The notes under the pieces were generated by a model. The model was not told where the DNA came from and did not search any database. It saw only the letters and a program-made list of their open reading frames with translations. Source: Hypomyces perniciosus (taxonomy: Eukaryota > Ascomycota > Sordariomycetes > Hypocreales > Hypocreaceae). From it: a stretch of DNA of 64,000 nucleotides. Within the stretch, counting starts at the first letter, position 1. Each line of letters opens with the position of its first letter. Below are positions 1 to 64,000 of the stretch, piece by piece. Position numbers and translations under genes: made by a program. The stretch lies in contig SPDT01000004.1 of assembly GCA_008477525.1 (NCBI GenBank), positions 868,001-932,000 on the forward strand, in the 5' to 3' direction.

Positions 1-407
1 GCTCTGTCGACGTGGCTGGATCATGCATGTGACCCCTGGCCAGAAGGCACTTTTGATCTGGGGTGACGAGGCGTTCAGCCCATCCCCCTAATGTGCCCCC
101 TCACGGAGTATGGGATACCCCGATATGCCCTGGCTGAAGCTTCAAATCGCACCAGATCGTCTGGTTAGCCGTGAACTAGATGTTTCGTGTGGCAGCGGCC
201 TTGGCGGCAGCACGGCCCGCTAAAAGTATTCCCATGCCAGTGCCTATGACGGGATGAGGCTGCTGCGACCAGCAAGGGTATGTATGTGCCATCGAGGAAA
301 GCTCTCCCATTCTATATCTGCGCTGTTCTGACTATATCTGTCTTTAGTACGGCAAGCTTGACGTTAAGTTCCCTGTCGAGTAAGCGACATTAAGAATATA
401 CTGCGCA
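1..407. other. upstream flank, no gene seen
   Basis: No convincing coding segment is visible. The stretch directly precedes the first gene and presumably holds its promoter and 5' leader. No TATA box or other motif stands out. Confidence 0.4.
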
Positions 408-3278
408 ATGACTGGCTTTCTTCGTTCGCTATTGCCAGGCTCCAAGTCGAATGGCGCATCCGTTGGCTCCTCTGCATCTCATCATCTCACAGATGCGCCT
501 AGTGTCGCGCAGTTCGAGATCGGTCCCGCGGCGAGCCATCTCAAACACGAAATACTGCAATTATACTGGGCCGGCATCAAGAGAGAACTGCCACATATTC
601 TCATGACTTTGCGCAGATGGCAGCTAAAGCCCGAATATGCAACAACCATCCTGGACGATGAACTCGACCAGTTTGTACATGGTTACGACACTTTTCTGGA
701 CCAAGTTAGCCACAGCTCGCGCAGCTTTTCACAACGACGGGCAAAATTTGAGGATCGAAGTGTGGATGGGTTGCCATCATACAATGAAGCTCTCCACGAT
801 CGAGCTTGGGACTACTTCTCCGAGATGAAGAGTAACGAGGTCAAGCAGGCCATTCGGCTTTCTCTCGATAACCACGAGGGCCAGGATGTACTAAGGAGAC
901 GTGCACGAATGCTCTTGCAGTCATTACAACTTCTGGACCTGGACAAAGTGATCGAATATCGCGAGCCTGAGAAGCTTTTGACATTCTGGAAACGCCCAGC
1001 GGCGCCTCAATTAACAGCGAATTCACTCGACCAGAGTTGCTTTCCGGTTTTCACTGCTCAGCCATGTTCCACTTGTCGGTCCACGATTCGTGGCTCCATG
1101 TTCACAAACATCAAAGACGAGTCAATCATGATATGTGAGAGCTGCTACCGAGAGCGTCACTACGGCCATACAGAATACACCAAGAACTACAAGGCATGCT
1201 GCCTAGCCAAGGTAGTTACACCGGAAACAAGCAGGAAGATTTGCAACTGCACTGTTCGTCGCAGAGATAGTCATGGTCGACTGGCTGCACTCTGGCCAAT
1301 TGGCAAGGAGAGCGACGACCATCTGAAAGGCGGCATAGGAAAGATCAACTGTGGACTATTTGAGCTCACCGACATGGTTGCCGAAGCAAAGTATGCTGCG
1401 ACTCGTCTGCAGGCCGAACGCGACACTACGCTCGAGGATGTAAAACGAAGCGACGCGGCACTCCTGAGGGAGTTGAAGGCGCAGCCACGGCCATCCAGAC
1501 TTCCAAATGCTGTCACAAACTCCATTCCGGAATTTGGCACCTCATTCGGCGTTACGACTGACTCACCCGAGGACATTCCATTCTATGTCCGCTCAATTGC
1601 GGACAAGTATCCTTACGGGAACGTCCACATGGCGCTCCGTCTCGGTCCAATAGTTATCGAGAATGGTGTCGCAAAGTAAGTTCTTATGAGTAACTACGAT
1701 TATGAGAGAGTGGATAATTATTAACAAAATCTTAGTACCATACGTGGTGTTCTTATCACAAGCCGTGATCCGCCTCAACTGCAGGTCCTCCGTGACTCCC
1801 CGCCAGATATCGAAGACAGCCTTCTTCTTACCGGGCAGACAGAGCGAACGCTATTTTCCCAGCGCCGGCCTCGAGCCCCGAAGCGATATAAAGCTATGAT
1901 GAAACAAGTCGTAGGAGGTGCATTCTGCGGCTTCTTTAGCCAGGGTGTTGAAAACGAACTGGTTGATGCAATCATCAGCGCGAGTCTTCAACTGATCGAT
2001 GAAGGCATTAGCGCGGAGGAGAAGGCAGCCTTGATGGAGAGGATCACAGGTCGTCTTGTTGCGATGCTTCAAGATTATCTTTCGCCGAGACTGGAGGTGT
2101 ATATTGACAGCATCGTCAATCGTCTGCTTGATCCCAATGTCGACCTGAGCTGGAACTTCCGATCGAACAATTGTCAAGCATTTTGCGACAATCTCATTGA
2201 CCGCGACATATTCGGAGCATTGTTTGCTCCCCATGTAGCTGTCACTTGGAAAGCCAAGCCTCTCCCAGCCTCTCTGTATCTGATGAGCTTTGTATGTCGA
2301 CCCGGTGCTTACATCAAGGAGAAGACCAAGACCAAGTTTGACGTCCCAAACGGCTTGACTGAGGAATATCTGCTCAAATTCCGATATGGGCGGCATGATG
2401 AATCAGATATCATTGACACCCTTGCCGAATATTGGCATGACTGGGGCGCGTTTGAGGGTCCTATCTACCGCTACCAAGATGTCTTCCCCTGGGATTGCAC
2501 CGAGGCCTATGGTCGCTATCCGGTCAAGTGTGGCGAGTGTAACATCTCAAAACACGTCTTGGCATTCCCCTTTGACTCCTCGTCCATTATTTCCCTACAC
2601 CTTGCCAGGGGGCGGCAACTGTATCCCAAACACCCTAACGGGAGAGGCACAGAACCCGGCTCGCTCCCCTCGTCATCCGGGGAGAGCAGGTTCCCTTCGG
2701 GACATATGAGCGACTTGGAGTGGTTCCGCAACCGCCTTACAGTCCTCCTAGCACAAGACACCTTTCTCACAGCAGCGGTGGCCATGGCCAAGTGCGGCAT
2801 GTTCCGACAGTCCACACTGTGGTTACACATGCAAGCGGACGAACAACAAGACCGCCTCAAGTTGGGTGGCATCCACCGTGCACAGCCCTTCAGTCATCAC
2901 TTTGAGAAGGGCGCTTACCATCAGTACTTTATCGCTGACTGGGCATCTCTGACGCGGCCCTTGAGAATTGAGGCGTATGAGAAACTCAGAGACTGGAGAG
3001 CGACTCGTGCGGATATCAGGAGTTCTGAGAGTGAGAGTAGTGGTGGTAGTGGTGCGTGTGGTAGCTGTGGAGGATTTGCGTGTGGCGTGGTTGCTGTAGG
3101 ATGTGCGGCAGGGTGTCAGGCTACTGGAGGAGATACCTGCGGCTCTGGATGCGTCTCGAGCTGCGGAGGAGGAATAGGAGGAGGGGACGGAGGTGGTGGA
3201 GGAGGGGGAGATGGAGGAGGTGGTGGTGATGGAGGAGGCGGAGGCGGCGGAGGTTGTGGAGGCGGCGGCGGTTGTTAG
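408..3278 (+). CDS. uncharacterised protein with ZZ-like zinc cluster and Cys/Gly-rich tail
   Basis: Two exons, 408-1675 and 1736-3278. The 60-nt intron starts GTAAGT and ends TTAG, and removing it joins both reading frames exactly, giving 936 residues. Near residues 220-265 there is a Cys-rich segment with CxxC pairs (CSTC, CESC) and following His/Cys residues that resembles a ZZ or small treble-clef zinc finger. The middle is mainly helical with no recognised catalytic motif. The last 75 residues are almost only Gly, Cys, Ser and Asp, ending in a long Gly/Asp run. Such tails occur in fungal proteins annotated only as hypothetical. The start is the first ATG of the open frame. Function is unknown; the exon model is strong, while the zinc-finger call is a pattern judgement. 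Confidence 0.8.
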
Positions 3279-3487
3279 CCCCACGACATTTCTAGTAGCC
3301 AGGATGAATATGTAAGTGTTCATTTATTGTTTCGTATATACAATACTTGCGTTTACAGCTTGCTATGCCTCGAGTGGTTAAATGGGGTCGTGTCTGAATA
3401 CAAGGCCCAGGTGATAAGTAATATCCAACTACCAATGCTAGTTCATAAATATCCGAATATATAAAGAAATACAACTCTATATGCTAC

Positions 3488-5112
3488 TCAAAGGCCCAGA
3501 TCATGTCCCTCCCAATGGCAATCATGATTCCCAATCCCACAAATCCACCACCTCCTCTTCTCCTTCGGTAACGCTTTCTCACACCTCGCACACCTAATCC
3601 TCCTCTTTAGCGCCACGCTCAAGGTCTTCGCTTCCCTCCTCTCTCTTATCCCAACAACATCATCTGGGTCTAATTCTGCACACGCAGCGCATACAATAAC
3701 TATTCTATTTCGAAGCCATGAGGTATTAGAGGAGGGGCATCTTGGATGCTGTGCAGCGAGGTCTTGCGGGTTCCAGGACCCGGCGAAGGGCGCGGGCAGG
3801 GCGGATGAGGGGCGCAGGATGTAGCATTTGTTGCAGACGGCGAAGCAGGACTTGAGGTGGTCTTGGGTGCGTGGGAGGAACGTGAGATATTGAACGGCCC
3901 TGCAGTCCTAGGTTGGAGGTTAATATCCTGTCTTTGTCTTTCTGCTGGGGTGTTTGAGAAGGGAGCGAGCACTTACATCGCATATGACCTTGGCGCAGGC
4001 CCAGCACTCGGCCTTTTTGCCATCTTCGCAGGAATTCTCACAGAGCATTTCGAATCTATCTGAGCGATTCATAGAGGGAGAGGTAAAAATTGCGGATCGC
4101 ATTTGTTTAGATGCAAGAGCGACGTTGGCAACGTCGTTGAAGTGTAAGTGCTGAGCTACACGCGTAGCGATGGCATCGTTTCTAAATAGGGATTTCAGAG
4201 AAGGCACTTGTGGCGTCTCCTCGCTTTCAATGAGGTCTGCCTTTTCAATGTCACCCCAGAGATCTTTGGGCTCGTCGTGGAGCTTGCGGGTGCGAAGGGC
4301 GCGGACGATGTAGAAGATTGGTAGGCGTAGGACTGTGGGTGGGAAAATGATAGGGCTCACGAGGATGATTTGCAGGCCGATCATGAAGCTGGAGTAAGAA
4401 TAGCATGTTAGGATTCGAAACGATAGTATCCGAATAGGATATGAGAAGGGACTCACATGCTGACCAAGGCCATCATCTGGATTGCCCGGGACTGTTCGCA
4501 TTCCCGCACCCTTCTTGCTACACCTTGTGCCTGTCTAGAGGGTCGAATCTGATATTCCATACAATTGCTAGACAGCCACGGTGTATAGGTCGATCCCATT
4601 GCGACGGCAGCCGTGAGCAGCGATAGAAAAGTCAAGTCTGCAAGGACTATGCAGAAGTAGCCGCCGCTGCGGCGTTTGTCGGACCAGTCTGAAGAAAACC
4701 CATGGCGACGACTCTTGATGCGGTGTGCTGCAACAGTGCTGGCAAAGGTCCATATAGCCAGAAAGATGCCCTATTCGTAGTATTAATCAGTATTAAAACC
4801 CCCCCTGCGAGTCCATCGTTCATCTTTCATGATGGAGATGTGGGGGGAGCTCACCACAATGCCGTGTAGGCCCTGGCTTATCCAAACGGACCCATGCTTT
4901 GAGAGCAATTGCCCTTGGCTTCCATATCGGTCGTGAAAGGCGTTTTGGATGGCGATGCCGCCGTATATGCCATAGGGAATTATGCTGAAGGCTCGAATCA
5001 GTGCTAATGCGCCGACGCTCTTGAATAGGATCCATGTGATGGTGAAGATGAAGACGAGCCCGGCGAGCACGCCAAAGGCGATGAGGCACTTTTCTAGTAC
5101 ATCGGGATCCAT
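3488..5112 (-). CDS. membrane protein with F-box-like segment and CxxC zinc pairs
   Basis: Four exons on the minus strand: 5112-4855, 4770-4457, 4388-3977 and 3907-3488. All junctions are GT-AG and phases agree, giving 467 residues. About five hydrophobic segments lie in the first 230 residues, suggesting a polytopic membrane domain. A segment near residue 265 (VAQHLHFNDVANVALASKQM) looks like an F-box. It is followed by CxxC pairs (CWAC, CDDC, CNKC, CAAC, CARC) and a C-terminal Cys/His pattern likely to bind zinc. The last acceptor is set by frame: using the AG three codons upstream gives the Cys-rich reading, while the nearer AG does not. An F-box-like motif behind membrane helices is unusual. 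Partners and function are unknown; the gene structure is fairly secure. Confidence 0.72.
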
Positions 5113-5638
5113 TACTTGAAGATTATGATGTTATGGCATAGCGGATGACTTTTTGTGTTGATGAGATCGCGACGTCTTGGGTGATGATTGATGGTGATGA
5201 CGATAATGGTGTTTTGAGGCTGTTATGACGAGGCGGCGGTCGAATCTCCAACATCCAGAATGGGCATCAGATGTCAAGCCTAATTCATGTTAGACGCATA
5301 TGCAGGGAATCGAGGCTGTGTCTGCACGGGGTGCCATGTCAGGTTGCACTGCACGGGCACTATTGATCTCAGCCGCAAATCTGGGGGGCGTCTCGCGAGG
5401 CAGATCGGGTCCGTTTTAGAGACCGAGATAAGGCCAAGAAGCTAGTGAGCCTTATTTTCATGATGGGTTGTTTAATGTTACGAATTGACGATTTGGGCGA
5501 CATGAGTGATGATGTCGTTGGTCCGACTTCGTCGAGCATATGGCATTCATTCATTGATCTCCGTCTATACAGAACACAAACACGAACACAAACGATTAAA
5601 CACTATACAGAATTCAGACGACTGCAAACGACCTCATC
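5113..5638. promoter_or_regulatory. shared divergent intergenic region
   Basis: About 526 bp separate two divergently transcribed genes. No coding segment is seen. It probably holds both promoters and 5' leaders; no specific regulator site was recognised. Confidence 0.4.
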
Positions 5639-7084
5639 ATGGCCCTTGAATGTCCAAAAACAAAATCGTCGCTCCATCAATGGGGCAAGATAAACATCTC
5701 ATACCTCTCCACCCAACCACTTCTCTATCGCACCGCCCAAGGCGCAACAACAGAGCCCGTCATACCATCTCCAGACATCTTCGACTTCGATCGCGACAAC
5801 AGTCACCCCAGTGGTTTCGATGGCCAACGACTTACCATCAACAGCACAAATGAATCTCGTCTTCCCTCTGTCTCAGAGTGCGCTGCGCACTTGGAGCTGC
5901 TGGAGGTGTTCTATGTTCTCCGTCAAAACATCCTATCATCGCAAGCTATTGATGATGCTATGGATATTACGCCCAATCGAGAAGAAAAGACAGGCAGGTT
6001 TGGCGACACGAAGATCTTTAAAGATACAACACTATGGGAGAAACGGCAGGTAAAATGGCCCAAGTTTCTCGATTTTGCGGCCGTTCGGTTCCTCACCTGG
6101 ATGGACCTCCTCGTCAAGAGACATGATGAATACATCTCTACGGACCAGAACGGTAGAGCGAGCTTGATTCATCTCCCACCACTTGATGTCATCATGGTTT
6201 GGCACTCTTTCATGCTCAATCCCCGCCTATTCAACGAAACGTGTCGCGACCATCCAATCTACAAGCTCCGCATGCCTTGGAGGACGATCCACAGGGCTAT
6301 CGAGAATAAAGATTGGGGCTTTAAAGAGGATCGCGAAGCAGCCACATTATTCGAGACGTGTGCAGGTGTCTCGTCCGATTTATTCCAGCAATTATCTTCC
6401 TGGTCCACCGCAGCGAATGACTCTGCAGCGGGATATACACCAAAGCTTACTGCCTTCGTACTTGAAGGCGTTGACATACACGCGAGAAGATCTGCGCTGT
6501 CGAAAATGTCTTCAAAGTACCTATCCATGCTGAAAGAAGTCGACTTGCAGCTGGCCGTGAAGCTGAGAGATGCAGTCATACGCCAGGCTGAGTTCGTCGA
6601 CAAGATGAACAACCACCTCTGGATCCGCAGCCCGGCTCTCGAGGGTACCATGCGCCGTGCCATCGACCGCTACGACAAATTCCTCATTCTTCTCAAAATG
6701 CAGTCCAAAATCACCATCGTTCCGACCCTAGACATTGACATCGTCTGGCATACGCACCAATGTGCCCCCGCGCTCTACGCCAACGGCATGAAGGCCATGG
6801 TCGGCCGCTTCATCAACCACGACGATACCATCGTCAAAGAGGAGCTTGGGGACGGGTTTGAGTTCTCTAGGAATATGTACCGCATTCGTTTTGGCAAGGA
6901 GTATCGTATCTGTGGGTGTTGGGATTGCGAGGCACTGTTGTCGGCTGTGGAGGAAATGGTTCAGAAGGACGAGAGTGAAGTGAACATGGCTGAGATTGCG
7001 AGGGAAACTGAGAAGAAGGTTATGTATTATCGCGCGGTGGAGGTGGCCATTAGAAATAAGCAGCCGCTTCCAGTGCTCGATTGA
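5639..7084 (+). CDS. glycine-rich domain protein-like (GRDP/DUF1399 family)
   Basis: Intronless 481-residue reading frame starting at the first ATG. Two copies of the family signature are present: VIMVWHSFML near residue 185 and DIDIVWHTHQ near residue 368, each an acidic or hydrophobic run followed by WHxxx. A C-terminal CGCWDCEAL motif near residue 424 is also typical. In plants and fungi the family is called glycine-rich domain-containing protein, although the fungal members, including this one, usually lack the Gly-rich tail. The biochemical role is not established; plant members are linked to stress and RNA-related functions. It is complete and shows no defects. Confidence 0.85.
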   Translation: MALECPKTKSSLHQWGKINISYLSTQPLLYRTAQGATTEPVIPSPDIFDFDRDNSHPSGFDGQRLTINSTNESRLPSVSECAAHLELLEVFYVLRQNILSSQAIDDAMDITPNREEKTGRFGDTKIFKDTTLWEKRQVKWPKFLDFAAVRFLTWMDLLVKRHDEYISTDQNGRASLIHLPPLDVIMVWHSFMLNPRLFNETCRDHPIYKLRMPWRTIHRAIENKDWGFKEDREAATLFETCAGVSSDLFQQLSSWSTAANDSAAGYTPKLTAFVLEGVDIHARRSALSKMSSKYLSMLKEVDLQLAVKLRDAVIRQAEFVDKMNNHLWIRSPALEGTMRRAIDRYDKFLILLKMQSKITIVPTLDIDIVWHTHQCAPALYANGMKAMVGRFINHDDTIVKEELGDGFEFSRNMYRIRFGKEYRICGCWDCEALLSAVEEMVQKDESEVNMAEIARETEKKVMYYRAVEVAIRNKQPLPVLD

Positions 7085-7113
7085 TGAGCATAGAGTTGTA
7101 TTTATTTACCATG

Positions 7114-8785
7114 TTACATGCCCAGCGAGCGATCTATATAGTTTCCAAACATCTGGATATAGTCAGGAATATCGCCAATCTCCAAGTCCTCCGTTGCTGT
7201 GTACAATGTGCTAGAATCGCTCGCAAAGGTCGGTTGTCTCGATCTCAACTCTCTTACGCCACCTGTAGCTATCGTTTCCATTCTCTCCAGATATACTCTA
7301 CGCTTGTGAACACCCACGTCGCAGAAAATAAGTTTGCTGAAGTCCTCTGGTGATACTTTATTCACTCTGAGAGATGTTGTAGCTAGCGTCGCACCAGATG
7401 CGGCATCATCTAGGACAGTTGTCATGTCGAAGCGTCTTCGTAATACGATGATGTCGCCCACGAGCTGATGCTCCGAGGGAGGGAGCGGCCAATGTCCAGC
7501 GATACTGAGATTAGTGTTATTGACGAGACCTGCAAGTGTGGGTTTGTACTCTTCGCCCTCGGCACTGTTTGGCGGCGTAAGATTGACACATGGAAGGCCA
7601 TGTCTTGAGCGGTAGAGGTCAACGAGAGAGCGTAAATACGGCCGATCAGCACGCGGTACTATATCGTATTCGTTCACAAAGGCGAGTGCCCATCCAACAT
7701 TAGGCCTCTTTGTCACTTGGTTCAGATGGGAGGAAACGACTGGTGCGCAGCCAAACGTGGCCAAGGAGAACCTGATTGCGGATACTGCTCATGGTTGGTA
7801 GCCAAATAAGATTGCAAGGTTAGAGAAGACACTTACAGTGGGCTGGAGTTTGCGAGACAAGATGGAGAAATATGAGGGAGGAAACGGAACCCCCAGCGGA
7901 ATGCCCCGTGAATATTATGTGCGAAATATGAGCATCCATCTCAAGCTGTCGGGAAATCTCTTGTAAAAGGTATGGAATCAAAGACATGGCGCAAACCAGG
8001 AAGCCTTTATGTGCTTGGATGGGCTTCTCGGTATCCCAAGAACTCTGTAAATAATTGTTAGCATCGCAAAAGTAGGAACACGGCGCAGGAGGAGGATTTC
8101 ACCACTATGCTGCTGGCGTCTTGGGATTCCGAATTGAGGTTCACCATGTGATCGGTAGGGCTTGCGGTGCCTCTAATGGACACTATGAGTGTGTCGCTCT
8201 TTGCGACTTTCCACATAGCAACGGCCTTTGATCTCCCCGTGACTGATGCGGCGCGTGTCATGACGGGGATCAGTTCAGGGCCAGGATGGGCCATTGGATC
8301 GTAGACAAGGCACGAGCACTGGCATGCCGCGTATAGGAGCTGTGCGACATCGCGAGGACTGGTCCGTAGGTCATTCATCATCAGCATCTTTCCTATCTTG
8401 TCCTGTCCTGTGTAGCTGAAGTGGGAATGCGGGTGTATTTACCATGACCACTCCTCGCCTGCAAAGTCATCGAGTCTTGAATTCTGGTACTTGGCAGCCT
8501 CTTCAGACAGTCGCTCGAGATGCAATCGCAGCAAATCGCTAGGATCTTCTAAATCGCGCAATCACGTTAGCCCACAGACGATGATTGTAGCTATGAATGC
8601 GAACCTTCGTAGTTGACTTGATCAAAGATGAAGTCAAGGCCCTCTGCCAGCTCTGCGACTGCAGCAGACGAGGCTCGCCAATTATCGCTGAAGGGGCCTG
8701 CAGGGAGAGGTGTGGAGGCGATGACTGTTGAAGTTGAGCGGGCTGAGCCTCTGGCACTTTGACTTTTAACGCTGGATTTCCACAT
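7114..8785 (-). CDS. class-3 lipase-like serine hydrolase, possibly frame-broken
   Basis: Five exons on the minus strand: 8785-8605, 8548-8443, 8392-8103, 8044-7837 and 7787-7114. The product has lipase_3 landmarks: the strand before the oxyanion hole (TLIVSIRGT), the nucleophile elbow GHSAGG near residue 238, and a conserved block with TFGCAP followed by NEYDIVPR. These indicate a triacylglycerol or related ester hydrolase of the alpha/beta fold; no signal peptide is obvious. Four exons join cleanly. The exon 2/3 junction does not: ending exon 2 at ...EEWSW and entering exon 3 at GAAAGATG leaves one base too many, and no canonical alternative restores frame. Either the gene carries a one-base insertion, there is an assembly error, or a noncanonical site is used. 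Exon 1 also uses a weak GTTCGC donor. Confidence 0.7.
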
Positions 8786-9108
8786 GTTAATTTTATTCGA
8801 GTGATCTGACCAGAATTAAAATTCGTGATGCTCTAACTATTATTTATTTTATGTAAAAGCTGTGTTGTCCAGATCCCATACATAGGGTTTCATGTTTAAT
8901 CAGAACGGTAATATGTCACCCGACCGAATTCATCAGCCTCACATTTCCCCCATTTGTATTCTTGTACTTCGCGAGGCTGCAGGCTGCAGGCTGGAGGTGG
9001 GGTAAACAGTATTAGTTGTCACACGAAAGTGGCCATCCATCTGCCGTCTGCTTCATGTCATTTAGCTTACCTGACTACCTATGTATTTTAATCAAAATCG
9101 CTATAAGC
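8786..9108. other. intergenic, no gene seen
   Basis: AT-rich spacer between divergent genes. It contains a short direct repeat of the type aggctgcaggctgcaggctgg near 8980. No coding segment was recognised. Confidence 0.4.
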
Positions 9109-10403
9109 ATGAGCAGACAGAAACAGACGCCTCAGGATGACTCAGAGCACCTGACTGCCACTCCTGTTCAAACGGGGAGTCACCCTTGGAGTGGTAGAAT
9201 ACATCAAGTACCTCTTCACTCCGCTTCAAGCCTACCTCGCTATCTTCCTCGAACGCTTTTGCAAAAGACCACTTGCGGCACTACTCCGAATGATGAAGAG
9301 GCTTGCGTTGATGATACATCTTCAGCTACAGTCGCCTCCAAGTTAACTCAGCGGTTTTCTTCTCCTAGCGCCGGACCACATCGGCAGAGTGATACAAAAC
9401 GCCCAGAAAAGTTTAACACCATCACAAACAACGAAACACGGAAATTCTTGGACAAAATCCATGCGGCAACTCCATGCGTTTTCATCTGTGTAGGCCCCCC
9501 ACAGTGCAGTCGAATAATCCCCATCTCCGTCAAGGATGACGCCAGCGATGAAGATACATTCAAGGCCATGAAAGAGAGCTGGTGTGAACATAGAAAATGG
9601 ATACTTTTCCGCAAGGTCATCCGGGTCGAAGAGGTGACTGTAAGTATCCTTTTACCTTGCACCAACGAACAAACTGATTTGCGTCACAGTTTCGCTTTGC
9701 TGGTGAAACAAAAGTTGAAAAACGAACAGAAGACCACATTCTTATCGGTATATACGAGCCAGTGGATATCGCACAGTTACGCCAAAACCTTCAAAATCAC
9801 TCAGAAGCCATCCTAGAATCAATAAGAACATGGAAAGGCCCAATTGGACATGAAGAATGTAGTCTAGACTACACAAGCGGGAAGTGGGAGCATTCCTTGA
9901 GATGTGCCAGTCATCGAATTGACTCCGAAGACTGCGACATTGAAAAGTTTGAATGTGTACAGGACCATCTAGATGATCTTTCTCTTATACCGGCACTGAC
10001 TCTATCTTTTTGCAATCCCTCGCTGGCAAAAGGTCAGCGGCTGCTTGGTGGTCTTGCCCTACGTGAAGATGGAGTTTACTCACACTTGTTTGGCTAACCG
10101 CAACCCCAAATCAAGTTCAAAATCATCTGCTAACTAGAACATAGAAACATGCTACGCAATCTCTACCGGTACGATCCACGAATCGGCAATATCACATTCA
10201 AGGGATACAGTATCACGGAGGGGTGGGATGATGCAAGGTGTAGCGCGGCCCTGACGATTACAATAATATCCATCATCGGTTCTACTGCTATTTTCAGAGC
10301 GATATTCGGAGATTGGCAAACCACCATGGCGGCCAGCTCTCTTGAAGTTGCAGCCGTTACTTTAATCATTCAGTGGATGGTATACGCTGCCAAGCAGGAT
10401 TGA
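9109..10403 (+). CDS. uncharacterised protein with two C-terminal membrane segments
   Basis: Three exons: 9109-9639, 9690-10087 and 10145-10403, giving 395 residues. The first intron is canonical (GTAAGT to CACAG). The second is inferred by phase and uses a weaker GTTTGG donor with a good branch site (CTGCTAACT) and TAG acceptor; it is the only choice that enters the final open frame. The N-terminal part is polar and low in recognisable motifs. The C-terminus has two hydrophobic helices (AALTITIISIIGSTAIFRAI and a second near the end), suggesting tail anchoring. In-frame ATGs upstream exist, but 9109 gives the most typical start. No family was recognised. Similar architecture occurs in the unrelated protein at 11,513. 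Confidence 0.6.
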
Positions 10404-11512
10404 TACAGTCTGTAAGGGAACTTGATGTGCTGAACGAGGATGGCTTGCAGCTTGAGTTGAACAGGAGTATAATTGTTGGGTAGTTGCGTCTTCAAGTCCC
10501 TGGGCCAACTTCTGAAGCAGACATGTGGCAAGTCCCAGCAGTGTGCCTGAAAACCGGTCAAGTCCTACCCTATTATGAATTCAACTTCATAAGTTTTGGT
10601 GTGTTTCTATTCGTTGTTTAATATCTAGTAGTTGATAATTTGGAAAATGAATGCCCACAATTCTTTCCTCAACCCTTAATTGGCATCAGAAGAATATCCC
10701 AAAGCCACAAATTGTTAGATCGTCTCGCTTGGGTTCGTAAGGGTAGTCATAGACCCTGGATGTATTAATCTGAAGTCTCGATTACGTTTGACCGCGGTCG
10801 ACGGCGTAATGCGTGCGACGATCTAGAACGTCGTCATATCAGTAAAATTTGTCTGGCTAAGTGTGCTATCACCTAGGAGATGTGCTCTCTTACCATCCGC
10901 TATGTCCCTGGAGGGAGGGAGACAGTACAAGAGGGAGAGCAAACTCAACAAGAACTTCCATCAATTTGCGAGAACCTTTGTGTGTTGGTGATCGAAGGAT
11001 TTCTGGGTGTCCTCGCATGCCTCTGTCGCTGGGTATTTCGAGTCTAGCATTTGGACTCTGGAGGCTGTCATTTGTTTGCTTCCGCTAAACGTTTGGTACC
11101 CACTATCAGTTACCGTCCCTTGAATTAGGCCGGAAATTTAATACCAGGATCCTCTCAGCATTTATTAACAAGGATGTCTCTGTGTCTGTTCTCAATGAAT
11201 TCTCAGAGCACAATTTCCGTTGAAGAGGTCAAGTAATATTCGCAAAGCTATTGGTATTAATGGACAGCTCAGGCGTAAAATAAATAACAGCTGATTTTTT
11301 TGCTAATGAGACCACGCTCAGAGATGACTCGCCTAGTGGATATCAGGTGGTGATTCTAAGATATTTGATTTTCTATCTTCTTCCCGGTATCACCCCTAGA
11401 CTTTCCGCGTAGGTTGAGATAGGCTAATTTCTTTCTCAAAAAAGGACATCTCGCTAACGGTAACTAGATTGACGTAACATCATTCACAATCCAAACGGAG
11501 CGTTGAGCCAAG
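10404..11512. other. intergenic, no supported gene
   Basis: About 1.1 kb of AT-rich sequence. Only short unsupported open frames are present and no repeat or RNA was recognised. Confidence 0.4.
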
Positions 11513-12613
11513 ATGACTTCTGCGAGTATCCGCCGTGCGAGTGCTTCTGGGGCTTTAATCCAGAAAAGACCACCACTACCACCAAGACCAGGCAGCATCA
11601 TGTTTCTGCCCGAACGAGGAAGATCGTCCGTCGCACTCGAGGATAGGGGGACAAGATTTCCGCCCAAAGAGGCGTTTGGCCACCATGTGGTGATCTTGGC
11701 TGGGGGAGCTCGAGCTGGAAAAGTCTCGATTTTAGTAGTTTGTTCCTCACGTCGGCCAACGGCCGTTTGATTTGTGCATTTCCATATTGCTAATCTATTT
11801 ACGATACATAGATTACTTCCTTCAGACGGAAAGACCTCAAGGCCTTACACCCAGCAGACTGGGACTGCTATCTCCCAATAAGCCCAGCAAAACCCCATCC
11901 AAATTCTGGGGGACTCTTGGAGCTTGTGAACGGCGAGACTCTCGGCAGGGCAGCATGGGTAAATGTCACTGATATTTACGCCGTCCCCATCTCTGTCCTC
12001 GAGAAGCTGAACCAGAAGCCGGGGCGGGTCCTCACGGAGGACTCGTTCGACCTGTTGATCGACTGGTTGGTGGACTCTGCCAAGTGGAGGGCAGAGATCC
12101 AGAGAGTGAGAGGGCCAAGACAAGCAGGCCAAGATACGGGACGACAAACTTCTGAACCTGTAGAGACGCCTAATAATGACGGACAGCAGCCTACTGTTGA
12201 TGATGGCGCTGAAAGTGATGCTGCGACCGATCCTATCTTGGAGCCGACAACTCCACCCCAGCCTCCGACACCCGAGCCTTTAGAAAGTCGAATTGATATT
12301 GTTCGAGAAGCAGAAGTCCCCCACGGAATTTTGCGTGAAAATAGACGGCCTGAATCGGAGGTGTTGAATCGTGCGCTCCAAGTGTTTGTCGTATTTGTGG
12401 CCACATATCTTGTCATCCTAACAGTGAGTTTTTGGAGTCCCCGATTAACAGCTGTCAACACTGACCGTTAACAAGACTGACATTGCACTCTAGGGAAATG
12501 CCCAAATCCAGAAAATTTATCTCAGACTTTTAATGGGATTGCTGACGGTCTGGGGTTGGATTTCGGTCCTAACACTGGTCTTCGATTTATACCGCAGCTT
12601 GACAACCCCCTGA
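11513..12613 (+). CDS. uncharacterised fungal protein with paired C-terminal membrane helices
   Basis: Three exons: 11513-11737, 11812-12423 and 12494-12613, giving 318 residues. Phases are all zero at the junctions. The N-terminus is a basic Pro-rich leader. Then follows a compact domain (FGHHVVIL, VSILV, ITSFRRKDL, YLPISP) resembling a family seen repeatedly in Aspergillus and Penicillium genomes without assigned function. A Pro/Glu-rich linker leads to two hydrophobic segments, one at the end of exon 2 and one in exon 3. Beyond the stop, the next 400 bases stay open in a frame that could be reached by an alternative short intron, so the true 3' end is uncertain (see the entry for 12,614-13,070). 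Confidence 0.6.
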
Positions 12614-13070
12614 AATTTAGGGTAGTGCGAACCCTCCCTCACCACTCTTACCCATATTGCAAGAGCTCCCAAGACCACCGCAATTTCCTCAACAATCAGT
12701 ATCGACTCCAGCTCTCAGATTCGGCAACAATGACGCTGGAAAGAACTCATTGCGACTGCCACCGTTTTCGACACCGCCTGACATGAGGAAGAATCGCGGA
12801 TCTCTGCGTCTTTTTACTCTTCTTTCATTCATCTCTATCAATCATCCTTGTGGGAGCAGCATTAGCAGCCACGCCGTTCTGCAATTATTTCTACGATATA
12901 TCATTACCTGCCTCCATTTCTCTCCGAGACCTCACAAGTTCCGACTTTCACGACTGTCCATCCGACGATACATACTACAGAGAGGAAATCCAGAGCACGA
13001 GAAGTCATTCGGCATAGACCGGAAGAAATTTCAGTTTCGGTGCAACTACTGCCTAGACCGACTAGCCCTC
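12614..13070 (+). pseudogene. possible degraded 3' extension of the preceding gene
   Basis: A Pro/Ser-rich open stretch (LPRPPQFPQQ, LRLPPFSTPP) runs into a hydrophobic segment whose reading continues only if one base near 12,840 is ignored (LLSFISI in one frame, IILVGAALAATPFCNYF in the next). This looks like a membrane-protein tail with a single-base frameshift. It may belong to the gene at 11,513 through an alternative intron (donor near 12,577), or be a separate relic. The transporter start at 13,071 lies directly downstream. Confidence 0.35.
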
Positions 13071-14873
13071 ATGTACGGACACAAGTGAGTCTGCCCCAGC
13101 AAGGCCTGATTTCACGCCATACGCTAATACTCTGTACCATCTATAGGTCCATCAAGGCCAATGGAGTCGAGTGCGGTATGGAGGCACTCGTCCTCGCAAT
13201 TGTCACGTCCTTCGGCGGGTTTCTATTCGGCTACGACATTGGCCAGATATCTGGAACACTCCTCCTTCAAGACTTCAAAAACCGCTTCTTGGACCCACAG
13301 GATGAGAAGAAGTCCTCGTTCATCACCTCGTGTATTGTGTCTGTCATGAGTGTGGGATGCCTAATCGGCTCGTTGTCAGGGGCATAGTAAGTTCAAGCCG
13401 AACATAGTGACTACCTACCAACATTCGGGCCTAACTTTTCCTCACAGCACATCAGACTGGTGGGGAAGACGACTGAGCATAACCTTTGGCGTGGCTCTCT
13501 TCATTGCCGGCGGAACGTTACAGATAACGGCTGTGAATAGCTGGGTTCATATGATGATTGGGCGATTTGTTACCGGTCTCGGTCTTGGAAACCTCTCCGT
13601 CGGCGTTCCAATGTACCAGTCAGAGTCTGCACCGAGAGAAATCCGTGGCTCCGTTGTCGCCTCGTACCAACTGATGATCACAGTGGGCATCCTCACCGCG
13701 AATGCCATCTGCTGCTGGGTCCGGAACTTTCAGGACACGAGTGCTTCATGGCGTTGTCTTATTGGAATCGGAATCATCATTGCCATGCCTGTTGGAATTT
13801 GCATCTGCATTGTCCCCGAGTCGCCAAGATGGCTTGCTGGTAAAGACGACTAGGAAAGCGCCAGAATATCAGTGTCACGACTTCGAGGCATGCAGCACCA
13901 CCCCAATTGTCTCGTGGTAGAAAATGATCTCCACGAGATGCGGGAAGTTCTGGGTCTCGAGAAGCAGGCTGGAAATTCTTCATGGCTCGAATGCTTCTCC
14001 CCAACATCCAAAGTGCCCAAGACGCTCTATCGTACTCTCCTCGGTATGGGCATCCACTTTCTACAGCAGTGGACGGGAATCAACTATTTCTTTTATTACA
14101 GCTCCATTATTTTCGGTGAAACAATTCAAGACCCCTTTGTCATGCAGGTCATTCTCGCTTCCGTCAATGTCGCCATGGCTCTTTACAGCCTTTACGTGGT
14201 GGACAGGCTCGGCCGTCGATGGCCTCTTATCATCGGCGCATTGTGGCAGGCGATCTGGCTGGTGATATTCGCCTCTGTTGGCCTGATGACTGACAAAAGC
14301 CAAGCAAGCAACAAAGGATACGGGCTTGTTCTGATCGTCTCGGCCTGCATGTTCATTGCATCTTTCGCTGGCACTTGGGGCCCTGTACCATGGGTCATCA
14401 TTGGCGAGACTTTTACTCTACGCACCCGTGCTAAGCAGGCATCCTTGGCCACCAGCGCCAATTGGCTTGGAAACTGTGAGCAAATGGAATTATCTTTAAC
14501 AAAGCCAAAGATGTCCTTGCTAACTAGAATAACAGTCATCATCGGCTTAGTTACACCCTATGCTGACCTCGCCATGTCCTACGGATTTGGCTTCGTTCTC
14601 GCAGGCACCAACATTATTGCTGCCCTCACCGTATGGTTCTGCCTCTATGAGTCCCGCGCACTAAGTCTCGAGAGTGTGGATCTCATGTACAGCCAAGACA
14701 ACTTGACGGCACGGAACAGTTCTGGTTGGGTTCCGCCTGGGTACATTACACGCCTGCAACGAGATGAAGGAAAGTATCGCCGGATGAGCCTTGTTGGTCT
14801 CACTGGTCTCACTCCACCGGAAGAAGGTGACAACAAGGAGGAGATGGGAAAATCTCCGAAGGCGGTTGCTTGA
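13071..14873 (+). pseudogene. MFS sugar transporter with in-frame amber codon
   Basis: Exons 13071-13084, 13147-13386, 13448-14475 and 14536-14873 join in phase. The protein is a hexose-type major facilitator: FGGFLFGYDIGQISG in helix 1, a WWGRR loop after helix 2, PESPRWLAGK at the end of helix 6, QQWTGINYFFYYSSIIF in helix 7, and DRLGRR with a WGPVPWVI stretch in the second half. The very short first exon is supported because it splits a Lys codon cleanly. Codon 13851-13853 is TAG exactly where the frame otherwise continues (GKDD, stop, ESARISVSRLRGM). TGG to TAG is the simplest explanation. No intron of normal length removes it. The rest of the gene, including the final intron and the C-terminal tail, is intact, so inactivation looks recent. 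Confidence 0.75.
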
Positions 14874-15153
14874 AGCCTGTTAAGTGCAATGTGGTTTATG
14901 GAGCTTTGATACTGAGCATTATTATCATTATAGTCTTTAGGAAGTAATAATTCAAGAATTCTTCTCTTTCAGAACAAAATCCCTTGAACACGACAATTTC
15001 GAAGGAATAATCCATAACAAGACAACGTCAAGGACAAGTATTGCTCTATTTGGGTATACTAATGATTAACTATATCGACCTCAGAAATACGCCGCGCCAT
15101 GATGTCTATATGCGAGTCCAGTTGAAAAGGAAAAAAACAACAACTCTACCCCC
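14874..15153. other. convergent 3' intergenic region
   Basis: Short AT-rich spacer between two convergent transporter genes, presumably holding both polyadenylation regions. No further structure was seen. Confidence 0.4.
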
Positions 15154-16896
15154 TCAGGCTGACTCCCCCTTCTTTTGCGCTATAGGAGTGGACTCCTGTA
15201 CTGTTGGCAGTCTCTCTCGGTCTGGAGCAGCTACCGTACTGGTGCTGGTGGTATCTGACTCCGAGTCCACACTTGAGTGTGCCTCAGGGGTCGCCAAGGC
15301 GAAATTTGTAGGATTGGCCTCTTCATCCTTCTCACCCATGGCAGGTTTAGTGGGAGCGAATCTGCTGCGCATGCGAATCTGCTTGCCGTACTTGTAGAAC
15401 ATGAACGGGATGATGGCGAGGACAGTTGCAACACCACCGATGAGCGAGCCGCCACCGCCAATGCCGAGGGTATGGAACATTTGGGAGATGTAGAGAGGTC
15501 CGGCAGCACCACAGGCGGAGCGCACGATGGTATTGGCGGCGATGGCAGAGGCGGCGTACATGAGGTATGTGTCGACGAGGTAGCTTAGGAAGCTGACGAA
15601 CAGGAGGAGAAGGGAGCAGGAGAGGAATGTGCCAGCGATGGTAGGGACAATCCAGTGGATAGAGCTGTGATAGGAGTGTTAGTATACAGATGGCTATGGG
15701 TATGAGGGTAAGGAGTGAGTGAAGACGTACTCAAAGTGTGCGGTCCATGCAAACCAGAACATGGACACAGCAAAACTGATACCGCCGGCAATGGCTACTG
15801 GAAGACGATCCTCAGGTTCCATGGGCTTCTCACTGCGCTCGGCTTTTGCTTGTATGCGCTTTGTGTCGAAGAGGATGATGAGACCGCCAAAGGCTGCGCC
15901 GATGGCGCTGCCGATGAGAGGGAGCTCTCCCACGCCGGCATTCCAGCCACGCTGTTCTTGAAACACAATGGGGTAGATTGTGAAGAGCATATACATGAGG
16001 GTGTACACGACGGAGAGGTAGATGGCCACCAGGAACGAGATGGGGTCGAAGAGGATGATCCACGGACGCGTGAGGGCGACTGCGTAGACGGTTTTGAGGG
16101 AGCGGCCATCGTCTTCCGACTGGGCCTTGACGGTCTCGTAGCCTTGGATCTGGGCCTTGCGGATTCGATGTGCTTTGGTTCGGAGAATGGTGGGTGCGTG
16201 AGTCTCGGGGATGGTGAGCATGATGATGGCTGAGAAGCCGCCGAGCCAGAGGAGGACATAGAAACTCCAGCGCCAGCCCTTTGTGAGCTCGAGAAAGCCT
16301 GCGATGATAGGACCCAGAGCCGAGCCGATCCACATCATGGACGAGAAGCCTGCCATGGAAATGCCGCGCCCAGCAGGATCCCAGAGATCGGCGAAGACGC
16401 CAGGTGTATTACTCAAAGGTGCAGCGACAAACGTGCCGGTCAGGAAGCGTCCAACGAGCAGGCTTCCGAAGTTGGGCGCAAACGCGCAAAGGAAGTTGAA
16501 GGCGTTATACAGCATGAAGGTGGTGTAGCAGACCCATCTTCTGCCGTAGAGCTCGCTCATAGGTGCGAAGATGAGAGGACCAGCGCAATAGCCCAAGAGG
16601 AAGAGCGTGATGGTCAGAGCTGTGGCCTCCTGAGAGACGTTGAACTCCTCGCCTATGGAGGTGAAGCAGCCGGTTGGGGCGCTTGATGCAAAGGTGGAAT
16701 TCGCAACGAGGAAGATGGCGGCAGCGGTGATGGCGAAGCGTCGGCCGGTAGACCAATTTCGAGGGTTTTCGATATCGTCTGGGGCGAAGTCGATGTAGCC
16801 ATCGCTGTTGAGATATGGGGGTTCGTTGGTGAGGAGTTGTTTTGTTCGGTATGGTTTGTTGACGGGTCTAGAGAGGATTCGAGATATGCTGTTCAT
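15154..16896 (-). CDS. MFS transporter, DHA1 multidrug type
   Basis: Two exons: 16896-15731 and 15664-15154, with a GTACGT...CACAG intron, giving 558 residues. About twelve hydrophobic segments are present. The cytosolic N-terminus carries the fungal signature DDIENPRNWS. The loop between helices 2 and 3 reads PMSELYGRRWV, and helix 5 has the antiporter-like GIxxxGxxxGPIIAGF pattern. These point to a plasma-membrane proton antiporter of the drug:H+ family 1, exporting small organic compounds; the real substrate cannot be read from sequence. The C-terminus is a Ser/Thr-rich hydrophilic tail. The gene is complete with no defects. It converges with the broken sugar transporter, but the two are only distantly related. 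Confidence 0.88.
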
Positions 16897-18399
16897 GGTG
16901 TATTGTCTTTCAGTGAGGACGCTGGGGCACAGTGGTAGAACAAGTCCTTTTCTCCCTTGGCAATGATGATGTTGTATTTAATAATTTCTGTCCCTTTGAA
17001 GGTATCCTAGTAGTCCGCTTGGACTTGTGGATGAAGTGTTAATATTAGACTTAAGCCACAAGACAAACCACAACAGGACAAACAGGGATTGCCACGTCCA
17101 CGTCCTCGTTTTTATTGACTACACACGCGTAGATCAGATAATCATAAAATACCTATATACGCAATCAAGGAACTTTCCATCTTGCATCTCAGCACCGCCT
17201 CTCGCGTCTTTGATCGGCATTCAGGATCCGCGCGCCGGTGCTGCATGTCTGTCGCCTTCGGATTTAGCAAAACACCGGAATCAAACGCCTCCCAGCTACT
17301 AGTGATCCCAGTCTCCCGTGTGGAGTGCTTGACGTAGTACTCCGGACTCCGTGCAACTTCCATAGTGCTAGTTGTATATCAGAAGCGTGATGAACAAACA
17401 AACCCCCTTTGCGTGTCCACGCTTGGATTTATAGCGGTCCACTACTGTCGGCTCCCTTTGAAACCGATTGGATATAGATACTGCTAAGTTAGGTATTAGC
17501 AGTATCTCTCATCAAGCACCCTTGACACCACCTTCGGCATCTCGCGCGCGGCATTCCCGCGATAAATACGCTCTTTGCACCTCCAGATGCAGAAATAACA
17601 TAAGGAAATACTTCATGCCAAGTAATCATATTAATAGTCCTCCTAATATGTACAGTACGATCTCGGGCGCAGTCTATATTGCGGTACAGAATGCTTACAT
17701 TATGCCACGTCCTACGGAATAAGACCTGTCCGTCAATGTTTATCTCCGATATCCACCTCTGCAAACAAACTAATAAATCCGATGGCATCTTGCATAACAG
17801 ATAACAGCAGCACTCGCATCTCGCTTTAATATCAACAAGATGAGGCACAGAACATGGCCCATAAAATGTTGCTTTTTTAGATTCCAAGCTTCGTTCTTTG
17901 GTCGCATCGTTCCGTGGAGGCGCGTTGTTAGTGTTGAGCCACCGAGAACCGGTTGCTTCGGGTTTCCGACCGTGGCGCATCGACGAGGCTCATGCTAGCT
18001 CATATTTCTATCGTCTCTGTTCGTTCGTCCGATGATGTAATGTACTAGTATTCCACTGTTAGCTTAATCCACTTCTTGTGCTATTCGAGTGCTTCATCAG
18101 CCATATGCTTACCTTGCGCTCTAACGTTATGACGACCCATTTCATCTTCTGTCTCCGAACCTTCCAGAACCATACTGGCAAAGTTGGCAGCTAGTACTGA
18201 GATGAATGCTTTCATTCGGCAAATTGTGACGAGCTTTTGGTTGTGTTGATGTACATCAAGTGTGTGACCCGCCTCGATCCCTATTCTCCAACTATTATAA
18301 CTATTCGCCGTCCGTTCGAGTCTTCTTCTTTATTGTTTGATCGTATCGGCCGTTGTCATCGATATTCCGATGGAGTATTAGCCAACTGCTAAAGGTTAT
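16897..18399. other. gene-poor region
   Basis: Apart from a weak small frame at 17142-17363 (minus, 73 residues, TATAAA-like motif upstream near 17,430), I see no supported gene. The upper part presumably holds the promoter of the DHA1 transporter. Confidence 0.35.
17142..17363 (-). CDS. possible small hypothetical protein
   Basis: A 73-residue frame with an ATG and a TATAAA-like element about 70 bases upstream on the minus strand. It is polar and has no recognised motif or signal peptide. It could be chance. Confidence 0.2.
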   Translation of the reverse strand: MEVARSPEYYVKHSTRETGITSSWEAFDSGVLLNPKATDMQHRRADPECRSKTREAVLRCKMESSLIAYIGIL

Positions 18400-18689
18400 C
18401 CAGAAACCCATGACACTCACTCGTAAAGAGCGTTTCTCTTCACCATTGATAGTGACCTTGCTTCCCGATCGCAATTTTTGTGTTCAGAAGTTCGCAATTC
18501 TCTCCTCATAAATGAAAATGGCACATACCTTTCGAATGTTCGGTCGAATCTCGGTGAATGACATTGAAGATCAGAGCTTTTTGCCAATGGGAAATTGGGT
18601 TGCTGGACTTCTCGTATAAACTGGACAGTACTCGTCATCATTCAGCAAAGACAAAACAGAGAGACTCACTAAGCCAGATATGCGTGAAC

Positions 18690-21600
18690 GCAGAAGAAGC
18701 GTAAAAAAGGGAGCACCCGCCCACCGTCCCGCTCCCCTTTCCCAGCTACAAATCGTGTCAGCACGAGGAATAACAGTAAGAATTGGGTGTTTCAGGAGGG
18801 GGGCCCGCCCACCCTCTCCCCCTCCTGCCTACCTTGTCCCCGAGATGCGTTTACTTCTGGTTTCCTATTGTGTTAGCTTGAAATCGTGACATCAACGTTG
18901 CTGAGAGAGGTTTAGGTGTGTCTATCCTGATCGGGCATCTCCGTTGCTCGTTTCGATGAATTGATTCAGGTTGCTTGATTTTTTCCGAACGCCTGAAAGC
19001 CTGGATTATTCATGCTGATTAAAAAGGTCAGAATAGGAGGGAATCGACGAACCAGATATATTGGCGAGTTAGAAAGAAATGGAAAAAGGGGGGCACCCGC
19101 CCACCATCCCGCTCCCCTTCTCCCAAAACCTGTAAACTTGTTAGCCATGTGTATTCGTTCTATAAGGGGAAAGAGTTCTGAGAAGAGGGCGCCCGCCCAC
19201 CCGCCCCCTCCTCTCCTTACCGTCGCCCACTATTACCGAACCTATATAAACGTTAGTAAATTATATGAAATGAGGGATTAGGGATTGAGAAGAGGGCACC
19301 CTCCCACCCACGCCCTCTTCTCCTTACCGTAGTTCCTGTGACTGGGGACCTATCCACATGTTAGTAAACCACAACAAAGAAGGGATTGGAGATTGAGAAA
19401 AGGCACCCACCCGCCCGTTGCCTCTTCTCCCTACCTTTCCCACAAGCTGTCGCTCTCACGTAAGTCGATCCGAGTTGCCTAGTTGTCAAACTAATATCAC
19501 AATTGTTGCCAGCAATCAAAGATAGAGAGTAACTCACAGTTATGGTTGTCGGCCGCAGAAAGATGACGGATAAAGGGGGCACCCACCCACCATCCCGCTC
19601 CCCTTCTCCCAAAACCTATAGATTATCAGTAGGCTATATCAGCAATATTTAGAGGAGGAATTTGAGAAGAGGCGCCCGCCCGCCCACTGCCTCTTCTCCT
19701 TACCTTTTCCCGAAACGTTGCCTGTTTCGCGTGAGTCGATCCGAGTTGCCTAGTGTGTCAAGCTAATCTCACAGTTGTATTCCGCATCAACAATCAGAAA
19801 TAAGAGTGACTTACAGTTATGAAGTTGTTGGTTGCAAATAAGAATAGATGAAGGGGGGCACCCACCCACCGTCCCGCTCCCCTTCTCCCGGAATCTATAA
19901 ATCATTAGCAAGCTATATCAGCTGTATTTGTATGTAGGGATTTGAGAAGAGGCGCCCGCCCGCCCATTGCCCCTTCTCCCTACCTTTCCCTATCAGTCTT
20001 CCGGTTCGTGTAAGTCGTCGATCCGAGTTGCCTGGTTTTGTCAAGCCACTCGCAGAATTGTACCCCCTTATTAGGAATGAGAGATAAGGTAGACAGTGTG
20101 ACTTACAGTTATGAAGTTGTTAGCTGCAAAAAGAGCATGGATAAAGGGGGCACCCACCCACCGTCCCGCTCCCCTTCTCCAGAAACCTATTCTAGCTGTT
20201 AGTAAACCGCAACAATGAGAGGAAGGGAAATTTGAGAAGAGCTGCCCGCCCACCCGCTGCCGCTTCTCCCTACCTTTCCCCGTAAGTTGGTTGTCCGTTT
20301 CGCGTAAGTCGATCCGAGGTACCTAGTTTTGTCAAGCTGCTCACACAGTTGTGTTCTAACGTTAGTATTAATAATAGAGAGGAACTCACAGGTAGTTTCG
20401 AAAAAGAACATGGGTAAAGGGGGCACCCGCCCACCATCCCGCTCCCCTTCTCCCGGACCTGTACATTATTAGCAAGCTATGTCGGCTATATTTGGGTATG
20501 GGAATTTGAGAAGAGGTGCCCGCCCGCCCACTACCTCTTCTCCCTACCTTGGCCTTTTCCCCTGAGGGAACCTACACGACTGTTAGCAAACCACATTAAA
20601 TGGGGGATTAGGAATTTGAGAAAAGAGTGCCCACCCACCCACTCCTTTCTCCCCCTACCTTTCCCCATGAGATGCTAGTCGGAAATGAAGTTAACAAGTT
20701 GTCTGGTTAGTTGAAACGCTCGCAGGATTAGACTTGAGAATGCACAGACACTTACCAAATCAAGATATTTTGAAGTTTTCGGTTGGAAAAAAAGATAAGG
20801 ATAAAGGGGGCACCCGCCCGCCATCCCGCACCCCTTCTCCCGAATACCTACATACTGTCAGTGAGGGTTCCCACCCGCCCCTACCCTCTTCTCCCTACCG
20901 TCATGCCATTCTTTCCGAACCTGTACACGATGTTAGCTAACTCTAGTCAGCGATGCTAGGAATTTGGGAAGTTGAGAAGAAGGTGCCCGCCCGCCCTCAC
21001 CTCTTCTCCCTACCTTATCCCCAGTCTTTCCGAACCTACACACATATTAGTATACAATATTAAATAAGGGATTTGGGATTGAGAAGAGGGCTCCCACCCA
21101 CCCACTCCCTCTTCTCCTTACCTTGGCCTTGTTTGCCGGAAGAAAACTATATAACTGTTAGCAAGCAGCATGGACGGTGTGAAAGGTTGAGAATTTGAGA
21201 AGAGAGTGCCCACCCGCCCACTGCCTCTTCTCCCTACCTTGACCCTTTTCTCCTAGGAGGTCTCGACTCAAATGAGTCAAGATCAGTTCTCTGGCCTGCT
21301 GAAACGATTATACTATTGAACTCCTATTTCAGCAATTGGGAGAGAAACTCACCGAACCAGACATGTTGTGAAGATGTCAATTGCCGAAAAGAAAAATAAA
21401 TGAAGGGGGGCACCCACCCACCGTCCCGCTCCCCTTCACCTGGAACCTATGTATCTGGTCAGTAACCTGTCGCAAAAATTGGAATTTGGTATTTGAGAAG
21501 AGGGTGCCCGCCCACCCATTCCCTCTTCTCCCTACCTTTTCCCAAAACGAATCCGTTGATCTGTGTTGCAGTTCGGTAAGCCTTATGTCAATGATCGAAA

Positions 21601-22830
21601 ATGGAAAGGGTCTTACCGCATAAGTCTTCAGTTGCAAAAAGATATGGAAAAGGGGGCACCCACCCACCGTCCCGCTCCCCTTCTCCAGAAACCTGTTCTA
21701 GCTGTTAGTAGACTGCAACAATGAGAGGATGGGAATTCGAGAAGAGGTCGCCCGCCCACCCGCTCCCTCTTCTTCTCCTTACCGTAGCCCACTATTACCG
21801 AACCTACACACACGTTAGTAAACCACATAAGACAAGGGAATAGGGAGTTGAAAAGAGGTCGCCCGCCCACCCGCTTCCTCTTCTTCTCCTTACCGTGGCC
21901 CACTATTACCGAACCTATCTATACGTTAGTAAATTATATGAAATGAGGGATTAGGGATTGAGAAGAGGGCACCCTCCCACCCACGCCCTCTTCTCCCTAC
22001 CGTAGTACCATTTATACCGGACCTACACACATATTAGTAAACGACAATAAATGAGGGAATGGGGATTGAGAAGAGGGTACCCTCCCGCCCACGCCCTCTT
22101 CTCCTTACCGTTGTGCCACGCTTACCGAACCTACACACACGTTAGTAAACCACACGCAATGGGATTGGGGATGTGAGAAGAGGGTACCCGCCCGCCCCAG
22201 CCCCGTTCTCCTTACCGTGCCGCCACTCTTGCGAACCTGTACATGATGTTAGTAAACTATCACAATACTAAGGAATAGGAAGCTGAGAAGAGGTCGCCCG
22301 CCCACCCAATCTTCTTCTCCCTACCTTGTTCCCAGTCTTCCGGATCCTAAAGACACGTTAGTATATCACATTAAATAGGGAATAAGAAGATGAGAAGAGA
22401 GTGCCCGCCCACCCACTGCCTCTTCTCCCCTACCTTCCCCCTTTGCTTCCGGAACCTACAGATACGTTAGTATATCATATTCAATGGGGGAATAAGAATT
22501 TGAGAAGAGGGTGCCCACCCGCCCCAACCCTCTTCTCCTTACCGTAGTACCTGTTCTGCCGGAACCTGGAAACAGCGTTAGTAAACGTTTGCAATTGGAG
22601 GAACTCGGGAAGTTGAGAAGAGGGTACCCGCCCACCCGTTCCCCCTTCCCCCTACCTTTGCCCCATGAGTTGGTTGGTTCAAGTCGGTCCGAGTACCTAG
22701 CATGTCAAGTCATTCATCGGCATATCAAAAGAGTCAGAATGAGAAGGGGGATCACCAAAGATATTGTGGAGTTGCAAAGAGATGGACGAAGGGGGCACCC
22801 GCCCACCATCCCGCACCCCTTCTCCCAGAC
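18690..22830 (-). repeat. array of introner-like hairpin introns and GC-rich cassettes
   Basis: About 34 GC-rich hairpin modules occur in 4.9 kb, counting the outlier near 23,562. Twenty-three are of the intron type: on the minus strand a donor GTAAGG or GTAGGG is followed at once by AGAAGAGG, a loop of G-triplets (GGGYGGGYGGG) and the complementary CCTCTTCT, then 40 AT-rich bases, TACTAAC and TAG. Eleven are of the cassette type, with GAGAAGGGG...CCCCCTT around a similar G-rich loop. Copies are near-identical but not exact, and they are spaced about 107 bp apart where consecutive. The two ends of each module are inverted repeats, so the transcript would fold. Confidence 0.85.
21783..22565 (-). 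other. eight consecutive microexons separated by 85-90 nt introns
   Basis: Minus-strand microexons, in transcript order: 22565-22543, 22455-22434, 22346-22325, 22236-22216, 22130-22109, 22022-22001, 21914-21894 and 21803-21783, with lengths 23, 22, 22, 21, 22, 22, 21 and 21 nt. Introns between them are 87, 87, 88, 85, 86, 86 and 90 nt. Nearly every microexon begins GTTC or GTCC directly after the acceptor AG and ends ACG or AAG before GTAAGG/GTAGGG. One of the three frames stays open across all eight and into the next cassette. Confidence 0.7.
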
Positions 22831-24640
22831 GATGGATCAATGGCTTGGCCAATCGCTCTGTAGGCTTGAATCAGCATGGTAAGCATGGAGGAGTGCGTTA
22901 TGGATTGGGAGCATGAAGATGGGGTGACTTCCTTCTGGATGGGCTGGCTTGGTGTTCTTCAGCCTTTTGTATGAATGGGCTGCAAAAGTTAGCAAGAGTG
23001 AGAGAGAGGTAGAGAATGTTCATTACTTGTGACTTCCGGAGTCTGTGGGATGTGATCTTCTTGGATGAGTCGATCGAGATGACTTGCTTGTTTTTAGCTG
23101 GATCACAGTATGGTGTGGTGAGAAAGGGGGGATAGAGTGGACTTCCCAATAGGTATTCTTCATGACAAGATGATAAAGAGGCGAGGTGGAACTGTTTTGT
23201 ATCACCGCTGCTGCGCATGTCAGTCAGTAAAATTTCATTCAGGAGACGGGAGCAATGGGAGTCTGTCTTATTGATCGTTGTATTTCTAGCAATGCTAGTG
23301 TGTAGTAGTGTCTTGTTGTTGTCGTTGATGTGCCGGCGGCTTGGACCTCTTGATACGACTTGTTAGCTGAGATCAGGCTACGAAGATAGGAACATCCTTA
23401 CTCGAGCTCATGATGAAAGGCAATGGCTTCAGCTATTGCTCAGACGAGATTGTCACTGTTCCAGGAATGAAGACATGTTAGCTTTTTTCTACATTGAATT
23501 TGGAGTCAAAGCAATGTGGAACTTACAGACGATTCTGAGTCGAACTCAGAAAAGACTGCAGAAGGGGGCACCCGCCCGCCATCCCGCACCCCTCCGCCAT
23601 TGTCGATGGTTGCCAAGTAGATGATAGTCGAATTGACTAGTTGGATAAAATCTTGGATTGAAGGTGATTTTCTGCAGTAGTGAACAGGACAGCAGGCGAT
23701 GGGGTTCTGACTTACCACTACCTGAACCTGCTCAGGAAGAATGGGTCTTGGGATGAAGGAGATGTTGATGGCATCGAGTGGTGTTCCGATGGGGAATTGA
23801 TGATGGTTTTCTGTAGTCAATAGGATCCGAGATGGGATGATTGTTACTCACTGCCATTGAAGGATGATGGAGTGTCTTTGCCGATGGGTGTTGGGGTGAG
23901 AAGACGAAGGCACAATGTTTTCAAGGTTGGAAGGATGGATGCCTGTGACTATGATTTCTCGCAGTAGCCAGGATTTCTGATGGAATGAGGATGACTTGCC
24001 TGAGAATTCCCAAAGTGGGATGAATCTTTGTCGGTCGAGGTGGATAGGGTCAAGGTTGAAATTCTTTCTTCTCGGGGAGAGAGACGTGTTTGGCTTGGGA
24101 ATTTCCTGCACAAATCAATGAAGAGGATGAAGGGATGACGACTTACCGATGATGATGCTGATGCTGCAGTGGTGACGGGTGCTTGGTTGATGGGGGTAGA
24201 TGGTGGAGGTTGGAAGTTGGAATTTCCAAGTTGCATGTGGGGTGGAAGTTGGAGGAAGGGGTTTTTTCTTTTTGGTCAGAAGAATGTGAGGGGGGGTTGA
24301 TGACTCACTTCGAGGTCCAAGTGATCAAGTGACCAATGTTTTGTCGAATGTTTATTGCAATTCGGAATCGAAGGAATCTCGGGTCGAGGGGAAGACGAAG
24401 ATTGATTTTCTGCTGCAGTCAAGTTGATCTTGGATGAGGAGGATCAGGAGGTTGCAACTTACTAGATCCTTGATGTTGATGCTTCGTAGTCGTGGGTTGG
24501 TAATGAAGTGGTTGAAGTTGGGTAGTTTTGTGTTTGGTCAAAAATTCCGACTGGCCTTAGCATATCAGGGGAAATCGGTTATAGTGCGAGTGTCAGGGGG
24601 AGGGTTCCCCACCCATCAACTTGCTTTCAGGGACCAATGA

Positions 24641-25198
24641 CAGTCAGGATTGTCTGTACAGACCTGAATAGACATAGGAAACATAGCGAGGACTTTGCAG
24701 TAGAATATAATTAAAGAATTCGATATGAAAACATGCTCAAGGCAAATGCCTTGTCTCCTTTTCCGTCTGTTAAGTTGAAGCATAAAGAATTAGGGCCTAG
24801 GGCTCGGTAAAGGAGATCAGGCAGAAGGCCAGCCATTCCATAATAGCCCATAGGGTTCCTCGCTTTTCGGCCAACTGGTGGCAGCCAGCCAAGTGCCAGT
24901 GTGCTGCCATGTTTACCATGGCACTTTTTTCCCCAGCAACTTGTTGTCCAGGATTTGCCCCCTAGCAACTCCTCTCCTTACTTCGTTTTTGACTTTCAAG
25001 TACCACCAACTTCCATCTTTTCGTCTATTCTCAGCAAGCCTGACTCGTTCGAGAGCATCTTCAGTCTCAGAAAGCTTCCTGCCCTCACTTGGTTGTCGTT
25101 TCTAGTAAGTTCAGACTTTTCGTTTCTGTCGATAACTTTACAGTACTGATAGTTCGTGTTTTCAGCCCCTAGGAAACATCAATCATCAACTACTCGTC
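24641..25198. promoter_or_regulatory. divergent promoter region and 5' leader of the MYND gene
   Basis: Holds the 5' leader of the downstream gene, including an untranslated-region intron at 25105-25165 (GTAAGT to TTCAG). It probably also holds the start of the minus-strand hyper-intronised unit. No factor site was recognised. Confidence 0.45.
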
Positions 25199-26350
25199 AT
25201 GTCTGGAAACTTGGATGAAGACATTTCCGGTCTCGAGGCTCTGATTCAGGCCATTTCAATCACTGAGGATGTCCCTGGTGTTGTCAATGATACTATTGAC
25301 GGTCCTGCCGACGATGAAACCAATGCCCCTGTGGACCAGAATGGAGACACTGGCAACGAAGTCGTGGAGCTGATGGCCCCCAACCTCCCAGACCATTCCT
25401 TGGCTTATAATCATACTTTGACTCAAGCTCTCATCACTTCTGAGATCGTCGTCACCGATGAGAACATCCTCGAGGCTCTTCCACGCATTAACGAGGTTGT
25501 TAAGACCGTCTCACCAGAGCTTCTTCCTCCTGCTCTCGTTGTCGTGGCTCATAATGTCACCATGGAGGTTTCCAAGAAAAAGAAAATCAAAGAGAACGAT
25601 GCCATCACTGCAAACATGGCTCCGGAAGAATCTTCCGAGACGAATGCTCCACATACTGCATGTGCCCGTTGCGCCCGTCAGCCGTCTCCTGACCCACAAG
25701 ATACTCCAATTACCCTCAAGACTTGCAGCAAGTGTCTGTCTGTTGAATACTGCTCCGAGAAATGCCAGGCTGACGACTGGGACTCTCACAAGACCATCTA
25801 CTGCGTCGATCCCCGGGTCATTCCCATTAAGATGCTTAGCAAGCCCCTTAAGGGACGGATTCTCAGAACGCACATCGTCAACCCATTCGGCCGCCTGGCC
25901 AAAGGCATCTGGCTACACGATCGCCACAAGCTCGACGTGTATGCCCTCCTCATAGACTCTTTTCGGGTGCGTGAGAGCGATAACTATTTCTACGGAAGGA
26001 TGCTCAACTACCAGAGCGTCTACAACGGCAAGGACAGCTCGAGTCCGCCATTCCACCGATTCCTGGACGTCGCTGAGACGAAGGGAGTTTTGCCTCACTG
26101 GTGGTCCGACGAGAAGCGTGTCGAGTGCCTGGAACTTGGCCTTGACCGCAGCTTCTACAACTTCCACGACCTCTACGCCATGACTCGGGACGTGGAGATT
26201 CTGGTCGCGTACGGTGACACCATGATCCTCATGCAGATGCGCATGTTTGCTGAGGCGGTTTACGGGGATGGCCCAGCGGGAACGGATGGGCGTTTGTTGA
26301 AGCAGAAGATGGCGATGATGGAGGTCAAGGCCCGCGATGCTTGTAAATAA
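25199..26350 (+). CDS. MYND-type zinc finger protein
   Basis: Intronless 383-residue frame starting at the first ATG after a leader intron. The N-terminal 140 residues are acidic and low in complexity. A MYND finger lies at about residues 153-202, with the ordered Cys pairs CARC, CSKC and CSEKC and the closing His and Cys (HKTIYC). MYND fingers mediate protein-protein contacts, often with proline-rich partners. The C-terminal half is conserved-looking and aromatic-rich but carries no SET domain, so this is not a SMYD methyltransferase. Fungal proteins of this layout are usually annotated only by their finger. The gene is complete and intact. Confidence 0.85.
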   Translation: MSGNLDEDISGLEALIQAISITEDVPGVVNDTIDGPADDETNAPVDQNGDTGNEVVELMAPNLPDHSLAYNHTLTQALITSEIVVTDENILEALPRINEVVKTVSPELLPPALVVVAHNVTMEVSKKKKIKENDAITANMAPEESSETNAPHTACARCARQPSPDPQDTPITLKTCSKCLSVEYCSEKCQADDWDSHKTIYCVDPRVIPIKMLSKPLKGRILRTHIVNPFGRLAKGIWLHDRHKLDVYALLIDSFRVRESDNYFYGRMLNYQSVYNGKDSSSPPFHRFLDVAETKGVLPHWWSDEKRVECLELGLDRSFYNFHDLYAMTRDVEILVAYGDTMILMQMRMFAEAVYGDGPAGTDGRLLKQKMAMMEVKARDACK

Positions 26351-26863
26351 TGTTGGGGTGATTTGGGTTGGTTTTCCGCTGAGCTGAACATCTCCGGCAT
26401 TGGACGTATAACGCATACGATTGCTAAGGGCCGGATCATGATGAAGATGTTCCTTAATATTACCAACCCAGACTGTGTCAATGGATATCCGTTTGTCATA
26501 CATCTATCTAAGTGATTCCTTATAGATATTCCCAGTCGTTCAGTCAAGCAAGCAAGGCAATTTGATACGCCACACTATCTAAAAGTTTGACCAGTTTGCC
26601 AGCTGGCTATTTCTGTTCTACAAAGCGGCCATTCGAGACTGCCTAAGGTAATGTTGATTCAGCATCTCTTTCTATGGTAGCAAATTCCATATCTTCCTTC
26701 CATAGGACAGAATCATCTTAGTTTTTTAGTATTTGTTTCATTTCCCTGATGAATATTTCCTTGGTCATATTACTCTCAACTATTTCTGTACGTAGCCCTC
26801 TATTTCCAAGATGCAAAGTACTGGATGCAGATGAAGCGAATGTCTTGCTATCTCTACGGAGTT

Positions 26864-26890
26864 CCCTAACCCTACACTAACCCTAACCCC
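26864..26890. repeat. short interstitial telomere-like tract
   Basis: A 27-base run built of CCCTAA units with one degenerate and one shortened copy. This matches the TTAGGG telomere repeat of filamentous fungi. It lies between ordinary genes, so it is an internal tract rather than a chromosome end. Confidence 0.6.
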
Positions 26891-27249
26891 TTTTGCCATC
26901 AACTTTCTCTTCGGTGTTTACACAATTCCATTTCGCGGATAGACACATTGGAATTACGCACCTGCAAGAGGCCTTCGTTTGCCATCATCAAAATCCCGTG
27001 AAACCATTTTCCAGGACACAAAATTATCATTTACATCGACCCTAGTTCTCTGCTCTAGTTGCTGGATTCTGGAAAGCATCGGGACTTCCATGACAGAGAA
27101 GTATCTAAATTGAAATTCTAGGTGTCTGCATTTACTATTCTCACGCTTTGGCTAATGTTATCTTCAACAGGTTTTCCATATCGACGATGATACCGACATA
27201 AAACCAAGGATGCTGTTTATTATTGCGAACAAACATATGAGCCGAAGCA

Positions 27250-28050
27250 TTGCTCCAGGTTTATCCAGACCTTTTCCCACCGTCACAATCCAATTATTTC
27301 CATCATCTCAACTTCGACCAGCCGAACGATTTTATAATCGATGAAACTACTCTACTGAATAGGCGAAAAGGAACGCTGGAAAGGACATTCGAAACCGTCC
27401 CCAATGCCCACGAAGTCGAGGAGTACAAGCATAGGGTACGTTGCGAAGTTAGCGGCCGTTGCGGCAACACGAGCATATACGAAATACGACCGCGACGATG
27501 CGAACAATATACATACATCTAGACCTAGAGATGGGAGCAAGCCTAGGCAAAGTCGATTTATATCTCAAGGGACTTGGTCTACATCATTTTGCGTGTTACG
27601 CGGGAAAGTCTGTCCGATTTACGGAGAGCTGATGGTGGTACCAAGAGCTTTCTGGTGGAGGCATGTGGATTTCTCCAGCTCAAACCCCAGCTGGCGCCTT
27701 GATATCTTGCCTTGGCACGAAAACAAGAAAGTATAAACGGGAGGAGGAAATCATAATTATGGTACGTTTTACCACTCAAAGCTCTATGCATGTCGTCTGG
27801 CTGTCGACTTGCTAAATAAATTACTGACAGGAAGAGGAAGTCTTCTCCAGATCCTTATCTCAAGCCACCACGAACTACAAACCGAACCACGATCCAGAAA
27901 TACATTTGCAATTCAAACTGCCTTCCCCTTCGGGCAATAATTGGCTCCGCGGCGTCATCGGCTTCGCCTCCAAGCCTCCGCTTCCCTGTCCGTCGGCTTG
28001 CTACGGAGTTTTTGGATGCTCTATGATTACTATATGTACCCTAAGGTAGT
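27250..28050 (+). pseudogene. candidate multi-exon gene or relic
   Basis: Several coding-like pieces lie in order: a 60-residue polar segment ending before a GTACGT donor near 27,436, a piece with WWYQELSGGGMWISPAQ near 27,625, and after a GTACGT...GACAG intron (about 27,761-27,829) a segment starting EEEVFSRSLSQATTNY. The pieces do not join into one confident frame. A degraded gene or repeat-derived fragment is likely; no family was recognised. Confidence 0.3.
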
Positions 28051-28229
28051 CTTCGTTAATATGTCATGGCAATCACGTTATCGGAGGTGGGACCTCGAGC
28101 CCTCAATTGGCTTCCCAAGATCTGAGACATTCACCCGCTCAATTAACCTTCACCCTACTCTGTACACCGTCTCCCCTCTGCGAAAAGCCAGAATCAGTCA
28201 TAGCATATATGCCCTTTGCGGCCTGAGAA

Positions 28230-30039
28230 ATGTCGATGGCTAAATTGTCTGTGTTATTGGTGGGAGTCGCCAGCATCTCTGCCTATGTTTCGGCCCCAGT
28301 TGGGAGCTTTGGCCAGCATCCACTGACCTCGGGATCCATCGCGTCCCCATTCAAATGCGATCTGCCTCCAATCTTGGACCCAGCCGGCGATGGATTGCCC
28401 TCGGCTGATAAGCTCTTCTCGTCAAAGAAGGCTTTGGAGAAGCAGATTGAGCGCCATCAGGCCATCGTCAGGGTGCCGTCCGTCTGCTATGACGATCTGG
28501 GATCGTTCGACAAGGATGAGCGCTGGAAGCCCTTCTATGAGCTTCACGATGTCTTGGAGAAGACGTACCCGATAACGTGAGTAATCGGCAGTGAAGATCA
28601 ATGTTAGCAATTACATCTAATAATAAGCAGTCACAAGCGCGCCAAACTCGAAAAGATCAACACTTTTGGTCTGCTCTTTACCATCGAGGGCTCCGACAAG
28701 TCTCTGAAGCCGATCTTGCTCATGGCTCACCAAGACGTCGTCCCCGTTGCCGACGAATCCACCTGGACTCACCCGCCATTCGATGCTGTCTACGACGGCG
28801 AATGGCTATGGGGTCGCGGCGCCTCGGATGACAAGAGCAGCCTGACAGCGCTCATGTCTGCCATCGAAACGCTGCTGTCGAACGACGATTGGACCCCGAA
28901 GCGCACCATCCTCCTCTCGTTTGGATTCGATGAGGAATGCTCAGGATTTCGCGGCGCCAGGAAAATTGCTGGTCACCTGAAGGAGAAGTATGGCGAGGAC
29001 AGTGTCGCCATCATCCTTGATGAAGGTGGCCTCGGCCTGCACTTGGTCGGCAACGCCCTTTATGCCCTCCCCGCCGTCACGGAAAAGGGCGCCATCGACA
29101 TCTGGTTCGAGCTGGACGTAGTCGGCGGCCACAGCTCCACCCCTTTCCCACACACTGGCATTGGTATCGTTTCGGAGATTGTCACTACCCTCGAAGCTCA
29201 TCCGTACCAGGCTCAACTTCTTGAGGGTAGCCCAGTCCACAATCACCTCCTGTGCCAGGCCCGTTACTCTCCGGACGCATACCCAGATTTAACTCGCCTA
29301 CTGAAGAATAATGATCTCGAGGGCGTTGCGAATTTCCTTGTAAGGGAGAGCAGGCCGACGCAATTCATGATTCAGACCTCACAGTCTGTCGACTACATTT
29401 CGGGCGGACAGAAGATCAACGCCATGCCTGAGAAGATCACCCTCGGCGTCAACTACCGTGTCGCACATCAGAACTCTATTCCCGAAGTTCAGCACAACGT
29501 TGTCAAGTACATCAAAGATATTGTGTCCAAGTATAGTCTCAAGATCAAGGCCTACGAGGGTGATAAGGATTATGAGGAGTATGTCGCTGGCCTGATGTCT
29601 GGAGATCCGATTATGTCCACATACGACGACGTCGTCGACTACAATGGCACTCTTATCCTGCGGACTAGTGATGGATCTCGCGCGTCCCCTATTTCTCCAA
29701 CTAGCGGCCCTGTCTGGGACACTTTCTCGGGTACTCTTCAGCACACCTTCGCTTTTGAGGATGGCATTGTGGTCCCTGCTGGTGAGATCATGACTGGCAA
29801 TACTGATACTCGCCATTACCTTGGTACGTCCCCCGTTTGTTTTTGTAAAGCCAGGAAGCTTTCTTTGCTAACCTGACGGATTAGACCTATCGAGACATAT
29901 CTACAGGTTCACGCCACACCGCGCTGGTATGTATGAGAATATCCACACTATTGACGAGCGCATCCAAATGGAGAACCATATGGAAATGGTCAAGTTCTAC
30001 TACGACTTTGTGCGCAACTTTGATGCTGCAGACGTTTAA
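28230..30039 (+). CDS. M20 family metallopeptidase, vacuolar carboxypeptidase S-like
   Basis: Three exons: 28230-28576, 28631-29823 and 29885-30039, giving 564 residues. The N-terminus has a hydrophobic stretch (KLSVLLVGVASISAYVSA) serving as signal peptide or anchor. The family's dinuclear zinc ligands are visible: HQD in LLMAHQDVVP near residue 146, Asp in GRGASDDKSS, EE in DEECSGFRG near 216, Asp in IILDEGG, and His in ENIHTIDERI near 537. The dimerisation domain with GGHSSTPFPHTG lies between. Members such as yeast CPS1 release C-terminal residues from peptides in the vacuole. Two ATGs six bases apart are possible starts. The gene is complete and intact. Confidence 0.9.
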
Positions 30040-32656
30040 AGCAATCATGACGTGATGGCGAGGAGAGATGGTAATGGTTGAGGCCAATCGCTTGGATGAG
30101 ATGTACATTATGAGCCAATGTTCTAGTGATAGCTATCAATGCTTGGATATCTTGGCCAGACCAGACTATAGTGGTCGGAACAGCGTCTCAATCCGAATCA
30201 ACCTGTTATTCCCGGATCTTCCAACGTCACAAATGAGATCTTTAGCCCTCCTGATTCTCGATTAAGACAAACAGGGTATGCGGAACATTGCAGTTGGCAG
30301 ATCCTGATTTATCATACAAAAAGCAAATCCAGTCTATGCGGAGAGTTCCGTATTTTTATGTCTGCCTGAACTACGTACATAAAACTGAATATGGATCGAC
30401 AGGGCATATAAAACATTATATCCTACGGTCGATCAGTATGATAAAAGTCTTAATGCTGAGACAGTCACATCTTGCGTGTCTATGATGGAAGCCATACAAT
30501 ACAGTTCGGTATGCTACATAATATAAGGTACGGAGTATTCACACAACCTTTGTATACGCGGTTATCTTCATAGCAGCCTTTAGCTGCAGATGATCTGACG
30601 ATGCTTTGCGTCACTCAAGCGAGGGAAGGTATGGCTCCACCTACGCCACCTACGCCTCCTACGCTGAATTATGCAATGAAGCGAAAGTGAGAAGGATTTT
30701 GCAACTCAGGAAAAAAGAAAGCATTTCAACTACCGGACTTTCCAGAGACCTGGGGTCCTCTGCCGCCTTGGCAGCCATTCTTGACTCGTCTTATCCCACG
30801 TATATATTCGTCAAGCCATCATGTACGGAGTCCAAGTTCTTTCTCTGTTGTTCGATGGTACCTTGAGGCTTTCTACATAAATCTATCATGACCTATCACT
30901 GTTGAAGCTAGAACCGAATGACACCTGAACTCGTTCGAGCTGCCTCCATTAGATGGTAGTGGTCTGGTGAAAAGATGTGCAATGATTTCGGCAAAAATGG
31001 ACTTTGGTAAATTGGGGCATCCCCAACCATTATATACACACATACTTGTACTTTAGAAGATGTCTGTGCTTTGCAAAAAAAACGCATTTTAATGATATTA
31101 ATAGCAATGACAAGTGGCATTGATGCATTGATCTACCTACCTGTTGGTCCACTCGCGGACCTCGGGCCCGGTCCGTATACTACCCTACATAGAAGCGCGA
31201 ATGGGTCCGTGATGAGGCGCCGGCAACAGCCGACAAGCAATGGCCATCAAGGGCCACAATTATAATCCATTGATGATGATAGGGGCTTCAATTAAATACC
31301 ATCGGCCTTATGGAGGGGTATGTAGAAGTGATAGCAAGTCCCTTGGTTGGTTCCCGAGGTATGAGTCGGTGAGCTCCTGAAGAGATAAGAATTCCAGCTC
31401 GTCATATTTTTCTATCATAGCGAATACAAGAAGGTACAGAGTAGATATGATAAGCAACGAAACGATGGCCGCTAGAAAAAAACAATTATTTACTAGATAC
31501 GCAGATTTTGCATGTTGTGGCGGCATTGGCTCCGGAGTCCGGACTATGAACAAGTCCAAAATCTTATGAGTGGGGGTTGAAAAGTTGGTCGGATATTTGC
31601 ATGGGAGCCATAGTAATTGCGAATTCAGGTCACCAACTATTATTGCTACGCTGTACGGAGTATTACTACTAGTACTATTACTAGGTACTAGTATTATTTC
31701 ATTTATGAATACGGATGGAATAAGAAACGTTTTCCAAGACGCGTGTGTGCTCTGTTCTGCATTAGCGGTGGTGCGGCTATGCACTGCTACTACATAACAT
31801 CGGAATGGTCGAAATAGGTAATCCGAGGGTATTCGTACCCATGGCAGCGGTTGGTCCGATCGGTGGATCTTCAAAACCTCTTCTCACACAGCCATATCTC
31901 GTTAGCTGAGCCGAATTTTGTTCTAATTTTACAACCAAACCAGCGGCCGAATCGAAGACTACTACTAGTAATAGTAGCTGGATGACTATGGCCGCACCGC
32001 TGCGGAGTTCAGATAAGGAAGAAAAAAAAAAACCCAAACAGAGCCCACTGTGGCAGATGATGCAATCAACCAACCAACTCCTCGTTATTGCCTGGGGTGA
32101 GTGAGGGCCAATGTCTGACGCGTAAAGGGACGAGGGAAAAGCTTACGAGTCCTTTACACAGATGAAAAGATGATCAAGAAGAAAAGGAAGAAAGAATGGC
32201 GATGAACGAGTCGAGTAGTGCAGCACTATCCACCAGTCCTTTCGCCACCGCACTCTGGTATGCAGATAGTTTTGGATCCCCTTTCGCCGACCCACAACCC
32301 GTTATCTCGCCATCGTGGGCCTACGATCCAAAAACCTGTACGAAGTAGTGCTACTACTATATACTAGTACTACGAAATACCAAGCTTTTCAACATGTGGG
32401 TTTGCTACCCAACCGCCACCAAGGGACCGCAAGGGTCAAGAAGCCTAAGGGGCGGGAACCGGAGATCGGACTTGCTGACCCTCTCTCAGCATTTCTCAAG
32501 CTCGTTTACATATTTATGGGCCGTCCCTGGCTCCATGCCTCCCACCCGGAGTTATGTGGCATCATCTCCCCCTCCATAAGTTCCAACTCCTTGAGATCAA
32601 CTCTGAGTGAGACCTGTCTCAGCAGGAAACCGGACTGGCACCCGGCCACCATAGCC
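30040..32656. other. long intergenic region, no supported gene
   Basis: About 2.6 kb, AT-rich, with several TACGGAG motifs and dense TACTAGTA-like short motifs near 31,650-31,690, 31,960 and 32,350. A minus-strand frame at 31308-31874 contains one hydrophobic helix but lacks other support. The last 400 bases are the likely promoter and leader of the PRM10-like gene. Confidence 0.4.
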
Positions 32657-35413
32657 ATGCCTACGGACCCAAATGAGAGTGAGCAGATCAGCAGCGATAT
32701 TTTTACGAGTACACCAGGCCGCAGGGCCAAAAAACGCGTGGGTTGGCACGCCAGCAGCGAGAGCGGAGGACGAGCATATCAAGAACCACCAGACAATTCA
32801 GCAGCATTGGCAAGAGTCGCATCTCCCACCAGCAGCGATTGGAGTCTGGATCGAGATGGCGCAGAGTCTGAACTGTCATCGTACCTTGCATCCCCGAGCA
32901 TCCCACTAACAGCTACCCCTCCCGGAGCTCCAGATGCCATGGAATTGAGACTCGCCTTGAACAGGGTGTTGACGGCCGAGCAAGAGGAACTGAGCCAGCA
33001 GCAACAGCAACAGCCACCGCTACAAACACCTTCTCCCAGTGCGGGAGGGTCTTCCACCCCAAGAGTGCCGAGACCGGTGCTCAGACGCAACACCAGCTAC
33101 AACGGTCCCCAGGAACATGAAGAAGCGGACAAAGCAGAGAAGCAGGCCACTGAGCGCCAGGTCCGCTCCATGACAGACGCCCGTCAGCGAGCTGATCGAT
33201 TGGCTGTGTCTGTGGGGGCTTTTCACTCGCGATCTGCCCCAGGATCAAGACGCAACTCCAACCAGTTTGAGGCTTCATTCCAGCCCTTGATCAAAGTCTC
33301 AGATGATCGCCACCCCAACCGAGACTTGGAGAACGAAGCTGCCATAGCTCCAGGACCTTTCCAGGTTAAACATCGTACCCCTCATAGCATTCGACGCCAG
33401 CCCCATGACGAGCACGATGTGGCAGAAGCTTTGGTGCGGTCTCACACCACAAAGTCTAAAAGCCACTTATTATACCACCAAGAGCCCTCTTCTTCTTCTG
33501 GCAGAGTCACACCAGTCATGATGCAAGCCTACGCCCAAGATTACGTCCCAAGACCCACGAAATATCGCGGAGGGATCTTGTCTTCTCTATTGAAGCTGTA
33601 TCGCGATGAGAACAGCACCGAGAGAGGACCTAGCAGCAGCGGGTTCAGCACTCCTGTTACGCCATCAACTCCCATCATGTCGCCTCACCCTTCGCCTCCG
33701 ACCTCACGGCGTCCTTCCACAGTTGGGAGCACCCGATCACGTTCGTCCAGCCGCTTGCGCGGCTACCACAAGTCGCAAAATTCGACCTCTTCCCTCGCTC
33801 TCCATGAGCTACTGAAATCCTCTTCCATGTTTGCCGCTCCTGGTTCCAGCGAAATATCCGATCAACTCACCGAGAAGATCAAGAAAGAAAAGACCACTAT
33901 CAAGCCAAAGAAAGAGCAGATTCGCATCACAGTTCACATTGCCGGAATTATTGCCCGCCACAAATATTTATTGAAGCTATGCCGTGCTCTCATGATGTAC
34001 GGCGCGCCGACGCACCGCCTCGAAGAGTACATGACCATGTCCTCTCGTGTCCTCGAAACCGAAGCCCAGTTCTTGTACATGCCGTCCTGCATGATTATCA
34101 GCTTCGACGACAGCTCGACACACACTGCCGAGGTCAAGGTAGTCCGAGTTCCCCAAGGAGTTGATCTCGGCCGCCTGCGAGATGTGCACAACATTTACAA
34201 GGACGTCGTTCACGATAAGCTCGGCGTGGAGGAAGCGACTCAACGACTAGATGAGGTCATGGATCGGAAGCCGAAATTCAGCACCTGGTTCCGAGTTCTC
34301 ATGTACGGAGTTGCGTCCGCCTGCGTTGCCCCATTCGCTTTCGAGGGGCGCTTCATTGACTTACCAATTGCGTTCCTCCTGGGCTGCATCGTCGGCCTGC
34401 TTCAGCTTGTCTTTGCGCCAAGCAACGAACTCTACGCCCACGTTTTTGAAGTTTCGGCAGCTGTCATCACCTCGTTTATCGCCCGTGGCTTCGGATCCAT
34501 TCAGGATGGAAAGCTGTTTTGCTTCAGCGCACTCGCCCAGAGCAGTATAGCTCTCATCCTACCCGGTTACATGGTGCTCTGTAGCTCCCTGGAGCTCCAG
34601 AGTCAAAACATTGTCGCTGGTAGTGTTCGCATGGTACATGCTATGATCTACACCCTCTTCTTAGGCTACGGAATCACCATTGGAGCTTCACTGTACGGCA
34701 TGCTGGACACGAAGGCCGCTAGCGAGATACACTGCCACAATCCACTTAATCGGAGCTGGTACTTGCTCTCCGTCCCTGGCTTCACACTGTGTCTCTGCAT
34801 CGTCAATCAAGCCAAGTGGAGGCAGACACCTGTGATGACCGTCATGGCTCTAGCTGGCTACTGTGTCAACAGCTACAGCAGCCTATACTTTGAAGGAAAC
34901 AGCCAGATTTCCAATATGCTGGGTGCCCTGGCAGTGGGACTCCTGGCTAATCTGTACTCGAGGCTGGGAAGACACGTGGAAAATGCATGGCTGGACATCG
35001 TCGAGTGGTGGCAATTCAAGGTGCAGCCCAGGTTCTCGAACAAGAAGCCCACACCACCCCCTGTTCCAGATCTAGAAGCTCGCGCAGGACCGCCCCCAGA
35101 AGAAATCCAGCGGCAGCCTCGCAAAGTTGGCTACAGCCTCGCCGCCGCGGCCATGCTCCCCGCTATCTTCGTACAAGTCCCGTCTGGTCTCGCTGCTGGT
35201 GGCTCGCTGCTGGCCGGCATCACCTCTGCGAACCAGCTTAATAACAACACCGCCGGCAGCAGTCCTCCTGCATTGGGTGCTTTTGATGGAACGGCGTTCA
35301 ATGTGCTCTTTAGCGTTATTCAAGTGGCCATCAGCATCAGTGTGGGCCTCTTTATGAGTGCCTTGATTGTGTATCCTTTGGGGAAGAGGAGGAGTGGACT
35401 ATTCAGTTTCTAA
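32657..35413 (+). CDS. PRM10-like membrane protein (ThrE/DUF1212 family)
   Basis: Single exon of 918 residues from the ATG beginning MPTDPNESEQ. The open frame extends further upstream, but that part has no family-like sequence. The first 400 residues are hydrophilic, Ser/Pro-rich and carry a Gln run. The ThrE domain starts near residue 430 (IARHKYLLKLCRALMMYGAPTHRLEE) with the typical cytosolic part, then five membrane helices. A second set of helices (DUF3815-like) fills the C-terminus to residue 915. Relatives include bacterial threonine/serine exporters and the yeast pheromone-regulated PRM10. Substrate in fungi is unknown. The gene is intact and ends about 300 bp before a transposon. Confidence 0.88.
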   Translation: MPTDPNESEQISSDIFTSTPGRRAKKRVGWHASSESGGRAYQEPPDNSAALARVASPTSSDWSLDRDGAESELSSYLASPSIPLTATPPGAPDAMELRLALNRVLTAEQEELSQQQQQQPPLQTPSPSAGGSSTPRVPRPVLRRNTSYNGPQEHEEADKAEKQATERQVRSMTDARQRADRLAVSVGAFHSRSAPGSRRNSNQFEASFQPLIKVSDDRHPNRDLENEAAIAPGPFQVKHRTPHSIRRQPHDEHDVAEALVRSHTTKSKSHLLYHQEPSSSSGRVTPVMMQAYAQDYVPRPTKYRGGILSSLLKLYRDENSTERGPSSSGFSTPVTPSTPIMSPHPSPPTSRRPSTVGSTRSRSSSRLRGYHKSQNSTSSLALHELLKSSSMFAAPGSSEISDQLTEKIKKEKTTIKPKKEQIRITVHIAGIIARHKYLLKLCRALMMYGAPTHRLEEYMTMSSRVLETEAQFLYMPSCMIISFDDSSTHTAEVKVVRVPQGVDLGRLRDVHNIYKDVVHDKLGVEEATQRLDEVMDRKPKFSTWFRVLMYGVASACVAPFAFEGRFIDLPIAFLLGCIVGLLQLVFAPSNELYAHVFEVSAAVITSFIARGFGSIQDGKLFCFSALAQSSIALILPGYMVLCSSLELQSQNIVAGSVRMVHAMIYTLFLGYGITIGASLYGMLDTKAASEIHCHNPLNRSWYLLSVPGFTLCLCIVNQAKWRQTPVMTVMALAGYCVNSYSSLYFEGNSQISNMLGALAVGLLANLYSRLGRHVENAWLDIVEWWQFKVQPRFSNKKPTPPPVPDLEARAGPPPEEIQRQPRKVGYSLAAAAMLPAIFVQVPSGLAAGGSLLAGITSANQLNNNTAGSSPPALGAFDGTAFNVLFSVIQVAISISVGLFMSALIVYPLGKRRSGLFSF

Positions 35414-35708
35414 GTCCAGCTGGATTTTCATGGACAAATCTATACAGGAAATTCGGTACAGGAGACCAGAAAGCGAAGATTCATTTAGGGCGCAAAAAAG
35501 CATTTCCTTTGCTATGTTTCTTTCCTAGCGCAGCCAAAGAGCACTGTGTTTCCCCCCTTTACGACAGAGAGGCGATGATAATTGTTCTGTTTTTTTCATC
35601 AGCGTCGTTAATCCAATTTAAGATTCTTTTTATCTGGCCTTCTTTATAACGAGACAAAGACGAGCAGGGAAATAGCGTCAAGTATGGGATTCAGTTGCGT
35701 GGAGTTTG
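35414..35708. other. 3' flank before the transposon
   Basis: AT-rich 3' region of the PRM10-like gene. Nothing else is recognised up to the target-site duplication. Confidence 0.4.
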
Positions 35709-35716
35709 ATTTGTCG
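35709..35716. repeat. left 8-bp target-site duplication of hAT element
   Basis: ATTTGTCG directly before the left inverted end. The same eight bases directly follow the right end at 39135-39142. Confidence 0.92.
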
Positions 35717-35736
35717 CAGGCTGGCGATCCATTCCA
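35717..35736 (+). repeat. left terminal inverted repeat of hAT element
   Basis: Twenty bases matching the reverse complement of 39115-39134 with one mismatch, at position 5. Confidence 0.9.
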
Positions 35737-36058
35737 TTTCCATCCACGCAGCCTTAGCTGAGTGGATGGACGTCCATTTCAGTCAACGTGCAGTGGAATG
35801 GGTGGAATGGACGCCCAGAGCAGTCGCATGGAATGGATGGAAATGGAAATGGATGCGTGGATGGGGTTACCTAAATAGGAAAGGTATCGCGCTAATAGAT
35901 TAGTTACTATATATAGTACTCACCACAGTCACTGTAACCATCTCAATGATCACCAAGCAACAAAATTCATTATACAGGATATCTCTCTTATTATACATAA
36001 TTAAAACAAGCACTTTCTTAATGAGCCCAGGCTCTAGCCAGTGCGCTATAAATAAAGT

Positions 36059-38398
36059 CTAGAGAGGGATAGTACATACAATTCGCCCACCTGTTACTTC
36101 ACGAGCTTCTATAAAGCTCAGTTCGGCAAGCGGATCGGTATCCGATAACTCAACCTCTTCAAGAAGCTTCTCCACACTTCGAATATATCCCCCACGAAGC
36201 CACGATCTCACCGTCTGCGTCATTCCAATTGTACTAGCATCCAGATTTGCCCGGTCATCTCGAACCATTCTGCCGGCCGTAGAGAAAAGTCTCTCAACGT
36301 CAGCAGACATTGGAAGAGTAGAAAGAACATCAAGGGCCATCCGTGATAGGCGAGGATATTCCTCCCGTCTGTCGCACCAATAGCTGATGGGATCCAGGAT
36401 CCTCTGATCCGATTTATGTACGTCTCGAAACCAATCGTTATATTCATCTCCCACAGCTGACGAAGCAGGAGTGAATGGCGACTGTAATAATGCCGGCGCC
36501 TGACGAGACTCCTCGCAGTACTCGTTGAAGGGATTTCGATAAGTTCGCTGCTTCTTCATAACCGGTTCTCGGTCTCGAGAAACGACCTGCGGATCGTATT
36601 GAGACCTATACAGCCCCTCCACAAGGGACTTTGCAGTCTGGATCCATTCTGGGCGATCTGCCCATATGTCCTCAAAGTATCCCCAACGATATGCTGGATG
36701 AAGCGCGACAGCTGCATAATAGACCGGTGTCTCATCAAGCCGCGAGTAGTACTCATCAAGTTTCTTCCAGCAGAGATTAATATTGACCTTGAAGTGCTCA
36801 GGGTCGGGATATCGATGAGCAGCGGCCTTATATACCTCCATTTTATTAAGCAGGTACTCGTAGCCAAACATAAGATCCCAAGAGCATCCATATGCTTTAG
36901 TATAGCCATACTTTCGCATCCGCTGTCGACCGTCACCTTCAAGGGTAATTAAAACATGCTCAAAATGTTGGAGGACCTCGTTAAAAAGAGCGATAATATT
37001 CCAATCCTTCTCATCGAGTTTGTTGTCATCCCTGAGACAAAGTGGCATTTCACTCCTCGACTTCTTTCCCCTTAAAATTGACCCTTCCCACTCGTTTTTC
37101 TGCCTATACCAGAGTTCTTCAAGGAAGTCCTTCAGGAGAAGAGCGCGTCGGATCATGTAAAGAGTAGAAAGCCAACGAGTTACCACATCAGTAATGACAT
37201 CTAGAGGCTTTTTTGCTTGTATTGTCGGATCCTCAGACTTCTCGAACGCGACCAACTGAAGAGACCGAAGGAGATTAGTTAGTAAGTCTGAACGATGAAT
37301 CCAAACGACAAGGTTATGGAGTTTCCCAATAGGGCCTTTCCGTCTCCACATCTCATGGGCCTTCGCATTAAGCGCCTCATTTCCAAGGATATCATCCTCA
37401 AATGCCTCAGAGTCATGGCCAAAAAGCAGCGCTTTAACAGCAAGATTAAGGATATGGCCAAAGCAGCGTAATCGCCGGGTTTCTCCCTTAAAGCCCAGCG
37501 CTTTTCCGATTTCCTTCATCGCTGTATCGTTGTTGCTGGCGTTATCAAGTGTAAAGTATCCGACCTTCTGGGTTATATCATAGCTCCGAAGGATATCGAC
37601 AACATGAGCAGCAATATTCTCCCCAGAATGACGATCGACAAGCTCTGGAAGTCCAAGGACAAGTTTTTGTGGCTGGCCAACGGTATCAAGAAAATAGCAA
37701 ACGATTCCATATAGAGCATGGCGATTATTCGACCTCCAGCCATCGAACGCTATGTGAATCAGCCCTGGGGCTGCCGCCAACACTCGCTTTATTTCCTCTA
37801 TGTTTTCTTCGTACACCTTAAGGATGCGTCTGCGAACGGTATCGTGGGTGATATGTGCCTCGGTCGTCTTCACGAGGGGATTGAGGTACTCGAAAACTGC
37901 GCGGAGGTACGGATCTTCGCTTTGTCGGAAGGAGGAATTACTGTTGATGATCCAACAGACTACCAAGCGCTGGAAGGCTAATCGATCAAAACGGCCGATG
38001 ATCTGGTTGGCAATCTGCTGTTCTCGCGAGTTATATGTGTTCAGCTTCATCATCTCGGCGATATTCCTTGATGACGTATTCTCTTTTGCTTTACTTGGCG
38101 GCTTCCGCCTGCCTGAAGGATCCCAGATACTGTGGTCGGTCCAGAGGTGGATCTCTGCGTTCTGTGTGCCATTCGAGGCAGTCGAGTGAGGTTTTTGCTT
38201 ACTACTCTTTACGCAGACCTTGCAAACCCATCGCCGCTTTGTATCATCGTCGCTCTTCTCGATATCGTAACCGAATTGCCATATCCATGACGATATGGAT
38301 GCGCAACGCTGGGATTGAGTATACCCAGGGAAGTATTTCCAAGGGAAAAGGTCCCACAGGTTCTCCTGGTCCTCCTGGGCCTGTATCTGAGGATGCAT
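36059..38398 (-). CDS. hAT family transposase
   Basis: Single open frame of 779 residues. The N-terminal part has a BED-like zinc finger (CKVC near residue 62, then spaced His residues). The RNase H-like catalytic core is recognisable from FDGW near residue 215 and from FTLDNASNND near 280. The C-terminal hAT dimerisation region contains the family signature LSTLPMSADVERLFSTAGRM. The enzyme cuts and pastes DNA ends in the nucleus, generating 8-bp duplications, which agrees with the flanks. No stop or frameshift is present, unlike most fungal transposons that have passed through repeat-induced mutation. Flanking AT-rich segments inside the element have no other gene. Confidence 0.93.
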   Translation of the reverse strand: MHPQIQAQEDQENLWDLFPWKYFPGYTQSQRCASISSWIWQFGYDIEKSDDDTKRRWVCKVCVKSSKQKPHSTASNGTQNAEIHLWTDHSIWDPSGRRKPPSKAKENTSSRNIAEMMKLNTYNSREQQIANQIIGRFDRLAFQRLVVCWIINSNSSFRQSEDPYLRAVFEYLNPLVKTTEAHITHDTVRRRILKVYEENIEEIKRVLAAAPGLIHIAFDGWRSNNRHALYGIVCYFLDTVGQPQKLVLGLPELVDRHSGENIAAHVVDILRSYDITQKVGYFTLDNASNNDTAMKEIGKALGFKGETRRLRCFGHILNLAVKALLFGHDSEAFEDDILGNEALNAKAHEMWRRKGPIGKLHNLVVWIHRSDLLTNLLRSLQLVAFEKSEDPTIQAKKPLDVITDVVTRWLSTLYMIRRALLLKDFLEELWYRQKNEWEGSILRGKKSRSEMPLCLRDDNKLDEKDWNIIALFNEVLQHFEHVLITLEGDGRQRMRKYGYTKAYGCSWDLMFGYEYLLNKMEVYKAAAHRYPDPEHFKVNINLCWKKLDEYYSRLDETPVYYAAVALHPAYRWGYFEDIWADRPEWIQTAKSLVEGLYRSQYDPQVVSRDREPVMKKQRTYRNPFNEYCEESRQAPALLQSPFTPASSAVGDEYNDWFRDVHKSDQRILDPISYWCDRREEYPRLSRMALDVLSTLPMSADVERLFSTAGRMVRDDRANLDASTIGMTQTVRSWLRGGYIRSVEKLLEEVELSDTDPLAELSFIEAREVTGGRIVCTIPL

Positions 38399-39114
38399 AG
38401 GGTTAATAAATTATGCTTATGGCGATTCCATTAATAAAAAATTCATATACGAAGTACATAAAACCCTTTCTCCTAATAGAAGTTCAACGCGCCTGAACGC
38501 GGTAACTAAGAACGCGAAATCTCCACGCTCCTGGCTACCAAAAAAAAAAAATCTTCCATAATCACTACTAACATATGTAAGAGCAAAATGTATAGTGATT
38601 TGTTAGTGGTGACTTAAGTTTAGCGTCCCTCTAGTTTTATACTAGGCTAAGTGATGCAGGTATTTTTATAGCTTAACTTGATGCGAAAACCTGACAGTTA
38701 TTACGGAGTACATAAATACAGTTTTTAAAAAAGATATTTATTATAATTGGAATAGAGTTGGCCTTTCTAGCAATATACTAAAATATATATAATAAGATTC
38801 ATTTCTCTCTATATAGCTATATATTAAATGCATATAGATTTAGTTTCGTTTACCTACTCTTCCAATGATATATAGGGTATGTTGGCGGAGGGTCAGGTAG
38901 AACAAGCACGGAGTCTCTGGTAATGATGTCACTGACTTGGGCAATGGTAAGTATACTATTTTAGGGTGATGATTAAGCGCCCCCCTGCTTCCATTTCCAT
39001 CCACGGGACCCTTCCGTGGATGGATGGATTATGTAATGGCAGGCGCGATGGAATGGATGGAAATGGATGCACGGGCCATTCATTTCCATAAATGGACGCC
39101 CGTGGAAATGGACG

Positions 39115-39134
39115 TGGAATGGATCGCCACCCTG
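39115..39134 (-). repeat. right terminal inverted repeat of hAT element
   Basis: Partner of the 20-base left end, with a single mismatch. Confidence 0.9.
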
Positions 39135-39142
39135 ATTTGTCG
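39135..39142. repeat. right 8-bp target-site duplication of hAT element
   Basis: ATTTGTCG, identical to 35709-35716. Confidence 0.92.
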
Positions 39143-41041
39143 GGCTTTGGTGTTTACTTGGAGGGACCTCAATTTAGATCACAGGTATCAGTACTGTGAT
39201 TTGGCAGCATATGTCCATGCACAGAGTTGTGTTTAATTCGAGATTTTTCGGGTATTTTTCTGTCTCTCTTTTGTGAACAAGTGACTGAGATGCTCTGAGG
39301 GAGGAGTTGGCAGAACTAGTAGCTACACAATTTCATTTGTCTATGACAACAGCAGATATCTATCTATCGTAATTTTGATATCCTAGCAATCAGAAACCTT
39401 CGTCTATCGGATCTCATCTATCGGAGTAAACTAGGGAAGCTTGACGCCTCAGATCTCTCCACCCATCTCCAAGCCCCATCTGCCCCCCAAGATTATAGCG
39501 TCGATTTCTTAAGCGGTTAAACGGACCCATCTCTCTGGGGATCGCCCCATTCCCCATTGCGGAGATGTCAGTTTCCCAAGGGAGGTATCCTAGAAAATGA
39601 GCAGGTTGCAACAGTCTCAAGACCACGTGGTTGGAGCGGTTTGCTGAGACATATGTATGTTGTTGTACGTAATATGTTGCGTGGAATCGTTGTGGGAACA
39701 TTCCAAACGGTTGTGTCTTGTGCCCATCTTAGACATGTAGTTTTGGGAGAGGCTTGCGGGCGGTTGCGTGGGTGAGAGTGGCGGGCTGGTAATGTCACGG
39801 GATATGTAAATTGAAGCAGTCGAAATTCTTCAAGCCGGATAGTGGATGAAACATAGCTTAATGAGTATATTTTACATAAAAATGACGGAGTCCAATATAT
39901 AGGATCCTCTTTTCTGTTGAGAGGGTGTCTCCCCTCCCCCCCCTCGTGGGGTATTAGACGGGTAGCATGAAAAGTATCCAAACCTAGGATACAAGCCGAG
40001 CACGATTTCTTGCTTTTTAATACGTAAACGAGTCATTCCCAGACATGGCTGAGTGTTTATTATGATGTCAGAAGATCGACAGGCCCTTAAAGCTAGGCAT
40101 GGCAGTCAATTCATTGCATCACACAGTTGACCACGATGCAGAACGCATCACCCATCGCTTGGCCAATCTGAAGACAATCTCGTCGCACGTCATCAATTAG
40201 CTCCATGCACTCCGTACGGAATAATAATTTCCCTTGGTAGCAATGCTCTCCAAAATCTGGCAGAAATCCGATCCAACCACCTCACTACAACACGGAACTA
40301 CTGGCATGCAAGTGTTTCAAGTCGGCCTTCAACCAACAGTCGGGTCCGACGATGTTGAATCTTTTACCATACTGGAGTTTTTAATGTCTTGTCTCACACG
40401 CTCCCATAGCTCAGAAAAGCTGGGGAATCCCCACGAGACGGGAGCTCAGTGTGGGGACAAGCTCAAATATCACGATGACACAAGTCATGTCGGCGAAGCG
40501 TCCCATTCTTTACCAAGCCCCCCTTACTTTGGCCCGCTATAGAGATGACACAGCATGACAGAAGCTGCATGTCAGTTAATACTCTCATGGGTCTGTCTTA
40601 ATCTCAACTAGTTGCCGCGTCATGGTCCTCAGTTCTGCGACACCTCGCGTAGGACACTCCCCATTAACTCGAAACAAGCCCCAAGGGATATCTCGATCTA
40701 TCCACTCCACGGCAAAGGATGTTCTTAAGATACCCCACAAAAAATTTGAAGTAAAATATCAAGCTCTAGAATAAAACTTGCAAATTGTCTGTGTGGTGGC
40801 AAGACTTTGACTAATGGGTATGGATGATCAAGGCCCAGATGCTGGTCAGTCCAAAATCCATATTCGTCACCAAGAGCATTAAAAAATAGACCCAAAGATC
40901 TCTGATTGAGAAACGCCAACAGCCGTAGTATTTTTGATCCCAGCACCCAAGTACTCCATCCGATCAACCTGTTCTAGCCGGTTTAAGCTTAACAATTGCT
41001 GCTCGAACAACCAAGGGTACCCCTTATGTTTATAAATCCGT
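39143..41041. other. intergenic, no supported gene
   Basis: About 1.9 kb. Only unsupported short frames are seen. A palindromic CTCCGTACGGA lies near 40,209. Confidence 0.4.
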
Positions 41042-43564
41042 TTAGTCCAGAACCTTGAGCATATTGTACGCCTTGTGACCAATCACCCTTTTCACCACCG
41101 CCAACGGATCCTTCTTCTTAGGCTCGGGGGTCGACTCTGCAGTCTTTCCCTTTCTTTCACCCTCATCGTCGTCCTCGCCCCCATCTTCTTTCAGCTCCTT
41201 AAAGGACCCATTGTCCATAAAGGACTTCAACATGCCATGTGAGTATCCGGCTACCATAACTGTACCTACTTCAGTCGTGGTAACCTGCTTCGGGGGAATC
41301 GGACATCCAGACCCTGTCGTCGCGTCCTCATAGCCCGCCTTGCCACCGGCCAGGTTCCAAAAGACAAGTTCCGGCATTTCATACCCGGCATCAGCAAATA
41401 ATTTCTTAATCCGCTCATACGAATAGTTCCACTGAGGTGCAAGGATGGACTGGGCTTTGTTAAAATGCACATCGCTGAACACAAACACTCGCTTGACCAT
41501 GTCTTCCTGCTTCAGTTTGTTCTGAATGGCCATCGGTAGAATGAGGTCCTCAAACACGGAGACTATGTTGACAGTGGTATCCCATCTCGATTTCTTTATC
41601 TCTTGTATCTTCTCTGCGAGCGGCTTAGAGAGGTCAAGCTTCACCAGCTCTGGCTTGGAGTGAAAGTTCACAAACGCACCCCCGAAGGGGGGCTTTGTGA
41701 CCTCGGCGATCAAAAGGGAGAGACTAATCGCGGTATCCATGGGACAAGTCAAATCCTTGAATGCCAGGGAATACATGCTTCCCGAAACATCGCAGACGGC
41801 AAGGCATGACGAGAGAGTCCCGGAATCTTTGATTCGCTGTACAAGACTATTCCACTGACTGTCGACTACCTTGTAGTTAACCGTCAAGGCTTTACATAGT
41901 ACAACAGCCTCCGGAGGGATGTTTTGCATATCCTCATTGTCCAAGTCAGGCTTGAGACCATCGACAGAGTGGACGAGGGTTGAAGGATACAGTGGTGCGC
42001 CTGAAAATTTTCCGATTTTCCCTTCTGCCAAGAGATCGATGTATGTCTCGAAGCGAGCAGTGTCCTTGATGATGAATAACTGGTGATAACGATGCAGTGC
42101 AATGGAGGACACGCGGTCGTACTGGATGTTCCAAAAGGTATTGGCCGTAAGGTCCCGCTCCACAACCTCCAGGTGCTTGCGGAGTGCAGAGATATCCTTA
42201 CGGTACTCCTCACGGGCATAGCGGATGTACGTCTCAGAGTCATCGGTTGGAGAGAGAACGCTGTCGAACAATTCGCGTGGGTACATAATTTCCGCAATGG
42301 TGCTGATGACAAAAGTGTGTCTATCGTGAAAATGATCGTGGGAGGGAGCCCACTTTGCGCAGAGTGAGATGCTCTTTTTGGCATTGGAGTCTGAGCCACG
42401 AAGTACCGCTATATCAGCCTGGAGCTGTTCAGCAAAGAGCCGAGCGACGGTGAGATGCAAGGCGCGATAGACGGGGTTTAGGTGAAAAGCCTCGATGGCA
42501 GCTTTACGTCGACTGATGCGGACCCCTAACCTAGCTGCCTTGGAGGTCCCAAGACGAGCAGTTTTCTCCTTCCGAACAGGTACTGTTCCAACAGTAGCAG
42601 TCTGGCTGCCATTTTTGCGTGCGTTGGCATTGATGGCACTCTGCCTCTTCGCGTACATGGCACGCTTAAATGCAGTGCTCGGGTTATTCACTCTTTTGAT
42701 TTGAGCCCTGGTCTTGATTACTACATCTTCAACGTTGAAGAGATCTCGAGGGTTCGCAAGCACATGGAGTTTGTCGTTGACAGCCAAGGCCAATATGTTA
42801 AGAAGATCCTTCCAGTAACCATGAGCGACGCCGTGTCTGGCATCAAACCGATTGGGATCATCGCCATCTGGTTTAGTCTCCGTAATGACAAAATCATCTT
42901 CGCCTGCCTTCTTGACCTTTTGTTCAATTACCGGGCGGCTCAACCATCGTAGATTGGCGACTAGGGTGAGAGGATGGTTCTGGGCCAGCCATCCAGCAGC
43001 GCGGTAGAATGTGGTTTTGGAGCGCCTACCCAAATGGACGGAGCGGGCGTTGAAGATTACCTTGAGAGTGGAGAGAGGATCGTCAGCCCAAGCTGCCTCA
43101 AGGATCTCTTGCAGACGAGGACCTGTTACAACGTCCTCCAGCTCGAAGAAGAGGTCGACGAGAGCGTTTCTGGTAGGCCGATATGCAACATTGGCATTCT
43201 TGGCCAACATCTTACCCAACGTATTGACCGGAGCCTTTCTCCTCTTGCCATGATTCAACAGAGTCTTCCTGGAGCGACTAGAGCTTGCAGGGTTCTCTCT
43301 ATGTGTCTTGGTGCCTGTGTCTACAGGGTTGAGATCCATAGCAGCGAGTTTGTGCTTGATCCCCGCAGTGGCTGTACTGGCAAGGGTATAGTTCTCCGAG
43401 CCAGTGGTCCGCCGGCGACGAAGTTCGTCCGCAATGAATCTGTCGAATTCGGCACGAGACTTTCTCAAGGCCTTGTGTGAAGGGAACAGCACAGGGTACG
43501 TGATTCTCAGAAACCATGGCTGGTCCCCCTGCTGCTGCTCATTCTGGCCCTCAACTGCAGCCAT
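41042..43564 (-). CDS. DUF2828 protein with von Willebrand A-like domain
   Basis: Single exon of 840 residues. The N-terminal half resembles the helical-repeat part of DUF2828 proteins (ELEDVVTGPRLQEILEAAW, then FYRAAGWLAQNHPLTLVANL). The C-terminal half is von Willebrand A-like, with a complete metal-binding motif DVSGSMYS near residue 590, a Thr in RWDTTVN and an Asp in VFSDVHF. The overall order (helical repeat ring plus VWA with MIDAS) recalls the Ro60/TROVE RNA-binding proteins, so RNA binding is a reasonable guess but not shown here. A basic segment lies between residues 310 and 370. A Glu/Lys-rich insertion sits near the C-terminus. Complete and intact. Confidence 0.85.
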   Translation of the reverse strand: MAAVEGQNEQQQGDQPWFLRITYPVLFPSHKALRKSRAEFDRFIADELRRRRTTGSENYTLASTATAGIKHKLAAMDLNPVDTGTKTHRENPASSSRSRKTLLNHGKRRKAPVNTLGKMLAKNANVAYRPTRNALVDLFFELEDVVTGPRLQEILEAAWADDPLSTLKVIFNARSVHLGRRSKTTFYRAAGWLAQNHPLTLVANLRWLSRPVIEQKVKKAGEDDFVITETKPDGDDPNRFDARHGVAHGYWKDLLNILALAVNDKLHVLANPRDLFNVEDVVIKTRAQIKRVNNPSTAFKRAMYAKRQSAINANARKNGSQTATVGTVPVRKEKTARLGTSKAARLGVRISRRKAAIEAFHLNPVYRALHLTVARLFAEQLQADIAVLRGSDSNAKKSISLCAKWAPSHDHFHDRHTFVISTIAEIMYPRELFDSVLSPTDDSETYIRYAREEYRKDISALRKHLEVVERDLTANTFWNIQYDRVSSIALHRYHQLFIIKDTARFETYIDLLAEGKIGKFSGAPLYPSTLVHSVDGLKPDLDNEDMQNIPPEAVVLCKALTVNYKVVDSQWNSLVQRIKDSGTLSSCLAVCDVSGSMYSLAFKDLTCPMDTAISLSLLIAEVTKPPFGGAFVNFHSKPELVKLDLSKPLAEKIQEIKKSRWDTTVNIVSVFEDLILPMAIQNKLKQEDMVKRVFVFSDVHFNKAQSILAPQWNYSYERIKKLFADAGYEMPELVFWNLAGGKAGYEDATTGSGCPIPPKQVTTTEVGTVMVAGYSHGMLKSFMDNGSFKELKEDGGEDDDEGERKGKTAESTPEPKKKDPLAVVKRVIGHKAYNMLKVLD

Positions 43565-44673
43565 GATGATCTATTCCCGAGGGAGGAGTTGGAGGGAAAG
43601 GATCTGAGATTGAACAAGACGTACAGAGTCTAATTCGAGATCGATATTGAAAATGGGGAGGTGATATCTTCCTTTTTGTATTGTATTCTTGTAAATGACA
43701 AGACCAAGAAGCCTGTTATTCGCCGGAATAGAAGGTTCTGCGTGGACCGCGTTGGCCAGAGCGACTCGGTTCGGAGTGGGACGAAACGAAACCTTTGACA
43801 TACATCGATCAGCGCCATTGGCAGAAAACGTTGATTCTTTCTTTTATCGATCAATCACTTACAAACTGCCCCTTGCGCCGGCAACACCACACCAGATCGT
43901 CTTCCTAGAGAGACTAGAGAGACTAGAGAGACTAGAGGGACTAGAAAGACTAGTCGAAAGCGCGAAGCCTCTTGGGGGATTGGTGTAGAGAAGTCGAGCG
44001 GGGGTTTGGAGTTGTGAGGAGTAATATGAGGCGGGGTCTGACCGAATGTGGCGGAGTGCATATTATTATGCATGCATGTCTGTTATGGGACGAAGGACGA
44101 AGTTCAGTTCTCCGTAAGGTACCTATAAATAGTAGAATAGAGACGGAGCTGTGGATTAGATAATGGATAGAAAGAAGTGGGATGGAGGTGGGAGAATGAA
44201 TAGAACCAAGCCTTATACACGGGCAAACCAGGAGATCAAGATGGTCAGTACGGAGTATATGTGGCCGCCTTGGAAACAAATCGATTCTATGCATCTATAC
44301 CGTAGCTAAGCAGAAAACGCATCAAATGTCCCGAATTGATCCAACACCACACATCTGGCATCTTTGTCTGATGTCTCTGCTAGCAGCATGAGTCGAAGAT
44401 GTCGAACAAAAGATTCATGCACATTTCCCATCTCTTCATGAGTCGTGAGGTGAAATGAACCAACTGCGTGTCGGTTTTGCCTCGAAAAAGTATTCGCCAG
44501 ACATCCTGCCCAGAGGCCTGACTTACGAGGCAGGCAGCGAGAAAAAAAAATGAAAAAAGAAAGACCAAAAACTGGTCTGATACATGCATATTCTCCGGAC
44601 CGAAATAACAGACTACCAATGTCGTGGTTTCTTGCCGTTGACTTGCGAGTTAAATAGACCAAAATCACCTCCT
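43565..44673. other. intergenic region with a short tandem repeat
   Basis: Promoter side of the DUF2828 gene and 3' side of the HPP gene. It contains an AGAGACTAG tandem repeat at about 43,908-43,952 (four to five units, some degenerate) and a TACGGAGTA motif at 44,249. No gene was recognised. Confidence 0.5.
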
Positions 44674-45674
44674 CTACAGCCTCTTGCTCAGTGTCTCCAA
44701 CAATTGCTCCTCTTCCTGGGTGAGAAACATGTGCTCGGGCACAATCACTTGTCCAGGCTTAATTATTATGTCTGCTGCATGGATAGTATCCTCCTCAGTG
44801 GATGATTCTGATCGGTTGTTGGCTTCTAAATCCGTGGCCTCCTTATCACCTGGGCTACTTGCTTCGCTAGGTTTGTCCTCTCCGTGGCTAGCAGTGGCTG
44901 CTGTCTCTGCCTTGGCCGACGATGGGCGACGCCGAAACATGGGCTTCGTCTGTCTCAGGTCTTCTGGTGTCCACCAATAGATGGGGAACCGACGCTCGAT
45001 GTTGTTGATCAACAGCGCCACACCCAACATCAAGGTGCAGCCCAACAGCATGACGGGAATCAGGAACCAGCCAACCTTGATCAGGTTGACATCGACCACG
45101 GCCAAAAGGGCTGTCGCACCGGCTGGGGGGTGAACCGTCTTCGTCAGGGCCATCAGAGCCGTGGCCGCTGCGCATGCCAAAGCGCCACCAAGCCATTTAA
45201 TATCTTCGAAGTTGTCGTTTAGAAGGAACAGCTTGGCGACCGACACGCCGACAACGGTGGCTACGAGCTGTCCGCCGATAGCATTTCGCGGCTGTGCCAG
45301 AGGCGCTTCGATCGCATAGAACTCGAGAACCGCAGCCGCGCCCTGTGTATGGGCATTTTAGCCGTTAGCCAGGCACTCCCATTTGCCTCTTGTCTTATGC
45401 CCGCCGATCAACTTACAAAACTGCCCACAATGAGGGGCACGTGGTGGTCCGGAAAGGACGGTATGCGCTGCGATACCGCCTCGATCATGGAGATGGAACA
45501 GAAGATGCCGATAAAGGCCCAGAAGATGGGCATCAGGTTGCCCGTCTCGAGCGGCTTCGTCTTGCGGTATCCGAACCACCAGGCGATGGGATACGGGAGG
45601 TGGCGCCATGGCGGTGGAGGCACGAGGGGATTTAGGAAGCGGTCGATGTTGAAGTTCCACGTCCTGTGAATCAT
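44674..45674 (-). CDS. HPP family integral membrane protein
   Basis: Two exons: 45674-45417 and 45342-44674, with a GTAAGT intron, giving 308 residues. The HPP domain has four or five membrane helices and its defining motif TVHPPAGATALLA, together with QPRNAIGGQLVATVVGV. Family members are predicted transporters; plant and cyanobacterial ones have been linked to nitrite import into plastids or cells. Residues after about 225 form a charged Ser/Glu-rich cytosolic tail with an ILKP-like end. The start is the ATG giving MIHRTWNFNIDRF, typical for the fungal group. Intact. Confidence 0.88.
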
Positions 45675-47314
45675 CGTGGCTGTCGAAGCGTGCGTGGATC
45701 ACTGTCCTCGCAATAGTAGAGAGTCTGTACTTCGTAGTGCACGTGAGGCGTCGCTGCGACACTCAAGACGAGACTCGCCAAGGCGGAGGAAGACTTGATG
45801 ACATTATATGATGCGTTTCGTTCGGAGGTCAGACGGAAGAGCGGCAAGGGAGGAGGGAGCAGTCCTCTGATGGCTGATGGACAAAGCTCGCTTTTGGTGC
45901 CGCGGAGATTCTCAAGTTGCACCACAAAGCCCTGGCAGTGAATTTGCGCTCTCGTGCAACAAGCTTTTGGCAGAGCATTGCGCAAAATTGACAATTGAAC
46001 AGGTCACGTCATGCCTTTTGTCTGCAAGCTCTCTCTCTCCGTATAGAATCGAGCTTTGACTAAGAGAAACCCGAATGGGGGCTAGGCGACGGGAATGCGT
46101 CGAATTAATGCAGTTTAATGCACAAGAGGCCAGGGGACCCTAGAAGAAACTGGGGATGCAAAGGGTCGGATTGGTCGGATGGAGAGATGGAGCGTTGGCG
46201 TGGCTTGACTTGATCCACCAAAAGGCACGACGGCGTTGGTTCGGGAATCGGAATGTGAAGCTCAGTGCAGTTTGGACCATCAGGTTCGAGAAGATCTCCA
46301 GCTAATCATATTCTGGGCCTCTCTAACAGACAAGGACAAGGTAAAGGACGGAGACAGCGTTTCCATTAGGCGACGTTTAATTCTATGACATCTCAAGTCT
46401 CCCTGGTAGGGTCCTAGTGAAGGCATAATATGGACTATGGACGCCCTTCGAGCATTAGATTCTTTAGAGTCATAAAAGTGGTGCCAGATCTTACGGAGTC
46501 CCCCCTACGCGTGTCCCTCCTGATTTCCGATTCTTTTTTTTCGTCTTATTTGTCATCCTCATCGTTAGATTCTGTCGTCACTTGTCATTGCTTTACGCGT
46601 ATTTCCTGCGCAGGGCAGAAATCTGGCGACAATGATCAATCATACCCTGCATGTGCACTTAATCAGTGGCAGTATTTCTTAACGACACCATTCTCCTACT
46701 GTCATACCTTGACTTTCTGTCCCAGGCAAAGAATTAATCAGGAGCGTGATAGGGAGTAGTTGTAAAAGCATAAGTAGCATACGCTTGACCATTTGGTTTG
46801 CAGCAAGCACCACATGGCGTTTGGTAAATACATTCTTTGAGCTTCAAGTCAATTTGCAACTCAGAAGTAGTAATGGTAGATTCATCATGGAAACATCTAA
46901 ACATCGCTCCTATCGTACTTCTTATGGCCTTCTCTTGCGCATGTGCCTCGACGTAGATGGCACTCGCAAGAACCCCTCAAGTCTCCAGGACCAAGTCTTC
47001 GATTCTTCATCTCGGTGACTTTTTTATGATTATATATTTCATTGTTATCTCTGCATTAATTCCGTTACTTTGTACCGATCTCTGACGTGTGAGAAGATAT
47101 CTCGAGTGCTGGTGCTGTCTATAATTCACCTACCGCCATTTCGGCAAACTCATGAGCTGCACCGCTTCAACACTTGACACACACACACGCACACACTACA
47201 GTCACCTTTTTCTATATTCATCTTCACTTCAGCTTCAGTTACCACTTCTCAACCTTGCTTCTGCATTGCCACAGGCACTATCCTTACAAGCTCCACGTTT
47301 CTCGTTCTTGACCT
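45675..47314. other. intergenic, no supported gene
   Basis: About 1.6 kb between divergent genes. A CACACACACACGCACACAC microsatellite lies near 47,180, shortly before the next gene. A TTACGGAGT motif lies near 46,491. No coding segment was recognised. Confidence 0.4.
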
Positions 47315-49513
47315 ATGCGAATCTCAACCACGGACAATTCGATCAAGCTCACCAGTTGCAGAAGCACACAAGCTCACAAGATGACTGGGGAGCAATCTCT
47401 TGCGCGACAACAAGAGCATGACACTTCCACAGAACTGACGGATGCTTGTGCGACTCCCACCTCGTTTGACCAATGGGATGGCATTCCAGACCTAGCAGAC
47501 CAGTCGTCCATCACTGCTCCTGACGAAGGCTCGACTATCTCGGGAAGCATTCTGTTGGAAGACGGCGTTATGGAACGAGATACAGACGACCTTTCGAAAT
47601 CCTATAAGAATCGAGCCAGATGCCTCCAACTTATCAACGACACCGCAGCTTTGCTACGGAGAAATCTTGAAGATATCTCCTCAAAGAGTGTGAGATAACC
47701 CTTTTGTCCCCTGTACCTTCCAAAGTCTTTCGGCTGACTCAGGTTGTCAACTACAGACTGAACTCCATAAATTGTTTCAAGAACAGCTTGATCACGTTGT
47801 CGTTCTTGCCGCCCTCGATCTTGACGAGTCTATTCTCGATCTTGAACACATCCTCGAGGAGAAAATATCAATCATGGAGCAATTAAAAAGCTCACTCGGC
47901 ATGTTCGATATCCAGAAGGTAAGCTGTGGTTGATTTTCACCACGGTTTAATGGTCTAACCAAGTATGATAGGAATCGCCCAAGCGACCCCCTGTAGCAAA
48001 ATTGACTCCACAAAGGATGCAAGAGAATGACACTGGCGAGTTGACTGAGGTTTCGGACGAACTTCCCGAGCTTTCGACTGGAACACCCAGCAACCCGGAA
48101 ACTCCATCCACCGAATTCGACAGGACATCGAGCACGCATGGCTACAAACCCGCCATTTTGTGGAACATCTCCCCATCAGAGGTAGATCCCTTTGTTGATA
48201 CACCACAGAAGGTCACCGTGGAAACATCTCTCGATCCCATGAAACTCACGTTTCATCCGGACTTTGTCAACCTACCAGGCCGCAAATTGTATGAGCCTTG
48301 GATCGATGATGAATCCGCAGAGAATCGGAGTCGGCAAGTGATCCTCAACAACTTGCCCCCAGATGCCACACTCGCCCAAGTGGCAAAAGGTGTACGGTGC
48401 TACGGTGGCATAATTGCCATTAACATGATGAACACTTCGCCATTCTTCGGCAATACAACCAAGAGTGCCATCGTCGAATTTGTGTACCAGAGTTCGGCAG
48501 CAGAGTATGCTGATGCCGTCCAGTCCTGCCAACTCATCTACACAGCCAAGAGCGGCGACAAATATCGAGCTTCCGCATGGCTGGTGCCCTCGCCATCCTA
48601 TGCTTACTCGTACAGTAATCGATTACTTCTCGAAAGGGGCCAGACTCGGGCCCTTCTTTTGAAGAAGTTCCCCAAACAGGGAGTATGGTACTTTCTTTCC
48701 GCCATTGGCCTATACAACATCGTCGACGTCAAGTACGACAGAGATGTTGATGAACTGCTGGTCGAATTTTCCACTTTTTTCCATGCGGATCGAGTCCAGA
48801 GACTCATCTGGAATGGCATGTTTAGCGACATCTGCTACACGATTCCTGGTGATTCAATATTTTGGTCGATCGCCAACGATTCATCCCTGGTACATTGTCC
48901 AGGATTCAAGTATGAAGGTGAAACTATTGAGCATGTTTCTGCATACTCTCTTCATGGCGAATGGAACCGCAAGCCATTCAACGAGTATTGGCCAACAGAA
49001 CGCATGTATGTGATGCAGTTCCAAGGTCTCGGCCCTCTGGCCGCCCTGGCTCCTCGACCTTCCACCACAGAGCGCCTCGCCGCGCTTTATGACATTGAGG
49101 AGGACGAAGTCGAGGACTATCTCGAAGAGCGCCAGAATTATAAGAATACAAAATTCCGCATTCTGGGTAGCACCATCACCCTCACACGTCGCAAATGGGG
49201 CTGGAGCATCACTGAAGATGACGAGACCAAACTGCTCATGGCCAACACTCTGCACGACCCGGAGTGGGCGACGGAATGGGACGAGTACTTCAAGGCAAGA
49301 GGTGAGGTAAATTTGCGGACATGGGAACAATATGGCATGCTGGCCAAGCATCGTCGTGAGAAGGCAGAGGAACAGGGCATCGATGCTGGAAAAGTGCCAG
49401 TCTGTCAGAACTGCGGCAATGGGTGCGGTGATTTGAAGTCCATGCCGGTGCCGGCGATCGTGAAGAACTTTCTTGACTTTTCGAAGATTACCATTGTGGA
49501 CACTGATGAGTGA
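47315..49513 (+). CDS. RRM-like nucleic-acid-binding protein
   Basis: Exon 1 ends at 47689, exon 2 is 47757-47918 and exon 3 is 47972-49513; phases are all zero. Starting at 47315 gives 692 residues; starting at the next in-frame ATG, 47381, gives 670. The N-terminal third is acidic and predicted disordered; exon 2 encodes a likely coiled coil (EQLDHVVVLAALDLDESILD). Near residue 295 an RRM-like fold starts with QVILNNLPPDATLAQVAKGV and ends with SAIVEFVYQSSAAEYA. A second, weaker one starts with RALLLKKFPKQGVWYFLSAI. Near the C-terminus is a CQNCGNGCG cluster. Fungal proteins of this type are mostly uncharacterised; RNA binding is inferred from the folds. Confidence 0.75.
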
Positions 49514-50258
49514 AGTCGGCGTGGAAGGGGGCTGGTTTAGAGTGCGGCAGAAATTTGCCTATACCTTGGTTTCTAGGAAGCAATAGGAGTTTGGGTTTAT
49601 TTTTTTCTTAAAGATACACATTAGCTTCTTGTTTGAATACCAATCTCTTTCAAGTTTTCATGATTTCTTTTCTCTACGCTGTTTTGTGATGTATATTGGT
49701 GTGGAATGCCGCGCCCACTTTCTCCAGGATCCAACTTGTACCCACCTTCGCCTAAGTCTCGTGTAGCTCTGTTCAAGTGAATCTCAGTTCTTAAAGCGAG
49801 TATCCGTCACCCCCTACAATATTCATCCAGACTCCATTGCGTGGTCTAGTTTTGGTGGAGAAAATTCACGGTAATGGTATTGAGCCGCGAGATTCGAGCT
49901 CGTGGCGACCTTGAGTAGAGTCGAAGTCGTCCTCAACGGAAACGATTTTATTGATTCATATTCTGTTCTATAATGTCCACTATCTTATCTAGTGTCCCAA
50001 AATAAAATGGTGGCCATCACACACAGCGTTTGCTTTACAGCATGTGATTTTCACGGCTGTGTTTCGGGTGCGGGCAGCCTTCACCCTCAATTATCGCAAT
50101 GTACCACTCAGGAAACGGATACACGCTTTAATGGATTTCTTTTGCTTGTTTTAAGGCAACAAGACACGTAAGCCTGTTAATTAAGTCCGAATTATTAGCC
50201 CCGTTACTCATACAGAGAATACGAAGTCATGACGCGCGGCCAGAGAAGCCATCAAACG

Positions 50259-50890
50259 CATATAAAGCCAGTCCTCCCGCCTATGAAGGCCATCCGCCCA
50301 ACTCATTCAACTAACATTCTAACATGACAGAAGCCAAGATATAGACAAGGCTACGAACAGCTACGGAATTTGTCACGATAATTTCTTACCATTATTGCTT
50401 CTAGAACATCAATACCAGTACCTAGAGTGGTAAGATTGTTATCACTCAACACGACAAACGGGTACTACCAGAGATACTTACAGAACAAGTTGAACAGATA
50501 CAACGGATGAAGTGGTTGGATGGATACGTTGAGGAGAAAACGGAAGTCACATGGTATGAAGACAACATAGCCATAACTACCAGAGACGCCAACAAACGAT
50601 CTTGTGAACAAAACACTCGATATACAGGGCGGCCAAGTACCTCGAAGGATATGACATCGACAAGCTTGTCAGCAAATTAAACAGCATTACGAGAACATAT
50701 TACGTGTGGAAAACAGCACAACGCTTAGAGGAACAGGGTAGTGACGTTGCGAGACTTGTAAAGTCAACGTCAAGCAAGTATTCTGGAGTAACTTGACTCC
50801 ATGAGGAGACTATCAAACGCATATAAAGTCAGTCATCGACGAAAGGCCATCCACTCACATTATTAATTAACATTCCAATATTACAGAATT
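50259..50890 (+). repeat. pair of diverged direct repeats
   Basis: Segments starting near 50,259 and 50,813 share ATCAAACGCATATAAAG followed by alignable sequence including AAGGCCATCC and AACATTC for about 70 bp. They are clearly related but many substitutions separate them. This may be the remnant of a repeat family. Confidence 0.5.
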
Positions 50891-51425
50891 AGTGATCCGC
50901 CACAGGGGATGGAATTTTACACCTAACCGCCTTTTCCACCACGTCGATTATTATTTATCTTATCCGCCTTCTATGTATGGGGTTGTTCTTGACTTGGAAG
51001 CCCCTTTGAAGGGTTCCCCAGCCTGGTAAGACCCCTTGCCGTCTGCGATCATTGTAAGAGCCTTTGCTATAATGCCATAGAGACATGCTCCAGAAGAGAC
51101 TTGCCGAGATGAAAGACGAAAATTCCGTTTTATAGCGTTGCCTATAACACCGCTCCACAATCGTTGAGATCTTCATCTACGGTCAGTAGCCACTAGATAA
51201 GTCAATTCTATCTAAACTCGGATGATCTCAAGGGCATCCAATCAGTTTGCCTCTGAAGGAAGTTTAGAAGACGAACAGCTAACAGTGGGCGTAGGCCACA
51301 TGCAGAACTACACCTATGTGACAACAAGGCTGGACATGATCGGTAGACTACTTTCTCACCTTACCCTGTGGGTTACCTCGACACCGCTGGCCAAGAGTTG
51401 AAGCTATTCTCTGATTGCCACATCA

Positions 51426-51779
51426 ATGGATGGTCACGATCTTCACCTCACAACTCTCATCTATTCTTTTCCTCCTAGATTCAACAAACTGGACAACCAT
51501 GTATCGAGAACTTCTCGTCTAGTCGCCCATTTCAAGGAACAGGAACAACTCGGAGACGACGATGCTCCCGCCAGCAATTTTCAAGAGCGAATCGTCGCTG
51601 TACGGAGATCTAGACCCAAAATCCTCCTGAATGACGAGTGGGAGATGATCGTTGCGGACGAGTGTCACTTACTACAGAAGAACAACAGACTTATGGCACT
51701 GCTGAAATACGACCCCGCAAAGCCTCGACGTACACATCCCATCGAAATTGACGAGTTTTCGCCAATACGTGTATGCTGA
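51426..51779 (+). pseudogene. SNF2/DExH helicase fragment
   Basis: A 117-residue frame contains EWEMIVADECHLLQKNN, which matches the Walker B region (motif II) of SNF2-type helicases, preceded by a short polar stretch. No Walker A motif, C-terminal helicase domain or reasonable splice continuation is visible on either side. I take it as a relic of a helicase gene or helicase-bearing element. Confidence 0.45.
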
Positions 51780-52360
51780 TTGCGTGTAGCACAGCATAGG
51801 GTCTAATCACGAATAGAAGAGCGAGGATTTGCGACCTGTAAAGATCCCGAACTGAGACACATTCTGGAGTAACCAGGTGGTGTCGCATGGCTATATCGGG
51901 GATTACCACACCGGAGGAGTTTATGGGGAGCAAGGAAAGATCTTTTAAAGCCCAGGTCTCTCAGGGGAACAACGAGGCTCGAGCTGCTGGGCAGAAGTAC
52001 TGGAAGGAGAGCTAGATCACATATGACTGTGAAGGTCAACTAATATGATTAGAAGCAAAGCATAATGAAGTGAGCTGCAAAAGCTGTGAAAGACCTCCTG
52101 GGAATGCTGTCCCGGTTGGCCAAGGGCGATAATGCATGATCTGCGATATGTCTAGCTGCTCTGGCGCAAAACCCTCTCCACGTTAAGTAGACCCTTGTCC
52201 TATTGGGGGCCAATCCACGAGCAGCGACCCCGAAACCCGGTGATCGTATCCAGGAAAAGGGCCAAGAATAAGGCCAGGAATAGTGATCGGCCCGCCCAAG
52301 CAACGACGCCCGTCTTGAGCCGAAATCTGCCCCGTCGACGGATACCGAGATGATCGGCGT

Positions 52361-52392
52361 ACCGACTGATATACCGACTGATATACCGACCG
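52361..52392. repeat. 12-bp tandem repeat
   Basis: ACCGACTGATAT is repeated two and a half times. It lies in otherwise featureless sequence. Confidence 0.6.
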
Positions 52393-53162
52393 AGAGCCGA
52401 CTGATGAACCAATGCCCGTATGACAATAAAGCGGTAATGGGCCGCGAACAAACCGTTTGACTTGCTCCCTTTGCCCAGCCAGCTATAAGCGCAGTTACCC
52501 TTGAAGTGTGTGTTCACCCGCCCGACATGCAGCGTTATCCCAGCCACTAATGACGCATACCTCTATGGCCATCACCAAAGACAAGTTGATCAAAGACGGC
52601 AGACTTCGTCCACATGATGAATTAAACCGGGCCATTGAGCATAACCCCGGGTTCAATGGTCTCGATGCTTTCCGAACCTCTTCGTGGGTCGTTGAAGGCC
52701 CACAGAAATATTTTTTATTTTCGTGCCATCGACGCTGACCGATTGGTCAAAGACAACAAAAGCAGGGGACCAGCTGAATAGAGTGGGACAATGTAACATT
52801 CCTGTTTGAACGCAGCGGGTCGTTGGGGGAGAAAACAAAATAAGTCCCGAGGTCCGATTATCGTTCCGAGCTGAGACAGTGATGTGATAGAATGGACTGA
52901 CCGGGAGGCAAAAGTGCCTAGCTTTAGCTGCTGCATCACAACGAGCACCTGAAGGATGCAGGGCAGCCCATAGACTAGATCCTCGTCCTATGCAAGGGCT
53001 TGTGAATATTAGTAGTATATGCATAGGCGTGCTATACATAGCAGGCAGACCGGAGAAAAAGCGGCATTTATGTAAGTGTCTGCTCCCTTGTTCGGTCCCA
53101 TTCTTGGCCCATCGTCATATTAGCTTCTTCGTCATTGCCAAACATTGACAGACATATTCACA

Positions 53163-54784
53163 ATGAGAAACCTAGCCAATACTCATCTCCAGCAGATTCA
53201 CTTTGGACTCGGTCCTGATGGCCACGACTATGAGCCAGTGGCAGAGTACCAGACCGAGAAGACGACGTATGCTCAGGAACAAGAAGCGCTTCGAACCAGC
53301 CTACTGCGTAGATGTGCCGTCAACATATGGCCTATTGGCTCCTACGAAACTGCTTGTCCCCGGCCCATACTCATGGGCAAGCAGCATCAGCAACGGCTGG
53401 CAGAGCTGCACGAGGCATTGACTGCCGCTATCACGGACATTGTTCAGCGATGGTGGACAGACGATGAAGCTCGATTTCCTGAGCACATGCCTATAGAGAA
53501 AGAGGAGGAAGACCTCTTGCAGGTGAGTCAATTCTTCCCCGGGGAAGCCCAATTCATTATCTCTAACAAGGGTGAAAGTGGTTAGAAGATCAAGTCTCGC
53601 TGGGGAACTTGCCTCGTTACCCGGCGTGTCGGGGGTCATGGAGACCAGACTTCCTCGTCGAAGATTACGAGAATCAGGAGGGCGACTCGATAGTGGAAAA
53701 CTATCGAATCACCGAAATAAATGCCCGATTTTCCTTCAATGGCTTTATGTACGAGGCTCTGGGGCAACAGGCCCTCGATGACATGGACATAGCAAGCAAT
53801 GGATTGATAAGCGCAACAGACGGAGCAGAGGTAAGATTTACCGCCAGTCGGTCATTGTTCCCATTCTGACAGTCGCAGGTCATTCGCGGATTGCTCGATC
53901 TCTTCCAGCCCGACCTACCCCTGCACCTTCTGAAAGGCGAAGAACATGGAATGGACATCCACATGTTTATCGACGTCGCCCAGCGTGTTCATGGCATCAC
54001 GCCGCGGCTGATCACTCCAGGGGATCTGCGATTACTGCGCGACCCTGAAAGCAAGGGCGGATACAAGCTCTGCTGTATCATCGACCAGAATGACAACAGT
54101 GGCGCCGTTATTTCTTCCGCCCTGACCACTAGCGACGGTGAGCTTGTGGAAGAAATCCACCAGGTCGGGCTAGAGCTTCACCAGCGCGAGCTGCACGCCC
54201 TAGAGCCAGAGATGCTGCGCCAGATCAGCCTGCGCTGCTTTAACGACATGCGCACTATCCTGCTAGTCCACGACAAGCGCATGCTGGGCATCGTGAAGCA
54301 GGAGCTTGAGGCACTCGTGGCGCGCGACGTGTTGACCTCAGCCCAAGCTCAAGCCCTAGACCGGGGGATCGCCGACACGATACTCCCCGGATCACAAGAG
54401 CTACGCGAACTCGTTCAGCTGTGCAAGACCTCACCAGAGGCGAGACACGAGTACCTCTTAAAGCCGGTCCGCAGCGGCAAGGGGGCTGGGATCGTCTTTG
54501 GCGAGGACTTTGGCCCCAGCGAATGGACAGCCGCTCTAGAGCGCCTCCAGTCTGCCCAGCTGGTTCCGGGAGTGACGTGCGTGGTGCAGCGCCGGATTAT
54601 GCCCAGGCTATACGACGTAGTGTTGAGGGAGTCGGGCGAGAGGCTGCGATATCCGCTGATCGGAACGTATCACGTCGTGCAGGGCAGGCTGCTTGGGTTT
54701 GGCGTCTGGCGGAGCAGCGCTGATCGGATCTGCGCCATCAGCCATGGAGGGTCGTGGATATGTTCGGTGATGCGCCAAGATTGA
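53163..54784 (+). CDS. ATP-grasp-like ligase (circularly permuted type)
   Basis: Exons 53163-53522, 53579-53830 and 53879-54784 join in phase zero, giving 505 residues. The middle exon has CRGSWRPDFLVE and RITEINARFSFNGF, typical of permuted ATP-grasp proteins. The nucleotide-binding part follows near residue 395 (LLKPVRSGKGAGIVFG), then VVQRRIMPRLYDVV and GGSW near the end. ATP-grasp enzymes activate a carboxylate as acyl-phosphate and join it to an amine, thiol or hydroxyl. Substrates cannot be read here. Neighbours downstream on the same strand are a TauD-type dioxygenase and a PaaK-like enzyme, which suggests a joint pathway. The first acceptor (GAAAG) is set by frame and a good CTAAC branch site. 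The family call rests on motifs only. Confidence 0.72.
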
Positions 54785-55742
54785 TGGCCGTGTGGTTGTG
54801 TGGTTGTGTGGGCGGTTGCGTAGAGAGTGTGTAGATCTACTCGTAGACTGATAAAAATGAAAGATGATGTGACGATCCACATGTGCGGGCGGTCTTGACA
54901 GCCATTGGTGGTGTCAACAGGTGCCTGTACGAGTAGTGTGTAGTGGCGCACTACGCGCTGTACCAGCGCTGCACGAGCGCTGTACTATGCTAAAACCTCT
55001 ATAGCGCCCGGTACGGACCGCCCGGCCCGGCTAACTTGAAGATGTTAGCGGGCTTTTAGCGATGGGAAGACCAGCAACCCACTGTAGCTTGCTTGGTGCA
55101 TCGCCTGGACAAGCCATGAATAGCCGAGACAGCCACCTGTAGCCATTGGATGCCCAAACTGCTGCTTCGTACTCCGTACCTAATTTGTAGATGCATGACA
55201 ACCGCCACCCTACATGCAGTCCAGTCTTCATCTGTCCTCTGTTTTTGCTTCTTTTCTCGTTTACTTGCCTACCAAAATGGAGCTTCTCGTCAATATGACA
55301 CATATGGCGCATCCGTGTCAACATATTGCCTCTTATGCGCACAGCGGGTCAGCCGATTGCCAGATACGGCACTTGAGGTCTCCTCAACGGGCTTTTCTCT
55401 CCGACGACAGCCACATACGCCTATTCTCTTCATATTACTGTTCTCAGGTTGTTCACAACACGTAATATCGCAGCCGTGGCGTATGTGCAGACCAACCGCC
55501 CATGGTTCTCCGGGTACATGGCGTTGGCTCTCGTTGTACGAGACGGGATATTCGGTGGAGTGGGCATCTGCAATCGCCACTTGGAGTGCATTCGGTCAGC
55601 TAGAACAAGTCTGGGCCTCGAAAAGCCTTATGGCGGTTACGAGAATGGGCGCCCTTCATATGTGTCGGTTGTGCCTCTCGTGAGCTGGGCTTTTCAGTCA
55701 TCACCCCATTTCTAAGCCTTCTTCCTTGACCAATTACCTACC
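54785..55742. other. intergenic region within the putative cluster
   Basis: It starts with a GTGTGGTTG short tandem repeat near 54,790. Around 55,450-55,710 there are membrane-like open segments (for example YMALALVVRDGIFGGVGI) that do not assemble into a gene. A TACTCCGTAC motif lies at 55,170. It probably includes the dioxygenase promoter. Confidence 0.4.
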
Positions 55743-56705
55743 ATGCATCGAGTTGCGCAACGGGCATTCTCCAATGCCTATCAGGCACGCAGTTCTGCTG
55801 CTCACAAGCTGGGCCTGCCTCTGAGTCGCTCACTGTTTCCAGGATGCGTTTGCCATGGAGCTCGCAGTCTTGCAACAGAAGTCTCTCGGGCAGTGCCTCA
55901 CTTGACGGCTGCAGACCTGAGCTACGCCCAGCAGCCTCGCCATATCCGCGAGGTCTTTGAGCGGCTCGAGCAGAAGGGCATCCTCAAGATCAGCCTAGGC
56001 TTCCAGGATGACAAGAGCCAATATCTTGAGAAGCTGATCGTCAGCCTTCATGAGAACCACGGCCACGAATTGCCTATATCACATAGTGCAAGTCGTGGCT
56101 GGTTCTGGGACGTTCGTCCTACCTCTACCAACTTCCAGACCGAGAACCACCAGGCCCGGTCAGAAACCATGGACGAGTTCCCTTGGCACACCGATTGCAG
56201 CTATGAGAACCCGCCGCCGCGGTACTTTGCCCTGCAGGTGCTCCAGCCCGATCGCTTCGGAGGCGGAACTCTCTCCGTCATGAATGTCGAGCTCCTGGGC
56301 GAGCTCCTGACTCCGAGCACGCGGGAATCACTGCTCAGGCCTGAGTTCCGCATCACTATCCCGCCCGAGTTCATCAAGGACCCGAATCAGCGGCATATCA
56401 TCGGCAGCCTGCTGGCCGCGGACAAGCAGGGCCGGCCCAGTGTGATGCGCTTCAGAGGCGAGATCCTGACCCCCCTGACTGAGAGGGCGACCCACGCGCT
56501 GGATGAGCTCAAGCATGCGCTGCAACAGCTTGAGGCGCAATCACACTCTACCGTGCATCTAACACCACAGGAGCTGCCGGCGAGGTCCATTATCCTAGTC
56601 GACAACCGCCGATGGTTACATGCACGGAACGACATAAAGGATCCAGACCGGCATCTGCGTCGGGTGCGGTGGGATGCGATTCCGTTTCCGAGTGTCACCA
56701 ATTAA
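55743..56705 (+). CDS. TauD/TfdA-type Fe(II)/2-oxoglutarate dioxygenase
   Basis: Intronless frame of 320 residues. The first 40 residues are rich in Arg, Ala and Ser without acidic residues and could target mitochondria. The catalytic facial triad is visible: His and Asp in PWHTDCSYE near residues 150-152 and the distal His in LHARND near 293. The Arg that binds the 2-oxoglutarate carboxylate is likely in the RRVRW segment a few residues later. The strand FALQVLQPDRFGGGTLSV between them is typical of the family. Such enzymes hydroxylate or desaturate small molecules with O2. Its place between an ATP-grasp-like ligase and a PaaK-like enzyme suggests action on their product. Complete and intact. 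Confidence 0.87.
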   Translation: MHRVAQRAFSNAYQARSSAAHKLGLPLSRSLFPGCVCHGARSLATEVSRAVPHLTAADLSYAQQPRHIREVFERLEQKGILKISLGFQDDKSQYLEKLIVSLHENHGHELPISHSASRGWFWDVRPTSTNFQTENHQARSETMDEFPWHTDCSYENPPPRYFALQVLQPDRFGGGTLSVMNVELLGELLTPSTRESLLRPEFRITIPPEFIKDPNQRHIIGSLLAADKQGRPSVMRFRGEILTPLTERATHALDELKHALQQLEAQSHSTVHLTPQELPARSIILVDNRRWLHARNDIKDPDRHLRRVRWDAIPFPSVTN

Positions 56706-57883
56706 CTACATCCTCTGCCCACATGGGCTCGAAACTACTACTAGTTGAAGGAGTGCTGTTGCGGATCTATTATCAGCTTGGACAACGCAGCAATCTATTA
56801 CTTATTGTGTGAACAGGGTGGATAGAGACTTGCAAGGTTCTTTTAACATCAAAACTGAAGACTAGACAGGTGTGCCACCGGCCCACCTATGTATGTATGT
56901 ATGTTCATAGGCATGTTGTTTGCATCTTGGCAAGAGGTGTCAAGTCTTTTCTGTTTTATTTTTAGGCGTTCAAAGACCGTTCAAAGACCGTACAATACTA
57001 CAGTACAATACTAGAGTAAATATTGACAAATATTGACAAATAATCGATGTGCCATGCCAGTCTGTCTCGTCTCTCCGCCCAGTCTTACTTTGCATAAGCG
57101 AACGTTGACCATCTGTGAACCGGGTAACGCAACCCAGGACTATTCTGCAAGACGTTCCTAAAGCAGTGTGGCTCGCAAAACCGGGTTACCAGGATTGCCC
57201 AGAGCCAAACCCTAAGCCACCGAGAGTAAGGGTCCACGCATGCATCATATCGTGTATGTATGAGAAAACTTGGCAATGTAACAAACGGCGGCTTTGCGGG
57301 GTAGAGTATTGCTCACATGCGTATGCACGATTCAACGGACACATCTCTTCGTAATTCGACCCTTGTCTCTTATATAATGCATTCTCTCTTGACATGGGTT
57401 CCGATGTGGCGTTGCAGTCACAGACAGACATTTGACAGCGACAGTGGCGTTCTCGATCGGAGCTGAGGCCCTGCATGATGACGCCTTGGCGGAAAAAAAT
57501 TTCAAGAGAAGAAGAAAATAAACGAGACAGAAAAATAGTCAGGGTCGTCGCTGAGACAAACGGCGTGTGTATGCGAAAATTGAGGTGGCAAAGCCGTCGT
57601 GGCACAATGAGGAATACTACAGCGGTATTATTACATTGATTCACCATGACCCATTCTCCGAGGTTTGCATTATTCCTAGAAGGCCGCAGATCCTGCATCA
57701 GATTAGCATAAAGATAGTAATATTATATAAAAACTGGATTTGCTCTGTCTGTGTCAGCGGACCGGTTCATCTCATGCACCTACAGGCCTACAGCCCACCT
57801 CGTTTACACACAATCTCCCGTTCACAAACCTCCGATTGAACCTTGGCTTTTCCCCAAGCATTTTCTTCTGAATCTCTCCAATC
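56706..57883. other. intergenic region with slippage-type repeats
   Basis: It contains a TATG microsatellite near 56,888 and three adjacent short tandem duplications at 56,968-57,040. The part near 57,840 is the leader of the next gene. No other gene was recognised. Confidence 0.45.
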
Positions 57884-59375
57884 ATGGAAGCTGAACCTTA
57901 TTCACTGTCCGATGTGCTGGCCGTTGCCAAGCTTCACCCGTTCTATGTCCCCGACATCCAGTATCCGCCTGATGCCGAGGCCATCAAGGCAGCCCGTGAA
58001 CAGGCAACAGAGAATGACTTGAGCTCTCGGCCATTGATCCAGAAGAAGGATCTGTAAGAAGCCAGTAGCTATATTAAATATTCGCCCAATTCTAATCGTG
58101 CTTCAGCTACAAAGCCATTGATCGGCTCGTCAACGACACGAGTCCCCAAAACACCTACCGTCACAGCGTCTACACGAGCATCACCGGCGGCGGATCTGGC
58201 TCAACGCCCTTGTTCTTCGCCACAGATGTTCATGAGAACCGCAATCACAGAGCCCATTTCGGCCGTTTCCTTAAAGCCACGGGTATCATCCAACACGGAG
58301 ACTGGGTTCTGACGACTCACTGCGGTGGTGAGCTTTACAGGTACGTATTGAATCTACAAACAAACCCCAATGACGCAAATGATGATGACACTGGGAATGC
58401 CTCAGATCCTTGGACCTTATTGCAGAGCTCCTGGAAAATGCGGGAGCCAGCGTTCTCAGCGCGGGAAACCACATGCCCCCCGCTACGGTGACCAAGCATC
58501 TGGCTGACTATCATGTCAATGTCTTGACTGGTGACAGCAGCCAGATCGTCCAAGTCGTGCACCATCTGTCAACACTACCAGCGGAGGAACGAGCCCGTGT
58601 GAAGCTCAACAAGATAATCTTCACCTCCGAGGTTCTCACCAAGGCGCAAAGAGCACACATCAGGGCCACTCTCGGTGCTGTCAAGATCTGCTCCATCCTT
58701 GGCAGTGCAGAAGCAGGACCCTGGGCAGTTAGCAGTCCTGACCTCATTGGGAAGGAGACTGTCACAAGCACAGAGGATTTTGTCTTCGACACGCGCGCCA
58801 TGCTGATTGAGATCCTTCCCCCTTCCATCTTGGAGGAGGGTGCTTCTCCTGCTGATCCTCTACCCGAGGGCGAGCAGGGCATCATCGTGCAAACCTCCCT
58901 TTCACGCCTGCGTAATCCGGTTGTGCGGTATGTCACCGGCGATGTTGGCTCACTGCATCCTCTGCCCGAAGACGCGCGGGCTACCATTGCCCCGGCCGAC
59001 TGGCCCTACTTGCGACTTATTCGCCTCGAAGGTCGCGACCGTCGCTTCAGCTTCGACTGGGACGGCGCGTACTTCGAGTTTGAGAGATTGACGGCCATGA
59101 TGAACAACGAAGAGACCGGTGTCTTGCAGTGGCAGGTCATCTTAGACAAGCTGGAGCCCTCTCTGCAGGGATCGCTTGAAGTCCGCCTGCTCTGCGCGGA
59201 ACGGCGTGCGGAGTTGATATCCCAGGAGGATCTTGTCAAGCGCATTGGGACTTTCTTCAATGTCTACCACTCGAACGAGCATCGCTTTAAGCTCACATTC
59301 CTGAACGAGATCAAGGGATTTGAGCGGAGCAGCACGGGAGGAAAGGTCATCAAATTTGTAAATCGGTATTACTGA
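57884..59375 (+). CDS. PaaK-like adenylate-forming enzyme
   Basis: Exons 57884-58053, 58107-58340 and 58406-59375 give 457 residues with matching phases. A glycine/serine phosphate-binding loop reads SITGGGSGSTP near residue 78, as in phenylacetate-CoA ligases and their relatives. The motif ILGSAEAG near residue 230 corresponds to the adenine-binding YGxTE-type motif, and RNPVVRYVTGDVG near 304 contains the conserved Asp that binds ribose. The enzyme should activate a carboxylic acid as acyl-adenylate; whether it then loads CoA or another acceptor is unknown. It is third in a same-strand series after the ATP-grasp-like and TauD genes. The gene is intact and ends about 125 bp from a convergent ankyrin gene. 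Confidence 0.85.
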
Positions 59376-59499
59376 TTCTTAGGTCGTAGCTCCTCTCAAA
59401 ATAAATATCTTTTGGCATTATTCTTCTTATTGTGGGATCTCTCACTTGTCACTAAAAGGTAGATAGACTCCTAGAGCGACAACACAAACTCATTTCGTT
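59376..59499. terminator. convergent 3' end region
   Basis: Short AT-rich spacer between convergent genes, with AATAAATAT just after the upstream stop, a likely polyadenylation signal. Confidence 0.4.
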
Positions 59500-61290
59500 T
59501 CACGAACTACCTCCAGCACCAGTGAAAAGCTGAACAAGCTTCTCTTTTGACCGTAGTACATCCGGGAGCTTCGTTCCCTCGACTGCAATCTGGGCTGGAG
59601 TGGTTCCATATGGGCTCTTGGAGGATGGATCGGCACCATGTGCCAACAGAGCCTTCGCCACACCAACTGCACCATGTTCGGCTGCCCAGTGAAGAGGTGT
59701 CAGACCTGGTCTGGCGATGCCATGTTTACCCGCGGCAAGTTTAATCATCTCTGGCACCTCAAATCCCCAGGCAAACTCACAGTGTCGCAACTCTTTAGTA
59801 TCCCTTGGGTGACTTCGAGATAGCATTGTAGCACGAGCTTCGACATCAACGCCGCGTGTAATCAACACATCAGCTAATTTTCTTGCATCACTCATCTCGT
59901 CGTCGTCTAGGTAGCGAGCAAGACAATGTAACGGTGTCCACCCTTCGGTCGTCGAAATAAGGGGGTTTGCGCCGTGGAAAAGAAGTAGCTGCGCAGCTTG
60001 TATCACCTCCCACAGTTTCTTGATTCGGGAACCACGAAGACGGCTCTCTAGAGTGGGAGCCAATGCGCATATCAGGGGCGTCCAACCATTTGCACTGGTG
60101 GCATTAACGTTGACACCACGGAATAAAAGATACTGTAGGATATCTATTTTCCCTCCGGCAGCCGCCCAGTGTAAAAGGGTCTCTCCATGGTGATTCTCTA
60201 TATTTAGTATAGAGGATTGGTCTTCAGAGGCACAAGTAGAGAGATATAGCTGAAAGATGCGTATATTGGCACCAAAAGCGGCATAATGAAGGGGCGTGTT
60301 GCCTGCGGCGTCGAGTTGGGTAACAGAGGCACCATGTTGAAGCAAGAGACGAATTCCTGTCTCATGAAGACAGCTTTCGGAGCATTGATGACGAAGTTGG
60401 ATGGGCAAGCTAACAAGGTGTAGTGCCGATTGCTCATTTCGCTCATGGTTCTTGGTATTTGGGTCTGCGCCCTTCTCAAGAAGAACTTTGAGTCCACCAG
60501 CCAAGTCAACTGCGCTTGCAGACATGAAGATAATATGCCGGCCATGAAAGCGAGTATTAGGATCCACCCCGGTGTCAATAAGCCGTGCAATGAAGTGCTG
60601 TTGGTTTAGATAGTCAACTCCATTGTAATGCACACCTGATCTCTCCTCTTCGCCCATCATAAACTTGAACTCGGCTGCCTTATGCAGGGCTTGAACAAGG
60701 GTTTGGTGGGAAAAGTTAAGCCTCGTTAACAACAGATCAACCACGTGAACCTCCCACCTGCTTGCGGCAGAGAGAAGGGCTTCGTCTTTAACAGCGTCTG
60801 TCCAACCATCCCACCAGATGAGGAGATCACTAACAATAGAGACCTGGCCGTATTGCGCGGCCTCAACAAGACAAGGCAAGGAATCAGGAGGGCCATTTGC
60901 GTGGTTTTCTGGCGGATCGTGGTGCCATAGGCGCTCAAAGATGGCCCGCCGCCCGTGTCGAATAGCCTGCGTAAGACATGTAATACCCTCGGAGTCCAAC
61001 GTGGCCGTCTGAGGGTCCGCACCTGCATGGAGAAGAATCTCTACGGCGGCTAAGTTATCACACCATATTGCGACGTGAAGGGGTGTTCCAAATGCGTAGT
61101 GTCGGTGGTTTATCATATCGATGGCATCGGGAAGCTCGAGCTGTCGCCTCAGCCCAGAAGTATCGTTGTCGCGAATGTAGGCGTGTAGGATATCTTTGGG
61201 CGAGCGAAATGCATCACGCATTCGTGATTGTATATGAGAGTTCATGACTGTGGCGAGGTAAATGCGTAAAGGTAGATAGATGGATGACAC
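59500..61290 (-). CDS. ankyrin-repeat protein
   Basis: Single exon of 596 residues. About nine ankyrin repeats can be read, for example GTPLHVAIWCDNLAAVEILL near residue 70, NTPLHYAAFGANIRIFQLYL, ETLLHWAAAGGKIDILQYLL and LTPLHWAAEHGAVGVAKALL near 540. The repeats fill nearly the whole protein, leaving no separate effector domain and no membrane segment. Such proteins act as protein-binding scaffolds. Filamentous fungi carry many of them, often in variable genome regions. The start at 61290 precedes other in-frame Met codons; the nearer Met at position 16 is also possible. Intact. Confidence 0.88.
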   Translation of the reverse strand: MSSIYLPLRIYLATVMNSHIQSRMRDAFRSPKDILHAYIRDNDTSGLRRQLELPDAIDMINHRHYAFGTPLHVAIWCDNLAAVEILLHAGADPQTATLDSEGITCLTQAIRHGRRAIFERLWHHDPPENHANGPPDSLPCLVEAAQYGQVSIVSDLLIWWDGWTDAVKDEALLSAASRWEVHVVDLLLTRLNFSHQTLVQALHKAAEFKFMMGEEERSGVHYNGVDYLNQQHFIARLIDTGVDPNTRFHGRHIIFMSASAVDLAGGLKVLLEKGADPNTKNHERNEQSALHLVSLPIQLRHQCSESCLHETGIRLLLQHGASVTQLDAAGNTPLHYAAFGANIRIFQLYLSTCASEDQSSILNIENHHGETLLHWAAAGGKIDILQYLLFRGVNVNATSANGWTPLICALAPTLESRLRGSRIKKLWEVIQAAQLLLFHGANPLISTTEGWTPLHCLARYLDDDEMSDARKLADVLITRGVDVEARATMLSRSHPRDTKELRHCEFAWGFEVPEMIKLAAGKHGIARPGLTPLHWAAEHGAVGVAKALLAHGADPSSKSPYGTTPAQIAVEGTKLPDVLRSKEKLVQLFTGAGGSS

Positions 61291-61980
61291 AGGCCTGGTT
61301 GAGGTTGTAGCGAAGGAAGAGGGGAGATGAAATCCTAGAATTTATTGAGTCATCTATAAATAGATGGAGTACTTGGCTCCCCCACGACACCGCCTTTCAT
61401 AGGCCACCAAGACTCATGGGCATTCTTATCCAACCCACAAAACTTCATCAGTGTCAGGAGTCAAGGGAGACTAAAGGGATAACAAAAGGAGCCAGCCCCC
61501 CCCCCCCTTTTTACAAAGCTACGTAACCCCGGGAAGGTATATATATATAGAGAGCCTTAGACCTTAAAGGAAAGAAGGGCAGAAATCAATACAGTTACTT
61601 ACTACTTCTTGCTTGCGACCTGCCTACTACTCTACAGCTAGGCCACCTCCCAGACTCTCTCACTCTCTTCTAGTTATCCCCAGTTTCTGATAATCAGCTA
61701 TAGTATATTACATGTATATTTCATATTAGATTGTTATGAATGTATTGAAAAGGACAGGTAAAATACTATAAGGGTGCCGTGATTTCATGTTCGGATATGT
61801 TCAAACATCCTGGGTAACCGTTCGTCTTGCTCTGAAATCCAAAGGCATATCTTTCCTACATTTTGCAATACACAATGATAACGCCGTATATAAAGTATTT
61901 CCCCAGTCTATCCACCATACAATGCTCATGTGTAATTTGCTACGCTTATCTGGCCCTTTTGTGCCCCAGATACAATATGT
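61291..61980. other. intergenic region
   Basis: Holds the ankyrin gene promoter and the 3' side of the chitinase-like gene. It includes a run of twelve C at 61,496-61,507 and a TATATATATA stretch near 61,541. No gene was recognised. Confidence 0.45.
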
Positions 61981-64000
61981 TCAACTTTCTGGAAACATAT
62001 ATCTCGCATCCAAAACTATTATAAACCTGGTGGCGGAGGGGTGAAGAAGTTGTACCCCGTTGAAGTCCACAACCAATTGATCGTGTATGGATCCGCGCCT
62101 TGAGCCGCAGTCGACCCCTCTCCACCAATAAGTAACCTGTCCCGATGGATCGATATCGTCGGCCGTTGGATCATGCCCTTCAATAATGAGCGCAAGTGCT
62201 GGGAAGCTGGCATACCCTTGGGCAAACAGGAGCTCCCCCCAAGTTTGGATATTCCGAACCCAAACGTCTTCGTTCTCCACATTGCGTGGTGACCCAACAT
62301 ACCAGAGGCTATTAAGCTCTTGCTGACAGTTGAATCCATCTCTCGTAGGTCGTGCCCCGGTGCCCCGAACACGCCAGGCTTGGCTACCATGTGCTGGGCG
62401 AACCCATTGCCCATGGAAAAAAGTCACGGCCTCGATGCCCATATAGGTGCGGCCGTCTATCCGGCGGAGCCACTCCGAGTCGCGGTTGATATGAAGATGG
62501 AAGACTTTGCAAGACATAGGTAAGTTTTTTCTTCATCACTTCAACAGAAAGTTCTTGGATACTTACCAATCCATCTATCTGGGGGGTCCATTACAGTTCT
62601 GTCTCGATATTGATCCAGCTCTTCGTCGTTTATGATTCGTCCTGGCTCAGGGCCAATCCAGTGAGCAAGCTCCAAAAACGGGCCTTCGGCTGAAGCAGAT
62701 CCAAGTCCTGTTTGATACTGCCAACGAGCATAGTGCAGAGTCAAATGCCCATCAAAGATTCCTTGGAGGACATCCTCCAAGCCAGGGGAAGAATTGTCTC
62801 CACCGCCCGTTGCCCAGATTCTTCGAGGCTGGACGACCGCACTTTGATCACTGCGCTTCCTTGATGATTGCAGGTCGCAAAAGACTTGGTTAGCTCTTCT
62901 GGCCCTGCGGATGCCTCGGCCCGCCACTGTCGGGTTATAAAGAATATACTCGAGCAGGCCGCGTGGTTCATATAACGATAAATTATCGAGAAACTCTTGG
63001 AGTGGACGGTACTCCAGGATCTCGTCGTAACTGGCAGCAAAGTCGGTGTTCCAGATTCTTCTGAGGGGATCGATCTCTTGGTATCTCATGCTAAACATGA
63101 GTGTCGCAAACTGGAGAAGCATGTTCCAGTTGTCTATCGTACAGTCTTTAGCCCATCCCTGCAGAATCTCGAACTCGCGAGATTCCAACACAAGATCTCT
63201 CTTTATCTGGGGCATAGAGTCTCTGAAGGGGTCGTGCAAGGTGGGCTGCAAGATAGTGGCCGGACAGGTCGGATTCTCCATGTACTTTGAAAGTAAGAGC
63301 CGGAACTGCTTTGCCTGGGAAGATCCGAGGTTATCATCATCTCGACGGGCATTTTGTTGGTTTGAAGGCTCCTCGCAGCAATATGCAGCCTTTCCAAAGC
63401 AATATTTCTCACCAGGCTTGGTCTCGTGGAAGCCGACCTCCAATGCCAACCGAATATGCTTCGGGGGGCACGCTCCTTCGCATATATACTTTTGGCTGTC
63501 CTCGTTCAGGTACCCTACTTTGCTGTACCACTTACAGTTTGTGGTGAACTCCTTTGGCGGCGGCTCGATGCAGCACAAACTCCTCTTCTGGTCCCTACCA
63601 CAGGATTGCGTCCCGCCAGCGCCGTTGGTCGCGGCAACGAGAAAGTGTGGTAAGAGACCACCGCATGCCTTTTCAGGTTCCTTTGAACAGGGGGACCAGG
63701 TGCAGTTCCCGTATGTCGATGTTGACACCGTTCTAGTGCAGCAGGCGGGCTGGTAGCCCTTGGAGCAGCCAAGATTCAACGTGCCCACCTCAACCTCTGT
63801 AGTTTGACAGCCAGGACTGCATTTTCCAGAGTTGCGATGTCCACGCCAGGTGCATGTCGGCTGTGGCTGATTCGACGGACAGCATAAGCGAACGAAGCCG
63901 TGGCCAACACTCAGGCTAGAGCATGGAGTGGCATCCATCATAATCTCCTTGTGTCCATCGCGGGGCACCTCTTTGAAGCCTTCTGGACAGCCCTCGAAGC
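61981..64000 (-). CDS. C-terminal part of a class V chitinase/killer-toxin-like protein
   Basis: Partial: the gene enters from beyond 64,000. Two exons are visible, 64000-62567 and 62504-61981, joined by a GTAAGT...AAAG intron in phase 1, for about 653 residues. The upstream part is very Cys-rich with repeated CC and CxxC patterns (CCPSNQPQPTCTW, CSKGYQPACC), as in the region following the GH18 domain of large fungal class V chitinases that resemble yeast killer toxin subunits. No catalytic GH18 motif lies inside the window. The C-terminal portion (WLRRIDGRTYMGIEAVTFFH and GFNCQQELNSLW) is likely extracellular. Related proteins are secreted or wall-bound and act on chitin; in this copy that remains an inference because the enzyme domain lies off-window. 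Confidence 0.62.

Follow-up and report, generated by a model that had tools for sequence, protein, structure and literature searches.

On the minus strand of a Hypomyces perniciosus window (the whole stretch of DNA analyzed, 64,000 nucleotides), a G-rich hairpin recurs from 22655 to 18746, each time together with what appear to be complete splicing signals. The question raised by this locus is whether it is a gene whose RNA is spliced and used, or a repeat that happens to resemble one. Our tentative answer, which we hold at slightly under even confidence from sequence comparisons, is that it is a gene for a spliced, structured RNA that is probably non-coding, with introns folded into hairpins and a series of G-rich loops in the exons. 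A literature search, in the portions of the sources that it covered, returned no description of such an array.

Splice-signal parsing divides the array (18746..22655) into 23 predicted type-1 hairpin introns (i1), microexons and units of 279 bp. Every i1 has its own donor, hairpin, TACTAAC-like branch site and acceptor in this order, and in all 23 the GT donor, CTRAY branch and AG acceptor are placed at the distances usual for ascomycete U2 introns. The copies, all on the minus strand, are at 22566..22655 (90 nt), 22456..22542 (87 nt), 22347..22433 (87 nt), 22237..22324 (88 nt), 22131..22215 (85 nt), 22023..22108 (86 nt), 21915..22000 (86 nt), 21804..21893 (90 nt), 21693..21782 (90 nt), 21447..21535 (89 nt), 21147..21237 (91 nt), 21036..21121 (86 nt), 20921..21013 (93 nt), 20848..20898 (51 nt), 20572..20658 (87 nt), 20459..20547 (89 nt), 20187..20273 (87 nt), 19895..19983 (89 nt), 19616..19703 (88 nt), 19350..19434 (85 nt), 19242..19327 (86 nt, 97% identical to the i1 at 22000), 19130..19220 (91 nt) and 18746..18832 (87 nt). 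The acceptors of the introns with donors 22000, 21782 and 20273 were moved from an AG that lay too early, by comparison with the other copies. Searched across the whole window, a pattern combining donor, hairpin, branch site and acceptor has 22 minus-strand matches, every one within the locus, and none on the plus strand. When the 4.8 kb of the locus were dinucleotide-shuffled 200 times, the pattern never appeared.

The initial annotation had reported about 23 ordered repeats of these signals on this strand, and the anatomy that it proposed, a tandem run of short, hairpin-bearing spliceosomal introns and microexons with signals in register, is borne out at the sequence level by the 23 parsed introns and the empty shuffles. 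Its example junctions, 22543/22455 and 22434/22346, match introns 22542-22456 and 22433-22347, and its exons of mostly 21-25 nt are recovered in 14 of the 22 intervals that separate neighboring i1, the other eight spanning 157-297 nt. The single 51-nt intron is also present (20898-20848), but the other 22 extend over 85-93 nt rather than 85-90 nt. The copies had been called near-identical, a description that does not hold for the 22 full-length i1, whose mean pairwise identity is 63% (range 49-97%). The interval first drawn, 18690..22830, contains the array but omits both an exonic hairpin upstream (23592-23568) and a second array outside the window.

The i1 hairpin begins ~5 nt past the donor and consists of a stem of ~10-12 bp and a G-rich loop. 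In the stems, 95.6% of 248 pair cells hold standard pairs and four of ten pairs are changed on both sides; none of 500 shuffles reached either value. Controls with the stem register slid gave one to five doubly changed pairs, as many as the real register, and their paired cells fell to 58-68% with a lower covariation score. In the alignment of 26 copies, which excludes the 51-nt i1, three donors are misaligned and row L047:7890 has one extra base, with the stem columns unaffected. Individual copies show how the stem has changed: the i1 at 18746..18832 carries three double (compensatory) changes, and that at 20572..20658 has a shifted register with a 12-bp run that includes changed pairs. When arms were swapped among the 26 copies, pairing with the own partner averaged -17.70 kcal/mol, compared with -16.45 kcal/mol for the arms of other copies (permutation P = 0.00016, in a test that treats related copies as independent). 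With the 51-nt copy added, 27 copies gave P = 0.002 under the same treatment. The stem arms are thus matched. Loop G-tracts are retained in 233 of 234 cells across the 26 copies and linkers are variable; the best-kept segment of i1 is the 3' arm of the hairpin (97-100%).

A stem at this position shortens the path from donor to branch site, as in branchpoint-distance-shortening introns. In 26 i1 copies, that distance is 75 nt (73-80) when linear and ~40 nt (37-45) with the hairpin looped out. In yeast, stems that shorten the donor-branch distance promote splicing, and in RPS17B-type introns a stem after the donor draws donor and branch together in the same manner (PMC2536676). Splicing of i1 should be helped by its hairpin. 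RPS17B-type introns reside in coding genes, however, whereas more than 20 paralogous introns here share a conserved G-rich loop that such a role does not need. In the 51-nt i1, which retains the 5' arm and G-rich loop but has lost its spacer along with the outer half of the 3' arm, the linear distance is already 40 nt. Because a 6-bp stem is still predicted for this copy, its support for the distance-shortening idea is ambiguous.

A sister hairpin, overlooked earlier, is found in the predicted exons. A pattern search for its 25-nt core (core B) locates 11 copies at this locus, all on the minus strand: the first lies upstream of the array at 23568..23592, and the others are at 22795..22819, 21656..21680, 21410..21434, 20810..20834, 20423..20447, 20150..20174, 19858..19882, 19579..19603, 19093..19117 and 18713..18737. 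Across the 15 copies of both arrays, 21 columns are invariant and the G-tracts are kept in 255 of 255 cells, with variable linkers. Core B is 92-96% identical within and between arrays in a comparison of seven units here and four in the second array (the unit of the 51-nt i1, at 20898, was excluded), whereas in the same 11 units the flanking exon B tail is 43-62% identical and the following intron 44-50%. The arm-swap test is weak for this hairpin (P = 0.03 for 15 copies, which are related). With its quadruplex option, ViennaRNA predicts a two-tetrad quadruplex in all 15 exon hairpins and a quadruplex in 13 of the 27 introns, at energies that are rough. Most two-tetrad RNA quadruplex motifs are reported to require dimerization (PMC11602125). 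The exonic position of core B is itself a prediction; of the 11 introns selected by a consensus scan, 6 have their donor inside the core, and B may therefore be partly intronic.

The introns predicted after exon B form a second, weaker type (i2) that was also overlooked. Among the 15 B units, a donor is present in 14 and a plausible acceptor in seven, and the consensus scan offers candidates for two more. Minus-strand i2 are predicted at 22697..22755 (59 nt, with the weak donor GTGATC), 20323..20389 (67 nt), 20032..20106 (75 nt), 19750..19814 (65 nt) and 19479..19537 (59 nt). The 5' part of the putative transcript is tentatively placed at 22656..24600 on the same strand. Intron candidates in this part are 23526-23456, 23401-23349 and 23106-22980, and a protein search with its longest open frame found no relative.

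Two tandem units make up the array: one of ~108 bp, consisting of i1 and a microexon, and one of ~279 bp, with the predicted order exon A, i1, exon B, i2. The longest repeat blocks (261 bp at 86% identity and 144 bp at 91%) cross splice sites. Exon and intron were therefore duplicated together, and, as judged from these blocks, the array has grown by DNA duplication and not by introner spread. A smaller paralogous array of four units lies ~40 kb away, outside the window; both arrays are on C16. It contributes four further i1 and four core B copies. Ordered GT, branch and AG signals are found in three of its four i1 in the parse aligned with the other copies; in the i1 at L047:8146, the branch A is missing from that parse, but another parse, of 80 nt, contains a CTAAT. 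All copies listed for the two hairpins, here and in the paralogous array, are on the minus strand. The core B pattern, which recovers 15 of 15 known copies, finds no close copy in the 44.0 Mb genome outside the two arrays, and a 301-base DNA query found 11 places, all within them. The viral and prokaryotic collections also gave no match to core B, a result of little weight given that by description they hold no fungal genomes.

From these features we infer a gene on the minus strand that is probably non-coding and presumably a template for RNA polymerase II. Its body would have expanded through duplicated segments carrying exon and intron together. Looping out of the i1 hairpin would bring donor and branch from ~75 to ~40 nt apart, and splicing would then line up exon hairpins with a near-invariant G-rich loop, 11 from this locus and four from the paralogue. 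Such a series could serve as a repeated binding platform for a putative partner, or as a site of G-quadruplex association. A bolder proposal, which we consider doubtful, is that this is an undescribed fungal RNA class in which one G-loop hairpin has two uses. In introns, placed at the donor, it would drive the excision of dozens of tiny introns; in exons its near-identical G-loops, lined up in the spliced product, would either bind a single protein or come together through quadruplexes, such that splicing assembles a multivalent RNA. If the locus is spliced as predicted, ~4 kb would hold 14 exons of 21-25 nt along with 23 hairpin introns and several others, and would constitute a stringent natural test of fungal intron definition. 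The locus would also show that introns can multiply when DNA is simply duplicated and selection retains their hairpin, which is not how introners spread. The exon hairpins offer a conserved, defined bait in a search for partner proteins, or a substrate for tests of multivalent G-quadruplex association.

The strongest competitor is a minisatellite, G-rich and prone to quadruplex formation, whose expansion within a spliced transcript was neutral; every unit would have taken its intron with it, with splice signals kept only to avoid harm and an RNA of no function. The tandem ~108- and ~279-bp units, the segmental repeat blocks and the G-tracts in the units are all as expected for such a sequence, and in other minisatellites G-tracts tend to be unstable. 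Neutral expansion accounts poorly for the matched stem arms, or for a core B that has stayed nearly constant, between arrays as well, while exon B tails and i2 diverged. G-rich minisatellites share tandem G-rich repeats and segmental duplication with this array, which differs in that its splice signals are complete and, like its matched stem arms, in register. We consider this explanation possible but unlikely.

If the locus is an RNA gene, its product might instead be the excised i1 hairpins, which would give rise to structured or small RNAs in the manner of snoRNA or microRNA host genes. The position of the hairpin, at the intron's 5' end, and the especially strong conservation of its 3' arm fit this idea, and non-coding exon arrays that host intronic RNA genes are known, as in SNORD116 (PMC4742849). 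The SNORD116/IPW-A arrays resemble the present locus in that repeated non-coding exons alternate with introns bearing a structured RNA element (PMC4742849). The array described here is fungal, however, its units are only ~0.1-0.28 kb, and a sister element, also strongly conserved, lies in its predicted exons. Furthermore, no snoRNA or other Rfam family reached the gathering score in the window; one match, at E = 0.5, scored 17.3 bits where the cut-off is 50. A stem of ~10-12 bp is also short for Dicer, which requires a longer one. On balance, an intronic product seems improbable.

Similarly improbable, by a shade more, is that selection acts on the DNA, with the G-tracts as a repeated binding site or quadruplex in replication, recombination or chromatin. 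Nearly invariant G-tracts and a uniform strand in both arrays would be consistent with this, but a duplex site needs neither matching stem arms nor hairpins held at fixed positions relative to predicted splice sites, and the spliced RNA gene remains our preferred reading.

A gene for a repetitive protein with microexons is a poor candidate. An unconstrained ORF search at the locus cut many i1 at other donors and scored 1119 nt, which is inside the range of 384-2778 nt for 18 segments of 6.7 kb from both strands of the window (some overlapping the locus). After i1 removal, the best ORF scores 720 nt and exceeds 40 of 40 shuffles (mean 392, maximum 717), a score that leaves some room for coding. 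The objection comes from the frame: one and the same exon hairpin is read by this ORF in two different frames, and microexons of both 21 and 22 nt occur, so that no common frame is possible. The repeated exon-intron units accordingly lack a conserved reading frame despite the score. By inspection, no frame makes every variable position of core B synonymous, and protein searches with ORF pieces found no homologues at E values up to 10.

The initial annotation had pointed to introner-like elements, which multiply introns in some ascomycetes. The i1 hairpin patterns, which detect 9 and 5, respectively, of the 27 copies known and thus exclude close copies but not very diverged ones, found no copy in another gene of the 44.0 Mb genome. 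Single hairpin introns elsewhere, which the initial annotation had thought worth seeking, are therefore lacking among the matches at the level of close copies; the searches scored the best candidates and skipped common words, and a diverged single i1 could escape them. Outside the two C16 arrays, the only i1-pattern matches were two one-mismatch hits to G-homopolymer runs on C3, and a reversed-pattern control gave three. A local burst of such elements inserted into one gene is the least probable reading, for although repeated introns with predicted stable structure typify fungal introner-like elements (PMC8469720), here close copies of the intron were not found in unrelated genes, exons were duplicated along with introns in the 261- and 144-bp blocks, and a sister hairpin is located in predicted exons. 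Introner-like elements and the sister stwintrons of Hypoxylaceae do resemble i1 in being many similar spliceosomal introns with predicted hairpins (PMC8469720). However, introner-like elements integrate seamlessly into exonic sequence at many places (PMC8469720), whereas i1 is tandem, found only in two neighboring arrays and co-duplicated with exons. In the sister stwintrons the terminal inverted repeats measure 45-55 nt (PMC8469720), in contrast to the ~10-12-bp stems found here near the donor.

Twenty-three introns of one type, termed i1, are predicted on the minus strand between 22655 and 18746. Each opens with a GTA[AG]G donor, followed after ~5 bases by a hairpin, and has a TACTAAC-like CTRAY branch motif whose first base lies 14-16 nt from the acceptor. 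A composite pattern matches the minus strand 22 times across the window, every time within this locus, and gives no match on the window's plus strand or in 200 shuffles. Thus, the ordered array of ~23 repeats described in the initial annotation is upheld. After three acceptors were reset, intron length is 85-93 nt in 22 copies and 51 nt in one; the annotation had recognized the short copy and gave 85-90 nt for those others that it measured. Its separating exons of mostly 21-25 nt are found in 14 of the 22 gaps, but the other eight gaps span 157-297 nt. The copies, which had been called near-identical, share a mean pairwise identity of just 63% (range 49-97%, 22 full-length copies).

The long gaps contain a second hairpin (B), located in predicted exons and absent from the annotation; the window holds 34 hairpins of both kinds. 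By inspection, the exonic hairpin directly follows the i1 acceptor in 13 of 15 copies. When the genome (44.0 Mb, 23 contigs) was searched for its core, GGGGWGCGGGAYGGYGGGYGGGTGC, with up to three mismatches allowed, all 15 occurrences had zero mismatches. Eleven are in the first locus, and four, on the same strand, are in a second, smaller array (L047:7367-8403, or G000:C16:845.4-846.4 kb) that lies ~40 kb away, outside the window. This array is made of four copies of a long unit of ~279 bp (exon A, i1, exon B, i2) and is without microexons. In its i1 copy at L047:8146 (minus strand), the aligned parse shows G at the position of the branch A, and a CTAAT upstream offers an alternative.

The second predicted intron type, i2, lies 3' of the exonic hairpin, with a donor in 14 of 15 units and a plausible acceptor in seven. 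Extra matches comprise one that overlaps an i1 donor and one that yields a 37-nt intron. A looser scan provided i2 candidates for two more units and placed donors within the B core in 6 of 11 chosen introns; thus, the exonic status of this core is a prediction.

A covariance model trained on 26 full-length i1 copies (22 from the first array, four from the second) retrieves these copies by construction. Further matches to E = 5 include the full set of 15 exonic hairpins (E from 0.0048 to 4.7), and therefore the intronic and exonic hairpins look like paralogues. The other matches are part of the 51-nt intron and five more, two of them outside the arrays.

Swapping 3' arms among the 26 intron hairpins weakens them (native -17.70 versus permuted -16.45, SD 0.34; P = 0.00016), and adding the 51-nt copy (27 copies) gives P = 0.002, although both values are optimistic because the copies are related. 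The exon stem gives a weaker result (P = 0.03, 15 copies). In the i1 alignment, standard pairs occupy 95.6% of 248 cells, and four of ten pairs show a double change. Neither value is reached in 500 shuffles; for the count of further pair types, one of the 500 does so. Controls with a slid register are 58-68% paired, with covariation of 0.069-0.128 versus 0.149 in the real register. Because they also show 1-5 double-changed pairs, double changes alone are an insufficient argument; the i1 copy at 18832 has three of the four.

Among 11 units, the exon core is 92-96% identical both within and between arrays, and the exon B tail, i2, and the exon A end are 33-62% identical. The intron 3' arm is kept better than the exon core (97-100%), and the intron 5' arm and loop are lower (73-97%). 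G-tracts of the intron loop are intact in 233 of 234 cells (26 copies), as are the exon-core G columns in 255 of 255 (15 copies). Linkers between G-tracts vary, with C or T, plus A in introns.

The intron hairpin might shorten the distance from donor to branch site, which is 75 nt (73-80) linearly and ~40 nt (37-45) with the hairpin looped out (26 copies). In yeast, one study links splicing efficiency to structural branchpoint distance (PMC2536676). In the 51-nt copy, donor and branch are 40 nt apart linearly, but a possible 6-bp stem is retained, so this copy is only suggestive. Such a role would explain the stem, but not the G-rich loop. With the ViennaRNA quadruplex option, whose energies are rough, the stem of all 15 exon copies is topped by a two-tetrad quadruplex; a quadruplex is also predicted in 13 of 27 introns, with none in the other 14. 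According to one source, two-tetrad RNA motifs are mostly reported to require dimerization (PMC11602125). Serial G-rich loops in a spliced RNA could associate, or could bind one protein repeatedly.

The locus itself is real and unusual. From its sequence, the favored reading is a gene, with a single paralogue, for a repetitive and structured spliced RNA that probably does not encode protein. Both 21-nt and 22-nt microexons are present, the same hairpin falls in different frames, and no homologues of the ORF pieces were found. Counting against a non-coding reading, once i1 is spliced out of the transcript, its best ORF outscores 40 of 40 shuffles; this score is attributed to stop-poor repeats, which shuffling destroys. 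An intron-dense fungal lncRNA would be unusual, because a review portrays Neurospora intergenic lncRNAs as typically intronless and gives a lower intron number than in coding genes for another set (PMC12566771).

Repeat blocks that span intron-exon boundaries recur along the array: 261 bp at 86% identity (22109-21849 versus 19435-19179) and 144 bp at 91% (21773-21633 versus 20267-20125). Copies that lie farther apart in the array are not less identical, a pattern suggestive of segment copying or gene conversion. By inspection, a microexon looks like the beginning of exon B fused to the last part of exon A. Thus, an internal deletion in the 279-bp unit may have produced the ~108-bp unit of i1 plus microexon, or the change may have run the other way. 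Introner-like elements were rejected by the tests run. One i1 pair on the minus strand (22000-21915 and 19327-19242) is 97% identical at 2.7 kb apart, versus the mean of 63%, a sign that segment copying or gene conversion occurred recently.

Upstream of the array, the minus strand at 23000-24600 contains canonical donor/acceptor pairs and a lone exonic hairpin (23592-23568). Two minus-strand ORFs, measured stop to stop, lie elsewhere in the window. One (36062-38410, 783 aa) has a hAT-family dimerization domain and is probably transposase-derived, and the other (41045-43570, 842 aa) has DUF2828 and DUF7788 domains. A fungal host near Hypocreaceae is indicated by a ThrE-family protein from the window, whose best match is in Trichoderma (75% identity over 86% of the protein), with 73% for Cladobotryum.
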